64,000 bases of DNA from Flavobacteriaceae bacterium CG2_30_31_66. Its GTDB lineage: Bacteria > Bacteroidota > Bacteroidia > Flavobacteriales > Flavobacteriaceae. The notes under the pieces are model-generated. The model was not told the origin of the DNA. It was given only the letters and a program-made list of their open reading frames with translations, and made no database searches. The DNA lies in NCBI GenBank assembly GCA_001873065.1, contig MNYM01000003.1:1-64000 (forward strand). The letters run 5' to 3'. Below, piece by piece: positions 1 to 64,000 of the stretch (its first letter is position 1; every line of letters starts with the position of its first letter). Position numbers and translations under genes: made by a program.

Positions 1-243
1 AAAGCTGTTGAATTTTATACGAACCAAATTGTATGGAAAACCGCTCAAGAAAATGGCATAGAAATCATCAATACCTTGTATGACAAAACGAAATTGGAAC
101 AACCTTTTATCAATAATATTTTGGAAATTCAGCAAGATTTAGAAAACCATAGAAGTCAAAATTTTATAGGAAGTTTATTGCAACAACATCGTTTACAGGC
201 AACTAAGTATTTGAGTAAATGGATTGAAGGGAAGAAAGGTTGA
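1..243 (+). CDS. C-terminal fragment of an unidentified protein (5' end outside window)
   Basis: Frame 1 is open from base 1 to TGA at 241-243 (AVEFYTNQIVWKTAQENG...LSKWIEGKKG*); no family recognised. Confidence 0.55.
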   Translation, partial: KAVEFYTNQIVWKTAQENGIEIINTLYDKTKLEQPFINNILEIQQDLENHRSQNFIGSLLQQHRLQATKYLSKWIEGKKG

Positions 244-296
244 CTTTAATAATTTTTAGGGTTTATTAAAATTAAAATTTATCAAATCAATTTGTG

Positions 297-304
297 TATA
301 TTTG
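297..304 (+). promoter_or_regulatory. Candidate Bacteroidetes -7 box (TATATTTG, TAnnTTTG consensus) for the toxin-antitoxin pair
   Basis: TATATTTG 21 nt upstream of the ATG at 325; favours the internal ATG over the upstream start at 292. Confidence 0.4.
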
Positions 305-324
305 AAAGTAAAATTTCTTTAAAA

Positions 325-570
325 ATGGAATCATTGACCTTAAAAAACAAACTAAAAGAACAGTTTATTCAGATTTTGAATGATGATTCAAAACTTGCTA
401 TTTTAGATGGTGTTTTTGATGCTTTAACTACTAGCGAAAATTATTCTAAAGTTTCTGAAGAACAGTATCAGATCATTGAAGAACGTCGTCAAAAATACCT
501 TTCAGGAGAATCAAAAGGGATGTCTTGGGATGAAATAAAAGTTGGAATTAAAGACAAATATGGGTTTTAA
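325..570 (+). CDS. Addiction-module antitoxin-like protein
   Basis: Small ORF ending ...RRQKYLSGESKGMSWDEIKVGIKDKYGF, typical of addiction-module component proteins; overlaps a ParE-like toxin ORF; start revised from 292 to 325. Confidence 0.65.
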   Translation: MESLTLKNKLKEQFIQILNDDSKLAILDGVFDALTTSENYSKVSEEQYQIIEERRQKYLSGESKGMSWDEIKVGIKDKYGF

Positions 571-853
571 AATCGTTTTTGAACCCTCTGTTTATAATGA
601 AATTGAGGATGCTATTTCTTATTATGAATCTAAGCAATTTGAATTAGGTGAAGAATTTTTTAACTATTTAGAGGGATATTTCAAAACTTTAGAAAATCAA
701 AAAGTATTGTTTGAAATAAAAAGAAAACCTGTTTTTAGAGAATTGCCTTTAAAGAGATTTCCTTTTATAATTATCTATGAGATTCTCAAAAATCAAGTAA
801 TTATTTATTCCGTTTTTAATACTTTTCAAAATCCAACAAAGAAAATTAAATAA
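560..853 (+). CDS. RelE/ParE superfamily toxin
   Basis: MGFKIVFEPSVYNEIEDAISYYESKQFELGEEFF...RELPLKRFPFIIIYEI is a ParE-like pattern; ATG at 560 overlaps antitoxin 3' end by 11 nt. Confidence 0.7.
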   Translation: MGFKIVFEPSVYNEIEDAISYYESKQFELGEEFFNYLEGYFKTLENQKVLFEIKRKPVFRELPLKRFPFIIIYEILKNQVIIYSVFNTFQNPTKKIK

Positions 854-897
854 TTACTTAATTTTTAAACTTTTATAAAATCCTTAAAACTTTATTT

Positions 898-2913
898 TTA
901 AACCAACCCAGCACGTTTCAACAACGCATCAGGTTTTGGTTCTTTGCCTCGAAAACGTTTATACAGATTCATTGGTTTTTCTGTTCCTCCTTTTGAAAGC
1001 ACATTTTCCTTGAATTTTGTCGCTATTTCTTTGTTGAAAATTCCGTTTTCTAAAAAGTATTCAAATGCATCTGCATCCAACACTTCTGCCCATTTATAGG
1101 AATAATATCCTGCTGAATATCCACCTTGAAAAATATGTGAGAATGAAGTACTCATGCAGTTTTCAGCTACATCAGGATACAATTTCGTGTCAGAAAATGC
1201 CTCATTTTCAAATTCTTTTATGGATGTTATTTCTGAGGGATTTTCACTGTGCCATTTCATGTCTAAAATTCCAAAACTCAATTGACGCAAGGTTTGCATT
1301 CCTTCATGAAAACTAGCTGATTCTTTGATTTTCTCCACATATTTCATCGGGATAATTTCGCCAGTTTTATAATGTTTTGCAAACAATTCTAATGCTTCTT
1401 TTTCATAACACCAATTTTCTAACACTTGACTTGGCAACTCTACAAAATCCCAAGAAACAGAAGTTCCTGACAAACTTGTGTAGGTTGTGTTGGCTAACAT
1501 TCCATGCAAAGCGTGTCCAAATTCGTGAAACAACGTAGTTACTTCATTGAATGTCAATAAGGATGGTTTTGTGGCAGTTGGTTTTGTAAAATTGCAGACA
1601 ATAGAAACATGTGGACGTTCATTTACTTGATTTTGAATAAATTGTGATTTATAGGAAGTCATCCATGCGCCATTTCTTTTGCCTTTTCGTGGATGAAAAT
1701 CTGCGTAAAAAATCGCAATAAAATTATTTTTCGAATCATAAACTTCATAGGTTTTTACCTCTTGATGGTATTTGTCGATATTGAAAACTTCTTTAAAATT
1801 CAAATCAAACAATTTATTTGCGATTGTAAAAACACCTTCAATCACATTTTCCAATTGAAAATAAGGTTTCAATTGTTCTTGATCCAATTCAAACAATTCC
1901 TTTTTCAATTTCTCCCCATAATAAGCACCGTCCCATTTTTCGAGTTGTTCAATTCCGTCTAAGTTTTTAGCATAATTTTCAAGATGTTTGAATTCTCTTT
2001 CTGCAGCAGGTTTCGCTTTTTGTAGTAATTCGTTCGAAAATTCAATTACTTTTTCGGGAGTTTCTGCCATTCGTTCTTCCAACACAAAATGCGCATGACT
2101 TTGATATCCCAATAAATTGGCACGTTCATGTCGCAATTTCACAATGTTTAAAACTATATTTTCATTGTTGAATTCATTGTTTTGAAATCCTTTTTTGCCA
2201 GCAGCAATTGCCATTTTTTTGCGCAATTCTCTGTTTTCTGCATAGGTTACAAAGGGAATATAACTTGGAAAATCTAGGGTAAAAACGAAACCTTCTTTGC
2301 CTTTTTCTTTTGCGATTTCTTGTGCAGCTTCTTTGGCTGATTCTGGCAAACCAGTCAATTCTTTTTCATCTAAAATATGCAGTTCAAAAGCATTGGTTTC
2401 TGCCAAAACATTCTCGCCAAATTGCAAAGAAAGCTTTGATAATTCAGCGTCTATTTTTCGTAATTTGGTTTTGTTTTCTTCGGATAAATTGGCGCCATTT
2501 CTTGCAAATCCTTTGTATTGTTTTTCCAACAACATGGTTTGCTCAGGTGATAATTGCAAGCTATCTTTTGATTCAAAAACCTTTTTAACTCTGGCAAATA
2601 ATTCGTCATTTAAAGTGATATCATTTCTGAATTCGCTTAACAAAGGAGAAACTTTTTGAGCTATTTTTTGAATTTCGTCATTGGTTTCAGCAGCATTCAA
2701 ATTGAAAAAAATACTGGTAATTCTATTCAATTTTTCTCCAACAAAATCGAGTGCAACTGTCGTGTTTTCAAACGTAGGGTTTTCATGATTTGAGACAATT
2801 TCATCAATTTCGGTTTTTGCCAATTCAATTGCTTTTTCAATCGCTGGTTGATAATGTTGCGATTCGATTTTTGAAAAAGGAGCTGTTGTAAAATCTTGTA
2901 AAAGTGGATTCAT
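898..2913 (-). CDS. M3 family metallopeptidase (oligopeptidase A / Dcp-like)
   Basis: HEFGHALHG zinc motif, full-length 671 aa. Confidence 0.92.
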   Translation of the reverse strand: MNPLLQDFTTAPFSKIESQHYQPAIEKAIELAKTEIDEIVSNHENPTFENTTVALDFVGEKLNRITSIFFNLNAAETNDEIQKIAQKVSPLLSEFRNDITLNDELFARVKKVFESKDSLQLSPEQTMLLEKQYKGFARNGANLSEENKTKLRKIDAELSKLSLQFGENVLAETNAFELHILDEKELTGLPESAKEAAQEIAKEKGKEGFVFTLDFPSYIPFVTYAENRELRKKMAIAAGKKGFQNNEFNNENIVLNIVKLRHERANLLGYQSHAHFVLEERMAETPEKVIEFSNELLQKAKPAAEREFKHLENYAKNLDGIEQLEKWDGAYYGEKLKKELFELDQEQLKPYFQLENVIEGVFTIANKLFDLNFKEVFNIDKYHQEVKTYEVYDSKNNFIAIFYADFHPRKGKRNGAWMTSYKSQFIQNQVNERPHVSIVCNFTKPTATKPSLLTFNEVTTLFHEFGHALHGMLANTTYTSLSGTSVSWDFVELPSQVLENWCYEKEALELFAKHYKTGEIIPMKYVEKIKESASFHEGMQTLRQLSFGILDMKWHSENPSEITSIKEFENEAFSDTKLYPDVAENCMSTSFSHIFQGGYSAGYYSYKWAEVLDADAFEYFLENGIFNKEIATKFKENVLSKGGTEKPMNLYKRFRGKEPKPDALLKRAGLV

Positions 2914-3003
2914 AGGTTTTCAATAAAATAATGTAAAAATGTATCAATATAAAAATTAGTAAAAGATAGAATTTCAAGATTTTTTAAACTCTGAATTTTG
3001 AAC

Positions 3004-3492
3004 TCAAAACTTAGAATTTCTGACTTTTTCTGAAGCTTGTTCCACTTTTATTTTCAATCCTTCTTTGTAAGCAATAATTTTATCTAGCACACATTTGTCA
3101 GATGCTCCAATAATTTGAGCTGCTAAAATTCCTGCATTTTTGGCACCATTCAAAGCTACAGTTGCCACAGGAACACCTCCAGGCATTTGCAAAATAGACA
3201 ATACTGAATCCCAACCATCAATAGAATTGCTACTTTTTACAGGAACACCAATTACAGGCAAAGGACTCATACTTGCAACCATTCCTGGCAAATGTGCCGC
3301 ACCTCCTGCACCAGCAATAATTACTTTGATGCCTCTTAAATGCGCATTTTTTGCGTAATCAAACAGTTTTTCAGGAGTTCTGTGAGCAGAAACAATATCT
3401 ACTTCTATTTGAATATCAAAGCTTTCTAAAATATCAATCGCTTCTTGCATTACTGGAAGATCAGAATCACTTCCCATTATTATTCCAATCAT
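3004..3492 (-). CDS. purE: 5-(carboxyamino)imidazole ribonucleotide mutase
   Basis: IGIIMGSDSDLPVM...VSAHRTPEKLFDYA...AGAGGAAHLPGMVAS. Confidence 0.96.
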   Translation of the reverse strand: MIGIIMGSDSDLPVMQEAIDILESFDIQIEVDIVSAHRTPEKLFDYAKNAHLRGIKVIIAGAGGAAHLPGMVASMSPLPVIGVPVKSSNSIDGWDSVLSILQMPGGVPVATVALNGAKNAGILAAQIIGASDKCVLDKIIAYKEGLKIKVEQASEKVRNSKF

Positions 3493-3495
3493 TTG

Positions 3496-4437
3496 TTAAT
3501 TTATTAGGTTGATAATTACGTTTATCATCATTTCTTTTTCAGCAGGATTGCTCTCTGCAATCAGTAAAGTTAAGGCAACTAAAGTATTATTTTCAATTCT
3601 TTTAGATTGATCTTTTTTGTATAAATAGTTGTTTTTGTCCAAATACCAAACAAATAACCAAGCTGCAATTCTTTTATTTCCATCACTAAAAGAGTGATTT
3701 TTCACCACAAAGTACAACAGATTTGCGGCTTTTTCTTCGATACTTGGATACAATTCTTTTCCATCAAAAGTTTGATCAATAGTTGCTATTGAACTTTTGA
3801 ATGATTGGTCTTTTTCGTTTCCAAATAAATCAGAACCTCCAAATTTGACTTTTAATTTTTCAATGGCACTTTTTGCTTCTTCATATTCAATTTTATAAGA
3901 AACAAGGTTATTTACATTGTTTTTTGACAATGATTGATGGTCAAATTTATCTAAAATATCAAGAGCAGCAGAATAATCAGCTAAAATGTCAAGTAAACCC
4001 TCAGTATTTTCTGTGAGTTTTGATGTTCTTTGAATAAGTTGAATTGTTTTTTGGAGTTGTTCTAATCGTTTTTCATTGATAGAGTATCCTTTTGTAAGAT
4101 GTTCTTTTATGATATTTGTTGCCCAAATTCTGAATTCTGTTGCAATTTTTGACTTTACTCTGTATCCAACAGAAATAATTACATCTAAATTATAATGACT
4201 TACTTCATATGTTTTTCCATCATTTGCAGTATGTGCAAATTTTGCACATACTGAATCTTGAATGAGTTCTTGCTCTTTAAAAATATTTTTTAAATGCTTT
4301 GAAATTACAGTTCTATCCCTTTTAAATAGAGAAGCAATTTGTTGTTCTGTTGCCCAAAAAGTTTGCTTTCCTTCATCTAATACAACTTCAAATTTATTGT
4401 CCTCTTGGGCAGATTTAAAGGAAATTAATTTATTCAT
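3496..4437 (-). CDS. RhuM-type N-terminal domain fused to a Fic/Doc domain
   Basis: N-terminus with RhuM-like WATEQQIASLFKRDRTVISKHLKNIF...SHYNLDVIISVGYRVKS; C-terminal HSFSDGNKRIAAW Fic/Doc motif; ATGA overlap with purK. Confidence 0.88.
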   Translation of the reverse strand: MNKLISFKSAQEDNKFEVVLDEGKQTFWATEQQIASLFKRDRTVISKHLKNIFKEQELIQDSVCAKFAHTANDGKTYEVSHYNLDVIISVGYRVKSKIATEFRIWATNIIKEHLTKGYSINEKRLEQLQKTIQLIQRTSKLTENTEGLLDILADYSAALDILDKFDHQSLSKNNVNNLVSYKIEYEEAKSAIEKLKVKFGGSDLFGNEKDQSFKSSIATIDQTFDGKELYPSIEEKAANLLYFVVKNHSFSDGNKRIAAWLFVWYLDKNNYLYKKDQSKRIENNTLVALTLLIAESNPAEKEMMINVIINLIN

Positions 4438-5591
4438 TTTGCAATCACTCTTATCGTTTCTTTCACCTTTTGTGCAATTTCTCTTGCTTTATCAATGTCT
4501 TTGTTGACAATAGTTACATGACCCATTTTACGATAAGGGCGTGTTTCTTTTTTTCCATAAATATGAGGTGTTACTCCATCAATTTGCAATACTTCTTCAA
4601 TATTTTCATAAAAAACTTGTCCCGAAAATCCTTCTTCGCCAACCAAATTTACCATAATTCCTGCTACTTTACTTTCAGTATTTCCTAAAGGAAGATTTAA
4701 AATAGCTCTCAAATGCTGTTCAAATTGATTGGTATAACTCGCTTCAATAGAATAATGTCCTGAATTGTGTGGTCTTGGCGCTACTTCATTTACTAAAATT
4801 TCATCATCGATTGTTTGAAACATTTCAACGGCTAATAATCCAATAAAATCTAAATTTTCAACCACTTTCAAAGCGATTTCTTGTGCTTTTTGTGCTACTT
4901 TTTCGTCAATTCTTGCAGGACAAATCACATATTCTACTTGATTTGCTTCGGGATGAAACTCCATTTCTACAACTGGATATGTTTTGATATCTCCATCCAA
5001 ATTTCTGGCAACAATCACAGCCAATTCATTTTTAAAAGGAATCAACTTTTCTGTGATGCATTCTACATTGGGTATATATTCTAAATCAGAAAAATTTCTA
5101 ACGATTTTTACACCATTTCCATCATAGCCAAAACGAGCAGCTTTCCATACAAACGGAAACTCAAGTGCGGAGTGCTCTGCAGCATGTTTCAATTCCTCAA
5201 TATATGCAAAATGAGAAAAAGGTGCCGTTGGAATTTGATGATCAACATAAAAATGTTTTTGACGTGCTTTACTTTGGATGATTCTCAGATTTTGAGGTTT
5301 TGGAAAAATAGGCAATCCTTCTTTTTCAAGTTGTTCTAAAGCATCAATATTTACATTTTCAATTTCGATGGTTAATAAATCAACTGTTTTTCCAAAGTTG
5401 TAAACTGACTCATAATCCAACAAATTTCCGACTTCAAAACGATTGCAAATTTGTGAGCAAGGAGCGTTTTTGTCATTGTCTAAAATGGCAGTAAAAATGT
5501 CAAATTTTTGAGTTTCAGAAAGCAACATTCTACCTAATTGACCTCCACCAAGAACGCCTAAAGTAAAGTTGGATGAAAAGTAATTTTTCAA
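4434..5591 (-). CDS. purK: 5-(carboxyamino)imidazole ribonucleotide synthase (ATP-grasp)
   Basis: LGVLGGGQLGRMLL N-terminus; ...EVAPRPHNSGHYSIEA. Confidence 0.96.
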   Translation of the reverse strand: MKNYFSSNFTLGVLGGGQLGRMLLSETQKFDIFTAILDNDKNAPCSQICNRFEVGNLLDYESVYNFGKTVDLLTIEIENVNIDALEQLEKEGLPIFPKPQNLRIIQSKARQKHFYVDHQIPTAPFSHFAYIEELKHAAEHSALEFPFVWKAARFGYDGNGVKIVRNFSDLEYIPNVECITEKLIPFKNELAVIVARNLDGDIKTYPVVEMEFHPEANQVEYVICPARIDEKVAQKAQEIALKVVENLDFIGLLAVEMFQTIDDEILVNEVAPRPHNSGHYSIEASYTNQFEQHLRAILNLPLGNTESKVAGIMVNLVGEEGFSGQVFYENIEEVLQIDGVTPHIYGKKETRPYRKMGHVTIVNKDIDKAREIAQKVKETIRVIAK

Positions 5592-5644
5592 TTTTTAGAG
5601 TTTTGAATTTTAGCAAAAATAAACATCTTAGGCTTTAGAAACCG

Positions 5645-6061
5645 TTAAAAATTACTGATTCGAATGGATGAGCCGTTTTTTATTACATTATATTCAATGG
5701 CTGGGCACTCAAATCCATTCGTTTGAGGAGCACCTCCAAAGTCTACGCTATAAGCACTTTTATCACAAGTACATTTTAGCATTCTATTTTCAAAAGTCAT
5801 GGGTAAATTGCAATCATTTGCGGGGCATAATCTATCAAAAGCAACAAATTCAGTTCCATTTTTATTGAATAAAACAATCCCTTTATTTCCACCATTTAAT
5901 AATGCAAATCCACCTGGAGTTTGCACATTAATTAGCTCAGGATTATTCAAATCACTCACCATACTCAATGGAAGCGTTCGAGTGCAATTTTGCAAATTCG
6001 TGTTGTCAGAACAATTCACAAATGAACTAAAAATTGAAAAAAAAAACATTTTTCTAATCAT
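5645..6061 (-). CDS. Small Rieske-like protein, possible lipoprotein, lacking canonical His ligands
   Basis: FVNC near N-terminus; Rieske-like layout FVAFDRLCPANDC...LKCTCDKSAYSVDFGGAPQTNGFECP. Confidence 0.55.
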   Translation of the reverse strand: MIRKMFFFSIFSSFVNCSDNTNLQNCTRTLPLSMVSDLNNPELINVQTPGGFALLNGGNKGIVLFNKNGTEFVAFDRLCPANDCNLPMTFENRMLKCTCDKSAYSVDFGGAPQTNGFECPAIEYNVIKNGSSIRISNF

Positions 6062-6109
6062 TATTTAAAGACTGTTTATATAAAACGATGGCAAGTTACA
6101 AATATTTTG

Positions 6110-6117
6110 TACATTTG
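6110..6117 (+). promoter_or_regulatory. Candidate -7 box (TACATTTG) for greA
   Basis: Perfect match to TAnnTTTG 53 nt upstream of greA ATG. Confidence 0.45.
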
Positions 6118-6123
6118 TGTTAT

Positions 6124-6155
6124 AATCTCATTCCTATTAAGGCAATGAGATTTTT
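6124..6155 (+). terminator. Terminator-like hairpin in greA 5' leader
   Basis: AATCTCATT (6124-6132) / AATGAGATT (6144-6152) with trailing T-run, between the putative promoter and the ATG at 6170. Confidence 0.5.
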
Positions 6156-6169
6156 AAATTTAAGAAACT

Positions 6170-6643
6170 ATGAGCAATATATCGTATTATTCGCAAGAGG
6201 GAATGAAGAAATTGAAAGATGAGTTGTTGCATCTAGAGCAAGTTGAGCGCCCAAGAGTTACTCAAGAAATTGCAGAAGCGAGAGACAAGGGAGATTTGAG
6301 TGAAAATGCAGAATATCATGCTGCTAAAGAAGAGCAATCTCATTTAGAAACCAAAATTGCAAAATTAAAAAACGTCATTTCGAATGCTAGAATTTTAGAC
6401 GAAAGTCAATTAGATACTTCAAAAATATTAATACACTCTAAAGTAAAAATCAAAAATGTGGCTAACAAAATGGAGTTTGTTTATACATTAGTTGCTGATT
6501 CAGAAACGGATGTTCGCAATGGAAAACTCTCTGTAAGTTCGCCAATAGGAAAAGGTTTGTTAGGTAAAGAAGTGGGTGATATTGCAGAAATTAAAGTGCC
6601 TAATGGTATTATGAAATTTGAAATTTTAGAAATTTCAAGATAA
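6170..6643 (+). CDS. greA: Transcription elongation factor GreA
   Basis: YSQEGMKKLKDELLHLEQVERPRVTQEIAEARDKGDLSENAEYHAAKEEQ. Confidence 0.97.
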   Translation: MSNISYYSQEGMKKLKDELLHLEQVERPRVTQEIAEARDKGDLSENAEYHAAKEEQSHLETKIAKLKNVISNARILDESQLDTSKILIHSKVKIKNVANKMEFVYTLVADSETDVRNGKLSVSSPIGKGLLGKEVGDIAEIKVPNGIMKFEILEISR

Positions 6644-6721
6644 ATTTTATTAATTTTCAGTAGTGAGTTTTTAGTTTTGAGTTATAATTAAAAGTCACCA
6701 ATTAACAACTAAAACCCAACA

Positions 6722-7111
6722 ATGAGCATATTTACAAAAATCATCAATGGCGAAATCCCTTCTTATAAAATTGCTGAAAATGCTGAATTTATTGCGTTTT
6801 TAGACATCAATCCAAACGCAAAAGGTCATACTTTGGTGGTTCCTAAAAAAGAAGAAAATAAGTTGTTTGATTTGTCAAAAGAGGAATACAATTCTTTGAT
6901 GGATTTCTCCTACCAAGTGGCAAAAGCCTTAGAAAAAACAGTTCCATGTAAAAGAATAGGAATGACCGTAATTGGTCTTGAGGTGCCTCATGTGCATGTG
7001 CATTTAATTCCGATAAATGAAATGGCTGATATGCAATTTCAACGAAAAATAGCCTTGTCTAAAGAAGAATTTGAAAAGTTGGCGAAACGAATATCAGGAA
7101 ATTTTGTCTAA
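6722..7111 (+). CDS. HIT family protein
   Basis: SIFTKIINGEIPSYKI...GLEVPHVHVHLIPI (HxHxH motif). Confidence 0.95.
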   Translation: MSIFTKIINGEIPSYKIAENAEFIAFLDINPNAKGHTLVVPKKEENKLFDLSKEEYNSLMDFSYQVAKALEKTVPCKRIGMTVIGLEVPHVHVHLIPINEMADMQFQRKIALSKEEFEKLAKRISGNFV

Positions 7112-8245
7112 TATAATTTCGAAAGTAGTTCCTTTTCCAATTTCTGATTTTTGCACAAATATTTTGCCTTTGTGATAATCTTCCACAATTCTTTTTGAAA
7201 GCGATAATCCCAAGCCCCAACCTCTTTTTTTTGTCGTAAATCCAGGTTTAAATATCTGTTTGAATAATTTTTTTGGCATTCCTTTTCCTGTATCTGACAC
7301 TAAAATTCTTACCTTTTTTTCTGAAGATTCAATATTGAGTTGAATTTCGCCTTTTCCTAACATGGCGTCAATGGCATTTTTAATCAAATTTTCAATGACC
7401 CAGCCAAAAAGTTCTTGATTTAACAGTGTTTTAATTTCATTTTCATTGGTTGAATAATAAAAGGTAATTTGCTCAGAACTTCTTGATTTTAAATAGTCAA
7501 AAGCTTGTTTGGTAACCAACACAACATCTCTTTTTTTGAGTTCAGGAACTGACCCAATTTTCGAAAAGCGATTTGCAATTGCATTCAATCTGTGCACGTC
7601 TTTTTCTATTTCATAAATGTAGGTTTTATCTACTTTTTCGGCTTTCAAGATCGCAATCCAACCCAATAAAGAAGATAGTGGTGTGCCAATTTGATGAGCT
7701 GTTTCTTTTGCCATTCCCGTCCATAATTTGTTGGTTTCAGCTGCTTTATTTGAACTATAGAAAAGATAAATTACTGATAAAAACAAGACCAAAATTAAAA
7801 TTAAAGCTAAAGGATAATACGTGAGTTTTTTCAATAAATCAGAATCACTATAATAGATAAATTGCTTGTTTTTTCCATCATAACTAATTACAATTGGCTT
7901 GTTATCTTTTTTCATCATTGCCAATTGTTTTTGCAAATACTCAGGATTTAAAGATTTTATGGAATCTAAATTATTTGCATAAATAATTTCGTCATTTTCA
8001 TCTACCAAAATCATTGGAATGCTATTATTGGTCGTGATAATTTTGTCTGGTAACGCAATATTTGAATTAAGGTCAGCTTTAGATAATTCTTTTTGAGCCT
8101 CTGCCAAAATCTCCATTTTGGTGCGTTCTTCTTGTTTGAATTTTTGAAAAAAAATGTACGTATTCCATAAAATTAAAGAAACAATTGCAAACGAAACAAC
8201 AATACTAATTCGCTTAAATAAAAGTGGTTGGTTAAAAATATTCAT
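7094..8245 (-). CDS. Membrane sensor histidine kinase
   Basis: Two TM segments; MAKETAHQIGTPLSSLLGW H-box; N-box NLIKNAIDAM; G-boxes DTGKGMP, GWGLGLSLSKRIVEDYHKG. Confidence 0.93.
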   Translation of the reverse strand: MNIFNQPLLFKRISIVVSFAIVSLILWNTYIFFQKFKQEERTKMEILAEAQKELSKADLNSNIALPDKIITTNNSIPMILVDENDEIIYANNLDSIKSLNPEYLQKQLAMMKKDNKPIVISYDGKNKQFIYYSDSDLLKKLTYYPLALILILVLFLSVIYLFYSSNKAAETNKLWTGMAKETAHQIGTPLSSLLGWIAILKAEKVDKTYIYEIEKDVHRLNAIANRFSKIGSVPELKKRDVVLVTKQAFDYLKSRSSEQITFYYSTNENEIKTLLNQELFGWVIENLIKNAIDAMLGKGEIQLNIESSEKKVRILVSDTGKGMPKKLFKQIFKPGFTTKKRGWGLGLSLSKRIVEDYHKGKIFVQKSEIGKGTTFEIILDKIS

Positions 8246-8323
8246 TAAAACAAAGATAAAGTTTTCTTGATATAACTCATTTCAAGATTTGATAGTATCT
8301 TTAGGGCATAAAAATATGAAAAT

Positions 8324-9184
8324 ATGCTTACAATTATTCCCAGGGAAATTGCAACTGAAAAACTACATTCGTATCTTTTAGGAGCTGTTGCACCAAGACC
8401 AATTGCGTTTGCAAGTTCGATTGATGAAGATGGAAATCCTAATTTGTCTCCTTTTAGTTTTTTCAATGTTTTTGGCTCAAATCCTCCAACATTGATTTTT
8501 TCGCCTGCAAGAAGGGTTAGAGGAAATACCACAAAACATACATTAGACAATGTTTTGGTAGTGAAAGAAGTAGTCATTAATGTGGTAAATTATGCCATTG
8601 TGCAACAAATGTCATTGAGCAGCACAGAATATCCAAAAGGGGTCAATGAGTTTATCAAAGCAGGTTTTACAATGTTAGCATCTGAAGAAATAAAACCATT
8701 CAGAGTGGCGGAATCTCCTGTGCAATTTGAATGTATTGTGAAAGATGTTATTTTTACTGGTGACGAGGGTGGAGCAGGAAATTTGATTATTTGCGAAGTA
8801 GTAAAAATGCATATTTCTGAAGCTGTTTTGGATGAAAATGGCGAAATTGATCATCATAAAATTGATTTGGTTGCAAGGGCAGGAGGCAATTTTTATTCAC
8901 GTGCAAGAGATGGTTTTTTTGAAATTCCAAAACCAATTGCAACCCTTGGAATTGGTTTTGATTCAATTCCAAATGAAATAAGAAATAGTAACATTTTAAC
9001 AGGAAATGACTTAGGAATGTTAGGAAATGTTTCTCAAATGCCCTCAAAAGAAACTGTTGATAACTTTGGGAGAGAACACCTTGAATTTATTGGGCTAGAA
9101 ACCAAAAAAAAACATATTTTTGCGAAAGAGTTTTTAAAAAATAACGATATTGAAAGTGCTTGGAACGTACTTTTATTAAACTAA
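8324..9184 (+). CDS. Flavin reductase family protein (FMN-binding split barrel)
   Basis: YLLGAVAPRPIAFASSIDEDGNPNLSPFSFFNVFGSNPPTLIFSP. Confidence 0.9.
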   Translation: MLTIIPREIATEKLHSYLLGAVAPRPIAFASSIDEDGNPNLSPFSFFNVFGSNPPTLIFSPARRVRGNTTKHTLDNVLVVKEVVINVVNYAIVQQMSLSSTEYPKGVNEFIKAGFTMLASEEIKPFRVAESPVQFECIVKDVIFTGDEGGAGNLIICEVVKMHISEAVLDENGEIDHHKIDLVARAGGNFYSRARDGFFEIPKPIATLGIGFDSIPNEIRNSNILTGNDLGMLGNVSQMPSKETVDNFGREHLEFIGLETKKKHIFAKEFLKNNDIESAWNVLLLN

Positions 9185-9191
9185 AAATGAC

Positions 9192-9566
9192 ATGGAAGTT
9201 ATAGGTAAAGTAAAATTAATTGGCGATGTTCAAACTTTTGGACCTAGTGGTTTTAGAAAAAGAGAATTAGTGGTAACCACTGATGAGCAATATCCACAAA
9301 TGATTATGATTGAATTTCTTCAAGATAAAGCTGATTTATTGAACAACTATAAAGTTGGACAAGACGTTAAAGTTTCAATCAATTTACGTGGTAGAGAATG
9401 GATTAATCCTCAAGGAGAAGCAAAATATTTCAATTCAATCACAGGTTGGAGAATAGAAAGTTTATCGCAAGCTGCACCAAATACACAAAATTTACCCCCT
9501 GTTGATCAATTTCAGCAAGCAACTAGTTTTTCACAAGAAGATCAAGATGACGATTTGCCTTTTTAA
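9192..9566 (+). CDS. DUF3127-like protein with acidic DDDLPF C-terminus
   Basis: MEVIGKVKLIGDVQTFGPSGFRKRELVVTTDEQYPQ...; family name recalled, tail read directly. Confidence 0.75.
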   Translation: MEVIGKVKLIGDVQTFGPSGFRKRELVVTTDEQYPQMIMIEFLQDKADLLNNYKVGQDVKVSINLRGREWINPQGEAKYFNSITGWRIESLSQAAPNTQNLPPVDQFQQATSFSQEDQDDDLPF

Positions 9567-9604
9567 TTAGAAAAGTTAGATTTTAGATAATTACACAAGT
9601 AGAT

Positions 9605-9641
9605 AAAAAAAAGAGAAATCAATATTGATTTCTCTTTTTTT
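9605..9641. terminator. Bidirectional Rho-independent terminator
   Basis: AAGAGAAATCAAT/ATTGATTTCTCTT perfect stem flanked by A- and T-runs between convergent genes. Confidence 0.8.
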
Positions 9642-9685
9642 ATTTAATCTAAAAACGAAGCGCACTAACAAACTAAAAATCTTAT

Positions 9686-9925
9686 TTATTCTTCCTTTTT
9701 AGGCATTGGACCTCTCAAATGAATAATCAATCCATTGAGGAAATTTCTTAAAAATTGGTCTCCACATTCCACATATTTTGGATGGTCTTCATTCCTGAAA
9801 ATTGCACCAATTTCTCCCTTTGTCACTTTAAAATCGACCAAAGCACAAATGTCTATAATATCAGAATCACGCAATTTATGAGCAACTCTTAGTTTTTTAA
9901 AAATGTCGTTGTTTGATAATCCCAT
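9686..9925 (-). CDS. DUF1456-like protein (YehS-like)
   Basis: MGLSNNDIFKKLRVAHKLRDSDIIDICALVDFKVTKGEIGAIFRNEDHPKY; start revised from 9973 to 9925. Confidence 0.8.
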   Translation of the reverse strand: MGLSNNDIFKKLRVAHKLRDSDIIDICALVDFKVTKGEIGAIFRNEDHPKYVECGDQFLRNFLNGLIIHLRGPMPKKEE

Positions 9926-9945
9926 AGTGTCAAAAATACAATTTT

Positions 9946-10569
9946 TTAGTGAACAACTTGAAAAATTGCCCAAGCATAAATCGCAAAACGCACAAATCGA
10001 AATAATCCATAAAAAGCTACATTTTTAAAAGGATATTTAATCATTCCTGCAGTCATACAAGCAATTGAAAAAGGCAATGGTAGCAATGCACCAACCAAAA
10101 TTAAAATGCCTCCCCATTTGCGAGAATTTTTTAGGTTTTTTTCCATTTTTACTTCTAAATAATCTCTTAAAGAGTCAATTTTTAAGGTTAATTTTCCTAA
10201 AAAATAAGAGACTAGTCCTCCAATATATGAAAGTGTTGCTAATATAATTAGATTGAAAATTGGAGTAGCTGTTTTTTTCGTCCAAGCAATAAATAATTCT
10301 GGAGGAATCAATCCTAACAAAGTTTCTGAAATAAAAAAAGTGATTAAAATTCCAATTCTCGAAAAAGTTTCGGTCATGTTTTGCAAAGCTTCATTGATAT
10401 TGAAAACATATTTATTAACCAAAAAAACTAGTAAAACAACCCCAAGAATTGGTAAAAATGCTTTTTTTAAACTCGTCCAAACAAACAAATAAAATCCAGT
10501 TCTATGAAAGTAATGATGCATTAACTTTGCACGATGTGAATTTGTTTTTTTCTTTTTTAGATATTTCAT
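9946..10569 (-). CDS. YqaA/VTT-like integral membrane protein
   Basis: Multiple TM segments, ...KWGGILILVGALLPLPFSIACMTAGMIKYP. Confidence 0.7.
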   Translation of the reverse strand: MKYLKKKKTNSHRAKLMHHYFHRTGFYLFVWTSLKKAFLPILGVVLLVFLVNKYVFNINEALQNMTETFSRIGILITFFISETLLGLIPPELFIAWTKKTATPIFNLIILATLSYIGGLVSYFLGKLTLKIDSLRDYLEVKMEKNLKNSRKWGGILILVGALLPLPFSIACMTAGMIKYPFKNVAFYGLFRFVRFAIYAWAIFQVVH

Positions 10570-10711
10570 AGATGGTTTAAAAAAATTTTAAAAAGGAACA
10601 CAAAAGTACTCACAATCTTTTTGCTAATCACAATCATTTGAAAGATTAACGCTTTTTTAAAATTTATAACTTCCTTATTTTTTCAATTTTCATAATTTGT
10701 ACCTTTGAGAA

Positions 10712-11344
10712 ATGATATGGTTAACTGAAAAAATTGCATTTCCTCCGTATGAAAACACTTCTAGAGAGGGCATTATTGCTTTGGGTGGAGATTTGACAGT
10801 AAAACGTTTAATTTTTGCATATCAAAATGGTATTTTTCCGTGGTTTTCTGAAGGCGATCCTATTGTGTGGTTTTGTCCTAAAAAAAGAATGGTTTTATTT
10901 CCTGATGAATTAAAGATTTCGAAATCAATGAAAAAAATAGTTCAAAAAAATGAATTTCAAATCACTGAAAACAACGCTTTTGAAGAAGTAATTTATCAAT
11001 GCAAAATGATTCGCAGAAAAGACGATTTAGGCACATGGATTACTGACGATATGAAAGAAGCTTACATCAATCTTTATAAAAAAGGGGTCGCAAAATCAAT
11101 TGAAGTTTGGCAAGATAATCAATTAGTTGGGGGCTTGTATGGTGTTGAAATGAACAAAATTTTCTGTGGTGAAAGTATGTTTAGCACGGTTTCGAATGCT
11201 TCAAAATTGGCATTTATATATTTAGCTACCAAAAAACAATATAACTTAATTGATTGTCAAGTTTACAACAAACATTTGGCAAGTTTGGGCGCAAGAGAAA
11301 TTGATAGAACCCGTTTTTTAGACTATTTAAAAAAGTATCAATAA
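10712..11344 (+). CDS. aat: Leucyl/phenylalanyl-tRNA--protein transferase
   Basis: AYQNGIFPWFSEGDPIVWFCPKKRMVLFP; VGGLYGVEMNKIFCGESMFS. Confidence 0.96.
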   Translation: MIWLTEKIAFPPYENTSREGIIALGGDLTVKRLIFAYQNGIFPWFSEGDPIVWFCPKKRMVLFPDELKISKSMKKIVQKNEFQITENNAFEEVIYQCKMIRRKDDLGTWITDDMKEAYINLYKKGVAKSIEVWQDNQLVGGLYGVEMNKIFCGESMFSTVSNASKLAFIYLATKKQYNLIDCQVYNKHLASLGAREIDRTRFLDYLKKYQ

Positions 11345-11345
11345 A

Positions 11346-11370
11346 AAACCTCGCTATTTGAGCGAGGTTT
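11346..11370. terminator. Bidirectional terminator between aat and tsf
   Basis: AAACCTCGCT-ATTTG-AGCGAGGTTT. Confidence 0.8.
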
Positions 11371-11394
11371 CTATTACTTAAAACGTGTATGTTT

Positions 11395-12366
11395 TTATCC
11401 TAAAGTAACTCTTTTAAAACCAGTTACTTCAACATCTCCATACGTTTTAACGTATGAAGCTACATTTTTTTTGTCATCTTTGATAAAAGCTTGGTCTAAC
11501 AAACACAATTCTAAATCTAACGTTGTGTTGTCAGAGATAAAACGTTCTAACTTTCCTGGTAAAATTTTATCCCAGATTTTTTCTGGTTTTCCTTCAGCAG
11601 TCAATTCAGCTTTTGCATCAGCTTCAGCTTGAGCTAAAATTTCATCTGTCAATTGAGCTCTAGAAATATATTTAGGGACATTTTTCAATGTTTTGCCCAA
11701 TCTTGCCAACTCAATGTTGTCTTTCTCGATAACAGCAATTCTTGCTTCAGTTTCAGCAGCCACAAATGCAGGATCAAAATCTTTGTAAGACAATGTTTTT
11801 GCACCCATAGAAGCTACTTGCATAGCTACATCTTTTGACAAAATATCTGCATTTTTAACTGGTGCAGACAATCCAACCAAAGCAGCAATTTTTCCAATGT
11901 GAGTATAAGCACCAACATAAGGAGCACTTACAATTTCGAAAGCAGTGATGTCTAATTTTTCACCAATAACGCCAGTTTGTTCGATTAGTTTATCAGCAAC
12001 TGTCATACCGCCAAAATCAGCCGTTAAGAAAGATTCTTTAGAGTCATGATTGATAGCAATTGCAGCAAACTCTTCAGCCAATGCAACAAACTTTTCATTT
12101 TTTCCAACAAAGTCAGTTTCACAAGCCAAAACGATTGCAACACCTAACGTTTTGTCATCGTTTATTTTAGTTACTGCTACGCCTTCAGTAGAATCTCTAT
12201 CTGCTCTGTTTGCAGCAATTTTTTGACCTTTTTTACGTAAAACGTCAATTGCTTTGTCAAAGTCACCACCAGCTTCAACTAATGCCTTTTTACAGTCCAT
12301 CATTCCAGCTCCAGTAGCTTCTCTAAGATTTTTAACATCAGCAGCACTTACATTTACTGTTTCCAT
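11395..12366 (-). CDS. tsf: Translation elongation factor Ts
   Basis: VKNLREATGAGMMDCKKALVEAGGDFDKAIDVLRKKG. Confidence 0.97.
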   Translation of the reverse strand: METVNVSAADVKNLREATGAGMMDCKKALVEAGGDFDKAIDVLRKKGQKIAANRADRDSTEGVAVTKINDDKTLGVAIVLACETDFVGKNEKFVALAEEFAAIAINHDSKESFLTADFGGMTVADKLIEQTGVIGEKLDITAFEIVSAPYVGAYTHIGKIAALVGLSAPVKNADILSKDVAMQVASMGAKTLSYKDFDPAFVAAETEARIAVIEKDNIELARLGKTLKNVPKYISRAQLTDEILAQAEADAKAELTAEGKPEKIWDKILPGKLERFISDNTTLDLELCLLDQAFIKDDKKNVASYVKTYGDVEVTGFKRVTLG

Positions 12367-12390
12367 GTTATTTTATTTTTTTGGGTTAAA

Positions 12391-13176
12391 TTAAATTGTT
12401 TCTTCGTCAGAAATTTCTACAACTTTCTTAGTTGCAACTACCACTTCCTCTTCTTCACTATCCTCGTCTTTACCTTTATCTTTATCAGATTTTCTGTCAG
12501 ATAAACCTTCTGCAATTGCATCAGTAATGTAAGATAAAACTTTGTCAATAGATTTTGAAGCATCGTCATTTGATGGAATTACAAAATCAACCAATCTTGG
12601 GTCAGAGTTTGTATCAACCATGGCAAAAATTGGGATGTTCAGGTTTTGAGCTTCCGCAACTGCAATGTGTTCTTTTTTGATATCAACTACAAATATTGCA
12701 CCTGGCAAACGAGTCATATCAGCAATTGAACCTAAGTTTTTGTCTAATTTTTCTCTTTGACGATTGATTTGTAATTTTTCTCTTTTTGATAATGCATTAA
12801 AAGAACCGTCTGTTTTCATTCTGTCAATTGAAGACATTTTTTTAACAGCTTTTCTAATTGTTACGAAATTGGTAAGCATTCCACCTGGCCATCTTTCAGT
12901 GATGTAAGGCATGCCAACAGCTTTTGCTTTTTCAGCAACAACGTCTTTTGCTTGTTTTTTTGTTGCTACGAAAAGAACTTTACGTCCAGAGTTTGCAATT
13001 TTTTTCAAAGCTTCTGAAGTTTCTTCTATTTTAGCAGCGGTTTTATACAAATCAATGATGTGAACACCATTTCTTTCTGTATAAATATAAGGAGCCATGT
13101 TTGGGTTCCATTTTCTAGTAAGGTGTCCAAAATGCACACCACTATCTAATAATTCTTGAATGTTTACTTTTGCCAT
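12391..13176 (-). CDS. rpsB: 30S ribosomal protein S2
   Basis: ELLDSGVHFGHLTRKWNPNMAPYIYTERNGVHIIDL. Confidence 0.97.
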   Translation of the reverse strand: MAKVNIQELLDSGVHFGHLTRKWNPNMAPYIYTERNGVHIIDLYKTAAKIEETSEALKKIANSGRKVLFVATKKQAKDVVAEKAKAVGMPYITERWPGGMLTNFVTIRKAVKKMSSIDRMKTDGSFNALSKREKLQINRQREKLDKNLGSIADMTRLPGAIFVVDIKKEHIAVAEAQNLNIPIFAMVDTNSDPRLVDFVIPSNDDASKSIDKVLSYITDAIAEGLSDRKSDKDKGKDEDSEEEEVVVATKKVVEISDEETI

Positions 13177-13369
13177 TTTTATAAATGTGTTTACTTTCTG
13201 TTTTTTTTAATTCAATATATAAGTAGTCTTTTCGAGTCTTATATATTTAGATACTAAACTGTTATTAATTTTTTTGATAACAGTCTCAAAACGATACTTA
13301 AGAAAAGTGAAAAAAGAATAAAGAATAGAGATAATAAAGTCATGTATCTTGTTTCTTTTTTCTGATATC

Positions 13370-13756
13370 TTAACGTTTAGAGAACTGGAATCTTTTACGA
13401 GCTTTTTTCTGACCAAATTTCTTACGCTCTACCATTCTTGGATCACGTGTTAATAAGCCTTCTGGTTTTAAAACCGCTTTGTTTTCAACATTTATTGCTA
13501 CTAAAGCTCTTGTAATTGCCAAACGAATTGCTTCTGCTTGACCAGTTACACCACCTCCAAAAACACTTACTTTAATGTTGTAAGATGTTGTATTTTCAGT
13601 CAACATCAATGGCTGTTGCACTTTATACTGCAAAGAAGCTGTAGTAAAATAATTCTTAAACTCTCTTTTGTTGATAGTAATTGTGCCATCACCATCAGAA
13701 AGATAAATACGAGCAACTGCTGTTTTTCTTCTACCTATTTTGTGTACAGTTTCCAT
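13370..13756 (-). CDS. rpsI: 30S ribosomal protein S9
   Basis: HKIGRRKTAVARIYL...DPRMVERKKFGQKKARKRFQFSKR. Confidence 0.97.
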   Translation of the reverse strand: METVHKIGRRKTAVARIYLSDGDGTITINKREFKNYFTTASLQYKVQQPLMLTENTTSYNIKVSVFGGGVTGQAEAIRLAITRALVAINVENKAVLKPEGLLTRDPRMVERKKFGQKKARKRFQFSKR

Positions 13757-14211
13757 TATTTGTAGTCGTTAAGGTTAATAGCTCTAGGAGTTTGACCTGC
13801 GTGTTTGTGATCAGTTCCTGCATAAGTATACAAGTTTCTGAACAATGCAGCACCTAATTTGTTTTTTGGTAACATTCCTTTTACTGCTTTTTCAATCAAT
13901 CTTGTTGGATCTTTGTCAAACATTTCTGTTGCAGTTAACGATCTTTGTCCTCCAGGATATCCAGTGTGATGGATATAGGTTTTGTCGCCCCATTTTTTTC
14001 CTGTAAGGTTAATTTTTTCTGCGTTGATAACAACCACATTATCTCCACAATCTACGTGAGGAGTATAATTTGGTTTGTATTTACCTCTAATTAGCTTTGC
14101 TACTTTAGAAGCTAGACGACCCAACGATTGACCGTCCGCATCAACCAAAACCCACTCCTTTGTAACGGTAGCGCTGTTTGCTGATACTGTTTTGTAACTT
14201 AATGTGTTCAT
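13756..14211 (-). CDS. rplM: 50S ribosomal protein L13
   Basis: WVLVDADGQSLGRLASKVAKLIRGKYKPNYTPHVDCGDNVVVINAEKI. Confidence 0.97.
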   Translation of the reverse strand: MNTLSYKTVSANSATVTKEWVLVDADGQSLGRLASKVAKLIRGKYKPNYTPHVDCGDNVVVINAEKINLTGKKWGDKTYIHHTGYPGGQRSLTATEMFDKDPTRLIEKAVKGMLPKNKLGAALFRNLYTYAGTDHKHAGQTPRAINLNDYK

Positions 14212-14439
14212 AATTACACTATTAGTTTTTGTTCAATTAATAATTTATTGTTTTCCTTAAAAAAGGAGTGCAAATGTACTGCTTTTTATTTGATTGACAA
14301 ATAGACGTTTAGTTTATTTTAGTGCTTTGAGCACATAAATGATTATTAACATATCATTAAGAGAATAGAAAGTTACTTTTGTCGTAATTTTTTAATAAAA
14401 TTAATTGCTACATTTTATTCATTATTCCAAGTTTTAAAA

Positions 14440-17076
14440 ATGAAATTTGCTTTAAAATTCTTCATCTTACTCTTTTGTTTTTCCATAAAAGTTGCAGCAC
14501 AAGAAGTCACTAAAGAGATGGTTCCAAAGAGAATTTACACCACAAAAAAACTGCAAAAAGCACCCATTATTGATGGTGATATCACTGATGAAGCTTGGAA
14601 TGTCGTTGAATGGTCATCCGATTTTACGGAAAGAGAACCTGACGAAGGAACACCACCAACATATCAAACCTTGTTTAAAGTAATGTATGATTCCAAATAT
14701 TTATACATTGCCATCAAAGCGTTGGATGAACAGCCAGATTTGATTCAACGCAGATTAAGTAGAAGAGATGGTTTTGCTGGTGATAGAGTCAACGTAATTA
14801 TCGATAGTTATCATGACAAACGTACAGCATTTGTGTTTACAATAACTGCAGCTGGCGTAAAAGGCGAAGAAATTGCTTCTCAAAACGGACAAAGTTGGGA
14901 TGAAAGTTGGAATCCTGTTTGGTTTACTAATGCAAAACTGGTTGAATTTGGTTGGACAGCCGAGATGAAAATTCCTTTTAGTCAATTGCGTTTTGGAAAA
15001 TCAAAAGAGCAAATTTGGGGTTTGAATGTCATTCGAAATATTTTCAGATTGAACGAACGCTCCATGTGGCAAAGAATACCAAATAACCAAGCAGGATTTA
15101 TCAGCGAATCAGGAGAATTGCATGGTTTGGTCGATTTAACGCCTCAAAAACAATTAGAAATTCAGCCTTTTACGGTTTTGCAATACGATTCTTATCCAAA
15201 AGAAGGAAATAACCCATACAGAGATGGAAGCGATTTCAAAGCCAATGCTGGTTTGGATGCCAAAATCGGAATTACCAATGATTTGACTTTAGATTTAACC
15301 GTTAATCCTGATTTTGGTCAAGTAGAGGCAGATCCAGGAGCGATTGCTTTGGATGGTTTTCAAATATTTTTTAGAGAACAACGTCCTTTTTTTGTTGAGA
15401 ACAAAAATATTTTTGACTATCAATTTGCCAACGGGAGTGACAATCTATTTTATAGCAGAAGGGTTGGAAGAAACCCGCACAGAGATGCCAATTTAGACAA
15501 CGGAGAGTTTGCTGAAACTCCTTTAAATTCAACTATTTTGGGTGCTGCAAAATTTTCAGGAAAAACACAAAATGGGTGGTCTTTGGGCGTTTTGGAAAGC
15601 GTAACAGGGAATGAATATGCAACCATCAAACAGGTAAATGGCAACACAAGAAAAGAAATTGTTGAACCTTTAACGAACTATTTTGTAACGCGAGTTCAAA
15701 AAGATTTTAACGAACGAAATTCATTTATCGGCGGAATTTTTACTGCTACCAATAGAAATTTGAATGGGAATTTTGACGAACTTCATAAAGCCGCTTATAC
15801 TGGTGGAATTGATTTTCAGCACAATTGGAAGAATAGAGCCTATTTTTTAGACGGAAATATCATCATGAGTCATGTCTTGGGAAGTGCTGAAGCTATTGAA
15901 AACACGCAACGTTCAATCACGCGTTTGTTTCAACGAACAGATGCAACTCACGTTTCTGTTGACCCAACAAGAACTTCATTAACAGGAACTGGAGGAAGAA
16001 TTGAAGCAGGAAAAAATGGTGGTGGAAATTGGCGTTATAATGGCGGATTTATTTGGCGTTCTCCAGAATTAGAACTGAATGATGTTGGTTTTTTAAGAAG
16101 AACTGACGAAATGATTCAGTTTGCAAATGTGAGATATTTGTGGCAAGTTCCTAAGAAAACCTATAGAAATTCCAGTGTAAGTCTCAACCAATCATCAGAA
16201 TATGATTTTCAAGGAAATCTAAATAGAGTGCGTTTAGAATCAGAAGGAAATATCAATTGGAGCAATAATGCCACTTCCAATCTAGGTTTTGGAACTAGTT
16301 TTTCAGCTTATTCAAACGCATTTTTAAGAGGAGGTGACAGATGGAGAATTGCCAATGACAGATATATTTATGGTTCATTTGGTTCTGATAGAAGTAAAAA
16401 ATTCAGTTATTCATTCAATTTTGCGAAAGTTGTAACTGATGAAGCCGTTTTTGACAATTCCAATTTTATTTTAGAATTCAATTATCAACCTATTGATGCA
16501 TTGAATATTTCGCTTCAAAATCAATTGAATATCTCTACAGATCGCGCACAATATGTGCAAACAGTTGATTTTGGAAATAACAAAAGATACATTTTGGGAC
16601 GCATCAAAAACGATGAATCTTCAACGACATTGCGATTTACGTATAGCATCAATCCAAATATGTCTATTCAGTTTTATGGGCAACCTTTTATTTCTAGAGG
16701 ACGTTATTCCGAATTTAATTATGTGAATATTGCTGCTGCAGATCGTTTTACAGAACGTGTGAATTTGTACAATCAAAATCAAATTTCTACAAAAAACAGC
16801 AATGGAAATGACTATTATTCCATTGACGAAAACTTGGACAACACAGAAGATTACCGATTTAACAAACCCGATTTTTCGTTCGTGCAATTCCGTTCGAATT
16901 TGGTAGCAAGATGGGAATACATTCCAGGTTCTGAAATCTTTTTAGTATGGGCGCAAGGTGTTGTTGGGAATGAAAATCCAGAGGCAAGTTTGTCAACTTC
17001 GCTTAGAAATCAGGTATTGAGTAATCGAAAAGAAAATACTTTTTTATTGAAAGTTACATATCGATTTGTGAGATAA
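14440..17076 (+). CDS. DUF5916-like outer-membrane protein with CBM9-like N-terminal domain
   Basis: Signal peptide; APIIDGDITDEAWNVVEWSSDFTEREPDEGTPPTYQTLFKVMYDSKYLYIAIKA; DFGQVEADPGAIALDGFQIFFREQRPFFVEN. Confidence 0.85.
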   Translation: MKFALKFFILLFCFSIKVAAQEVTKEMVPKRIYTTKKLQKAPIIDGDITDEAWNVVEWSSDFTEREPDEGTPPTYQTLFKVMYDSKYLYIAIKALDEQPDLIQRRLSRRDGFAGDRVNVIIDSYHDKRTAFVFTITAAGVKGEEIASQNGQSWDESWNPVWFTNAKLVEFGWTAEMKIPFSQLRFGKSKEQIWGLNVIRNIFRLNERSMWQRIPNNQAGFISESGELHGLVDLTPQKQLEIQPFTVLQYDSYPKEGNNPYRDGSDFKANAGLDAKIGITNDLTLDLTVNPDFGQVEADPGAIALDGFQIFFREQRPFFVENKNIFDYQFANGSDNLFYSRRVGRNPHRDANLDNGEFAETPLNSTILGAAKFSGKTQNGWSLGVLESVTGNEYATIKQVNGNTRKEIVEPLTNYFVTRVQKDFNERNSFIGGIFTATNRNLNGNFDELHKAAYTGGIDFQHNWKNRAYFLDGNIIMSHVLGSAEAIENTQRSITRLFQRTDATHVSVDPTRTSLTGTGGRIEAGKNGGGNWRYNGGFIWRSPELELNDVGFLRRTDEMIQFANVRYLWQVPKKTYRNSSVSLNQSSEYDFQGNLNRVRLESEGNINWSNNATSNLGFGTSFSAYSNAFLRGGDRWRIANDRYIYGSFGSDRSKKFSYSFNFAKVVTDEAVFDNSNFILEFNYQPIDALNISLQNQLNISTDRAQYVQTVDFGNNKRYILGRIKNDESSTTLRFTYSINPNMSIQFYGQPFISRGRYSEFNYVNIAAADRFTERVNLYNQNQISTKNSNGNDYYSIDENLDNTEDYRFNKPDFSFVQFRSNLVARWEYIPGSEIFLVWAQGVVGNENPEASLSTSLRNQVLSNRKENTFLLKVTYRFVR

Positions 17077-17104
17077 TATTAGTTCAAAATTTTGAGTTTA
17101 TAAT

Positions 17105-19762
17105 TCAAAATTTGTACTTTAACTCAAATAAAAATACTCTTGGAATGGTAAAAACTTGGTTAGAAAAAAGTATATTATTATTGAATGAATTCCTAATAAT
17201 TACACCATTATTAAAAATGTTTCTAAAGTTTAAGCTATAGGAAAGTTTGCTATTTGGTTTTGCATAGCCTAAATAAAGATTTTGTAAAGTATAACTTTGA
17301 CTGATATTGCTAAAATTGTTCACAAAATGAGTGGAAAAATCGGTTTTAAAAGTAAAGTTCTTCAATAATTTAGAATCAAAATTTAAAGAGAATATGTTTT
17401 CAGTAGATTTTGAATCTTCCTCAGATTTTACTCTAAAACTACTATGTTTATATTTTAAATTAAGATGAGTTTTATCACCTATTTTTAGTTTCCATTTACC
17501 ACTAAAACTGTATTCAATTGATTTAAGAAAGCTCAGTTCTTTGTTAATAATTTGATTAAATTTAAGCCATTCTAAATCCATTCCAAATTCTAGGCTAGAT
17601 TTATGAAAAATTAATCCAAATTCTGAATTTACACTTAGATTTTCTTCTGGAAAATTAAGTATATCTGGCGTATTCAATCTATTTATTCCATTTTGTAAAA
17701 TACTGTTATTTTCTACTGGATTGTTGATGCTGTAATCAATTGAAGTATCAATAAAATAATCATCCATATTTTTATAGTCACTAAAATAGAGACTAAAATT
17801 ATGTGAACGAGTATCTGTAAGGTTAGGATTTCCTTGTAAAACTGAGTTAAATCCGGTTATCCATAAATTTTCTATGTAACTTAAATCACTTAAATATCTA
17901 TTGGTAAAGTCATACTCAAAATCTAAATTAATATCATCTTCGATTTTAAAATTAATATCTAATTTAGATTCAATAAATAGATTTGTACTTTCAATATGCG
18001 CACGTCTAAATTGATAATAATGTGGTTTAGCCTCTAAGATGAATTCAATTTTTCCTACTTTAGATTTTAATCCAAAACCTGCATTTAAATCAAAGAGAGT
18101 TATTGGAATATTATTACTAATTTCAGTAAAATCATTCATTAAATTATTTGCAAAAACCTGACTGATATCATTTCTAATTTTAGAGTCTTTATAATTCAAT
18201 CCAATATTATAAAACAAGTGAAAATATCTACTTGCTAACCAATAATCTTTTACTAAAAAGTAAAAATTTTGAGAGTTAATATCATTTTTCTGATTTATTT
18301 CATACACCGATGACTGTGATATTGGCAAGTATTCTTGCAAAAAAATAGCATTACTAGACCACTTATCAATAGAATTTAAATTGCTAATACTATGATAAAA
18401 CGCTAAACCCATGGTATGCTTATCATTCACTTTAAAATATCCTTCTAAATTATGAGAAAAACTCTCATTTTTGCCACTTGTTTTAGTAAAAAATTCATTA
18501 GTGTTTGCTGAGCTTGATAAAGATTCTGCTGATATATTTGAAATATTTTTTAAAAAATTGACAGTATACATCCATTTTTGAACACCATTGGGATTGTAGT
18601 CAAATTTAATGTTGAACATTGCAGCATTGGCATTTGTATCACCTAGATCATCTCTAGTTTCAATAATTGGCACATTGCCTAAATATTCTCTTATTGATGA
18701 TGATTTATTAATAATATCATTATTTGAATAGATGGCATATCCACTAATAGTAAATTTTTTATTAAATTCTTTCTGAAAATTAAGTGCTGAAAATCTTGTA
18801 GTAGATTTAAAACGTTCTTGATTGTTTGATGCTAAAGACAATAAATTGTTAGATAAATTACTTTTCTTAAATAGATTACTAGAGCCGCCAACTAATCTAG
18901 TTAAATCACTGAAACTTATACTACTGTTATTGAAATTATTGACATCTCCAATAAAACTAATATTTGATGCAGGATTATACTTGAATAATGAAGTATGAAA
19001 ACTGTAAAATTCTTCAAGTCCAACTCCAATACCAGTTTCTATATCACCAAAAGCAAAATCTTTTTTATCTTCTTTTAAGATGACATTTAAAGCCAGATCT
19101 TCATTATCTGATAGATTTCTTAACAATTCAGATTCTTTATAGTCAGAGATAACCTCTATTTTAGCCATCGCATCAGCAGGTATATTTTCGATAGCTAATT
19201 TTGTATTCCCATCAAAAAAAAGTTTCCCTTCAACCAACAATTTTGTTACAGTTTTCCCTTGAATTTTAATGATATTGTCTTCAACCTTAATACCTGGCAA
19301 CTTTTCAAGAACATCTTTCATTTTAAATTCATTTCCATTGGTAAAAGCCGCTAAATTATAAGTAATAGTATCCTTATTTTTTTCGATAGGCTGATATTTA
19401 TAATTAATTACAACTTCGTCTAAACTCTCATTTCTTATTTTTAGAATAATGTTGTAGTCAAACCTATTTTCTAACAATAAAACTTCTTTAGTTATTGCAT
19501 AATATCCTATATGCGAGATGCTAAATGTATAAGAAATGCCCTTTTCTAATTGAAGTTGATAAATCCCATCTTCATTTGATATGGCATAGGTTGTTTTATA
19601 TTTTTCTTGGGTAGGCTTGGCTATTAAAGTTACGTTTGGAATGGATTGTTGTAAACTATCAGTAACTATACCTTTTATAATTATTGCATTATTTTGAGCA
19701 AAATTTAATGAACTTAATAATATAAAGAAAAAAAAGAAGCCATTTTTAAAATTCATCAGCAA
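17105..19762 (-). CDS. Outer-membrane beta-barrel / TonB-dependent receptor-like protein with carboxypeptidase-regulatory-like N-domain
   Basis: Signal peptide, IKGIVTDSLQQSIPNVTLIAKPT...; YNLAAFTNGNEFKMKDVLEKLPGIKVEDNIIKIQGK; C-terminal aromatic residue (YKF). Confidence 0.85.
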   Translation of the reverse strand: MLMNFKNGFFFFFILLSSLNFAQNNAIIIKGIVTDSLQQSIPNVTLIAKPTQEKYKTTYAISNEDGIYQLQLEKGISYTFSISHIGYYAITKEVLLLENRFDYNIILKIRNESLDEVVINYKYQPIEKNKDTITYNLAAFTNGNEFKMKDVLEKLPGIKVEDNIIKIQGKTVTKLLVEGKLFFDGNTKLAIENIPADAMAKIEVISDYKESELLRNLSDNEDLALNVILKEDKKDFAFGDIETGIGVGLEEFYSFHTSLFKYNPASNISFIGDVNNFNNSSISFSDLTRLVGGSSNLFKKSNLSNNLLSLASNNQERFKSTTRFSALNFQKEFNKKFTISGYAIYSNNDIINKSSSIREYLGNVPIIETRDDLGDTNANAAMFNIKFDYNPNGVQKWMYTVNFLKNISNISAESLSSSANTNEFFTKTSGKNESFSHNLEGYFKVNDKHTMGLAFYHSISNLNSIDKWSSNAIFLQEYLPISQSSVYEINQKNDINSQNFYFLVKDYWLASRYFHLFYNIGLNYKDSKIRNDISQVFANNLMNDFTEISNNIPITLFDLNAGFGLKSKVGKIEFILEAKPHYYQFRRAHIESTNLFIESKLDINFKIEDDINLDFEYDFTNRYLSDLSYIENLWITGFNSVLQGNPNLTDTRSHNFSLYFSDYKNMDDYFIDTSIDYSINNPVENNSILQNGINRLNTPDILNFPEENLSVNSEFGLIFHKSSLEFGMDLEWLKFNQIINKELSFLKSIEYSFSGKWKLKIGDKTHLNLKYKHSSFRVKSEEDSKSTENIFSLNFDSKLLKNFTFKTDFSTHFVNNFSNISQSYTLQNLYLGYAKPNSKLSYSLNFRNIFNNGVIIRNSFNNNILFSNQVFTIPRVFLFELKYKF

Positions 19763-19783
19763 ACAATCATCATAATAGTTTTA

Positions 19784-20542
19784 CTAATCCTGTTTTCGCC
19801 AGCGTTTTTCATCGTCAGCAGCCAATTTTTCAAATTCTTCTTCCGTAATAGATTTCAAATTCTTCAATTTAGGAATTTCGTTTTCTTTATCCATTTTAGA
19901 ATTATCATAAAACGTTATTTTCTTTACGCCATAAGTGAAATCTTTACCTTGCAATTCTATAATTAAACCTGGCAAATTACCATATCCAACAGGACCAAAC
20001 TTGTAGGGTAGTTGTGGAGTGTACCAAGCTGTAAAATCGTGTGTAAAAACTTTTCCTTTAGGATTTGTTGTTGTAAAAAAAGTGGTTGCTTTGAAACAGA
20101 CAAAGTCTCCTATTATTTTAGTTTCATCATCTAATTTCCATTTTTGGTAGGGACGTATTACTAAAAATTTACCAAAATCTTCTTGTAATTCCTCTGTAAC
20201 AAAGGCTTTAGATTGTTGATTAATTCTCCCATAATAACCTGAATGAGATATTGCAGAAAAAGCAGCTCTGTCATCTGAAAATAATTTTTTTTCTAAGTAA
20301 AATAAAGAAATAGTATCATTAAAAACTAATGAAAATTCCAACTCTGAAGAAACCTTTTCCACTCTTTCGGTCAATCCTGGACTATATTTTTCATGAATTT
20401 TATAAACACCTTGATTTTTGTCAGGTTTTATACTTATAGTATAGCTAACTTTAGCTTTAGCAAATTGTTTTTTTGATTGTGAGTTTGAGGTAATGCTTAC
20501 TAAAACAAATATTAAAAGTAAGTGAAATGTTTTTAAATTCAT
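19784..20542 (-). CDS. GLPGLI family protein
   Basis: Contains GNLPGLIIELQGKDFTY signature; signal peptide. Confidence 0.9.
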   Translation of the reverse strand: MNLKTFHLLLIFVLVSITSNSQSKKQFAKAKVSYTISIKPDKNQGVYKIHEKYSPGLTERVEKVSSELEFSLVFNDTISLFYLEKKLFSDDRAAFSAISHSGYYGRINQQSKAFVTEELQEDFGKFLVIRPYQKWKLDDETKIIGDFVCFKATTFFTTTNPKGKVFTHDFTAWYTPQLPYKFGPVGYGNLPGLIIELQGKDFTYGVKKITFYDNSKMDKENEIPKLKNLKSITEEEFEKLAADDEKRWRKQD

Positions 20543-20555
20543 TTTATTAAATTAT

Positions 20556-20593
20556 AAAAAGAGATTAATTTTTAACCAAATCAATCTCTTTTT
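20556..20593 (-). terminator. Terminator/attenuator between the small peptide gene and the GLPGLI gene
   Basis: AAAAAGAGATT (20556-20566) / AATCTCTTTTT (20583-20593), U-run on the minus strand. Confidence 0.65.
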
Positions 20594-20635
20594 GTTTCTG
20601 TAAATAGTTTACTGTAAACTTTTCAAATTGAATTT

Positions 20636-20953
20636 TTAGTTTGCCCAAGAAATAAAAATACTTAACCATCCATCAGGCCCATTTCCTCTACATTCTCTTA
20701 CAGTAGCTCTTCTATTACTTCTTGCTTCCCTATGACTCATTCCCCCTGCAACCAAATCTTCATAATGTGCATTTCCTAAATCTCCGCAACCAAAAATCAG
20801 TTCTTCTTCAAAAATTTCATTTGAAACATTTTCAGAAGTTGAGATATCAAAATTAATTTCATCTTTAGTAATGATATTTACAATTTCGATTTTGTTGTTA
20901 GCATTTGTTGAAAATGCAATAGCGAATAGCATAGTACATATTAATTTTTTCAT
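20636..20953 (-). CDS. Small secreted peptide (105 aa, signal peptide, two Cys in mature part)
   Basis: MKKLICTMLFAIAFSTNA signal; mature part with CGDLGNAHYEDLVAGGMSHREARSNRRATVREC. Confidence 0.65.
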   Translation of the reverse strand: MKKLICTMLFAIAFSTNANNKIEIVNIITKDEINFDISTSENVSNEIFEEELIFGCGDLGNAHYEDLVAGGMSHREARSNRRATVRECRGNGPDGWLSIFISWAN

Positions 20954-20986
20954 AATAATAAAGTTTTTAAAAGTTAGTATTATGAC

Positions 20987-21014
20987 AAAGTAAAGTAAAG
21001 TAAAGTAAAGTAAC
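20987..21014. repeat. Pentanucleotide microsatellite (AAAGT)n, about 5.5 copies
   Basis: aaagtaaagtaaagtaaagtaaagtaa upstream of the 105-aa peptide gene. Confidence 0.95.
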
Positions 21015-21075
21015 TAATTTATATATACTTTTTTTCAAAAAATTAGGTTTTTTTTAAAGAAGTAAAAGTTACCTG

Positions 21076-22764
21076 TTACAATTTCCCTCCCCAAGAATCA
21101 CGCAACCCAACAGTTTTGTTGAATACTAATTTGCTTGCAGTAGTGTCATTATCCACACAAAAATAGCCCAAACGTTGAAACTGAAAACGCTCACCAATTT
21201 TGGCAGTTTGCAAACTTGGCTCTACAAAAGCATCAATGATTTCTAATGAATTTGGATTTAAAAATTCCATAAAATCTTTGTCTTTGTGTGCATCAGGAGC
21301 TTCATCTAAAAACAATCGATCATAGGCTCTCACTTCAGCTTTTACAGCGTGTTTTAAAGAAACCCAATGCAAGGTTCCTTTCACTTTTCGCAAACTTTCT
21401 TCAGTGCCACTGCCTGATTTACTAAGGCTATCATAAGTACATTGAACTTCGATCACATTTCCGTTTTCATCTTTTGTACAGCTTTCAGCTTTGATGATAT
21501 AGGCGTTTTTCAATCGAACTTCGCTCCCCAATTTCAATCGGAAAAACTTCTTATTGGCTTCTTCTTGAAAATCCTCTTTTTCGATATAAATTTCTCTTGA
21601 AAAAGGCACTTCTCTAAACCCTGCAGTTTCATCTTCTTGATTGTTTTCAGCTTGTAAAAACTCTTCTTTTCCTTCAGGATAATTCGTAATTACCACTTTC
21701 AACGGATCTAAAACAGCCATCACTCTATTGGCTGTTTTGTTTAAATCTTCTCGGATTTTAAATTCTAAAAGCGATACATCAATCACATTTTCACGTTTTG
21801 AAACGCCCACAGTTTCCACAAAACTTCGGATAGATACAGGTGTATAACCACGTCTGCGCAAACCTGAAATGGTGGGCATTCTAGGATCATCCCAACCGGA
21901 AACGATATTTTCTTCTACCAATTTCAGTAATTTTCGTTTACTCATAATGGTGTAACTCAAGTTCAAACGCGAAAATTCTCGTTGTTTTGGAGTTAAGGGA
22001 TATTTTTCTGAGCTGTATGCATAAACATTATCCTTAAACCAATCATACAATTCTCTGTGAGGTTTGAATTCTAACGAACACAAAGAATGCGAAATTTGCT
22101 CTACATAATCGCTTTCACCATGAGCCCAATCATACATTGGATAAATGCACCATTGATTTCCTGTTCTGTGGTGCGATTTGTGTAAAATTCGATACATTAA
22201 TGGATCTCGCAGCAACATATTTGGAGAACTCATATCAATTTTTGCACGCAAAACATGCTCACCTTCCTTGAATTTTCCGTCTTTCATATCTTGAAATAAG
22301 GATAAATTTTCTTCAACAGAACGATTTCTAAAAGGGCTATTGGTGCCTGATTCTATTGGCGTTCCTTTTTGAATTCTTATTTCTTCCGAAGATTGAGAAT
22401 CTACATAGGCTCTTCCATCTTTAATCAATAAAACCGCCCAATCATACAACTGATGAAAATAATCTGATGAATATAATTCGTTTGCCCAAGAATAGCCCAA
22501 CCAAGAAATGTCATTTTTAATAGCATCCACATATTCTTGCTCTTCTTTTGCTGGATTTGTATCATCAAAACGCAAGTTTACAGGCGCATTGTATTTCAAT
22601 CCCAAGCCAAAACTTATGCCAATTGCCTTAGTATGACCAATATGTAAATACCCATTTGGTTCTGGTGGAAAACGAAAACGCAAGTTTTCTTTCGGCATTC
22701 CGTTTGCTAAATCTTCTTCAATAATTTGCTCTAAAAAATTGAGCGATTTTTTCTCTTCAGACAT
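21076..22764 (-). CDS. glnS: Glutaminyl-tRNA synthetase
   Basis: RFPPEPNGYLHIGHTKAIG; SKRKLLKLVEENIVSGWDDPRMPTI; start revised to ATG at 22764 (MSEEKKSLNF). Confidence 0.95.
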   Translation of the reverse strand: MSEEKKSLNFLEQIIEEDLANGMPKENLRFRFPPEPNGYLHIGHTKAIGISFGLGLKYNAPVNLRFDDTNPAKEEQEYVDAIKNDISWLGYSWANELYSSDYFHQLYDWAVLLIKDGRAYVDSQSSEEIRIQKGTPIESGTNSPFRNRSVEENLSLFQDMKDGKFKEGEHVLRAKIDMSSPNMLLRDPLMYRILHKSHHRTGNQWCIYPMYDWAHGESDYVEQISHSLCSLEFKPHRELYDWFKDNVYAYSSEKYPLTPKQREFSRLNLSYTIMSKRKLLKLVEENIVSGWDDPRMPTISGLRRRGYTPVSIRSFVETVGVSKRENVIDVSLLEFKIREDLNKTANRVMAVLDPLKVVITNYPEGKEEFLQAENNQEDETAGFREVPFSREIYIEKEDFQEEANKKFFRLKLGSEVRLKNAYIIKAESCTKDENGNVIEVQCTYDSLSKSGSGTEESLRKVKGTLHWVSLKHAVKAEVRAYDRLFLDEAPDAHKDKDFMEFLNPNSLEIIDAFVEPSLQTAKIGERFQFQRLGYFCVDNDTTASKLVFNKTVGLRDSWGGKL

Positions 22765-22987
22765 CTTTTGTATGCAAAAATTAGGGCGTAAAATTACATA
22801 AAATACTTGACAGCCATAATAGGTTTGGAACAAATTTCTAAATAGATAGCCGAATTTTATAAAACCCAAATAAAGGCCATCTGCAATAATATTGACCTTA
22901 TTAAAGGAAAAAATTGATTGAATTTTCAGCGTTAAATTTTTCACAAACCAATTCGCAAAGTTGTTTTTGTAGTAAATTTGCACTTGT

Positions 22988-23404
22988 ATGACAAACGAAA
23001 CAAAAAAACCAGATTTGGTGGTATTTAATGAAGAAACGCAACAATATGATGCGTCATTAAAACCCTATGGAACTTCTGCAAGTGCGCCAGCAATCAAACC
23101 TTTAAACACAGCAACTTGGAGAAATGATGGCGTGATTAGAGTCAATAAAAAAATAAAATCAGAGTTTGAGGAAGTAAAAAAGCAATACGAAAAGTTGATG
23201 GAAAAATTCCATGACAACGATTTGGTATACAACTCAAAGTTCAATTTCGAACCCAATATTGGTGAAATCTATCATTTATATCAAGGAAAAAATCAGGAAA
23301 CATTTTTATCCATCATTGAACCAGAACAATGTAATTTTGAACATTTGGGTTCTTTCCGATTGAATTCGGATAAAATGTGGGAAAAATTGGGCGCATCAAA
23401 CTAA
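22988..23404 (+). CDS. DUF2452-like protein
   Basis: KKPDLVVFNEETQQYDASLKPYGTSASAPAIKPLN...; family name recalled. Confidence 0.7.
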   Translation: MTNETKKPDLVVFNEETQQYDASLKPYGTSASAPAIKPLNTATWRNDGVIRVNKKIKSEFEEVKKQYEKLMEKFHDNDLVYNSKFNFEPNIGEIYHLYQGKNQETFLSIIEPEQCNFEHLGSFRLNSDKMWEKLGASN

Positions 23405-23410
23405 CTATTT

Positions 23411-23773
23411 ATGGGAATTATCAAAGTTAACAACATTAAACTCTATGCTTTTCATGGTTGTTTGGATGAAGAAGCAAAAATTGGTTCAGTATATCGCGTA
23501 GATGTTTCTGTAAAAGCCGATTTAAAAAAATCAGCAAAAACGGATGATTTATCAGATACTGTTGATTACGTGCATTTGAATACAATCGTAAAAGAGGAAA
23601 TGGCGATTCGTTCAAAATTATTGGAAGAAGTGGCCAACCGAATTTTGAACCGTTTTTTTAAAGAAATTCCGATGATTAAAAAAGCGACTGTCGGAGTTTC
23701 AAAAATAAATCCGCCAATTGGAGGAAATGTGGAAGAAGTGGCAATTATTTTGACAAAAAAACGATACCCATAA
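23411..23773 (+). CDS. folB: Dihydroneopterin aldolase
   Basis: GIIKVNNIKLYAFHGCLDEEAKIGSVYRVDV...KINPPIGGNVEEVAI. Confidence 0.92.
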   Translation: MGIIKVNNIKLYAFHGCLDEEAKIGSVYRVDVSVKADLKKSAKTDDLSDTVDYVHLNTIVKEEMAIRSKLLEEVANRILNRFFKEIPMIKKATVGVSKINPPIGGNVEEVAIILTKKRYP

Positions 23774-23829
23774 AAAAGTATTGTAGGATTTGTAAATTTG
23801 CGTAAATTTGCACTCCTTAAATTCAATAA

Positions 23830-23900
23830 GGTGTCGTGGCCGAGTGGCTAGGCAATGGTCTGCAACACCATCTACAGCGGTTCGAATCCGCTCGACACCT
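23830..23900 (+). tRNA. tRNA-Cys (GCA)
   Basis: GGTGTCG/CGACACC acceptor stem, anticodon loop CTGCAAC (GCA), T-arm GCGGTTCGAATCCGC; 71 nt. Confidence 0.96.
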
Positions 23901-23901
23901 C

Positions 23902-23938
23902 AAAAAAATCGCAATAATAATATGTTGCGATTTTTTTA
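23902..23938 (+). terminator. Terminator downstream of tRNA-Cys
   Basis: AAAAAATCGCAA ... TTGCGATTTTTTT. Confidence 0.75.
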
Positions 23939-24024
23939 TTGATTGACTTTTCTTGATTGAGCAGAGAAAGATTCTTAGAAATTTCAATTTAATTATTAAA
24001 ATTTACAGTTAGTTAAATCCTAAA

Positions 24025-24090
24025 TTAAAATTCATAACTTATTTTGATTCCATATTGTAATTCATCAAGACTAAAACCGATTTTTTTGAA
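24025..24090 (-). pseudogene. Possible decayed 3' end of an outer-membrane protein gene
   Basis: Minus strand encodes FKKIGFSLDELQYGIKISYEF* (OMP-like last strand) preceded directly by a stop; no start. Confidence 0.3.
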
Positions 24091-24317
24091 TTATTTACTT
24101 CAATTTCTACAATTTTAATAGTTGTTTTAATTGTTTTTTTTCAGAATTAGTTGAATCTTCTGGAGAGAATTCAAGATAAGCAACGAGTAACAAAATAAAG
24201 TTTAATCTTAAATTTAATTATTTTTTCTTTTTAAAAGTACTATATCTAAAAACTTAGTTATTTGAACATGAAAGAAAATGTATATTAAAGAAAAACATTA
24301 GGTTAACTTTTTTATCA

Positions 24318-25178
24318 TTAATGTTTTCCATTTTTTCTTAAAAAATCAAGCAACAAAGCTGGTCTATCCGTTTGTATATAATCTATATTATTTTGAATAT
24401 ACCATTGATATGTGTTGATATCATAAAATGCTTTTTCATCATTAAACCCTGCACACATAGATGCCCACAATGAATTTATCCATATTTTTTTCTTTTTTTC
24501 TTTAATTTTTTCCTTAAAAAAGTTGAATTTATCTGACTCTTTTTCTAAGAGTAATTCAAAAGCTTCAATTCCAATAGTTGCCTCTAAATATTCATTAAGT
24601 ATTTTTTCAGAATTATTTTCGCTAATTACAATAATTGGCATGAATTTTATTTTATTTAGATATGGACCATAGAGTGTTTGTGCTTCTTTTAAATTACCCT
24701 TTAACTTAAAAATAACTTCATTAAACATGTTTAAATCATCAACTAATTGAAGTATCACAATAAGTTGAGAATTATCCTTTAAATCTATATTTAGTTGAAT
24801 TTTATTTTTTGCAACAAGTAAAGCTTCTTTAAGTGTAGGTATTTTATAATCAGTCCAGCTACCTGCCCCATCTTTTAGGTTTAATTTTTTAAGTTCTTGT
24901 AGTGTAAATTCTTCTATTTTTCCTTTTCCATTTGTAGTTCTATCCAATAGCTCATCATGCATTAAAACAAGTTTTTTATCCTTTGTCACCCTAACATCTA
25001 CTTCTACAACATCAGCGCCCATTTCTATGGCACTCACTATTGAGTTTAATGAGTTTTCAGGGGCATTTCTCCAATCACCTCTATGAGCTACTACTTCAAT
25101 CTTAGTATGATGTATTTGAGAATTAATAGAAAGAGAAGTTAAGGAAAGGAAATAAAATAAAAATTTAAATTTCTTCAT
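24318..25178 (-). CDS. Glycerophosphodiester phosphodiesterase family protein
   Basis: VVAHRGDWRNAPENSLNSIVSAIEMGADVVEVDVRVTKDKKLVLMHDELLDRTTNGKG; start trimmed to the signal-peptide Met. Confidence 0.93.
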   Translation of the reverse strand: MKKFKFLFYFLSLTSLSINSQIHHTKIEVVAHRGDWRNAPENSLNSIVSAIEMGADVVEVDVRVTKDKKLVLMHDELLDRTTNGKGKIEEFTLQELKKLNLKDGAGSWTDYKIPTLKEALLVAKNKIQLNIDLKDNSQLIVILQLVDDLNMFNEVIFKLKGNLKEAQTLYGPYLNKIKFMPIIVISENNSEKILNEYLEATIGIEAFELLLEKESDKFNFFKEKIKEKKKKIWINSLWASMCAGFNDEKAFYDINTYQWYIQNNIDYIQTDRPALLLDFLRKNGKH

Positions 25179-25239
25179 ACTTATTTGAGTTTTCATTTTA
25201 TAATAGTAAGCATTTATAATTAAATTAAAAACAACATTA

Positions 25240-25980
25240 TTAGAAGTCAACTAAGCTAACAAATTTATACCCTTTACGCATGCCATAAATGAGTATTTTT
25301 TCTAAATCTTTTAATTTCGAATCCAGATTTCCATAATCAAAATCATGAAAAAGTACAATTGCTCCTGAATGCATATTTTTTTTGAATTTTTGAAACATTA
25401 AATCATCCGCATTTTCTTTTGGATCCCAATCCATAGTTGTAATTGACCATAACACAGTTTTGATTTTTTTTGTAGCTAAAAAATCAATTTGTTTTTGAGT
25501 AATTGCTCCAAAAGGAGGTCTGTAATATTGAACATCCGTTATTGCATATTTAGAAAATTCATTGAGTGTTTTTGCTACTTGAGATTCCCACAATAATTCT
25601 TTAGAAAATGAAAAACCATTTTCATGATTCCAACTGTGATTTGCAATTAAATGTCCATTTTCTTTGGCAAATTGAATGATTTTTTCATTGTTTTTTATGC
25701 GTTCTCCAACCCAAAAAAAAGTTCCTTTTGCATTGTATGTATTCAAAATTTTGATGATTTTTTCTGAAACTTCAGTTGGACCATCATCAAAAGTGAGTGC
25801 GATTTCTTTTTTTGATAAATTTCCATAAGCAATGGCAAAACCATTGCTATTTTTTTGATACTCTAAAAACACTTTTTCAATGAATGGGAAGCTGTCTTTT
25901 TTAATTTCAAAATCATTTTTAGCATTACTTTTTATCGCGAAAAAGCACATGAGAAACATCAAAAAACGTATAAATTTCAT
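25240..25980 (-). CDS. Polysaccharide deacetylase (NodB domain)
   Basis: IALTFDDGPTEVSEKIIKILNTYNAKGTFFWVGERIK...NGHLIANHSWNHENG. Confidence 0.93.
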   Translation of the reverse strand: MKFIRFLMFLMCFFAIKSNAKNDFEIKKDSFPFIEKVFLEYQKNSNGFAIAYGNLSKKEIALTFDDGPTEVSEKIIKILNTYNAKGTFFWVGERIKNNEKIIQFAKENGHLIANHSWNHENGFSFSKELLWESQVAKTLNEFSKYAITDVQYYRPPFGAITQKQIDFLATKKIKTVLWSITTMDWDPKENADDLMFQKFKKNMHSGAIVLFHDFDYGNLDSKLKDLEKILIYGMRKGYKFVSLVDF

Positions 25981-28530
25981 CTATTTTAAAAGTATTTTGC
26001 GAATCATCATTCCTTGATATTCACTCAGATTTTCCTTATTTATGCCTGGACCAATACTAATTTGAAGCGCTTCAATGAGCGTTTTATCAAATTGTTGTGG
26101 CGCTAAAGATGAAAACCAATACGATTGAAATCCAGGATAAGGTCTTGGCAATAAAACCATTGGAACTATCTTTAAATCAGAAAATGGAATTGATATTGAA
26201 GTCATTTCTGGAGTTAATTCAATGATTTTTCCAAAAACCAACCCGTTTTTTTGCTGAATGGCGATTTGTACTTTTTGTTTTTTTGAAGTTCCAGAAGCAG
26301 CTTCGATTTGTATTGAATTTACCGAATTCAAATGTTTTGAATCATTTTTGAGACTTTTTTCAACCAGCATTTTAAAGGTAAAATCTGCAATTTCTCCTTT
26401 TAAATTGTTGACACTTACATTCAAGGTATTTTCAGACGAAATTTTATGGGCACTAGTTTCAAAACGATAGCCTCTTTGAGCTGGCCATAAAAAACTATGT
26501 TCAGATTCGTTACTTGCATCAAACAAAACAATGATTGGTTCCGATTGTACAATTTTTGTAGTGTATTTTTTTTCTGGAACAAAATCCCAATCAATTGGGT
26601 TTCCTTTTGAATTGTCAGGAAAAATTGTGGAATCATTTTCAGTATAAACAACAATATGATATGTAAATTCATTTCCATAAAGGTTGTTTTTTGGAATCAT
26701 CACTTTATAATGGAAATTATCGATTTTTTCCATCAAATAATTGGTGGTTTTTTGATATCCAGAAGGCCACACAACTTCTACTTTTTCAATTTTTGATGGC
26801 GAAACTACAGCAGCTTCAATCCATAAATCCGTATTTTTTTCAATAGTATTTTTTGGAGAATGAACCACATAAGTTTGGTTAATTTCTTGTTGAGTTGTTG
26901 CAAATTCGTTTAAGGAAATGGTTCCTAATTTTTGATTTTTGTTGATGGATGAAATATCATTTTTAGCATGAAGCAAATAGGTTCCAGGAGAAATTTTGAA
27001 TTTTTGATTGGTGGTTTTTTCAGAAAAAGTATTGTCAGTATTGATACCAGAAATGTAAAAAGTTGCACCCAAATCTGAAAGCGAAATTTCAATATCATTT
27101 TGATTGTTTTGCAACACAGCCACCGTTTTTTTCAAGCTAGCTTTTGCAAAAGGATCATTGACCCAAACAACATCAGGAAGGATTTCTAAACGCCAAATTC
27201 CGTTTTCAATTTTATCTAAAAAATAAGCACCAGTTCCTGAATAAGTTACCAAATTTGAAGCACCAATTCCTGCAATATTTTTTAAATTTTTGATGTTTTT
27301 TGGAATTACCTCAGTTGAATTTGTGTAAAAAAAAGCAGTTTCTGAATTGTAAATTGCCAGATTTTTATCAGGATTTAGTGTTGTATTCCCAAAAGTGTTA
27401 TTGTTTGGATACCGTCCAAAACTTTTTCCATTAGGTGTTTCACGAAAAACAGCAGCAGCAATTTTAAATGAAATTGCTTTTGAAGGCGTGTAAGCAAGGT
27501 TGAAATAATGCGTTTGATATTCAGTATTTGCAAATGCTAAATCAATTGGATCGTAGGCAAATTGTGCTGCAAATTGAAATTTTGCTTCGCGAAAACTTCT
27601 TGCCATTGCAGGAAATAAGGTAGCTTGATTGGTATCTCCTGGATCAAATTCGTAAATAATTCTGGCTTTGTTTTGAAACTTTTTTTTGTCTTTGAACGGA
27701 ATTTGATATGCATCAACATTGGGTAAGTTATTCATTTCTAACAATCTATTTCGAACCAAACCAGTTGGATACCATTGAAAAGTACACCCTTGAATAGTTG
27801 CATCTAAATAATTATCTACAAATTTAGATACTTCAGAAATATTATAAAAAATCGGATTTTTAAAACCAACTTTACGAATCACCTCAACCATTCTGTTGAT
27901 ATATTTTGTGGCAATTGGTCCATTATCGTGCGTTGGTTCGTTGTTGATTTCTAGCGCAATAATATCAGGATCGTTTTTATAGGCAATTCCAGTGTAAGGA
28001 TTTACATGATTCAATAATTGCGTGAAATACCGAATTTGTTTTTCAATAATTTTCTCATCAGCATAGGTTTGCCATTTTTCTAATTTGTTGGAAAATCCTT
28101 GAGTGGGAACATTTTTTTCAGGATAACCATTGTCTCCAACTTTAAAAGGCGTAATCAAGGTTTTAAAACCTCGTTCTTTCATTTTTGCAAGTGTATAATC
28201 TAGCAAATCCAATTGCGGTGAATTGATTAAATTTCCCAAACTATCAGTCACTTCAGCATCCCAAATGTGCACTCTAAAAGCATTTACGTCCAAACGTGAC
28301 AAATGATACACATCTTTGTCTATAGCATTTTTATGGTCTTTATTCACATAATTAATCGCTCTGAAACCGTGTGCAAAAGGCAGTGTATAATTGACGCCAA
28401 AAAGTCGGATTTCTTCTTTGCTTTTTGACCATCTAAAAACACCAAAATCATCAACATAGGTTGATTGTTGTGATTGAATGAACAAATGATTGAAAATGAA
28501 TAGAATTGGTATTAAATACTTAGTGTTCAT
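25981..28530 (-). CDS. Secreted GH-A clan glycoside hydrolase-like protein (GH5-like TIM barrel, family unassigned)
   Basis: Signal peptide; LFGVNY...NAFRVHIWD...DIIALEINNEPTHDNG (acid/base) ... ARIIYEFDPGDT (possible nucleophile). Confidence 0.7.
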   Translation of the reverse strand: MNTKYLIPILFIFNHLFIQSQQSTYVDDFGVFRWSKSKEEIRLFGVNYTLPFAHGFRAINYVNKDHKNAIDKDVYHLSRLDVNAFRVHIWDAEVTDSLGNLINSPQLDLLDYTLAKMKERGFKTLITPFKVGDNGYPEKNVPTQGFSNKLEKWQTYADEKIIEKQIRYFTQLLNHVNPYTGIAYKNDPDIIALEINNEPTHDNGPIATKYINRMVEVIRKVGFKNPIFYNISEVSKFVDNYLDATIQGCTFQWYPTGLVRNRLLEMNNLPNVDAYQIPFKDKKKFQNKARIIYEFDPGDTNQATLFPAMARSFREAKFQFAAQFAYDPIDLAFANTEYQTHYFNLAYTPSKAISFKIAAAVFRETPNGKSFGRYPNNNTFGNTTLNPDKNLAIYNSETAFFYTNSTEVIPKNIKNLKNIAGIGASNLVTYSGTGAYFLDKIENGIWRLEILPDVVWVNDPFAKASLKKTVAVLQNNQNDIEISLSDLGATFYISGINTDNTFSEKTTNQKFKISPGTYLLHAKNDISSINKNQKLGTISLNEFATTQQEINQTYVVHSPKNTIEKNTDLWIEAAVVSPSKIEKVEVVWPSGYQKTTNYLMEKIDNFHYKVMIPKNNLYGNEFTYHIVVYTENDSTIFPDNSKGNPIDWDFVPEKKYTTKIVQSEPIIVLFDASNESEHSFLWPAQRGYRFETSAHKISSENTLNVSVNNLKGEIADFTFKMLVEKSLKNDSKHLNSVNSIQIEAASGTSKKQKVQIAIQQKNGLVFGKIIELTPEMTSISIPFSDLKIVPMVLLPRPYPGFQSYWFSSLAPQQFDKTLIEALQISIGPGINKENLSEYQGMMIRKILLK

Positions 28531-29430
28531 CTATTTTATAGCTTTTATTCCTGATTTAGTCATTATTACTTCTTTTATGTTTCCATTATTATCATACTCT
28601 AGATAGTCTACACAAACTCTTCTTTCATAAGGGCTTGGACCTTGAATATGATAAAATAAATACCATTTTTCTTTTATTTTAATAATTGAATGATGAGAAT
28701 TTCTGGAGTCATTATCAAAAAAAGATCCTTTATAAGTATAGGGGCCTAAAATTGTTGATGCAGTTGAGTAAACTAATATTTGTTTGTCTTCTCCATTTCT
28801 TTTAATCATTGTTGGGTATGTAAAATAATAAAGATTATCCTTTTTATGTACCCAAATGCCTTCGTGATAGTTTTTCAAATCTAACTTTTGAATTTTTCCG
28901 TTAATTTCCGTTAAATTATTTTTAAGTTTTGCTACGGCTACACCATTTCCACCACCATAAAATAAATATGGTGTTTTGTCATCATCAATAAAAATATGCG
29001 GATCAAAAGACAAAACACCTTCAACTGCCTCTTTTCCAATAATTGGTTTCCCTAAGGAATCTTTAAAAGGACCATTAGGATTTTTAGAAACAGCAACGCC
29101 AATTTGAAATTCTGCAGGAAAGAAAAAGTAATATTTTCCTTTCCATTTTATTGCATCAGGAGCAAAAGCCGAATTTTTAGCCCAAGATATTTTATCTAGA
29201 TTAAATATTTCACCCTCATTTTTCCAGTTAATTAAATCTTTTGATGAAAATGTATGCCATCTTTTCATCTCAGACCAATCTTTGCTATCTTTCTCATCAG
29301 TTGAAGGGTATATCCAATATGTATTATCCCAATAATGTATTGAAGGGTCTGCATAAAAATCAGGTAAAATTGGTTTTTGAGCCTTACAAAATCCAAAAAC
29401 AAAAAACATAAAGAACGTAAATAATTTCAT
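28531..29430 (-). CDS. GH43-like glycoside hydrolase
   Basis: ILPDFYADPSIHYWDNTYWIYPSTD; AFAPDAIKWKGKYYFFFPA; FDPHIFIDDDKTPYLFYGGG. Confidence 0.87.
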   Translation of the reverse strand: MKLFTFFMFFVFGFCKAQKPILPDFYADPSIHYWDNTYWIYPSTDEKDSKDWSEMKRWHTFSSKDLINWKNEGEIFNLDKISWAKNSAFAPDAIKWKGKYYFFFPAEFQIGVAVSKNPNGPFKDSLGKPIIGKEAVEGVLSFDPHIFIDDDKTPYLFYGGGNGVAVAKLKNNLTEINGKIQKLDLKNYHEGIWVHKKDNLYYFTYPTMIKRNGEDKQILVYSTASTILGPYTYKGSFFDNDSRNSHHSIIKIKEKWYLFYHIQGPSPYERRVCVDYLEYDNNGNIKEVIMTKSGIKAIK

Positions 29431-29533
29431 GTATTATTTTTTAAATATGACTCGTAACATTCAAATCAAACTTTTTGTGTTAACAATAGTTAGACATGGG
29501 TGTTTCATTATGAAAATTAGTAATGTAAGGTAC

Positions 29534-32500
29534 CTAATTCTTGATAAATTTAATTCTTTTTTGAGAATTTTTTGATGAAATGGATAATATATATATTCCT
29601 GAATTTAGGATTGAAATATCTATAGACTTTTCGCTATTACTATCAAAATTAATATTTTTCAATACTTTACCCAATAAATCAGTTATTTTAATATTAAATT
29701 CATTTATATGATTCAAATTTTGAATATATAAAGTTTCTGAAACTGGGTTTGGATATAAAGTAATTTCACTGAATTCCTTTGATATGGAATCTAGATTTAA
29801 AGTACCTGCTGCTACTACATTAATTTCGGTATTAACCTTTTCTTCAGCAAGCCTAGTCCAATTAACTTTTTCTTTGATTTCTATAATTAATTTGTAATTT
29901 TTTGGACTAGTTAAATTTGAGCTTAGTGTTGCATTCGCGGGAATTGTAAATGAAAATGACCCTGTTTTATTTGTGCCTCCAGGAGCAGAAACTACTTCAC
30001 CATTAACAAGAGCGTCTTCCCAAATATTAAAAGTTGCATCACCATATCTATTAATAGCGCAATAAATATAGTTATCTGAAACTGGACTGGTATATTCGTA
30101 ATCTAAAGTAATAGTGCTTCCAGCTTCTACTTCTGTCAGCTTTGTTGAAGTAAATTTAATCGAGGGAATCAATGAAGTACATGTAATAACCTCAACTTCT
30201 GCCAAAGCGAGAGTTTTTGTTCCTGGAATCAGAATAAGAAGATATTGACCTACTTTATTTACATCAATTGATGCTTTCTCACCAGCAGGACCTTCATGAA
30301 AATAATTCCAGACAGATGAATTTGCCAGTAAGGCTGCTGGATCATAGGATGAAAAAGGAGTTTCAGAGAAGAAGACATAAAAATCAGCTAAACGTTCTGA
30401 ACAACAGTCAGTACGATTCCAAATATTGATTTTATTTACCGTATTGACGCTATTTAAATTAAGCATCCACCATGGGTTTAATGTGTTTTCTTGTGTATGA
30501 GTAACTGATCCAGAATAAAATGCGCCGTTTGTAATTCCATCTATCGCTTTAGAAGCGTCACCACCAAAGGCAGTAGAAGACTGTGATGCTGTAAATAGAC
30601 TATTAGAACCCGGAAGCATTGTATTTTCAATTGGGAAATCATTAATTGAAATAAGAACTCCTTTATCTATTGATTTGATTTCACCATTTTCCATTCCTAT
30701 AAAAATCTCATCTCCATATTTAATTTTTTCCCTCAAATTTACTGTAACTACATCAAATAAGTTGCTTACACTAGTAACACTCTGCTTTGCGCCATTAATT
30801 TTAACATAAAAATTAGTACTTTGAGCACTAATATCCTCTAATCTTTTTGAGAAAACTAATTGTAAAGCACTTCCTTCTTTTATGATTATTCCTTTAATTA
30901 ATTGGGGAGGAATACCTGAAGAAAAATTTTGTACTCGAAAATTTTCAATTATTTTTAGTTTGCCATTATCTAAGCTTTCCATTTCAGTACCTGAATATGA
31001 TATTTCAAGTTCATTTTCTAAATAAACGTTTGATGCAAGTGTTACTATATATCTAGTATAATCGTCGTTTTTTAGTTGAATTGAACTAATAGCGACAAAC
31101 TCTTGAGTTTGTTTATTTATGACTTTAAAAAAATTATTTTCAGTTGATTTCATTTCTTTATTGAAAATCAATTCTATTTGAGATCCCTCTGTATTAGTTT
31201 TAGCTTCTTTTAACAATGGTGAAGAACCAGAAAGTAAATTATCAATTATAAGATCATCTACTTCCTCAAAGTAAATTTCGTTTATTGATTGAAGGTTCCC
31301 ATTTGAATAATCCAACGTAAGATAATCGCTATTTAGGATAGCATTTTGAGTTGTAAGTTCTATTTCCATGTTAGTGACATTGAAACTCGACTCAATAATA
31401 TTAATCAATTCATTATTTTCATTTTTAATTTCAAGACCCTGAATATTTGTGTTTTCAAGTGCTAATTCAGAAAGTTTAATTTTAATAACTTTAGAATCTC
31501 CCTCAACCTTTGCCGATTTTATTTTTGGCAATGTAGCTGATGTGATTGTATATGTTTCACCAGCAACAGTATTAAAATGAAAATAATTATCAATTGAGGT
31601 TATTGCCAACCTTTCTCCTGCTTGGTTCTTTACAATAATTATTTTACCCTCCCAAGGACTTTTTAATTTGCAGATTTTCCCTTTTTCACTAAAAATTTTA
31701 ATATCTGAAATTTCACCATTTTTATAATTGGCAGATACAAGGAAAGCTCCCTCAGTTCTAAAATTGTTTATTGTAATGTTTTTCCATGCAGATGGAACAG
31801 CAGGAAATATTCGAATAATTCCATTCCAACTTTGCAATACCATATAATTGATAGACTCAACAACTGAAAGAGGTGTTTCAATAACTGGACCACCAGGTTC
31901 ATAATACATTGTATTGTACTGAATCAAACCGTTTGATTCCATCAAGTTTAAGGTTGATAATGCTTTATTACCTTGTCCTAAAGTAGAATACATTGAACTA
32001 CCAATTGGAAATGTAAATCCTGCAAACCCTGATTGATTTGTGAGAACTAGCCAACGTTCAAGTGATTTCTCAATCAAATTTTTTTCATTTTCTCCTTGTT
32101 CTGGATTTACATTATGATACGGGTAAATTGACATTAAATGTGAGGCATGACGATGCCCGTGGTCAAAACCTTGGTCTGCATTTACCCTATATCCATTGTC
32201 GTCAGTTGGAAAATCGGTAAGATTATCCAAATTTTCTTTCCATAGTGCACTTTGAGAATCGTTCAATCCAAGCTCTTCATTCATTGATAACAAAGTTTCT
32301 AAAACCCATTTAACAGACATTAGTCCATAGTTAGCATCTGGATGTTCTCGTGTTTCATGACCCTCATATTCAGGAGAAATTGAAGGTGCAAGATGATATT
32401 TACCATCTGATTCCTTTTTTAGTTTCGACAAAAGAAAAGTTGCATTGTCTTTAAGCATAGGAAAAAGCTTGGCACCAATAGAATCGTCACCTGAATATTT

Positions 32501-33727
32501 CCAAAATTTCCAATAACAGTGCAACATCCAAGACATATTACCAAATTCATTGCCCCAAGGTCCTATACCTTCATATGTAGTATTTCTGGCGATATTGATA
32601 CCAACACCATTTGCATTCTGTGAAAATACACCAGAGTTATAAAGCCTGTCCATGCCATTTATTAATGAGCGACCTGCATCAAGTTTATTAGAACTATACA
32701 TTGGGTAATAGGATAATTGGGCGTTTAAATTCCACCAAATAGCACCCCAGCCAGTTTCCCAAATCCAAGTGCCTTGAGTATCGATTATTAAATCGGAATT
32801 TTCGGCAGAGGCAGAAGCAAATTTATATAATTGCACGTACCAATATTTTTCCCAGAATGCATCATCTTGAATATTGAGATAACTAGATTCCATATAAGAA
32901 TGCCACCATTGTTGATGTTTTTCAGCTATTGAAGTAAATCCTTTCGAGATAGCAGTTTGTAAACGAGATATGGCATCAGTGCTGGCAAGATTTGCTGCAG
33001 TAGATGTGTTATTGTTATCACTAGTTCCTATTACTGCGTAAAGTATTTTAGTATTTGCATCAGGCTGAATTAGTTGTGAAGCAATAACATGTGCACCCCT
33101 TTTTTTCATCTTATTAATTACTAAATCAATTGCGCCATTTTTGCTTAACTCAGGTTTTGGAGGTAAATGGTCTGAATAATCATCAGGGTTTTTATTTTCA
33201 ATATATATTTTTGGAGAAATTCCCCACTCTTCACGAATTCCTAAAAATGCATTTACTTCATCGTTTTCTCCTTTTAGTTTTACTACAAAAACATTGTCTA
33301 TACGATCTACAAAAGCACTCCAATTAATGACACCTTTATTTGTTGTTATAACTCCGCTAGCTTCACCATCGTATAAATTCATTCTCATAGTTTGGTTTAT
33401 GATTTCACCAACAGGAGTGATAATTATATTTCCGACATAAACTCTTGAATCTGTATATTCAAAATTTGGAATTTGATTATGAGAAATGGCTTTGTAATGA
33501 GCCATCAGCATTCGCAGTCCATTAGAATTTTTAGGGTCTTTCATAATCATTGCTCCCTCAATTCCATTACCTATAAAAGCACCATGATAAAAATTTTCGT
33601 CAATATTATTATTCCAAGTAAGATCTTGTTTCGCAATAAATTCTGCCCAATTTGAAGGCTGTGAGTAACCAAGAAAGATTTGACTAAACACAAAAAATGC
33701 TAGTATGAAAATATTTTTTTTATTCAT
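29534..33727 (-). CDS. Multidomain GH95-like glycoside hydrolase with F-type-lectin/F5_8-like domain, repeat domain and T9SS sorting domain
   Basis: FIGNGIEGAMIM, WWNLNAQLSYYPMYSSN, HRHASHLMSIYPYHNVNPEQ, WNGIIRIFPAVPSAWKNITINNFRTEGAFLVSA; NRTDCCSERLADF lectin-like segment; C-terminal YPNPVSETLYI...KRIKFIKN. Confidence 0.82.
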   Translation of the reverse strand: MNKKNIFILAFFVFSQIFLGYSQPSNWAEFIAKQDLTWNNNIDENFYHGAFIGNGIEGAMIMKDPKNSNGLRMLMAHYKAISHNQIPNFEYTDSRVYVGNIIITPVGEIINQTMRMNLYDGEASGVITTNKGVINWSAFVDRIDNVFVVKLKGENDEVNAFLGIREEWGISPKIYIENKNPDDYSDHLPPKPELSKNGAIDLVINKMKKRGAHVIASQLIQPDANTKILYAVIGTSDNNNTSTAANLASTDAISRLQTAISKGFTSIAEKHQQWWHSYMESSYLNIQDDAFWEKYWYVQLYKFASASAENSDLIIDTQGTWIWETGWGAIWWNLNAQLSYYPMYSSNKLDAGRSLINGMDRLYNSGVFSQNANGVGINIARNTTYEGIGPWGNEFGNMSWMLHCYWKFWKYSGDDSIGAKLFPMLKDNATFLLSKLKKESDGKYHLAPSISPEYEGHETREHPDANYGLMSVKWVLETLLSMNEELGLNDSQSALWKENLDNLTDFPTDDNGYRVNADQGFDHGHRHASHLMSIYPYHNVNPEQGENEKNLIEKSLERWLVLTNQSGFAGFTFPIGSSMYSTLGQGNKALSTLNLMESNGLIQYNTMYYEPGGPVIETPLSVVESINYMVLQSWNGIIRIFPAVPSAWKNITINNFRTEGAFLVSANYKNGEISDIKIFSEKGKICKLKSPWEGKIIIVKNQAGERLAITSIDNYFHFNTVAGETYTITSATLPKIKSAKVEGDSKVIKIKLSELALENTNIQGLEIKNENNELINIIESSFNVTNMEIELTTQNAILNSDYLTLDYSNGNLQSINEIYFEEVDDLIIDNLLSGSSPLLKEAKTNTEGSQIELIFNKEMKSTENNFFKVINKQTQEFVAISSIQLKNDDYTRYIVTLASNVYLENELEISYSGTEMESLDNGKLKIIENFRVQNFSSGIPPQLIKGIIIKEGSALQLVFSKRLEDISAQSTNFYVKINGAKQSVTSVSNLFDVVTVNLREKIKYGDEIFIGMENGEIKSIDKGVLISINDFPIENTMLPGSNSLFTASQSSTAFGGDASKAIDGITNGAFYSGSVTHTQENTLNPWWMLNLNSVNTVNKINIWNRTDCCSERLADFYVFFSETPFSSYDPAALLANSSVWNYFHEGPAGEKASIDVNKVGQYLLILIPGTKTLALAEVEVITCTSLIPSIKFTSTKLTEVEAGSTITLDYEYTSPVSDNYIYCAINRYGDATFNIWEDALVNGEVVSAPGGTNKTGSFSFTIPANATLSSNLTSPKNYKLIIEIKEKVNWTRLAEEKVNTEINVVAAGTLNLDSISKEFSEITLYPNPVSETLYIQNLNHINEFNIKITDLLGKVLKNINFDSNSEKSIDISILNSGIYILSISSKNSQKRIKFIKN

Positions 33728-33857
33728 TGTTACTATAACTTAAAGATTAATGTTTTTAGATACCTCCATTGGAAGCTTGAAAATTTGAAGATTGTGATTT
33801 TGATAACTAAAAAATAGTAGCTTGCTTTATTTTAATTAAATTACTATTCACTTTTTT

Positions 33858-33911
33858 AAATTCAACATTTTTAGCCAAATAAGCATCAAAAAAGCTAAAA
33901 ATGTTGAATTT
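33858..33911. repeat. 18-bp perfect inverted repeat (18-nt loop) between GH95-like gene and T9SS repeat protein gene
   Basis: AAATTCAACATTTTTAGC (33858-33875) / GCTAAAAATGTTGAATTT (33894-33911). Confidence 0.85.
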
Positions 33912-33929
33912 TAATTTGTGTTGTAAGAT

Positions 33930-34970
33930 TTAATTTTTGATAAATTTCATTCTTTTTTGAGAATCTCCTGATAAAATTGATATAATATATATTCCAGATG
34001 ATAAGCCTGAAACATCAATTTGTGATTTTTTTTCACGAGAAATATATACTTCTTTACCTAAAATATTTACAATTTTAATAGTTGAAACATCCAAATTATT
34101 AATACCATTTATTTGAAGTCTATTATTAGTTGGATTTGGATATATTGAAATATTATTTAGTTGTTCTGTTATAGAATCTATACTTAATGTACCAGCAGCT
34201 ACTATAGAAATTTCTTTAGCGACTTTTTGTTCAGCGAGCACTGTCCATCCAACCTTTTCTTTCATTTCAATGGCTAATTTATAATTCACTGGACTAGTTA
34301 AGTTTGCTGTTAGCGTTGCATTTGCAGGAATTGTAAATGAAAATGAACCAGTTACATCTGTACCTGCTGGTGCAGAAGCTACATCCCCACCTACAAGAGT
34401 TGCTTGCCACGAATTAAATGTTTCATCACCGTATCTATTTATAGCACAGTAAATATAATTGTCTGAACCAGAGCTTGTATATTTATAATTTACGTTGATA
34501 GTACTTCCTACCTCTGCTGCTGTTAAATCAGAAGTAATCGTAATTGAATTTGAACTTGGATTAGTTGCTGCTATTATATTAATTTTTGTTGAAGGATATG
34601 CACCAGCCAGCCATGTAGTGCCGCCAACAGTCCTCATTTCAATTACTAATTTGTAATGAAATGTACTTGGTAAATCTGCAGTTAGTGTGGTTCCAGCAGG
34701 AATAAAAAGGTCGAATGAACCTGTTACATCAGTCCCTGCAGAAACAGGACTTAAAAATGCGTCTGCAATTTTCGCGTTCCATTCGCCACTTTCAGTATAT
34801 TTATTTATTGCACAATAAATTTGTACATCAACAGCGCTAGTAAATTTATAATTTACAGTAACTGTACTTCCTACTTCTGCTGTTGTTAATTCTGCTGAAG
34901 TAAACTCAATGGATTGTGCATTTATAAAACTTGCTACAAATAATGCAATAAAAAGTAATTGTTTTTTCAT
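33930..34970 (-). CDS. Secreted protein with two copies of a ~115-aa domain and T9SS sorting domain
   Basis: Signal peptide; aa 21-135 and 143-259 are similar; C-terminal IYPNPTNNRLQINGINN...KRMKFIKN. Confidence 0.85.
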   Translation of the reverse strand: MKKQLLFIALFVASFINAQSIEFTSAELTTAEVGSTVTVNYKFTSAVDVQIYCAINKYTESGEWNAKIADAFLSPVSAGTDVTGSFDLFIPAGTTLTADLPSTFHYKLVIEMRTVGGTTWLAGAYPSTKINIIAATNPSSNSITITSDLTAAEVGSTINVNYKYTSSGSDNYIYCAINRYGDETFNSWQATLVGGDVASAPAGTDVTGSFSFTIPANATLTANLTSPVNYKLAIEMKEKVGWTVLAEQKVAKEISIVAAGTLSIDSITEQLNNISIYPNPTNNRLQINGINNLDVSTIKIVNILGKEVYISREKKSQIDVSGLSSGIYIISILSGDSQKRMKFIKN

Positions 34971-35067
34971 GATATAAAAATTTAAATTAATGGTTATGAG
35001 TTAATGATTGTAAAACAATAGAGCTTAACTCTGAATCTCTATTTTCTTTTCTATTGATTTATATTTT

Positions 35068-36288
35068 TTAATATTGAATTATTTCGTTCATCCAATTGAT
35101 GCCGTCATGAAGATTGTGATTGAAATCCCAAAAAGCTTTGTTTTCCCAAGAAGAACCAGCACCATATTGATCTGGAAAAATTAAGGTGTTAGAACCAACC
35201 CATTCTCCTCCCCAATAAATAATTCCAATGCCACCTGCATTATACAATTCTTGACCAAAATCTTTTAAGTATTTTTTTTGAGTATTTGTAGTTGGTGGAT
35301 TGTCATAACCTGCAGGAATATTTTCATTACCCAAAATATCAACATGATTATCATTTCCTCCAGTTCTAAAAAGCTGTGCTGTTTCCATGATTAAAAATTC
35401 TTTTTTGTAGGTATTTTTTACAAAAGACACAACCTCTGTCCAGTTCTTAAAATCTCCCAAAGAATGCCAACCATGATAATGAGAAAGTGCCAAAATATCG
35501 AAATCCAAATTATTTCGAACATGTAATTTTAACCAAGTTTTCAAATAAGAAGCATTAAAAATATGGCATGCAATCTTCATGTTTAATCCATATTTTGAGT
35601 TGATATCTCTCACTGCTTTTGTGCCTGCGTTTAATAGTTTTACGGTTCTAACAACACTGTAAGCAGGCAAATCAGTTTCAAGCATGTTAGGTTCTAAAAA
35701 CCGTTGATTGGTCTCATTGCCAATAGCAACAATTTCTGGAATCAATCCTGATTTTATAAAATCTTCTAAAACTGTGAAAGTATGTTTATAAACAGAATCT
35801 TTCAGTTTTTCAACATCATTGGCAATTGGTTGCCATTTTAGTGGCGCAACATAACCATTTAATCTATCATTGTCATTTAATGCCATTGACTGATAACCAA
35901 ATGTTAAAAGCGTTTTTAAACCTGCATTTTTGGCTCTTTGCATTTCTATTTTCACTTTTGCTGGTGATCCAAAATCTACATCAGCATAACCAGTTGTGTA
36001 GCTGCTTTTGTAAGGTGGATTGTCAATTCGCAAGCGAGCGATATTTGCACCATGATCTGCAATACTTTTAAAAGCGTCTTTTGGAACGCCATTTTCTTTA
36101 AAAACAACACCTCCATACGTTTCTTGATGCGATACATACGCCATGTAAGAACCTTTGTAAAAGACATCACTTGTTGTTGGAAATGGAACTTCTTCTACAG
36201 TAGGAATACCACTTTCAACAGTACAACTTACTTGAAAAATGAAACTTAAAGCAATGATAATCTGTAGTATATGAGTTTTTTTAAACAT
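35068..36288 (-). CDS. GH53 arabinogalactan endo-beta-1,4-galactanase-like lipoprotein
   Basis: FYKGSYMAYVSHQETYGGVVFKENGVPKDAFKSIADHGANIARLRI; PEIVAIGNETNQRFLEP; FLIMETAQLF; lipobox-like VSC. Confidence 0.88.
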   Translation of the reverse strand: MFKKTHILQIIIALSFIFQVSCTVESGIPTVEEVPFPTTSDVFYKGSYMAYVSHQETYGGVVFKENGVPKDAFKSIADHGANIARLRIDNPPYKSSYTTGYADVDFGSPAKVKIEMQRAKNAGLKTLLTFGYQSMALNDNDRLNGYVAPLKWQPIANDVEKLKDSVYKHTFTVLEDFIKSGLIPEIVAIGNETNQRFLEPNMLETDLPAYSVVRTVKLLNAGTKAVRDINSKYGLNMKIACHIFNASYLKTWLKLHVRNNLDFDILALSHYHGWHSLGDFKNWTEVVSFVKNTYKKEFLIMETAQLFRTGGNDNHVDILGNENIPAGYDNPPTTNTQKKYLKDFGQELYNAGGIGIIYWGGEWVGSNTLIFPDQYGAGSSWENKAFWDFNHNLHDGINWMNEIIQY

Positions 36289-36295
36289 TTTTTAA

Positions 36296-37036
36296 TTATA
36301 TTAAATTGATTATTTTTTTCATCCAAATTCTATATCCAGTTTCATTTAAATGAACTCCATCATTAGATAAATTCATATTCATCAAACCATCTTTATCTAT
36401 AAATTCAGTATGCAATTCAATGAGTTGATAGGGATTATTTGATGCCGCATTTCTGAGCAATGAATTTGTTGTTTGAATTTTTTCTTTAATTTTTACAGTA
36501 CTTGTAGGTAAAATTGTATGAACAAAAATGGTTGTATTTGGAGATTTTTCATGAATCTGATTGACAATTTTCAGGATGTTTTCATACACTTTTTCGGATG
36601 TCATATCATCTCTAAACAAATCATTAATGCCTATTAAAATGAAAACTTTTTTTGGCTCACAATAGGTAAGTTCATCCAATCTTGCCAAAACACCATCAGT
36701 GGTGTCTCCTGAAATTCCTCTATTTTTTGCTTTTGGATTGTTGACTCTTTTGCCCCAATCTCCCCCTTTTTCTGTGATACTATTTCCCAAAAAAACAATG
36801 TCATTTTTTGACAAAGGATTTTCTTTGAAACTTGCAATTCTCTCTGGATAATGCTTCTTTGTAAAATCAGTATGTGAAGCAATTACCAAGTTTTTTGATG
36901 GATACATAGCATCTGGAATAGTGCAAGTTAGATTTGCATTATCAAGTTCATTTTGATTATTGATACTTTGTGTACATGCTTTTAATGACATAAAAAACAC
37001 GATAGCAACTAGCACTCTTAATCCCAAATATTTCAT
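36296..37036 (-). CDS. SGNH/GDSL-type esterase lipoprotein
   Basis: IVFLGNSITEKGGDWGKR; LIGINDLFRD; LSNDGVHLNETGY; lipobox-like LKAC. Confidence 0.88.
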   Translation of the reverse strand: MKYLGLRVLVAIVFFMSLKACTQSINNQNELDNANLTCTIPDAMYPSKNLVIASHTDFTKKHYPERIASFKENPLSKNDIVFLGNSITEKGGDWGKRVNNPKAKNRGISGDTTDGVLARLDELTYCEPKKVFILIGINDLFRDDMTSEKVYENILKIVNQIHEKSPNTTIFVHTILPTSTVKIKEKIQTTNSLLRNAASNNPYQLIELHTEFIDKDGLMNMNLSNDGVHLNETGYRIWMKKIINLI

Positions 37037-37062
37037 ATTGAAAACCATTTTAAAAAACTTTA

Positions 37063-37890
37063 TTATTTTGGAGTTACTGTATATTTTCCTGTTACAAAAT
37101 CAATCGTAATTTGATAAATCCCAGTAATTGGAGGAGATTTTATAGGACTTCCAATCCAGGGTGGATTTGTGTTTGATCCATTTTCTGTAAATGAACCTCC
37201 AGTTGCTGGCTGATTTGCGACCAAACCAACATACGCAGGATTTCCCCAACCCATATTGCTACTGATGAAAGCAAAGTTTCTGTTTCCAATTAATTCGGTT
37301 GTAATCGTAAAAATTGCTTTGTTTGGAATTCTCGTTAATTTTTGATTCGCAGGAACTGGATACCCCCAATTGGATGGCACTGCATCACCTTGAAGATATA
37401 ATTCTCCAGATAATGGAAGTGGAAAGAAAAGATCTTCATAAGGTGTTACTGTAATCGTTTCAACTTTTGAATAAGAAGGCAATGCTCCATAATTTAAAGA
37501 TGTTTTTAATCGCACTTTTATATTGCTTTCAACATTCACATTTAAATCTTTGCTCAAGGCAATTGCATTCAATTTTGCATGTGTAAGAGACAAATTTGTA
37601 CTCTCTGTAACTTCCGTTTCAGGATCAGAAAAATCGCCATTTTCAGCATCAATTTCTAAGGTGTATTGTAAAGGAGTACTAACGCCATATTCAGAAACAT
37701 CCCAACTAAAACCAATAGCTGTTTGATCTTTATTGGCTTTGCTTAAAATAATTTTAGTAGATGTTGGATTTATTAGCAACTCACCATCTATTGGAGGTAT
37801 TGCAATATTCGAACTTTCACTATCTGTACACGAATTAAATAGGACTGAAGTGAGTAGTATTCCTATCAAAATTTTTAAAATATTTTTCAT
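37063..37890 (-). CDS. SusE/SusF-like outer-membrane glycan-binding lipoprotein
   Basis: Lipoprotein signal; TSTKIILSKANKDQTAIGFSWDVSEYGVSTPLQYTLEIDAEN; position downstream of SusD. Confidence 0.85.
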   Translation of the reverse strand: MKNILKILIGILLTSVLFNSCTDSESSNIAIPPIDGELLINPTSTKIILSKANKDQTAIGFSWDVSEYGVSTPLQYTLEIDAENGDFSDPETEVTESTNLSLTHAKLNAIALSKDLNVNVESNIKVRLKTSLNYGALPSYSKVETITVTPYEDLFFPLPLSGELYLQGDAVPSNWGYPVPANQKLTRIPNKAIFTITTELIGNRNFAFISSNMGWGNPAYVGLVANQPATGGSFTENGSNTNPPWIGSPIKSPPITGIYQITIDFVTGKYTVTPK

Positions 37891-37937
37891 ACTATTTGTG
37901 TTTTATTATTATTCTTTTTAGTTTTTAAAGCACTATT

Positions 37938-39500
37938 TTAAAAACCATCTATTTGTTTTAAATTAGGATTTGCCAACAAATCTGAAGTTGGAATTGGAAA
38001 TAAATTGTATTTAGCATCTACTGCTCTTCCAAATTCTGCATTCCCTTTCCAAGCCCACAAATAACTGCCTGTTGTGAGTTTGTCATATCTAACTAGGTCT
38101 GTTCTTCTGTGAGTTTCCCAATACAATTCTCTAGCTCTTTCATCCAAAATGAAATCAAGCGTAAGTTGTGCGTTTGAAATATTTCCAGAAGTACTTGACG
38201 GATTATTTGCATAGGCACGTCCTCTAATTTGATTTATATAACTAAGAGCCAATGCATTACTTCCTCCTGAACCACCTCTCAAAACGGATTCTGCGTATGT
38301 TAAATAAATTTCTGCCAAACGAAATACTGGAAAATCAATATCAGAAAGATTTCCAAAATTGTTATTTTGTTCTATGGGATTTCCATTTCGATCTTTGTTT
38401 CTGTATTTAAAAGACGAATAACCATCTGTACTCGTTGAAATTGATTTTACTACTAAGTTTTGTCCACTTGTAAAAAACATACCACGTTTGTCAATAGAGG
38501 TATCTGGAGTTGGAAATAACGCCGGAATTTGTTGTGTAAAACGAAATGCTTGCCAACTGCTTGACATGCCATTGATACTTGCTGGAACACCTGCAGGACC
38601 CAATGCTAAAAAGTTTGTAGAATACCACGTTTGATTTGTATTGTCATAATTGATGGTGAAGATAAATTCGTTGGTATTCAAATGATTATCACCCAACATT
38701 AACCATTCATATTTTGATTCTAACCCATATCCTTCATTTATGATTTTGTTGCAGTAAGTTATTGCTTCTGTAAAATATTCATTTCCTGTATAGGTTTTTC
38801 CATTCAAATACATTCTTGAAAGTAATGCCCAAGCAGCAGCTTTATCTGGTCTTCCCCATTCGTTAGTTCTTGCATCTGCCAAATCTGAATCAATTTCTTT
38901 CAATTCTTTTTCAAGAAAAGCGAACAAATCAGCACGTTGAATTTGACTTGGAGGTGTAGTTCCTAAAGTTTCTTCTGTTGGAAAAGGAGGATTTCCATAG
39001 CTATCCATCAAAACCCAAAAACAATACGCTCTTAAAAATCTTGCTTCTGCCTTGAATTGATTTATTTCAGCAGTTTCTGATGCAGTAAAACCTCTTGAAG
39101 CTATTTTTTCATCTGAAGATTCATTGATGAAATTGTTACACAAAGTAATCATGTTTATGGCAGCAGTATATACGTTTGCAATGGCTGGTGAATCTGCACT
39201 CCAAGCTAATTCATGATAAATTCCATCTCCACCATCATTCCACGTACTTACTGCCATGTCAGTAGAATATTCTTGCATGCTCCAATAAAATCGTAAAAAA
39301 GTGCTGTAAGCAAGATTTGAATACACAGAAACCAATGCTTGTTTATAACCTTCTACGTCTTTAAATTGTTTGTCAGAAGTAACCGTATTTAAAGGAACTT
39401 TATCCAAATCATCTGTACATGAATTAAAATGTACGACAGAAATGAACAAGATAAGTATCAGAATTAAGCTGTTGTAGTTTCGTTTTTTTAAATTTTTCAT
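37938..39500 (-). CDS. SusD/RagB family nutrient-binding lipoprotein
   Basis: NSCTDDLDKVPLNTVTSDKQFKDVEGYKQAL...; RLAEIYLTYAESVLRGG; ERARELYWETHRRTDLVRY. Confidence 0.96.
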   Translation of the reverse strand: MKNLKKRNYNSLILILILFISVVHFNSCTDDLDKVPLNTVTSDKQFKDVEGYKQALVSVYSNLAYSTFLRFYWSMQEYSTDMAVSTWNDGGDGIYHELAWSADSPAIANVYTAAINMITLCNNFINESSDEKIASRGFTASETAEINQFKAEARFLRAYCFWVLMDSYGNPPFPTEETLGTTPPSQIQRADLFAFLEKELKEIDSDLADARTNEWGRPDKAAAWALLSRMYLNGKTYTGNEYFTEAITYCNKIINEGYGLESKYEWLMLGDNHLNTNEFIFTINYDNTNQTWYSTNFLALGPAGVPASINGMSSSWQAFRFTQQIPALFPTPDTSIDKRGMFFTSGQNLVVKSISTSTDGYSSFKYRNKDRNGNPIEQNNNFGNLSDIDFPVFRLAEIYLTYAESVLRGGSGGSNALALSYINQIRGRAYANNPSSTSGNISNAQLTLDFILDERARELYWETHRRTDLVRYDKLTTGSYLWAWKGNAEFGRAVDAKYNLFPIPTSDLLANPNLKQIDGF

Positions 39501-39535
39501 TTGTATAATTTTTTAGTTTGTATCTATCTATTTTT

Positions 39536-42475
39536 TTAAAAATTTAAGTTGATTCCAAGAGAAAAAATTCTTGGTACAGGATACCCATTTTCACTTCCAT
39601 TGTTAGATTCTGGGTCTAATCCATCATAATTTGTAAGTACAAAAACATTTTGAACAGTGAAATTTAAACCCAATCCAAGTTTAGAATTCATCAAAGTTTT
39701 CCCGAAATTATAGCCAATATTGATGTTGTCCATCTTTAAAAAAGAGGCGTTTTGTAGGTAAAAATCACTGAATCTTTGCGTGTCATTATTAAATCTAAAA
39801 AGCGTGTCATAGTACAATCTGTTTAGATTTTGTGAAACTTGAAAATCAGTAATGGCAACAGTACTATTGTAAGGTTGAAAAAATAAATAATGACCTAAAT
39901 TGGCGTGAAAAGCAGTACTTAAACTCCATTTTTTATATTGAAAACTCGTGCTAAATCCTAGTAAATATTTTGGCAATGCTGATTTGTTGGTAATATATCT
40001 GTCAGCTGCATTGATATTTCCATCATTATTTACATCCACAACTTGACCTTCAATGGGCATTCCATTGGCATTATATACTTGATTGTATAGATAAAATGTA
40101 TTTCGAGGAAAGCCTACTGTATTTACCAAAGTTGCATCACTAAATAATCCAACTCCATCATCATTTCCGTTGGTTAATTTGGTTATTTTATTAATGTTAT
40201 AGGTTGCATTAAAATTTAATGTCCAATTGATGTCATCTGTTTTTACAGGTGTTGCATTCAGATTGAATTCTACCCCTTTATTTTCCATAGAACCAATATT
40301 GAGTAGTAATTGGTTTCCAAAATTTACACCCAAAGGAATGGTTGTGTTGTTCAACAAATCTTTGGTATTTTTTTGATACAAATCAATACTTCCAGAAATT
40401 CTGTCTTCTAAAAATCCAAAATCCAAACCAATATTAAAAGAAGCAGTTTGTTCCCATTTCAAATCAGGATTGTAAGCTTGAGGTGTAACAGTGATGTAAG
40501 GAGTGTCTCCAAAAGTATATCTGTTATTTAAAAAACCTGAATTGTATCCTGTTTGATAATAATAATTGGCAATACCATCTTGTTGTCCTGTGATTCCATA
40601 ACTTACTCTTAGTTTAAGATTTGATAAAGATTTGATGTCTTTCAAAAAAGTTTCTTCTTTCATTTTCCAAGCCAATGCTACTGAAGGAAATATTCCCCAG
40701 CGATTTTCTCTTGAAAAACGGGAAGATCCATCACGTCTTAAAGAAGCTGTTAGCAAATATTTATTATCAAAATTATAATTCAAACGACCATAAAATGAAA
40801 TAATAGCATTGCTAGGTTTATCAAAAGGAAATGGAGGTTCACTGTTTGGAAACTGAGTTCCATCTGCTCTAAAAGAAGGATACGAATAATTGGTTGCTAA
40901 AAAATCGTTGTATGAATATCCTGCTGTAATATCAAAATTACTTTTTAGAGATGGCATTTCTTTGCTATAAAAAAGATACGATTCTAGCAATAGATTTCTA
41001 ACTTCACGAGATGGATTTGCATAATAAATATACCCTCCTGAAAGATCGCTTGGAAAATAATTTGGCTGAGCAGCATCTCTAAAAACACCTCTAGAAATGT
41101 CATATCCTGCATTTACGTTTACGTGTAAATCTGGCAAAAAGTGCGTTGAATAATCTAATTGAATATTTCCCAAACTTCGATAACTTTGATTCACTCTATC
41201 CACTTGTTCAAGCATACTCACAGGATTTATCAAAGCAATTGCAGGATTGTCTGCAAACTGAGTATATTGAAAAAAACCTCCATACGTTTGATCTTCTACA
41301 TAAACTGGTTGAGTTGGATCAAAAGCTGTGGCTGTCCAAATGGCGTTTTGATTGGCAATTTTATCATCTTCAAACGAACCTTTTAAATTGATATTTACTT
41401 TTAAATGATTGTCAAAAAACTTTGGATTTAAGTTCAATAAAGCGGTAACTCTTTTATAATTTCCTGTTTTTAAATTTCCCTCTTGATCTAAAAATCCCAC
41501 AGAAGCACGAAAAGGCAAATTTTTAATGGCGCCACTTACACTCACATTAAATTCTGATGTAAATGCGGGTTGAAAAATTTCATCTTGCCAATTGGTAGTT
41601 GCAGTTCCTAATGGAGTTCTGCTTGTTCCAAGCGTATTTACAACAGCTCTATATTCATCAGCACTTAAAACATCTGCATTTCTTATAATTGTAGAAACTC
41701 TTGTGTTTGTGGAGATATTTACTTTAAAAGCATCCAAACTTCCTTTTTTTGTGGTGATAATTACAACACCATTAGAAGCTCTTGAACCATAAATTGCTGC
41801 AGAAGAAGCATCTTTTAAAACCGTAAAACTTTCAATATCATTTGGGTTTAACTGACTCAAAATTCCAGGACCATTATTTGAGCCTTCAATAGGAACTCCA
41901 TCAATAATAAATAATGGATTGTTTGTGGCGCTCAATGACGAACCTCCACGAATTAAAATAGAACTTCCAGCTCCAGGTCTTCCTCCAGCAGGCGTTATTT
42001 GAACTCCAGGCAATTTGTTGGCAACTAAATTTTCAACATTCGTTGCAGGAATTTCTTGGAAATCTTTTTCGCTGATTGTAGCTACAGAACCTGTTAAATC
42101 TTTCTTTTTCTGAGTTCCATAACCGATTAAAACAATTTCATTCAAACTTTCAGCTTCTTCTAACAACGAAACATTTACATTGGATGAAGTAACTTTTAAT
42201 TCCACACTTTTATATCCAAGATATGAAAACACTAAAACGTCACCAATACTTGCTTTTATGGAGTATTCACCATTAAAGTCTGAAATGTTTCCAATGGTTG
42301 TGCCTTTCAAAACTACACTAACTCCAGGCAATGGAGTATCAGAACTTTTTTCTTTGATGATTCCACTAACAGTAATTTTTTGAGCTTGTGAAACTATTGA
42401 AAAACTGAGTAACACAAATAGACAGATTATTTTTTTCATCCTTTTTGAATCTTTTTTCTTGTTGAAGAAAATCAT
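39536..42475 (-). CDS. SusC/RagA family TonB-dependent receptor
   Basis: VSGIIKEKSSDTPLPGVSVVLKGTTIGNISDFNGEYSI; VLIGYGTQKKKDLTGSVATI; DASSAAIYGSRASNGVVIITTKKG; start may be MKKIICLF (42439). Confidence 0.97.
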   Translation of the reverse strand: MIFFNKKKDSKRMKKIICLFVLLSFSIVSQAQKITVSGIIKEKSSDTPLPGVSVVLKGTTIGNISDFNGEYSIKASIGDVLVFSYLGYKSVELKVTSSNVNVSLLEEAESLNEIVLIGYGTQKKKDLTGSVATISEKDFQEIPATNVENLVANKLPGVQITPAGGRPGAGSSILIRGGSSLSATNNPLFIIDGVPIEGSNNGPGILSQLNPNDIESFTVLKDASSAAIYGSRASNGVVIITTKKGSLDAFKVNISTNTRVSTIIRNADVLSADEYRAVVNTLGTSRTPLGTATTNWQDEIFQPAFTSEFNVSVSGAIKNLPFRASVGFLDQEGNLKTGNYKRVTALLNLNPKFFDNHLKVNINLKGSFEDDKIANQNAIWTATAFDPTQPVYVEDQTYGGFFQYTQFADNPAIALINPVSMLEQVDRVNQSYRSLGNIQLDYSTHFLPDLHVNVNAGYDISRGVFRDAAQPNYFPSDLSGGYIYYANPSREVRNLLLESYLFYSKEMPSLKSNFDITAGYSYNDFLATNYSYPSFRADGTQFPNSEPPFPFDKPSNAIISFYGRLNYNFDNKYLLTASLRRDGSSRFSRENRWGIFPSVALAWKMKEETFLKDIKSLSNLKLRVSYGITGQQDGIANYYYQTGYNSGFLNNRYTFGDTPYITVTPQAYNPDLKWEQTASFNIGLDFGFLEDRISGSIDLYQKNTKDLLNNTTIPLGVNFGNQLLLNIGSMENKGVEFNLNATPVKTDDINWTLNFNATYNINKITKLTNGNDDGVGLFSDATLVNTVGFPRNTFYLYNQVYNANGMPIEGQVVDVNNDGNINAADRYITNKSALPKYLLGFSTSFQYKKWSLSTAFHANLGHYLFFQPYNSTVAITDFQVSQNLNRLYYDTLFRFNNDTQRFSDFYLQNASFLKMDNINIGYNFGKTLMNSKLGLGLNFTVQNVFVLTNYDGLDPESNNGSENGYPVPRIFSLGINLNF

Positions 42476-42491
42476 TTTTAGTTGATTGTTT

Positions 42492-42514
42492 TATTGGAAT
42501 AAAAAATTCCAATA
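42492..42514. repeat. Inverted repeat in the SusC leader
   Basis: TATTGGAAT-aaaaa-ATTCCAATA. Confidence 0.75.
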
Positions 42515-42576
42515 TTTTATAATTTACTTGTACAATAGTATGCGAAATATGAATTTTTGAGAGGGGTCAAATTCAT

Positions 42577-42601
42577 TCAATGAGTAGGAAGAACTCATTG
42601 A
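42577..42601. promoter_or_regulatory. Inverted repeat in HTCS-SusC intergenic region, candidate regulator site
   Basis: TCAATGAGT-aggaaga-ACTCATTGA; no T-run so not a typical terminator. Confidence 0.35.
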
Positions 42602-42651
42602 TTTTTGAATTTTTCTATAGATTTAGGATAATTTAGAATAATAAAGTCGAA

Positions 42652-45600
42652 TTATGATTTTGTGAAGTCTGAAGGATTTTTCTTAAACTTTTGTTTGAAC
42701 AATTTGCTAAAGTATTTTCGATCAGAATAACCCACTTTATAACAAGCATCTGCAACAGAATAGCCCATTTCTTCAATCAATTGTTTGGCAATTGAAAGCC
42801 TATAATCTCTGATAAATTCAATAAAAGTGAGCCCTGTCAATGATTTTATTTTTTTATACATAGCTGAATGGCTCATATTGATGTTTTCTGAAATGTTTTG
42901 TGCATTCAAGTTATTAGATTGCAAATTTTCTTCCAAAGATGTATAGAGTTTTTCTAAAAATATTTGATCTTGTGAATTGATAGCCAATTCTTTAGGATTT
43001 AATAAAATGCTATTTACGAATTTTTCTTTGAGCAATTTTCTATTTTTTAAAAGGTTTTTAATCCTGTTTTTTAAAATATCTTCGTTATAAGGTTTGATTA
43101 TATATTCATCAGCACCAGTTTCAAAACCTTCCATTTTATCTTTTTCAGCAGTTTTTGCTGTTAAAATAATGATCGGAATATGACTTGTAATTCCGTTGTT
43201 TTTAATTTTTTTAGACAACTCAATTCCGTCCATTTTTGGCATCATAATGTCGCTAATAATCAAATCAGGCATTTCTGTTGACGCTTTTTTAAGCCCATCT
43301 TCTCCATCAAAAGCTTGAATCACTTCATACGATTCTTGTTCTAAAATTTCCTTTAAAGATTCTTGAATTTCAAGATTGTCTTCAACAATTAAAATCGTTG
43401 TGATTTGCTTCTTTTTTCTTGAAATTTTTTTCTCTAATTTTTCAATTGTGTTGGTATTGCTTTCTAATTCCGAATCCATATTTTCATCCGAATCAAAATG
43501 ATTTCCTTTGATTAAATGAACTTCAAACGAACTTCCTTTTTTATAATTGCTTGTCACGTTTATGTTGCCTTTGTGCAATTCAACCACATCTTTTACGATT
43601 GCCAAGCCCAATCCAAAACCCCTATTATTTTTAGATTGAATATTTTTTACTTGAAAAAACCGATTGAATATTTTTTTCAAATCTTCAGTCGAAATTCCAA
43701 TTCCATTATCTTTTACAGTCAAAATAACTTCGTGAAAATTTTCTTCAATAATCACATCAATAGTGCCATTATCATTGGTAAATTTGAACGCATTTGATAT
43801 CAAATTGAAGACTACTTTTTCAAGTTGATTTTTATCAAACCATAAAAAAAGTGAGGTTAAATCGGTTTTAAAACTGTATTTTATGGTTCTGTCAAGCGCA
43901 ATGTCAGAAAAAGACAAATAGATTTCTTTTACGAAAGAAATAAATTCATTTTTAGAAACATTCAACACAATTTCATTGGATTCTAATTTTCGAACGTCAA
44001 GCAATTCATTGACCAATCTTAATAGCAAATTACTATTTCTTCTAATGGTATTTGCCGCTTTTATTTGCTTACTATCTTGAAGATTGTTGTTATCAAAAAG
44101 ACGATTGATTGAACTTAAAATAAGTGTAACTGGCGTTCGAATTTCATGCGAAATATTGGTAAAAAATTGTTGTTTCAAATTGTATAACTCCACATCTTTT
44201 TCGTGCGTTATTTTCTCTAATTCTAAGGAACTTTTCAGTTTTGCCCAAGAAATACTGTTTTTTCTGAAAAGATATAGAAAGAATAAAATGAGCAAAGAAT
44301 AGATAATATATGCCCACCAAGTCAACCAAAAAGGTCTTAAAATCTTGATATTTATGGAGGTATATTCTTCACCCCAATTTGCGCCAACTTCTTTACTTTT
44401 CACTTTAAAAACATAATTTCCAGGAGACAAATTCGTAAAAGTTGCTGTTCTGTCTTTACCAATTGTTCTCCAATCTTGTTCAAAATTTTCCATTTTAATG
44501 GCATATTCGCAATTTTGTGAAAACGGAAATTTTAGTGCCGAAAATTCAAAAGTGATGACATTTTGAAAATGTTTAAGTGTAATTTCTTTAACAAATTCTA
44601 TGTTTTTTTTCAATATTTCTTGAGAACCAATTGCAACTTCTTTGTTGAATAATTTAAAATTTCTAATCGTGACTTTTGGTTGCAAATTGTTTGTATTCAA
44701 TTTATTTGGGTCAAATTTTAGAACACCATTGATGCCTCCAAAATATAGAAATCCATCAGAATCTTTAAAACAAGAATTGATATGAAAATCGCCTGATAAA
44801 CTAGAGTAAGTGTTGAATGAATTTGTAGCATAATCAAATTTTACGATGCCATTTTTACTACCAAACCAAATATTTTGTTGGTCATCTTCAACAATGGAAG
44901 TGATTGTTTTGTATTTTATGTTTTCATTGTTTTCAAACCGTTCAATTTTTTTTGTTTTCAGATTCATTCTGTTAATTCCATCTCCTGAAGTTCCAATCCA
45001 TAAATAACCTCTTTTGTCTTTTAAGATTGAAAAAAGATTATTATTGCTAATTGTATTTGGATCATTTTCAATAAAACTAAAGTTTTCAACTTGATTTGAT
45101 TTAATATTAAAAGCACTCAAACCACCACCATAAGTGGCAATCCAAATGATGTCTCCTTCTTTTAAAATGGAAATTAAATTGTTATTGGTAAAGTTAAATC
45201 TTGTAAAAGTATTTTTTTTGATGTCAAAATTATTCAATCCTCCACCCCAAGTTGCAATCCATAAATTATGATTTTCGTCTTCAATAATATCTCTAACATA
45301 ATCATAGCTTAACGAGTTATTATTTGAAAACTCGTTTACAAATTGCGTTACTTTTTTTCTTTTATAATCAAATTTTAAAAGTCCATTTCCAAAAGTTCCC
45401 AACCAATAATTACCATCTTTCGTTTGAATTATTTTCTGAATATATTTTGCTTTGATGATGGTTTCATCAAAAAATTCAGTTTTAAGAGTAATTTTGTTAA
45501 AAAGATTCAATCCCTCTCCATCCAATCCTAAAAAAATTTTCTCTGAATTTTGAAAAATAGACAGCACAGGATTTGGATTTTTCCCAATAAAATCACTGAA

Positions 45601-46644
45601 AATCATTTCTGATTGACTCTTGTTATCCAAAATACTAATGCCATTCCAAGCTGTTCCAATCCAAATGGAGCCATTATTATCTTCAGTGATCACATAAATC
45701 GCATTTCCAGCCAATGATGTTGACAATTGAGAATTGTACATATAATTGTTCACAATTGGGTCTTTACTATTTGGATGTTTCAGTTCGAAAAGACCATAAC
45801 CATCAGTTCCAACCCACAAATTGCCTTTGCTGTCTTTTTTCATAGAACGAATAATTTTGAAATTCTCATTCAATGGGTCATCATTCTTGAAAAAATCAGC
45901 GATTTTATAGTTGTTCAAATCAATAGTAAGCAATCCTTTGCCCGAAGTTCCTAGTATAATTTTGTCTGAATTTAATTCAGAAATGGCGTTGATTGCACTT
46001 AAAATTTGTTGATTTTCTTGAGGAATATTTTTGAATTTTTTAGTCTGATTATCAAATAAAAAAACACCTGATGAAAATGTTCCAATCCAAATTCGTCCAT
46101 TGGAATCCTCATAAATGCTGACAACATTGGTTATTTTATGTTCATCAAAAGGATAATTATAAAACTTTTTTTCTTCAAAATTCAATATTGATAATCCCTT
46201 TTCAGTTCCAATTAACAGATTGCCATTTCTATCTTCAATGAGCGTATTAATTCGATCAGATAAAATTGAATTTTTGTCGTTTTTTGTGGTTTTGAAAGAG
46301 ATAAATGTGTCATTTATTCGGTCATAAAGATTCAATCCACTTCCATAAGTGGTGAGCCAAATTCGGTTTTTACTGTCTAAATAAAGTCCTGAAATGTCAT
46401 TAGAAACAATATTGCTATTTTGCTTTGTGTACGCTTTTATGCTGTGTCCATCATATCTGTTGAGGCCATATTGCGTGCTTATCCAAACGAAACCATTTTT
46501 TTCTTTTGCAATTCCTGTAATTCTTGAGCTTGATAATCCCTGAGATTGATCTATTTTTTGAAAAATAGGTTGGGTTTGGGCAAAATTTTGAAGAACAAAA
46601 AGCCCAAAAACAAACAATAAAAATAAATGTTTTAAAAATCTCAA
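42652..46644 (-). CDS. Hybrid two-component system (HTCS): two-component propeller, Y_Y_Y, HisKA/HATPase, REC, AraC-type HTH
   Basis: IWISTQYGLNRYDG propeller repeats; FFTNISHEIRTPVTLIL; DNGIGIS...GFGLGLAIVKDVVELHKG; LIISDIMMPKMDGIELS; AraC HTH VADACYKVGYSDRKYFSKLFKQKFKKNPSDF. Confidence 0.96.
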   Translation of the reverse strand: MRFLKHLFLLFVFGLFVLQNFAQTQPIFQKIDQSQGLSSSRITGIAKEKNGFVWISTQYGLNRYDGHSIKAYTKQNSNIVSNDISGLYLDSKNRIWLTTYGSGLNLYDRINDTFISFKTTKNDKNSILSDRINTLIEDRNGNLLIGTEKGLSILNFEEKKFYNYPFDEHKITNVVSIYEDSNGRIWIGTFSSGVFLFDNQTKKFKNIPQENQQILSAINAISELNSDKIILGTSGKGLLTIDLNNYKIADFFKNDDPLNENFKIIRSMKKDSKGNLWVGTDGYGLFELKHPNSKDPIVNNYMYNSQLSTSLAGNAIYVITEDNNGSIWIGTAWNGISILDNKSQSEMIFSDFIGKNPNPVLSIFQNSEKIFLGLDGEGLNLFNKITLKTEFFDETIIKAKYIQKIIQTKDGNYWLGTFGNGLLKFDYKRKKVTQFVNEFSNNNSLSYDYVRDIIEDENHNLWIATWGGGLNNFDIKKNTFTRFNFTNNNLISILKEGDIIWIATYGGGLSAFNIKSNQVENFSFIENDPNTISNNNLFSILKDKRGYLWIGTSGDGINRMNLKTKKIERFENNENIKYKTITSIVEDDQQNIWFGSKNGIVKFDYATNSFNTYSSLSGDFHINSCFKDSDGFLYFGGINGVLKFDPNKLNTNNLQPKVTIRNFKLFNKEVAIGSQEILKKNIEFVKEITLKHFQNVITFEFSALKFPFSQNCEYAIKMENFEQDWRTIGKDRTATFTNLSPGNYVFKVKSKEVGANWGEEYTSINIKILRPFWLTWWAYIIYSLLILFFLYLFRKNSISWAKLKSSLELEKITHEKDVELYNLKQQFFTNISHEIRTPVTLILSSINRLFDNNNLQDSKQIKAANTIRRNSNLLLRLVNELLDVRKLESNEIVLNVSKNEFISFVKEIYLSFSDIALDRTIKYSFKTDLTSLFLWFDKNQLEKVVFNLISNAFKFTNDNGTIDVIIEENFHEVILTVKDNGIGISTEDLKKIFNRFFQVKNIQSKNNRGFGLGLAIVKDVVELHKGNINVTSNYKKGSSFEVHLIKGNHFDSDENMDSELESNTNTIEKLEKKISRKKKQITTILIVEDNLEIQESLKEILEQESYEVIQAFDGEDGLKKASTEMPDLIISDIMMPKMDGIELSKKIKNNGITSHIPIIILTAKTAEKDKMEGFETGADEYIIKPYNEDILKNRIKNLLKNRKLLKEKFVNSILLNPKELAINSQDQIFLEKLYTSLEENLQSNNLNAQNISENINMSHSAMYKKIKSLTGLTFIEFIRDYRLSIAKQLIEEMGYSVADACYKVGYSDRKYFSKLFKQKFKKNPSDFTKS

Positions 46645-46975
46645 AATGGTTGTAATTAATTGATTTGTATATTTTTTGATGGCGATTTTTATTTGAAAAT
46701 CATGCTACTTTGTCACACAACAATCTATTAGTAAAACATTTTCAAAAAGGAAGACAATTTAAGATTTTTAGGGTGTCAAATTCTGATTATTTGCAATTTT
46801 ATCTTAAAATGACCCCAAATTCTTATTTCAAGGCAATTTCTGAATACTGAACCATTATTTATAAAAAAATAATTTTTTTTCATATTCTAAAAATAACTCC
46901 ATAATTTCTCAATTCTGGCATTTTTCTTGGTAAAAGAATTCTTATTTTTGATAGACATTCAACATACCCAACTTT

Positions 46976-49900
46976 ATGAAAACGAAACATTTAATTACAA
47001 TCTTTATTGCTATTTTCACCATAATTTCATGCACTAAAAAGAACGCTGAACCAAACAACATTTACAAATTCAAAGAATATATCAATTATACAACATCAGG
47101 AATTGTTTCTGTCACCGAAAAAATATCTGTAAATCTTGCCAAAGAAGTAGAAAATTGGGAACCAAATAAAGAAATTTCTTCAGAAATTATTGTTATAAGA
47201 CCATTCGTAAATGGAAAAATAAAAATTTTGAATACACATGTTTTTGAGTTTATTCCTGATGAAAATTTAAGCTCAAATACTGAATATTCAGTTACTGTAA
47301 AATTGGGTGAATTATATAAAAACACTTCTAAAGAATTTGAAACCTACACATTTCAATTCAAAACAATTGCGCCAAGTTTTAATATCAAAATTGGCAATAT
47401 CCAATCCTATTCTAAAGAGTATCAGTACATTGAAGGAATGATACAATCTGCTGATATCATCGATTTGGCTCAGGCAAAAAAATTAATAACTGCTTCTCAA
47501 AAAGGCAATTCAAAAAATATTGTTTGGAACGAAGCTTTTGATAAAGAGCGTTTTTTTGAATTCAAAATTGATAGTGTTCAACGTTTTGAAAATGAATCTG
47601 TTGTCAATGTTTCTTGGGATGGAAAACCTATAAATGCAAGTTCAAAAGGAGAAAATGACATCATTATTCCTGAAAAAAACAACTTTACAGTCCTAAGTAT
47701 CAATCCAGTTGATACCAATGAGCAATATATTTCTCTTAATTTTTCGGATGCTTTAAAAAAACAACAAAATTTTGATGGTTTAATCACCATTGAAAATGAA
47801 AAAAATCCACGATTTATCGTCAATGGAAATGAATTAAAAGTGTTTTCAGAAGTAAAATTCTCAGGAAATATCAAAGTAAGTGCTTTTCAAGGAATTAGAA
47901 ATACTGAAGATAGTTCTCTTAAAAATTCTTTTTCAGAAACCATCACTTTTGATCAACAAAAACCAGAAATTAGAGCGATTTCAAACGGAGTTATCTTGCC
48001 AAATTCGAGCAATCTAAAGTTCAATTTTGAAGTCATAAATGTAAAAGCTGTTGATGTAAAAATTATTAAAATTTTCGAAAATAATGTGCTACAATTTTTG
48101 CAAGAAAGTTATCTGAATGGCAATGATGAATACGAACTAAAAAGAGTTGGAAGAAGAGTGGCAAAAGAAACGATTACGTTGATTGCCGACGAAAAAAATT
48201 ATACTCAAAACTGGAGAGCTTATAGCATTGATATCGCAAAAATGGTAGCCACAGAACCAGGCGCAATTTATAGAATTGAAATTAGTTTTAATCAGCAACA
48301 AGTATTGTACAATTGCTCTGAAACTAAAAACTCTAACGATTTTGAGACTTCTTCAAATCATGAAGAAATTAGTGATGAAGACCAAAAAGAAGAAGAATAT
48401 TGGGATAATTTACTTTACAGTTATCAAGATTATGACTATAATTGGAACGAACGAAATAATCCTTGCAACAAAGCATATTATAAAACTGGAGAGCGTTTTA
48501 TTGCTCAAAATTTACTCGCTTCAAATCTTGGAATTACTGTAAAAAAAGGGACAAATGACGAGTACTTTTTTGCAATTACAAATATTTTAACTTCCAAACC
48601 AGAGGGAAATGCAAAAGTTCGACTATTCAATTATCAACAACAAGAAATCGCTTCAAAAAATACCGATTTAGAGGGATTTGTAACTGTTTCATCCCCTAAA
48701 AATGCTGCTTTTGCTGTTGTTTCTAAAGGAAAAAACAAGGGGTATATTAGGCTTGATGATGGCAAAACACTTTCGTTAAGCAATTTTGACGTTTCAGGAA
48801 CGCAAACTCAAAAAGGCTTGAAAGGTTTTATATACGGTGAACGTGGCGTTTGGAGACCTGGAGATGAAATGTACTTGACTTTTTTACTGAATGATGCCGA
48901 AAATCCTTTGCCAAAAAATCATCCAATAAAACTGGAAATTATGGACCCTGAAGGAAAATTGATGTTTAAAAAAGTGACTTCAGAAAACTTGAACAATTTT
49001 TATAAATTTACTGTAAAAACCTCTCCTGAAGCAAAAACCGGAAATTATACTGCACAAGTTTCTGTTGGTGGTGCACGATTTTATAAGAATCTAAATGTTG
49101 AAACTGTAAAGCCAAATCGTTTAAAAATAAAAGTTGATTTTAAAGATGAGATTCTCTCAAATCAAAAGCCAATTCGGGGAGTTTTAGATGTAAAATGGTT
49201 GCAAGGAACGCCTGCCAAAAATTTAAAAACTACGATTTCAGCTAAAATTTCAGCAACAAATTTTAGTTTTAAAAACTATAATAACTACTTTTTTTCTGAT
49301 CCTTCTCGAAGTTTTTCAACAGAAGAACTTACTTTTTTTGAAGGTAAAACAGACGAAAATGGCATTGCCAAAATTGAGAACTCTTTAAAAATTGGAGAAA
49401 ATGTACCTGGAATGTTGCAAGTACAATTCCTTGTAAAAGCGTTTGAAAATGGAGGTGATTTTTCTATTGATGCGTTTACCAAAAATTATGCTCCTTACAC
49501 CTCATTTGTTGGATTAAAATTACCAACCTTAGAGGAAAATGGAGCTTTATCAACTGATAAAAATCAACCTTTTTCCATAATTTCTGTAGATGAAAATGGA
49601 AAACCAATTCAAAATGACGAAGTTGAAGTGGCTATTTATCAAATTGCTTGGCGTTGGTGGTGGAGTTCTTCTGATGATTATTTGTCTAAATATACTTCAA
49701 GTAGCTATCACAAACCTTACAAATTCTTTAATGTAAAAACCAATTCAAAAGGCGAAGCTTCATTTTCGCTAAATATTTCTGAAACTGAAAGAGGTCGTTT
49801 TTTAGTGAGAGTTGTTGATAAAAAAAGCGGACATGCCACCGGAAAAGTAGTTTACTTTTATAAAAATTGGTGGGAAAACGCCACTTCTGGAGACAAAGAA

Positions 49901-52507
49901 GCCGCTAAAATGTTGGTGTTTTCCGCAGACAAAGAAAAATATTTAGTTGGGGAAACTGCAAAAATAACCTTTCCTTCAGGTTCAAAAGGAAACGTACTTA
50001 TTAGCATTGAAAATGGTACAAAAATTATCCAAACAAAATGGGTTGCTGTCCAAAAAGGAATGACAACTGTCGAAATTCCTATCACAAAACAAATGACACC
50101 TAACATTTATGCTACAATTTCCTTATTGCAACCTCATCAAATTTCTGAAAACGATTTGCCTATCAGACTTTTTGGAACAATTCCTTTGTTAGTGGAAGAT
50201 GCCTCAACTAAATTAGAGCCTCAAATTTCTATGCCAAATGAATTGCAACCTGAAAAAGAATTCACAGTTTCAATTTCTGAAAAAAACAACAAATCAATGA
50301 CCTATTCTATTGCTGTTGTAGAGGAGGGTTTGCTTGATTTAACAAGATTTAAAACCCCAAATGCTTTTGAAACCTTCTATGCAAGAGAAGCTTTAGGTAT
50401 CAAAACGTGGGATATTTTTGATGATGTGATTGGTGCATATTCAGGAAGCATTGACCAAGTTTTTGCCATTGGTGGTGATGGAAATCTTGAAAAAGGAAAA
50501 AATCCGAAAGTGAATAGATTTCAACCTGTAGTAAACTATTTAGGGCCTTTTTATCTTGAAAAAGGTGCAAAAAAATCACATAAAATTAGGTTGCCAAATT
50601 ATATAGGCTCTTTAAGAACAATGGTGGTTGCTGGAAACATATCTGATGAAGCTTTTGGAAGTGCAGAAAAAACTATTCCTGTAAAAAAACCATTGATGAT
50701 TTTGGCAACATTGCCTAGAAAATTATCCCCAAAAGAAAAAGTGCGATTGCCTATCAGCATTTTTACTATGGATGAAAAAATAAAATCGGTTTCTATAAAA
50801 GTGAAAACTAGCAAAGGAATAAAAGTCAATGGAAATAGTTCACAAATCATCACTTTTACAAAACCTGATGAAAAAATGTGCTATTTTGATTTGGATATTA
50901 AAGATGTTATTGGTTCGCAAACGGTTGAAATTATTGGCACTGGAAATGGCGAAACTTCCACTTACAAAGTCACTTTGGATGTGTTAAATCCGAATCCAAT
51001 TGCCTCTAAAATTAAAGAAGTTACTTTTCAAGGAAACACTGCACAAACTATTGATTTTGAAACATTTGGAGTGGAAGGCTCCAATGCAGCCATCCTAGAA
51101 TTGTCAACAATTCCGGCTATCAATTTCACATCAAGGTTGGCTTCTTTAGTTCAATATCCTCATGGTTGTGTAGAGCAAACCATATCAAGTGTTTTTCCAC
51201 AATTGTACATGAATTCCATTTTTGATATTTCATCAACACAAAAACAAGAGATTCAAGAAAATATTACCAAAGGAATTCAACGAATTGGCAATTTTCAAAA
51301 AGCAAATGGTGGTTTGAGTTATTGGTTAGGAGAAAACGAATTGAGTGACTGGGGAACTTCTTATGCAGGACATTTTATGCTGGAAGCAGAGAAAAAAGGG
51401 TTCGTTTTGCCACTCACTTTTAAGAGTAATTTCATAGCCTATCAAAAACAAATTTCAAGAAATTGGAAACCAAGTTTCAACACCTATGTGGATGATTTGG
51501 AACAAGCTTACAGATTATACACCTTGGCAATGGCAGGAAGTCCTGATTTATCTGCGATGAATAGATTGCGCGAATTTCCAAAACTTTCCAATGAGGCAAA
51601 ATGGCGTTTGGCAGCAGCTTACGTTTTGGCTGGACAAAAAGAAGCGAGCAATGCTATTCTGAAAAATACAAAGTTAGATTTTTCTGAAAGTGAAAATGCT
51701 AACTATGGTTCGTCCATCAGAAATATGGCAATGGCTTTAGAAACTATGCTGTTAACTAATGATAAAAAAACCAAAGAATTGGCAACTTCTATTGCCAAAG
51801 AATTGTCAAGCAATCAATGGATGAGTACGCAAACTACTGCTTTCAGTTTACTGGCAATTGGAAAAATGATCGAAAAAAATGGTGGAAAATCCATGAATGT
51901 CAGTATTTCAATTGGAAACAAATCTGAAAAAATTGCAACAAAATCACCTTTAATTCAAAGAAATATTGTTGTTAAAAATGGCAAAAATTCTATCAAAATT
52001 AAAAACCAAGAAAACAACATCATCTATGGACGAGTTGTTATTTTTGGCAAACCTTCTATTGGAAATGAAATTTCAGAAAGCAGAGGTTTGAGTGTTTCTG
52101 TCCAATACAGCGATTTGAAAGGAAAACCAATCTCAATAAACTCATTAAAACAAGGACAAGATTTTGTGGCGACAATTACGTTGAGCAATCCAAAAAATAA
52201 AACTGTAAATGACATTGCAATCACTCAGGTTTTTCCTTCAGGATGGGAAATTGTCAACACACGTTTTACTGACTTTGGAACTTCCGTTAAAAGTGAAGCA
52301 CGTTATACAGACATCAAAGATGATCGCGTTCATTTTTATGTTGATTTGAAAAAACAAGCTGCCAAGCCAGTGACTAAAACCTTTACTGTTTTGTTAAATG
52401 CTGCATACTTAGGCAATTATTATTTACCTGGAATACAAGTTGAGGCCATGTATGACAATGATTATTTTGTAAAAACCAAAGGAAGTTGGGTAAAAGTAGT
52501 ACAATAA
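46976..52507 (+). CDS. Bacterial alpha-2-macroglobulin family lipoprotein
   Basis: IISC lipobox; YGERGVWRPGDEMYLTFLL; thioester motif YPHGCVEQTISSVFPQLY. Confidence 0.95.
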   Translation: MKTKHLITIFIAIFTIISCTKKNAEPNNIYKFKEYINYTTSGIVSVTEKISVNLAKEVENWEPNKEISSEIIVIRPFVNGKIKILNTHVFEFIPDENLSSNTEYSVTVKLGELYKNTSKEFETYTFQFKTIAPSFNIKIGNIQSYSKEYQYIEGMIQSADIIDLAQAKKLITASQKGNSKNIVWNEAFDKERFFEFKIDSVQRFENESVVNVSWDGKPINASSKGENDIIIPEKNNFTVLSINPVDTNEQYISLNFSDALKKQQNFDGLITIENEKNPRFIVNGNELKVFSEVKFSGNIKVSAFQGIRNTEDSSLKNSFSETITFDQQKPEIRAISNGVILPNSSNLKFNFEVINVKAVDVKIIKIFENNVLQFLQESYLNGNDEYELKRVGRRVAKETITLIADEKNYTQNWRAYSIDIAKMVATEPGAIYRIEISFNQQQVLYNCSETKNSNDFETSSNHEEISDEDQKEEEYWDNLLYSYQDYDYNWNERNNPCNKAYYKTGERFIAQNLLASNLGITVKKGTNDEYFFAITNILTSKPEGNAKVRLFNYQQQEIASKNTDLEGFVTVSSPKNAAFAVVSKGKNKGYIRLDDGKTLSLSNFDVSGTQTQKGLKGFIYGERGVWRPGDEMYLTFLLNDAENPLPKNHPIKLEIMDPEGKLMFKKVTSENLNNFYKFTVKTSPEAKTGNYTAQVSVGGARFYKNLNVETVKPNRLKIKVDFKDEILSNQKPIRGVLDVKWLQGTPAKNLKTTISAKISATNFSFKNYNNYFFSDPSRSFSTEELTFFEGKTDENGIAKIENSLKIGENVPGMLQVQFLVKAFENGGDFSIDAFTKNYAPYTSFVGLKLPTLEENGALSTDKNQPFSIISVDENGKPIQNDEVEVAIYQIAWRWWWSSSDDYLSKYTSSSYHKPYKFFNVKTNSKGEASFSLNISETERGRFLVRVVDKKSGHATGKVVYFYKNWWENATSGDKEAAKMLVFSADKEKYLVGETAKITFPSGSKGNVLISIENGTKIIQTKWVAVQKGMTTVEIPITKQMTPNIYATISLLQPHQISENDLPIRLFGTIPLLVEDASTKLEPQISMPNELQPEKEFTVSISEKNNKSMTYSIAVVEEGLLDLTRFKTPNAFETFYAREALGIKTWDIFDDVIGAYSGSIDQVFAIGGDGNLEKGKNPKVNRFQPVVNYLGPFYLEKGAKKSHKIRLPNYIGSLRTMVVAGNISDEAFGSAEKTIPVKKPLMILATLPRKLSPKEKVRLPISIFTMDEKIKSVSIKVKTSKGIKVNGNSSQIITFTKPDEKMCYFDLDIKDVIGSQTVEIIGTGNGETSTYKVTLDVLNPNPIASKIKEVTFQGNTAQTIDFETFGVEGSNAAILELSTIPAINFTSRLASLVQYPHGCVEQTISSVFPQLYMNSIFDISSTQKQEIQENITKGIQRIGNFQKANGGLSYWLGENELSDWGTSYAGHFMLEAEKKGFVLPLTFKSNFIAYQKQISRNWKPSFNTYVDDLEQAYRLYTLAMAGSPDLSAMNRLREFPKLSNEAKWRLAAAYVLAGQKEASNAILKNTKLDFSESENANYGSSIRNMAMALETMLLTNDKKTKELATSIAKELSSNQWMSTQTTAFSLLAIGKMIEKNGGKSMNVSISIGNKSEKIATKSPLIQRNIVVKNGKNSIKIKNQENNIIYGRVVIFGKPSIGNEISESRGLSVSVQYSDLKGKPISINSLKQGQDFVATITLSNPKNKTVNDIAITQVFPSGWEIVNTRFTDFGTSVKSEARYTDIKDDRVHFYVDLKKQAAKPVTKTFTVLLNAAYLGNYYLPGIQVEAMYDNDYFVKTKGSWVKVVQ

Positions 52508-54840
52508 CAAGGGGTTTTAACCCCTTGTTGAAATGGGTATTTATTTCAGTATTTCTATTGTTATATGTATTTTGTTTACCCAAAAAGTTGTTTACAAAAC
52601 CAACATCGACAGTTATTGTAAGCAAAGAAAATGAACTTTTAGGAGCTTTGATTGCTGATGATGGTCAATGGCGTTTTCCGCATGAAAATGAAGTTCCCGA
52701 AAAATTCAAAACGTGTGTTATTCAGTTTGAAGATGCTCACTTTTACAAACATTTTGGATTCAATCCAATTTCGATTTTTAAGTCAATTCAACAAAATTTT
52801 CGATCAAAGAAAATCATAAGAGGTGGCAGCACACTAACGCAACAAGTCATTAGACTCAGTAGAGACCAAAAATCAAGAACCTATTTTGAAAAAATCAAAG
52901 AACTGATTTTAGCAACTCGTTTGGAATTCAGAAATTCGAAAGAAGAAATCCTAGCTTTTTGGTCTTCAAATGCGCCTTTTGGAGGAAATGTTGTAGGATT
53001 GCAAGCAGCTTCTTGGCGTTATTTTAATAGAAATGCCTTTGAACTTTCTTGGGCGGAAGCAGCCACATTAGCAGTGTTGCCTAATGCACCAAACTTAATG
53101 TATCCAGGAAAAAACAAGCACCAATTATTAAAAAAAAGAAATCGACTATTGCTAAAATTACTTCGGGAAAATAAAATTGATTCGCTCACGTATCAACTGG
53201 CTATTTTAGAGGAAATTCCTGAAAAACCATTTCCTTTGCCACAAATTGCAACCCATTTATTGCAAAAAATTCATACGCAAAGAAAAGGTGAATTTGTAAA
53301 AACTACGATTGATAAAAAGCTTCAAATGCAAGCAAATGAAATTATTCAACAGCATTACAATCAGTTGTCAAAAAACGGAATTCACAATGGCGCAATTTTA
53401 ATTTTAGATGTAAAAACAAGAAAAGTTTTGGCATATATTGGAAATACTCCCACAAACCAAGATCATCAAAAAGATGTGGATATTATCGACAAACCCAGAA
53501 GTACAGGAAGCATTTTAAAACCATTTTTGTACGCAGCAATGTTAGACAACGGAGAATTGTTGCCCAATACTTTAGTAGCAGATGTGCCTTCTAATTTTGG
53601 TAGTTATCATCCTGAAAACTTCGACAAAAGTTATGCTGGTGCAGTTTCTGCAAAATTAGCGTTGTCAAAATCGTTAAATGTGCCAACTGTGAGAATGTTA
53701 CAACAATTTGGTCTTGAAAAATTTCATCATTATTTACAAAAATTACGATTAAAAGATATTAAAAAAAGTGCCAATCATTACGGATTAACATTGGCTTTAG
53801 GAGGCGCAGAAAGCAATCTGTGGGATTTGTCAAAAACATTTGCAGCTATGGCTTCTACCATCAATCATTATACTGAAAATTCTAGTAGCTATTTCACAAA
53901 TGAGTTTTGTGAACCTACTTTTTTGGCTGATAAAAACGTGAATTTCGGAACAAAAACTTTTGAAAAAATCATTTTTGATGCAGCTTCCATTTATTTAACT
54001 TTTGAAAGTTTGAAAGAAGTAAACAGACCAAATGCCGAGGAAAATTGGGCTTTTTTCGATTCGTCAAAACAAATTGCTTGGAAAACAGGCACCAGTTTTG
54101 GCTTTAGAGATGCTTGGGCAATTGGCGCAACCAAAGATTTTGTAGTAGGAGTTTGGATTGGCAATGCAGATGGCGAAGGCAGGCCTGGTTTAGTAGGCGT
54201 TCAAACTGCTGCGCCAATATTGTTTGATGTTTTCGATAAAATTCCAAATTCGACTTGGTTTGAAAAACCTTTTGATGAAATGACAGAGGTAGAAATTTGC
54301 ACCAAAAGCGGTTTTAGAGCTACAGAAATTTGTGAAGAAAAGCAATTTATGTTTATACAAAATAGTGGCTTAAAAACAGCACCTTGTCCATATCATATCC
54401 TTGTAAATACTGATTTATCTGAGAAATTTCAAGTAAATACTTCGTGCGAATTTTTTACGAATATCAAGCAAAAATCGTGGTTTGTATTGCCCCCTTTGAT
54501 GGCATATTATTATAGAGAAAAAAACCCATTTTACACATCTTTGCCTAATTTTAGGGACGATTGTATTTCAGACGAAAAAAACACGATGAAATTTTTATAT
54601 CCTTCAGAAAAAACGACCATTTTTTTACCCAAAGATTTTGAAGGAAAAACCAATGAACTGATTTTAAAAGTGGCACATTCTAATAAAAATGCTACACTGT
54701 ATTGGTATTTGAATCGTACTTTTCTAGGCACAACCAACGAATTGCATCACATGGCGATTGTGCCAAAAGATGGATTGCATACCATTTCTGTTACAGATAA
54801 TTTTGGTTTGGAAATTCGGCAAACAATTATTATTAAATAA
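52486..54840 (+). CDS. pbpC: Penicillin-binding protein 1C
   Basis: QFEDAHFYKHFGFNPISIFKSIQQNF...RGGSTLTQQVIRLSR; transpeptidase KPRSTGSILKPFLYA; downstream of A2M; 5' end uncertain (in-frame TTG codons, no ATG before the conserved region). Confidence 0.92.
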   Translation: MGKSSTITRGFNPLLKWVFISVFLLLYVFCLPKKLFTKPTSTVIVSKENELLGALIADDGQWRFPHENEVPEKFKTCVIQFEDAHFYKHFGFNPISIFKSIQQNFRSKKIIRGGSTLTQQVIRLSRDQKSRTYFEKIKELILATRLEFRNSKEEILAFWSSNAPFGGNVVGLQAASWRYFNRNAFELSWAEAATLAVLPNAPNLMYPGKNKHQLLKKRNRLLLKLLRENKIDSLTYQLAILEEIPEKPFPLPQIATHLLQKIHTQRKGEFVKTTIDKKLQMQANEIIQQHYNQLSKNGIHNGAILILDVKTRKVLAYIGNTPTNQDHQKDVDIIDKPRSTGSILKPFLYAAMLDNGELLPNTLVADVPSNFGSYHPENFDKSYAGAVSAKLALSKSLNVPTVRMLQQFGLEKFHHYLQKLRLKDIKKSANHYGLTLALGGAESNLWDLSKTFAAMASTINHYTENSSSYFTNEFCEPTFLADKNVNFGTKTFEKIIFDAASIYLTFESLKEVNRPNAEENWAFFDSSKQIAWKTGTSFGFRDAWAIGATKDFVVGVWIGNADGEGRPGLVGVQTAAPILFDVFDKIPNSTWFEKPFDEMTEVEICTKSGFRATEICEEKQFMFIQNSGLKTAPCPYHILVNTDLSEKFQVNTSCEFFTNIKQKSWFVLPPLMAYYYREKNPFYTSLPNFRDDCISDEKNTMKFLYPSEKTTIFLPKDFEGKTNELILKVAHSNKNATLYWYLNRTFLGTTNELHHMAIVPKDGLHTISVTDNFGLEIRQTIIIK

Positions 54841-54857
54841 TAAACCTATACTTTAGT

Positions 54858-55088
54858 TTTTAGTACTTCTTTCAAAACGGTTGGCACTTCCTTCAAGGGG
54901 TTTGTTACTTCCTACGAGATGTTTGGCGTTTCCTACGAGCAGTTTGCTACTTCCTACGAGCAGTTTGCTACTTCCTACGAGTAGTTTGCTACTTCCTACG
55001 AGGGGTTTGCTATTTCCTACGAATAGTTTGGCATTTCCTACGAATAGTTTGGCGTTTCCTTCGAAGAGTTTGGCGTTTCCTTCGAAGT
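54858..55088. repeat. Eleven-copy imperfect 21-bp tandem repeat
   Basis: Units such as gtttgctacttcctacgagca x3-4 with graded variants; phase kept from 54858 to 55088. Confidence 0.97.
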
Positions 55089-55266
55089 TTTGAAAATCGT
55101 TTAAGCATTTTCAATTATTAATAATGAATACCCGACAAGGTCTTTGAAATCATGAGGGAAAAGAACAAAATTTGTTTACAAAATCATAAAAAAGTCAAAA
55201 AAGATTTGCAACCATTTTGAAATGATTATTTTTATAACTTATTTCGTAGTAGAGCTTTTTTATAAG

Positions 55267-56109
55267 ATGAAAATATATCCCATAGAAACAGGAAATTTTA
55301 AATTGGATGGAGGCGCCATGTTTGGGGTTGTTCCCAAATCTATTTGGCAAAAAACCAATCCTGCAGACGCTAATAATTTGATAGAAATGAGCATGCGTTG
55401 CTTGTTAATTGAAGATGGGAATCGTTTGATTTTGGTGGATACGGGCATGGGCAAGAAACAATCAGATAAATTTTTTGGGTATTATTATCTTTTTGGCGAC
55501 TTTTCATTAGACAATTCCTTGAAAAAACTGGGATTTCACAAAGACGATATTACTGATGTTTTTCTGACTCATTTGCATTTTGATCATTGTGGTGGCGTCA
55601 TCGAAAAAGATACAAACGGATTGTTCATTCCTGCGTTTAAAAATGCCAAAGTGTGGTCTAATGACAAACATTGGAAATGGGCAACAGAGCCCAATGCACG
55701 AGAAAAAGCCTCTTTTTTAAAAGAAAATATTCAGCCAATCCAAGAAAATGGACAGCTCAATTTTATTCACAGAAATTCGAAAGATCAAATGGGTTTTGAG
55801 GTGTTGTTTGTGGACGGTCACACAGAAAAACAAATGTTGCCAATCATTGAATATCAAGGAAAAACCATTGTTTTTGTGGCAGATTTGCTTCCCACAGTTG
55901 GGCATATTCCTTTACCTTATGTGATGGGTTATGACACAAGGCCTTTGTTGACGATTAAAGAAAAAGCCTCTTTTTTAAAACAAGCTGCTGATCACAATTT
56001 TTACCTTTTTTTAGAGCATGATGCCACCAACGAATTATGTACTGTATATCACACAGAAAAAGGCATCAGACTAAATACAACTCACCAATTTTCAGAAATA
56101 TTTAATTAA
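55267..56109 (+). CDS. MBL-fold metallo-hydrolase
   Basis: TDVFLTHLHFDHCGGVI (HxHxDH); LFVDGHTEKQMLP; start revised to 55267. Confidence 0.93.
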   Translation: MKIYPIETGNFKLDGGAMFGVVPKSIWQKTNPADANNLIEMSMRCLLIEDGNRLILVDTGMGKKQSDKFFGYYYLFGDFSLDNSLKKLGFHKDDITDVFLTHLHFDHCGGVIEKDTNGLFIPAFKNAKVWSNDKHWKWATEPNAREKASFLKENIQPIQENGQLNFIHRNSKDQMGFEVLFVDGHTEKQMLPIIEYQGKTIVFVADLLPTVGHIPLPYVMGYDTRPLLTIKEKASFLKQAADHNFYLFLEHDATNELCTVYHTEKGIRLNTTHQFSEIFN

Positions 56110-56117
56110 TATCTAGT

Positions 56118-57833
56118 ATGAAGTTTATAAAACCATTTTTTTTAAGTGCTTTTTTTGCGCTTTTTTTAGCCAATTGTTCGTCCACTCAAAAAGTGATGAC
56201 ACTGCCAAATTTTGACACGGCAGTTATTATCACTCCCAAAAAACAAGCACTTTCAGATGAAGAAGAGAAATATTGGTCGCACGCAGATTTGCTAAAAGAC
56301 TCTATAGCAGGAATGAGTTTAGAGAAAGCGTATCGGTTTTTAGAGGGCAAAAAACCTATACCTGTGATTGTTGCCATCACAGATTCTGGCGTTGATATTG
56401 AACACGAAGATTTGAAAGAGGTTCTTTGGATCAATAAAAAAGAAATCAAAGGAAACAACATTGATGATGATAAAAATGGCTATGTTGATGATATTCATGG
56501 ATGGAATTTTCTTGGAAATGCATCAGGAAAAATCATCAATGGTGATCAATTAGAAATCACACGATTGGTGAAAAATGGGCGTAAGAAATTTGGTGATAAA
56601 AAAGCAGATGAAATTGCAGAAACTGATAAAGCTGAGTATGAATCATATCAAAAATTAGAGCAAGAATATCGCTTAACCATCAGTCAAAAAGAATTTGAAA
56701 TTCAAGAAATGAATCAAACACAAAACAATTTAGAGCGTGTGAAGGCAGTTTTTGAAGATGTAAAGAGATTTGTAGGAAAACAAACAATAAGAATGACTGA
56801 TTTGGACAGTCTAAAGCCAACAAGTTTGTTGATGGTTTCACAAGTTGATGCCTTAAAAAATATTTTGGAAAAAGGTGCAACTGAAGAAGATTTGCTAGAA
56901 TATCTTCAGCAAATAAAAGATTATAAGAAAGAGTTAGAAAAAGGCATGAAAGGATATGATTTGGACTTGAATGCTCGTGAAAATTTAGGAGATAATTTAT
57001 ACGATATCACTGATAAATTTTATGGAAATAACAATGTTATTGGCAATAAAGATTTAGAAAAACACGGAACTCATGTTGCAGGAATTGTAGCCGCTTCAAG
57101 AAACAATAATAAAGGCGCAAAAGGAGTTGCAAATTCAGCAAAAATAATGACCGTTCGTGTGGTTCCTGATGGAGATGAACATGATAAAGATGTCGCTTTA
57201 GGCATTAGATATGCAGTTGATAATGGCGCAAAAATCATCAATACTAGTTTTGGAAAAAGATATTCTCCTAATAAAGAATGGGTTTTTGATGCCATTGCTT
57301 ATGCAGCAAAGAAGGATGTATTGATTGTAAATGCCGCTGGAAATGATGGAAAAGATATAGACATTCGTGAAACCTATCCAAACGATTCTAAAGATTTAAA
57401 AACCGAGTTTGTTGATAATGTGATTACAGTTGGTGCAAGTAGCTTGCATTATAATGAAGAATTGGTTGCGAGTTTTTCCAATTATGGAAAAATAAATGTA
57501 GATATTTTTGCGCCTGGAGTTGATATCTATTCAACTGTTCCAAAAAACGAGTATGAACCTTTGAGTGGAACATCAATGGCAGCACCGTCAACATCGGGAG
57601 TGGCAGCGTTGATAAGGGCTTATTATCCAAATTTAACAGCGAAAGAAGTAAAATATATTTTGATGAATTCAGGAGTAAAAGTTGATTTTGAGGTTCTCAA
57701 ACCTGGTTCTCAAAAAGAAGAAAATCCTTTAGGAGAATTGGTTCCTTTTGCAGATTTATCATTTTCTGGAAGAATTGTTAATGCGTATAATGCCTTGCAA
57801 TTGGCGGATTATTTATCAAGAAAAAAACAGTAG
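56118..57833 (+). CDS. S8 family serine peptidase (subtilisin-like lipoprotein)
   Basis: AITDSGVDIEHEDL (Asp), KHGTHVAGIVAA (His), LSGTSMAAPSTSGVAAL (Ser); lipobox LANC. Confidence 0.95.
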   Translation: MKFIKPFFLSAFFALFLANCSSTQKVMTLPNFDTAVIITPKKQALSDEEEKYWSHADLLKDSIAGMSLEKAYRFLEGKKPIPVIVAITDSGVDIEHEDLKEVLWINKKEIKGNNIDDDKNGYVDDIHGWNFLGNASGKIINGDQLEITRLVKNGRKKFGDKKADEIAETDKAEYESYQKLEQEYRLTISQKEFEIQEMNQTQNNLERVKAVFEDVKRFVGKQTIRMTDLDSLKPTSLLMVSQVDALKNILEKGATEEDLLEYLQQIKDYKKELEKGMKGYDLDLNARENLGDNLYDITDKFYGNNNVIGNKDLEKHGTHVAGIVAASRNNNKGAKGVANSAKIMTVRVVPDGDEHDKDVALGIRYAVDNGAKIINTSFGKRYSPNKEWVFDAIAYAAKKDVLIVNAAGNDGKDIDIRETYPNDSKDLKTEFVDNVITVGASSLHYNEELVASFSNYGKINVDIFAPGVDIYSTVPKNEYEPLSGTSMAAPSTSGVAALIRAYYPNLTAKEVKYILMNSGVKVDFEVLKPGSQKEENPLGELVPFADLSFSGRIVNAYNALQLADYLSRKKQ

Positions 57834-57913
57834 AAGTTAAAACTCTAAAGACTAAAGTTAAAAAATCTCACTTTCTAATTATCTAGAAATATAATTATCC
57901 AACCTATCAAACC

Positions 57914-59755
57914 ATGAAAAAAACTCTTTTTTTATCACTTTCAATGCTTGTAATGATTGCTTGCGCACAAACAAAAGAAAAAACCTATACCCAAAAAAAC
58001 ACCCAAAATTCTAATTATTGGCAGCAACATGTAGATTATACAATGGATATTGATATGGATGTAACCAACTATCAATATAAAGGAACACAAAAATTGATTT
58101 ATACCAACAATTCTCCGGACGAACTTACTAAAGTTTTTTATCATTTGTATTTCAACGCGTTTCAACCAGGTTCACAAATGGATGTTCGTTCACTGACTAT
58201 CAAAGATCCAGACCCAAGAGTTGGTGATAGAATTAGCAAATTAAAACCAGACGAAATCGGATACATCAAAGTGAATTCTTTAAAACAAAATGGTGTCGCA
58301 ATAAACTACAAAACTGTAGGAACAATTTTAGAAGTTACGTTAAATAAACCTATCAAGTCTGGTGAAACTGTAACTTTTGACATGCTTTTTGACGCACAAG
58401 TTCCTATCCAAATTCGTAGATCAGGAAGAAACAGTTCAGAAAATGTAGTGCTTTCTATAGCTCAATGGTACCCAAAAATGGCAGAATATGATTTTGAAGG
58501 ATGGCACACACCTCCTTATATTGCCAGAGAATTTCATGGAGTTTGGGGAAATTTTGATATAACTATTCATATTGATAAAAATTATACGATTGGTGGAACA
58601 GGTTATTTGCAAAATCCCCAAGAAGTTGGTCATGGTTTTGAAGATAAAACCAAACCTTTAAACCTCCCAAAAGGGAATAAATTAAAATGGCATTTTAAAG
58701 CACCTAATGTTCACGATTTTATGTGGGCAGCTGACCCTGAATACATTCATGATATTCTTACAATGAAAAATGGCATTGATTTACACTTTTTCTATAAAAA
58801 AACATTGGATGAAAAATTCTTAAAAAACTGGAAAGATTTGCAATCAAAAACGGCAGAATTGATGAATTATTATAGTACACACGTTGGTCCATATCCGTAT
58901 AAACAGTATTCTGTAATTCAAGGCGGAGATGGTGGAATGGAATATGCTATGGCTACACTAATCACAGGTCAGCGAAATTTTGGAAGTTTATTCGGTGTCA
59001 CTGCACATGAAATGGCACATACTTGGTTTCAATTTTTGTTAGCAACCAACGAAAGTTTACATCCTTGGATGGATGAAGGTTTTACATCCTATATTTCAAA
59101 CAAATCCGAAAATGACATTTTGAACGAAGGAAAAGCAAATCCACATTCGGGTTCTTATAATGGATATAGAACCATTGTTTCAAGAGGATATGAAGAATCT
59201 TTGACAACACATGCTGACAGATATCAAACCAATTGGGCTTATGGAACGGCAAGTTATTCAAAAGGAAACATTTTTTTATCACAATTAGAATATGTGATTG
59301 GAGCAGAAAACGTTGCAAAAGGAATCAAAAAATATTTTACCGATTTTAGTTTCAAACATCCAACACCCAATGACATTAAGCGTTCTATGGAAAAAGTTTC
59401 AGGCATTCACTTGGATTGGTATTTGAATGAATGGACTCAAACCACACACGCTATTGACTATGGAATTAAAAATATTGTCGGTTCAAAAATCACATTAGAA
59501 AGAATTGGGCAAATGCCGATGCCAATTGATGTTGAGGTTATTTATACTGATGGAAGTAAAGAAATTTTTTACATTCCGTTAGAAATGATGCGTGGAGAAA
59601 AACCAACCACAGCCAAACTTTTAGAAGATTGGGCCTGGGCAAATCCAACGTATATTTTTGATACAGGTAAAACCGTACAATCTGTTTCAATTGACAAAAG
59701 CGGATTGATGGCAGATGTCAATTTAGAGAACAATTCGAGTCAAGCAACAAGATAA
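57914..59755 (+). CDS. M1 family metallopeptidase
   Basis: GVTAHEMAHTWFQFLLATNESLHPWMDEGFTSY (HExxH...E). Confidence 0.95.
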   Translation: MKKTLFLSLSMLVMIACAQTKEKTYTQKNTQNSNYWQQHVDYTMDIDMDVTNYQYKGTQKLIYTNNSPDELTKVFYHLYFNAFQPGSQMDVRSLTIKDPDPRVGDRISKLKPDEIGYIKVNSLKQNGVAINYKTVGTILEVTLNKPIKSGETVTFDMLFDAQVPIQIRRSGRNSSENVVLSIAQWYPKMAEYDFEGWHTPPYIAREFHGVWGNFDITIHIDKNYTIGGTGYLQNPQEVGHGFEDKTKPLNLPKGNKLKWHFKAPNVHDFMWAADPEYIHDILTMKNGIDLHFFYKKTLDEKFLKNWKDLQSKTAELMNYYSTHVGPYPYKQYSVIQGGDGGMEYAMATLITGQRNFGSLFGVTAHEMAHTWFQFLLATNESLHPWMDEGFTSYISNKSENDILNEGKANPHSGSYNGYRTIVSRGYEESLTTHADRYQTNWAYGTASYSKGNIFLSQLEYVIGAENVAKGIKKYFTDFSFKHPTPNDIKRSMEKVSGIHLDWYLNEWTQTTHAIDYGIKNIVGSKITLERIGQMPMPIDVEVIYTDGSKEIFYIPLEMMRGEKPTTAKLLEDWAWANPTYIFDTGKTVQSVSIDKSGLMADVNLENNSSQATR

Positions 59756-59772
59756 TATCATTTTAAGAATAT

Positions 59773-59805
59773 AAAAGGTGGCGTATAAGCTTCACCTTTT
59801 TTTTT
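59773..59805 (+). terminator. Rho-independent terminator after M1 peptidase gene
   Basis: AAAAGGTG-gcgtataagctt-CACCTTTT followed by T-run. Confidence 0.75.
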
Positions 59806-59843
59806 GAGTGGCTTGATAGTATAATTTTTACCAAAAAAAACAA

Positions 59844-61025
59844 TCACTTTCTATCAAAAATCCTTAAATTCCATTCTTTTTCCCAAGTCAAATAAGGAAT
59901 TTCTCCATCAAATCTCACGGGAAGCCAAATGTATTTGCTGTTGCCTAAATTTTTTCCATTCCATCTATCAGCCACAAAAATAAAAGCGTTTTTTTTGCCT
60001 TCAACAGGAATAATATAGGTGCTTTGCGACCAAAAAGTGGTATTGATTTCGTCCTCAGTTCCCACACATGGATTACCTAAAGAAGTCCAATTTTCCATCA
60101 TAGAATTGGCGACTGATAATCGTGCAGGATTGGGTTTCCAGCCTGTCAAACCCGAAGTGAATAAGTAATATTTGCCATTTCGTTTTAACACTGCTGGCGC
60201 TTCATTTCTTTCACCAGGTAAAATACGAATATAGTCTCCTGAAAGTGACAAATAATCGTCTGAAAGCTTGGAAATGAGCATCGTTTGATTTTCTTCAGAG
60301 GCTGTGATGTGGTAGGCTGAGTCATCTTCATCTACATATAATGTCATATCTCTTGACATTTGTCCGCCTAGAAAATCTCGCTTGAACAATTCCCCATTTT
60401 TTGCTTGATTGATGCGAATTTCTTTGGACAATTTTTGTTGTTCATTGATAGTTGGAATGCTATCAAAAGTAGTTTGAGACATGTTTCTTGGCAAGATGCC
60501 TGCGTGTATTCGAAAACTGTTCAAGTATATATAAGGTCCAGTAATGTTGTCAGCAACTGCAACTCCAGTCAAAGCCGCTTTGTATTTTTCACCTTTCAAT
60601 TCATGATGAAACCACATCACAAACTTCCCAGTTTTTTTGTTATAAATCACTTTAGGACGCTCCAAAGTACAACCTTCTTGCAATTTAGAAAGCGTACCTT
60701 TTACAACTCGCAAGGCAACACCTTCGTTTTTCCAATTGTATAAATCTTTTGACGAATACACACTGACACCAACAAATGCTTTGCTGCCATCTTTTCCTGC
60801 ACCTTTGTATTCACCAAACCAATAATAAGTTTTATTATGGTATAAAAATCCTCCTCCATGTGCGTTGATATGCTGATTGTTATTGTCTAACCACAACTCT
60901 CCTGGTTTGAAAGAATTATAATTAGTTTCTTGACCTATGCAATAAAAAGAGAAACTCAAAATCAATACAATTAACAAAGAATGAGTTCGAATACTATTTT
61001 TTAAATTTGTTTTTCTGATGTTCAT
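59844..61025 (-). CDS. GH43-like glycoside hydrolase (possibly exo-galactanase-like subfamily)
   Basis: INAHGGGFLYHNKTYYWFGEYKG; TLERPKVIYNKKTGKFVMWFH; SRDMTLYVDEDDSAYHI; start revised to 61025. Confidence 0.85.
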   Translation of the reverse strand: MNIRKTNLKNSIRTHSLLIVLILSFSFYCIGQETNYNSFKPGELWLDNNNQHINAHGGGFLYHNKTYYWFGEYKGAGKDGSKAFVGVSVYSSKDLYNWKNEGVALRVVKGTLSKLQEGCTLERPKVIYNKKTGKFVMWFHHELKGEKYKAALTGVAVADNITGPYIYLNSFRIHAGILPRNMSQTTFDSIPTINEQQKLSKEIRINQAKNGELFKRDFLGGQMSRDMTLYVDEDDSAYHITASEENQTMLISKLSDDYLSLSGDYIRILPGERNEAPAVLKRNGKYYLFTSGLTGWKPNPARLSVANSMMENWTSLGNPCVGTEDEINTTFWSQSTYIIPVEGKKNAFIFVADRWNGKNLGNSKYIWLPVRFDGEIPYLTWEKEWNLRIFDRK

Positions 61026-62044
61026 TTTTTTAAGATATAAATGCGTGCATAATCTATTTCGTACGTTCTTGGAAAAGTTGTTTTTGCTAATTTTTCTGCA
61101 TCTGGATGAGGTTTTCCACCCACAGCCAAGTTGAGCCAAAAGTTGCAAGTATTTCCTTTGAACGGAAATTCTCTCACAGAAGTATCTTCATTTTTAGTAT
61201 CCAATGCAATTCTTGACATGAAAACTTCATCCAAATAGACTGATAAATAGGTTCCATCACCAATCAATTTCCAAGTATGATATTTTTGCAACCAATTTGG
61301 GTCGTTTTTAAAACCAATGGCTTTTCCTTCAATAATATTTTTGATGTAGGAATTTGGATTGTTTTCTTCTTTATTGCCAGTCCATTTTACTCCTTTTTTT
61401 CCTTTGACAGCAAAGTTCGCCATCAATCTTTCTGAGTAATATTCCATAATATCAATTTCACCTCCATGAGGCCAAGGACCATTTCCTGTGGTCCAAAATG
61501 CTGGCCAAACTCCATAATCTTCATCACCACCAGTTTGTAAAGGTAATTTTGCACGCATAATCATTAGAATAGAATCGTATTTTTGATGATAGGCTGTTTG
61601 GGTGATAAAACTTGCAGATGTGTACGCTGCAAATGGTCTATTTGTATTCCAATTCTTGCTATTTTCAATATAATTCGGATTTTGAATTTGTTCTTTTTTA
61701 GCGGTAATTACAAGTCTTCCATCACTACAAAATCCATTTTCTGCCTGATACCATTGGTGTTCGTTGTTTCTTACAAATCCAGTTTCAGCTCTCCAAAATT
61801 CAGTTTTCATAGCGCCTTCATGATTGAATTCGTCATGAAATACCAATTGATATCCATTGATTTCTTGCACAGGTTCGCTAAAATCTGGTAGATATGGATT
61901 GATTTCTTTCAAGTTTTTCGTTTTTTGTATTTTCGAAGTTGAATTTATTTGAGTGTTTTTACACCCAACAAATAGTAAAATTGTTGTAGTAATTAGAAAT
62001 ACTCGAAATTTTTTATTGATATAAGACATACTTTTTTTATTCAT
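61022..62044 (-). CDS. GH16 family beta-glucanase/galactanase-like lipoprotein
   Basis: YQLVFHDEFNHEGAMKTEFWRAETG; GGEIDIMEYYSE catalytic motif (ExDxxE); FVGC lipobox. Confidence 0.92.
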   Translation of the reverse strand: MNKKSMSYINKKFRVFLITTTILLFVGCKNTQINSTSKIQKTKNLKEINPYLPDFSEPVQEINGYQLVFHDEFNHEGAMKTEFWRAETGFVRNNEHQWYQAENGFCSDGRLVITAKKEQIQNPNYIENSKNWNTNRPFAAYTSASFITQTAYHQKYDSILMIMRAKLPLQTGGDEDYGVWPAFWTTGNGPWPHGGEIDIMEYYSERLMANFAVKGKKGVKWTGNKEENNPNSYIKNIIEGKAIGFKNDPNWLQKYHTWKLIGDGTYLSVYLDEVFMSRIALDTKNEDTSVREFPFKGNTCNFWLNLAVGGKPHPDAEKLAKTTFPRTYEIDYARIYILKK

Positions 62045-62068
62045 TTTAAGGTTTTTTCTAATTGAAAA

Positions 62069-64000
62069 TCAATTCAAATTCCAAATGACTTCGTCTTTTA
62101 ATTTGGTATCTTTTGATACTATTTTGATGGTGTTTTTTCCTTTTTTCAGTTCAATATTGTCAAAAGTGATGATATTAATTTCTGAGGTTAGTTTTTTCTC
62201 ACTTATTTTTTTGTTATTCAAATATAAAATTACGCTTTTGCAATTGGTATATACCTTTACAAATGTATTTGCTTCCGTTCTTTGTTGGTTTCTTCTTTCT
62301 GCAATGTAAACCATGGGTTCTGGGTTCCAATTGGCTTTATAAAAATAAAAAGCGTCTTTTTTGGTGTTGCGATCATAGGTCATTAAACCCTTGTGATTTA
62401 GTGAAGGAATTCCTCCTCTGTTCCACACATTTACAGAAAAATTAAACATACACCAAACGTATGTTCCCCAAACGTAAGGACGGTCTTTAAAGATTTTCCA
62501 AGTGATTTCATGGTAGTTTGTTTGTTCCATTTCAGGAAAATAATCACCCACAGGTTTTTCTAATCTACGAGCATCTTGATGATAAATATTACCTCCAATT
62601 CCATATTCGCTAATTGCCAAAGGTCGTTCAGGAAAATTTTTATGAGAGGCATCTAACCAAGTTCCCATATCGTTATAAGTGCCATAATACCATCCAAAAT
62701 ATTTATTCCAAGCTTGTAAATCTGTGATGTTTCCCATGTTAGAAGTCATGTCTTTGTCGCTTGCTGAAATGGTTGGTCTTGAAGGGTCTAATGTTTTGGC
62801 AAGTTTCACTAATTCTTTGGTAAGCAATACACAAGGCTCATCAGGACTTTTATTGGCACGAACTTCGTTCCAAATTCCCCAGACAAAAACACTTGGGTGA
62901 TTGTAATTTTGAAGAATTAATTCGGTTAATTGTTGGGTTGCATTTTCATTTTCACGGCCACTATAATCGTGTACAAATGGAATTTCGGTCCAAACAAGTA
63001 TTCCTTTTTCATTCGCCAATTCGTACACAATATTTGAATGTTGATAATGTGCAGTTCTCAAAGTAGTGATGCCTAATTCATTTAGATAATTAAAATCTTC
63101 AATATGTTGTTTTTTGGTTAACGCAGGTCCTGTATTTTTCCAATCTTCGTGCATGTTAACACCATAAAGTTTGTATGGTTTTTCATTCAAAATAAAGCCT
63201 TTATTGGCATCAAAAGAAAAAGTTCTAAATCCGAAGTTTTGCGTTACTACATCTTTTTCATTTCCTGAAATCAGCGATATTTCTACTGAATATAAATGTG
63301 GATTTTCTCTTCCGTTCCATAAAATTGGATTTGAAATAGAAATGTTAGATGCAATGATTTTTTCTGTGGAATTCAGTTCAATTTCCTCAGATTTTGTTGC
63401 CACATTTTCTCCAAGATTATTTTTTATATTGATATTCAACAACGCTTTACTTGCCTTTGATTTGTTTGAAATATGAATTCTAATTTCTAATACACCTTTG
63501 TTTTTTGTTACTTCTTTTTGTTCTAAAAATACACCTGATGAAGCATGAAAAATAGGAGAGATGGCTAGTCTAGGAGTACTAAAAATTTGTACAGGTCTGT
63601 AAATCCCTCCATAATGATTGAATAATTTGTCGTTAACAGGAATGCGTTTAAAATTAGGTTCATTGCTTACCATTACAGCAATCAGATTTTCCTGATTTAC
63701 GTTGATTTCATTGGTAATTTCATAACAAAATGCGGCATAACCACCCAAATGTTTATTGATTCTCTTCTCATTTACAAAAATTTCAGCTTCATGTCCAACA
63801 GCCTCAAAACGAATAAAAATTCGTTCGTTTTGCATTGAAATTGGAATGTGAACTTTTGTTCTATACCAGCTTTCACTTCTATAATAACCCACATTTTCGA
63901 TGGCATCCATCGAAAAAGTATGAGGTATTTTCACTGGTTCAAAATCAGCATCATTAAAGTTAATTTTTTGTGCATTGTAAAATTTTCCTTTTTTAAAACT
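62069..64000 (-). CDS. GH2 family glycoside hydrolase (5' end beyond window)
   Basis: Frame stays open to base 64000 (SFKKGKFYNAQKINFNDADFEPVKIPHTFS...); GVNMHEDWKNTGPALTKKQHIEDFNYLNELGITTLRTAHYQHS; VWGIWNEVRANK; AISEYGIGG. Confidence 0.92.
   Translation of the reverse strand, partial: SFKKGKFYNAQKINFNDADFEPVKIPHTFSMDAIENVGYYRSESWYRTKVHIPISMQNERIFIRFEAVGHEAEIFVNEKRINKHLGGYAAFCYEITNEINVNQENLIAVMVSNEPNFKRIPVNDKLFNHYGGIYRPVQIFSTPRLAISPIFHASSGVFLEQKEVTKNKGVLEIRIHISNKSKASKALLNINIKNNLGENVATKSEEIELNSTEKIIASNISISNPILWNGRENPHLYSVEISLISGNEKDVVTQNFGFRTFSFDANKGFILNEKPYKLYGVNMHEDWKNTGPALTKKQHIEDFNYLNELGITTLRTAHYQHSNIVYELANEKGILVWTEIPFVHDYSGRENENATQQLTELILQNYNHPSVFVWGIWNEVRANKSPDEPCVLLTKELVKLAKTLDPSRPTISASDKDMTSNMGNITDLQAWNKYFGWYYGTYNDMGTWLDASHKNFPERPLAISEYGIGGNIYHQDARRLEKPVGDYFPEMEQTNYHEITWKIFKDRPYVWGTYVWCMFNFSVNVWNRGGIPSLNHKGLMTYDRNTKKDAFYFYKANWNPEPMVYIAERRNQQRTEANTFVKVYTNCKSVILYLNNKKISEKKLTSEINIITFDNIELKKGKNTIKIVSKDTKLKDEVIWNLN

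Follow-up and report, generated by a model that had tools for sequence, protein, structure and literature searches.

Helically phased direct repeats lying upstream of the gene for a self-repressing binding protein are known from parC-ParR of plasmid R1 and from iterons. A second described layout is that of the type III toxin-antitoxin systems (ToxIN, CptIN, TenpIN), in which non-coding tandem repeats stand directly upstream of one protein gene and vary greatly between loci, repeat and protein forming co-varying pairs (PMC4627078). Intergenic tandem repeats are also known from the bacterial group to which the genome analyzed here belongs, as intergenic satellites and VNTRs, including the 7-bp VNTRs of Flavobacterium psychrophilum; the papers describing them report no tie to a protein family (PMC4501049, PMC6749651). 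The protein family considered in this work, the “PQLLE family” of NCBIfam (NF052641), bears a name that refers to a conserved motif only, with no function, structure or array attached, and no paper using this name was found in the open-access literature.

The window, i.e., the whole stretch of 64,000 nucleotides analyzed here, carries eleven 21-bp units in register between pbpC and the gene of a metallo-beta-lactamase-fold hydrolase (Table 1); the first and the last unit are degenerate and the borders approximate. The first-pass annotation had reported the same eleven units at 54858-55088, and the array itself was borne out by TRF and by the unit tables, whereas its coordinates turned out to be off by about 7 bp. 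TRF returned, at 54886-55086, a period of 21 with 7.9-8.5 copies (score 178) and a 63-bp superperiod (score 220). The identity at lag 21 is 0.81, versus 0.27 predicted by composition, and lag 21 was the best one in 143/143 local test segments (phase fidelity 1.00). The identities at lags 7 and 14 are those of the background, which speaks against the origin of the unit from a heptamer (3 x 7 bp). Neighbouring units are the most alike, as had been stated earlier: identity declines with distance, from 0.81 for direct neighbours to 0.43 for units ten positions apart, and shuffling the unit order 5000 times never reached the adjacent-unit value. On the minus strand the unit reads GTAGGAAnnnnCAAAC and the A-T skew of the array is +0.32. 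The units follow each other head to tail without spacers and no cas gene was recognised, by reading, among the surrounding ORFs, which speaks against a CRISPR array.

The naming of the two flanking genes also held, pbpC being recovered by TIGR02073 and the hydrolase falling nearest to the YtnP lactonases, below the cut-off of that model (NF047919, 186 bits against 425). The hydrolase start, ATG 55267, was read from the sequence and agrees with the starts in relatives; the 3' end of pbpC is complete and lies 24 bp before the array. The hydrolase gene borders on most of pbpC in five relatives (L045, L046, L049, L052, L055), and in all of them the junction is without array.

Table 1. Features of the window and further period-21 arrays of the same genome (family orientation is the A-rich strand, as seen upstream of PQLLE genes).
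Feature	Location	Position	Strand	Evidence and remarks
Eleven-unit 21-bp array	Window	54865..55095	-	TRF, unit tables; A-rich-strand (family-orientation) unit GTAGGAAnnnnCAAACnnnnC
Best-conserved stretch of seven consecutive units, TTCCTACGA intact in each (minus TCGTAGGAA)	Window	54907..55053	-	Unit table, pattern matches
pbpC, penicillin-binding protein 1C; neighbour outside the module	Window	52486..54840	+	TIGR02073 682 bits; PF00912, PF00905, PF06832
Metallo-beta-lactamase-fold hydrolase; neighbour outside the module	Window	55267..56109	+	PF00753 74 bits
Array of about 16 units	C43	65272-65607		Core and register as in the window; downstream of NUDIX gene
Array	C36	about 2450-2610		Directly upstream of PQLLE gene
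Array	C31	15908-16014		Found in 400-kb sample; directly upstream of PQLLE gene
Array	C22			Upstream of the C22 PQLLE gene

Uniqueness of the repeat to this locus, which the first-pass annotation had named among the conditions that would refute its reading, is contradicted by the genome itself (G000; 2.99 Mb, 50 contigs), in which at least four period-21 arrays were found besides that of the window, this count being a lower bound. Judging by its relatives, the genome probably comes from a Flavobacterium or a close kin. Three of them (C36, C31, C22) are each directly upstream of a gene for one 219-aa protein, and these genes reach 220-254 bits against NF052641 (cut-off 80). The motif GTAGGA(A), read on one strand, is common to the units of the window, C43 and C36 arrays and is not shared by those of C31 and C22. 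The minus-strand profile of the window unit correlates with the units of C43 (0.70), C36 (0.52) and, in other genomes, G127 (0.57), G026 (0.51) and G080 (0.45), with p<0.005 in each case, while the opposite-strand correlation with the same arrays is weak (0.11-0.27); the G026 array, too, is directly upstream of a PQLLE-family gene. By its sequence, the window unit is a member of the subfamily that precedes the C36-type gene in the same genome.

The PQLLE family was detected in 12 of 168 genomes of the genus, in 8 of the 396 genomes of the phylum sample and in none of 14 control genomes. Linkage was measured in the 900 bp preceding the start codon, where the best self-match was taken for every lag between 10 and 40. 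In the first two sets of genes, period 21 was the top lag upstream of 23/25 family genes, and 20 of these 25 upstream regions score at least 0.60 at period 21, versus 1.1% of 3000 random 900-bp segments. Within the genus, period-21 arrays precede all the copies with an intact 5' end (14/14); the same applies to nearly all the remote copies, which belong to other families of Bacteroidota and include one from a GC-rich genome. In a later, independent set, used for testing the linkage prediction and restricted to the 17 genes whose 5' end is intact and whose upstream sequence is long enough, period 21 ranked first in 14 and second in two. Arrays are absent or weak at L222, L256 (in the later set, with a weak array) and L246; the N-terminally truncated copy L250 has no array upstream, and the 3' gene fragment L259 still has one. 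Thus, the array and the PQLLE gene represent a conserved two-part locus across Bacteroidota. The association with a gene was outside the view of the first-pass annotation, whose interpretation is partly supported.

The surroundings of these loci are heterogeneous. Restriction-modification, SIR2-like or reverse-transcriptase genes are neighbours of some of them, and most of the neighbours look, by reading, like housekeeping genes or insertion sequences, so that a preferred location in defence islands appears unlikely. Carriage of the family by phages or plasmids was not found either, with no match in 72,556 plasmids. A PQLLE array of G080 is closely preceded by the end of a reverse transcriptase gene (RVT_1; L226 9673-11388). 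Downstream of two remote homologues we read a REP-associated (Y1-type) transposase and an integron-type tyrosine recombinase (L215 2205-2771 and L216 2302-3342, gene-oriented). In the MALKN-type subgroup (L196, L197, L207) a small hairpin, CACTGYY...RRCRGTG, with apparently compensating changes, is embedded between array and gene, about 60-100 bp before the ATG.

What is kept in the arrays is their spacing. The best local lag in the range 16-26 is 21 in 94-100% of the segments of all the linked arrays, except for L202 (83%) and L222, which lacks a period-21 array, and this spacing persists in arrays whose units are often only about 60% alike. The sequence of the unit, in turn, differs between loci and between paralogues of the same genome, spacing being almost invariant at 21 bp. 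This holds even within G819, with eight PQLLE paralogues (L246, L252, L256, L258, L260-L263), the upstream units of which are all different and two of the arrays weak. Since the unit sequence is not the conserved feature, the core pattern alone finds almost no other matches in the genus or in the phylum. The exact-core search with TTCCTACGAA pairs in the genome and viral collections was misleading and led to Pontibacillus litoralis and to a viral contig, both treated as unrelated. The former (NZ_AVPG01000014.1; L041 1498-2317) holds about 40 copies of a roughly 21-bp unit, CGACTTTCCTACGAATGCGAG, with 19-21-bp variants, between the gene of a GntR-type regulator and an opposite-strand gene, and has no PQLLE gene; the latter (IMGVR_UViG_3300045741_000405; L042 8440-8660) holds a period-21 array, ATTCCTACGAATATAGGCGTT, beside shorter direct repeats, and resembles a replication origin.

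Protein identity and unit similarity are correlated over 38 loci (Mantel r=0.29, p<0.0005), mostly through proteins more than 60% identical; this fits a matched evolution of the two parts and may also be due to shared descent. With one genome per species in the analysis, the hypervariable locus that the first-pass annotation had listed among its options could be viewed through one orthologous pair of arrays, that of the collinear loci of G005 and G139: the gene of G005 is cut after about 15 codons, and the adjacent array, about 92% identical in the two genomes, has remained in register, no unit having been added or removed.

These data bear on another explanation of the window array, namely a 21-bp sequence without function, amplified in this lineage by replication slippage and similar to the C36-type arrays only through copying from one of them. 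This idea would account for the likeness of adjacent units and for the absence of the array at the orthologous junction in relatives; it is also in agreement with the gene-less period-21 arrays with unrelated units occurring in the genus and with the 7-bp repeats, which are common there too, as exemplified by the VNTRs of F. psychrophilum (PMC4501049). It leaves unexplained, however, that nearly all PQLLE genes of the phylum are preceded by arrays, that a 21-bp register is strictly maintained where 40% of the identity between units is gone, and that an array has been kept in register between two species, and we consider a neutral minisatellite improbable. The 7-bp arrays are themselves of a different kind, being nearly perfect, whereas the array of the window combines period 21 with diverged units and has no 7-bp sub-period. 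The 7-bp arrays represent a second common repeat class in the genus (AACTTCC, GAAGTTG, AGTTAGA, CTAACCA and others), located in the relatives at L130, L134, L135, L137, L138, L144, L151 and L191 and in the genome analyzed here at L172 (14443-14491).

In G010 (L140 956-1435 and 1535-1753) a period-21 array, ACCAAAAAGGCTCAACGTTCC, lies about 100 bp downstream of a different protein of 159 aa, MENKISIEIPAADLQ..., for which no Pfam or NCBIfam family was found and which possibly represents a second array-linked protein family.

The first-pass annotation had also pointed to one open frame on each strand of the window array. This is correct, and the plus-strand frame additionally has a TTG start (70-aa ORF, 54881-55093). 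However, a 21-bp unit without stops makes an open frame automatic, which is why the frames are open throughout. A translated heptad-repeat peptide, (LLLPTSS)n on the plus strand or (VGNAKLF)n on the minus strand, could be advocated on the basis of these frames and of the C36 array, which is in frame with its gene (305-aa ORF). Such a peptide would have no ATG start; the sister C43 array contains four TAA in the minus frame matching that of the window; and stops occur in all three gene-strand frames of nearly all the linked arrays. The stops speak against the degenerate heptad-peptide gene that had been listed among the options and favour the non-coding repeat listed beside it; overall, we give the translated peptide hardly any credit.

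Which kind of partner might a non-coding array of fixed spacing have? The PQLLE protein shows no significant match in Pfam, PHROG or PADLOC (the last with a partial library), and no recognisable DNA-binding domain, ribbon-helix-helix or Rep domain; its pI ranges from 5.1 to 9.1. The AlphaFold2 model (13 sequences; pLDDT 91.5, pTM 0.74) is all-helical and internally duplicated, the segments 9-25/27-35/40-95/100-105 being repeated as 116-132/134-141/147-202/207-212, so that each half is predicted to contain helices of 17 and 56 residues, either of them followed by a short one. A Foldseek search with this model gave no hit at E<=0.001 in PDB or BFVD; the best ones were generic coiled coils. The search for solved relatives had a best E of 0.019, judged as chance.

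We suggest that the PQLLE protein might have its cognate platform in the array. With 21 bp per unit, corresponding to two turns of B-DNA, the sites, one in each unit, would all lie on one side of the helix, and the internally duplicated helical protein might assemble along the array and control its own gene. We lean towards the DNA version of this idea, given that the period of 21 bp makes two B-DNA turns and almost never gives way to 20 or 22. Of the options proposed earlier, a protein-binding array is the mechanism best supported by the fixed-spacing arrays upstream of one protein family; the binding of the PQLLE protein to it is what we infer. We regard it as rather probable that the normal place of the array is directly upstream of a PQLLE gene and that the array serves as a platform for the cognate protein. 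The resemblance to partition centromeres and iterons concerns, by analogy, the phased direct repeats upstream of a protein gene; however, the PQLLE genes inspected had no recognisable partition ATPase or replication gene next to them, and the PQLLE loci are chromosomal. A dyad-symmetric operator receives no support from the units, 5/44 of which show dyad symmetry at p<0.05, i.e., not beyond chance, and no 10-11-bp half-repeat was found in them. The same is true for curved DNA from phased A-tracts, the AA/TT autocorrelation at lag 10-11 being near zero in most arrays.

Further observations argue against a platform of this kind. Period-21 arrays with other units exist in G002, G010 and G127, where no family gene was found, and arrays are weak or missing at some PQLLE copies, as described above. 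The gene strand of the arrays has an A-over-T skew of 0.28, versus 0.06 in control upstream regions (p=6e-11), and such a strand asymmetry, which DNA binding does not need, favours a role at the RNA level. The nearest alternative is indeed that the array is transcribed as an A-rich leader RNA binding the protein, orphan arrays then providing decoy or spare RNAs. Two features keep this version in play, the strand skew and the short distance from the array to the start codon: arrays of the C36-type group stop about 30-100 bp ahead of the ATG, and a search of this interval revealed no canonical Bacteroidetes promoter. Tandem repeats followed by one protein gene would fit it as well, and so would the presence in one genome of many paralogues with individual units (eight in G819). 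On the other hand, the RNA structure predicted for most arrays does not exceed that of shuffled sequences (gene-strand z near 0, with a program that is blind to pseudoknots) and the scan with a partial Rfam library gave no family at the gathering score, so that no consistent signal of a structured RNA emerges; moreover, it is not obvious what a spacing of exactly 21 nt would mean for an RNA without structure. The all-helical model also contrasts with the solved type III toxins, which are beta-sheet ribonucleases bound to pseudoknots (PMC4627078), and PADLOC gave no match. On balance we hold the leader RNA to be unlikely, even though it stands above the neutral minisatellite.

Among the known systems, the type III toxin-antitoxin loci have the closest layout. 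They differ in that their repeats form a pseudoknot, whereas the PQLLE unit is almost always 21 long and mostly unstructured according to a prediction blind to pseudoknots, and in that their protein is a ToxN-like endoribonuclease with a twisted beta-sheet, whereas the PQLLE protein is modelled as all-helical. Since the ribonuclease fold does not match and structured RNA was not seen, we did not file the PQLLE module there; it might conceivably still work in a similar way. The two-part module of Bacteroidota is apparently undescribed so far, as far as open-access papers are concerned. Setting it apart as new, with the window holding the array alone, is based on the failed assignments to known systems and on that open-access literature.

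Coming back to the window with the cognate platform as the preferred reading, the place where a PQLLE gene would be expected, i.e., downstream on the A-rich strand, is occupied by the 3' end of pbpC, and a profile search revealed no PQLLE homologue in the window nor in the 6.4 kb around the C43 array. Because no PQLLE gene lies downstream on the A-rich strand, we call the window array an orphan: as judged from its units and surroundings, it is probably a gene-less member of the family of PQLLE-linked 21-bp arrays and not a complete module. As seen in the comparison of G005 with G139, gene loss can leave arrays behind; the window array, which no close relative shares, may have arisen in this way or by the copying of an array alone. 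The C36-type protein might bind the orphan arrays of the window and C43 in trans, as additional platforms, or these arrays might be relics after gene loss, and it is a fair possibility that the window array has no present function.

Taken as a whole, the picture that we put forward, somewhat tentatively, is that of an undescribed system of Bacteroidota consisting of a helically phased 21-bp array and its own internally duplicated helical protein, in which the copies present within a genome would each have a different repeat as their “key” and orphan arrays could act in trans on neighbouring genes through a protein encoded elsewhere. The eight paralogues of G819 offer a natural test bed for cognate specificity. 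An intergenic repeat resembling the product of ordinary slippage can be the detached part of a conserved module. NF052641, a family with a name and without a function, gains a constant partner, i.e., an array with kept spacing and free sequence, and repeat and protein look like matched partners.
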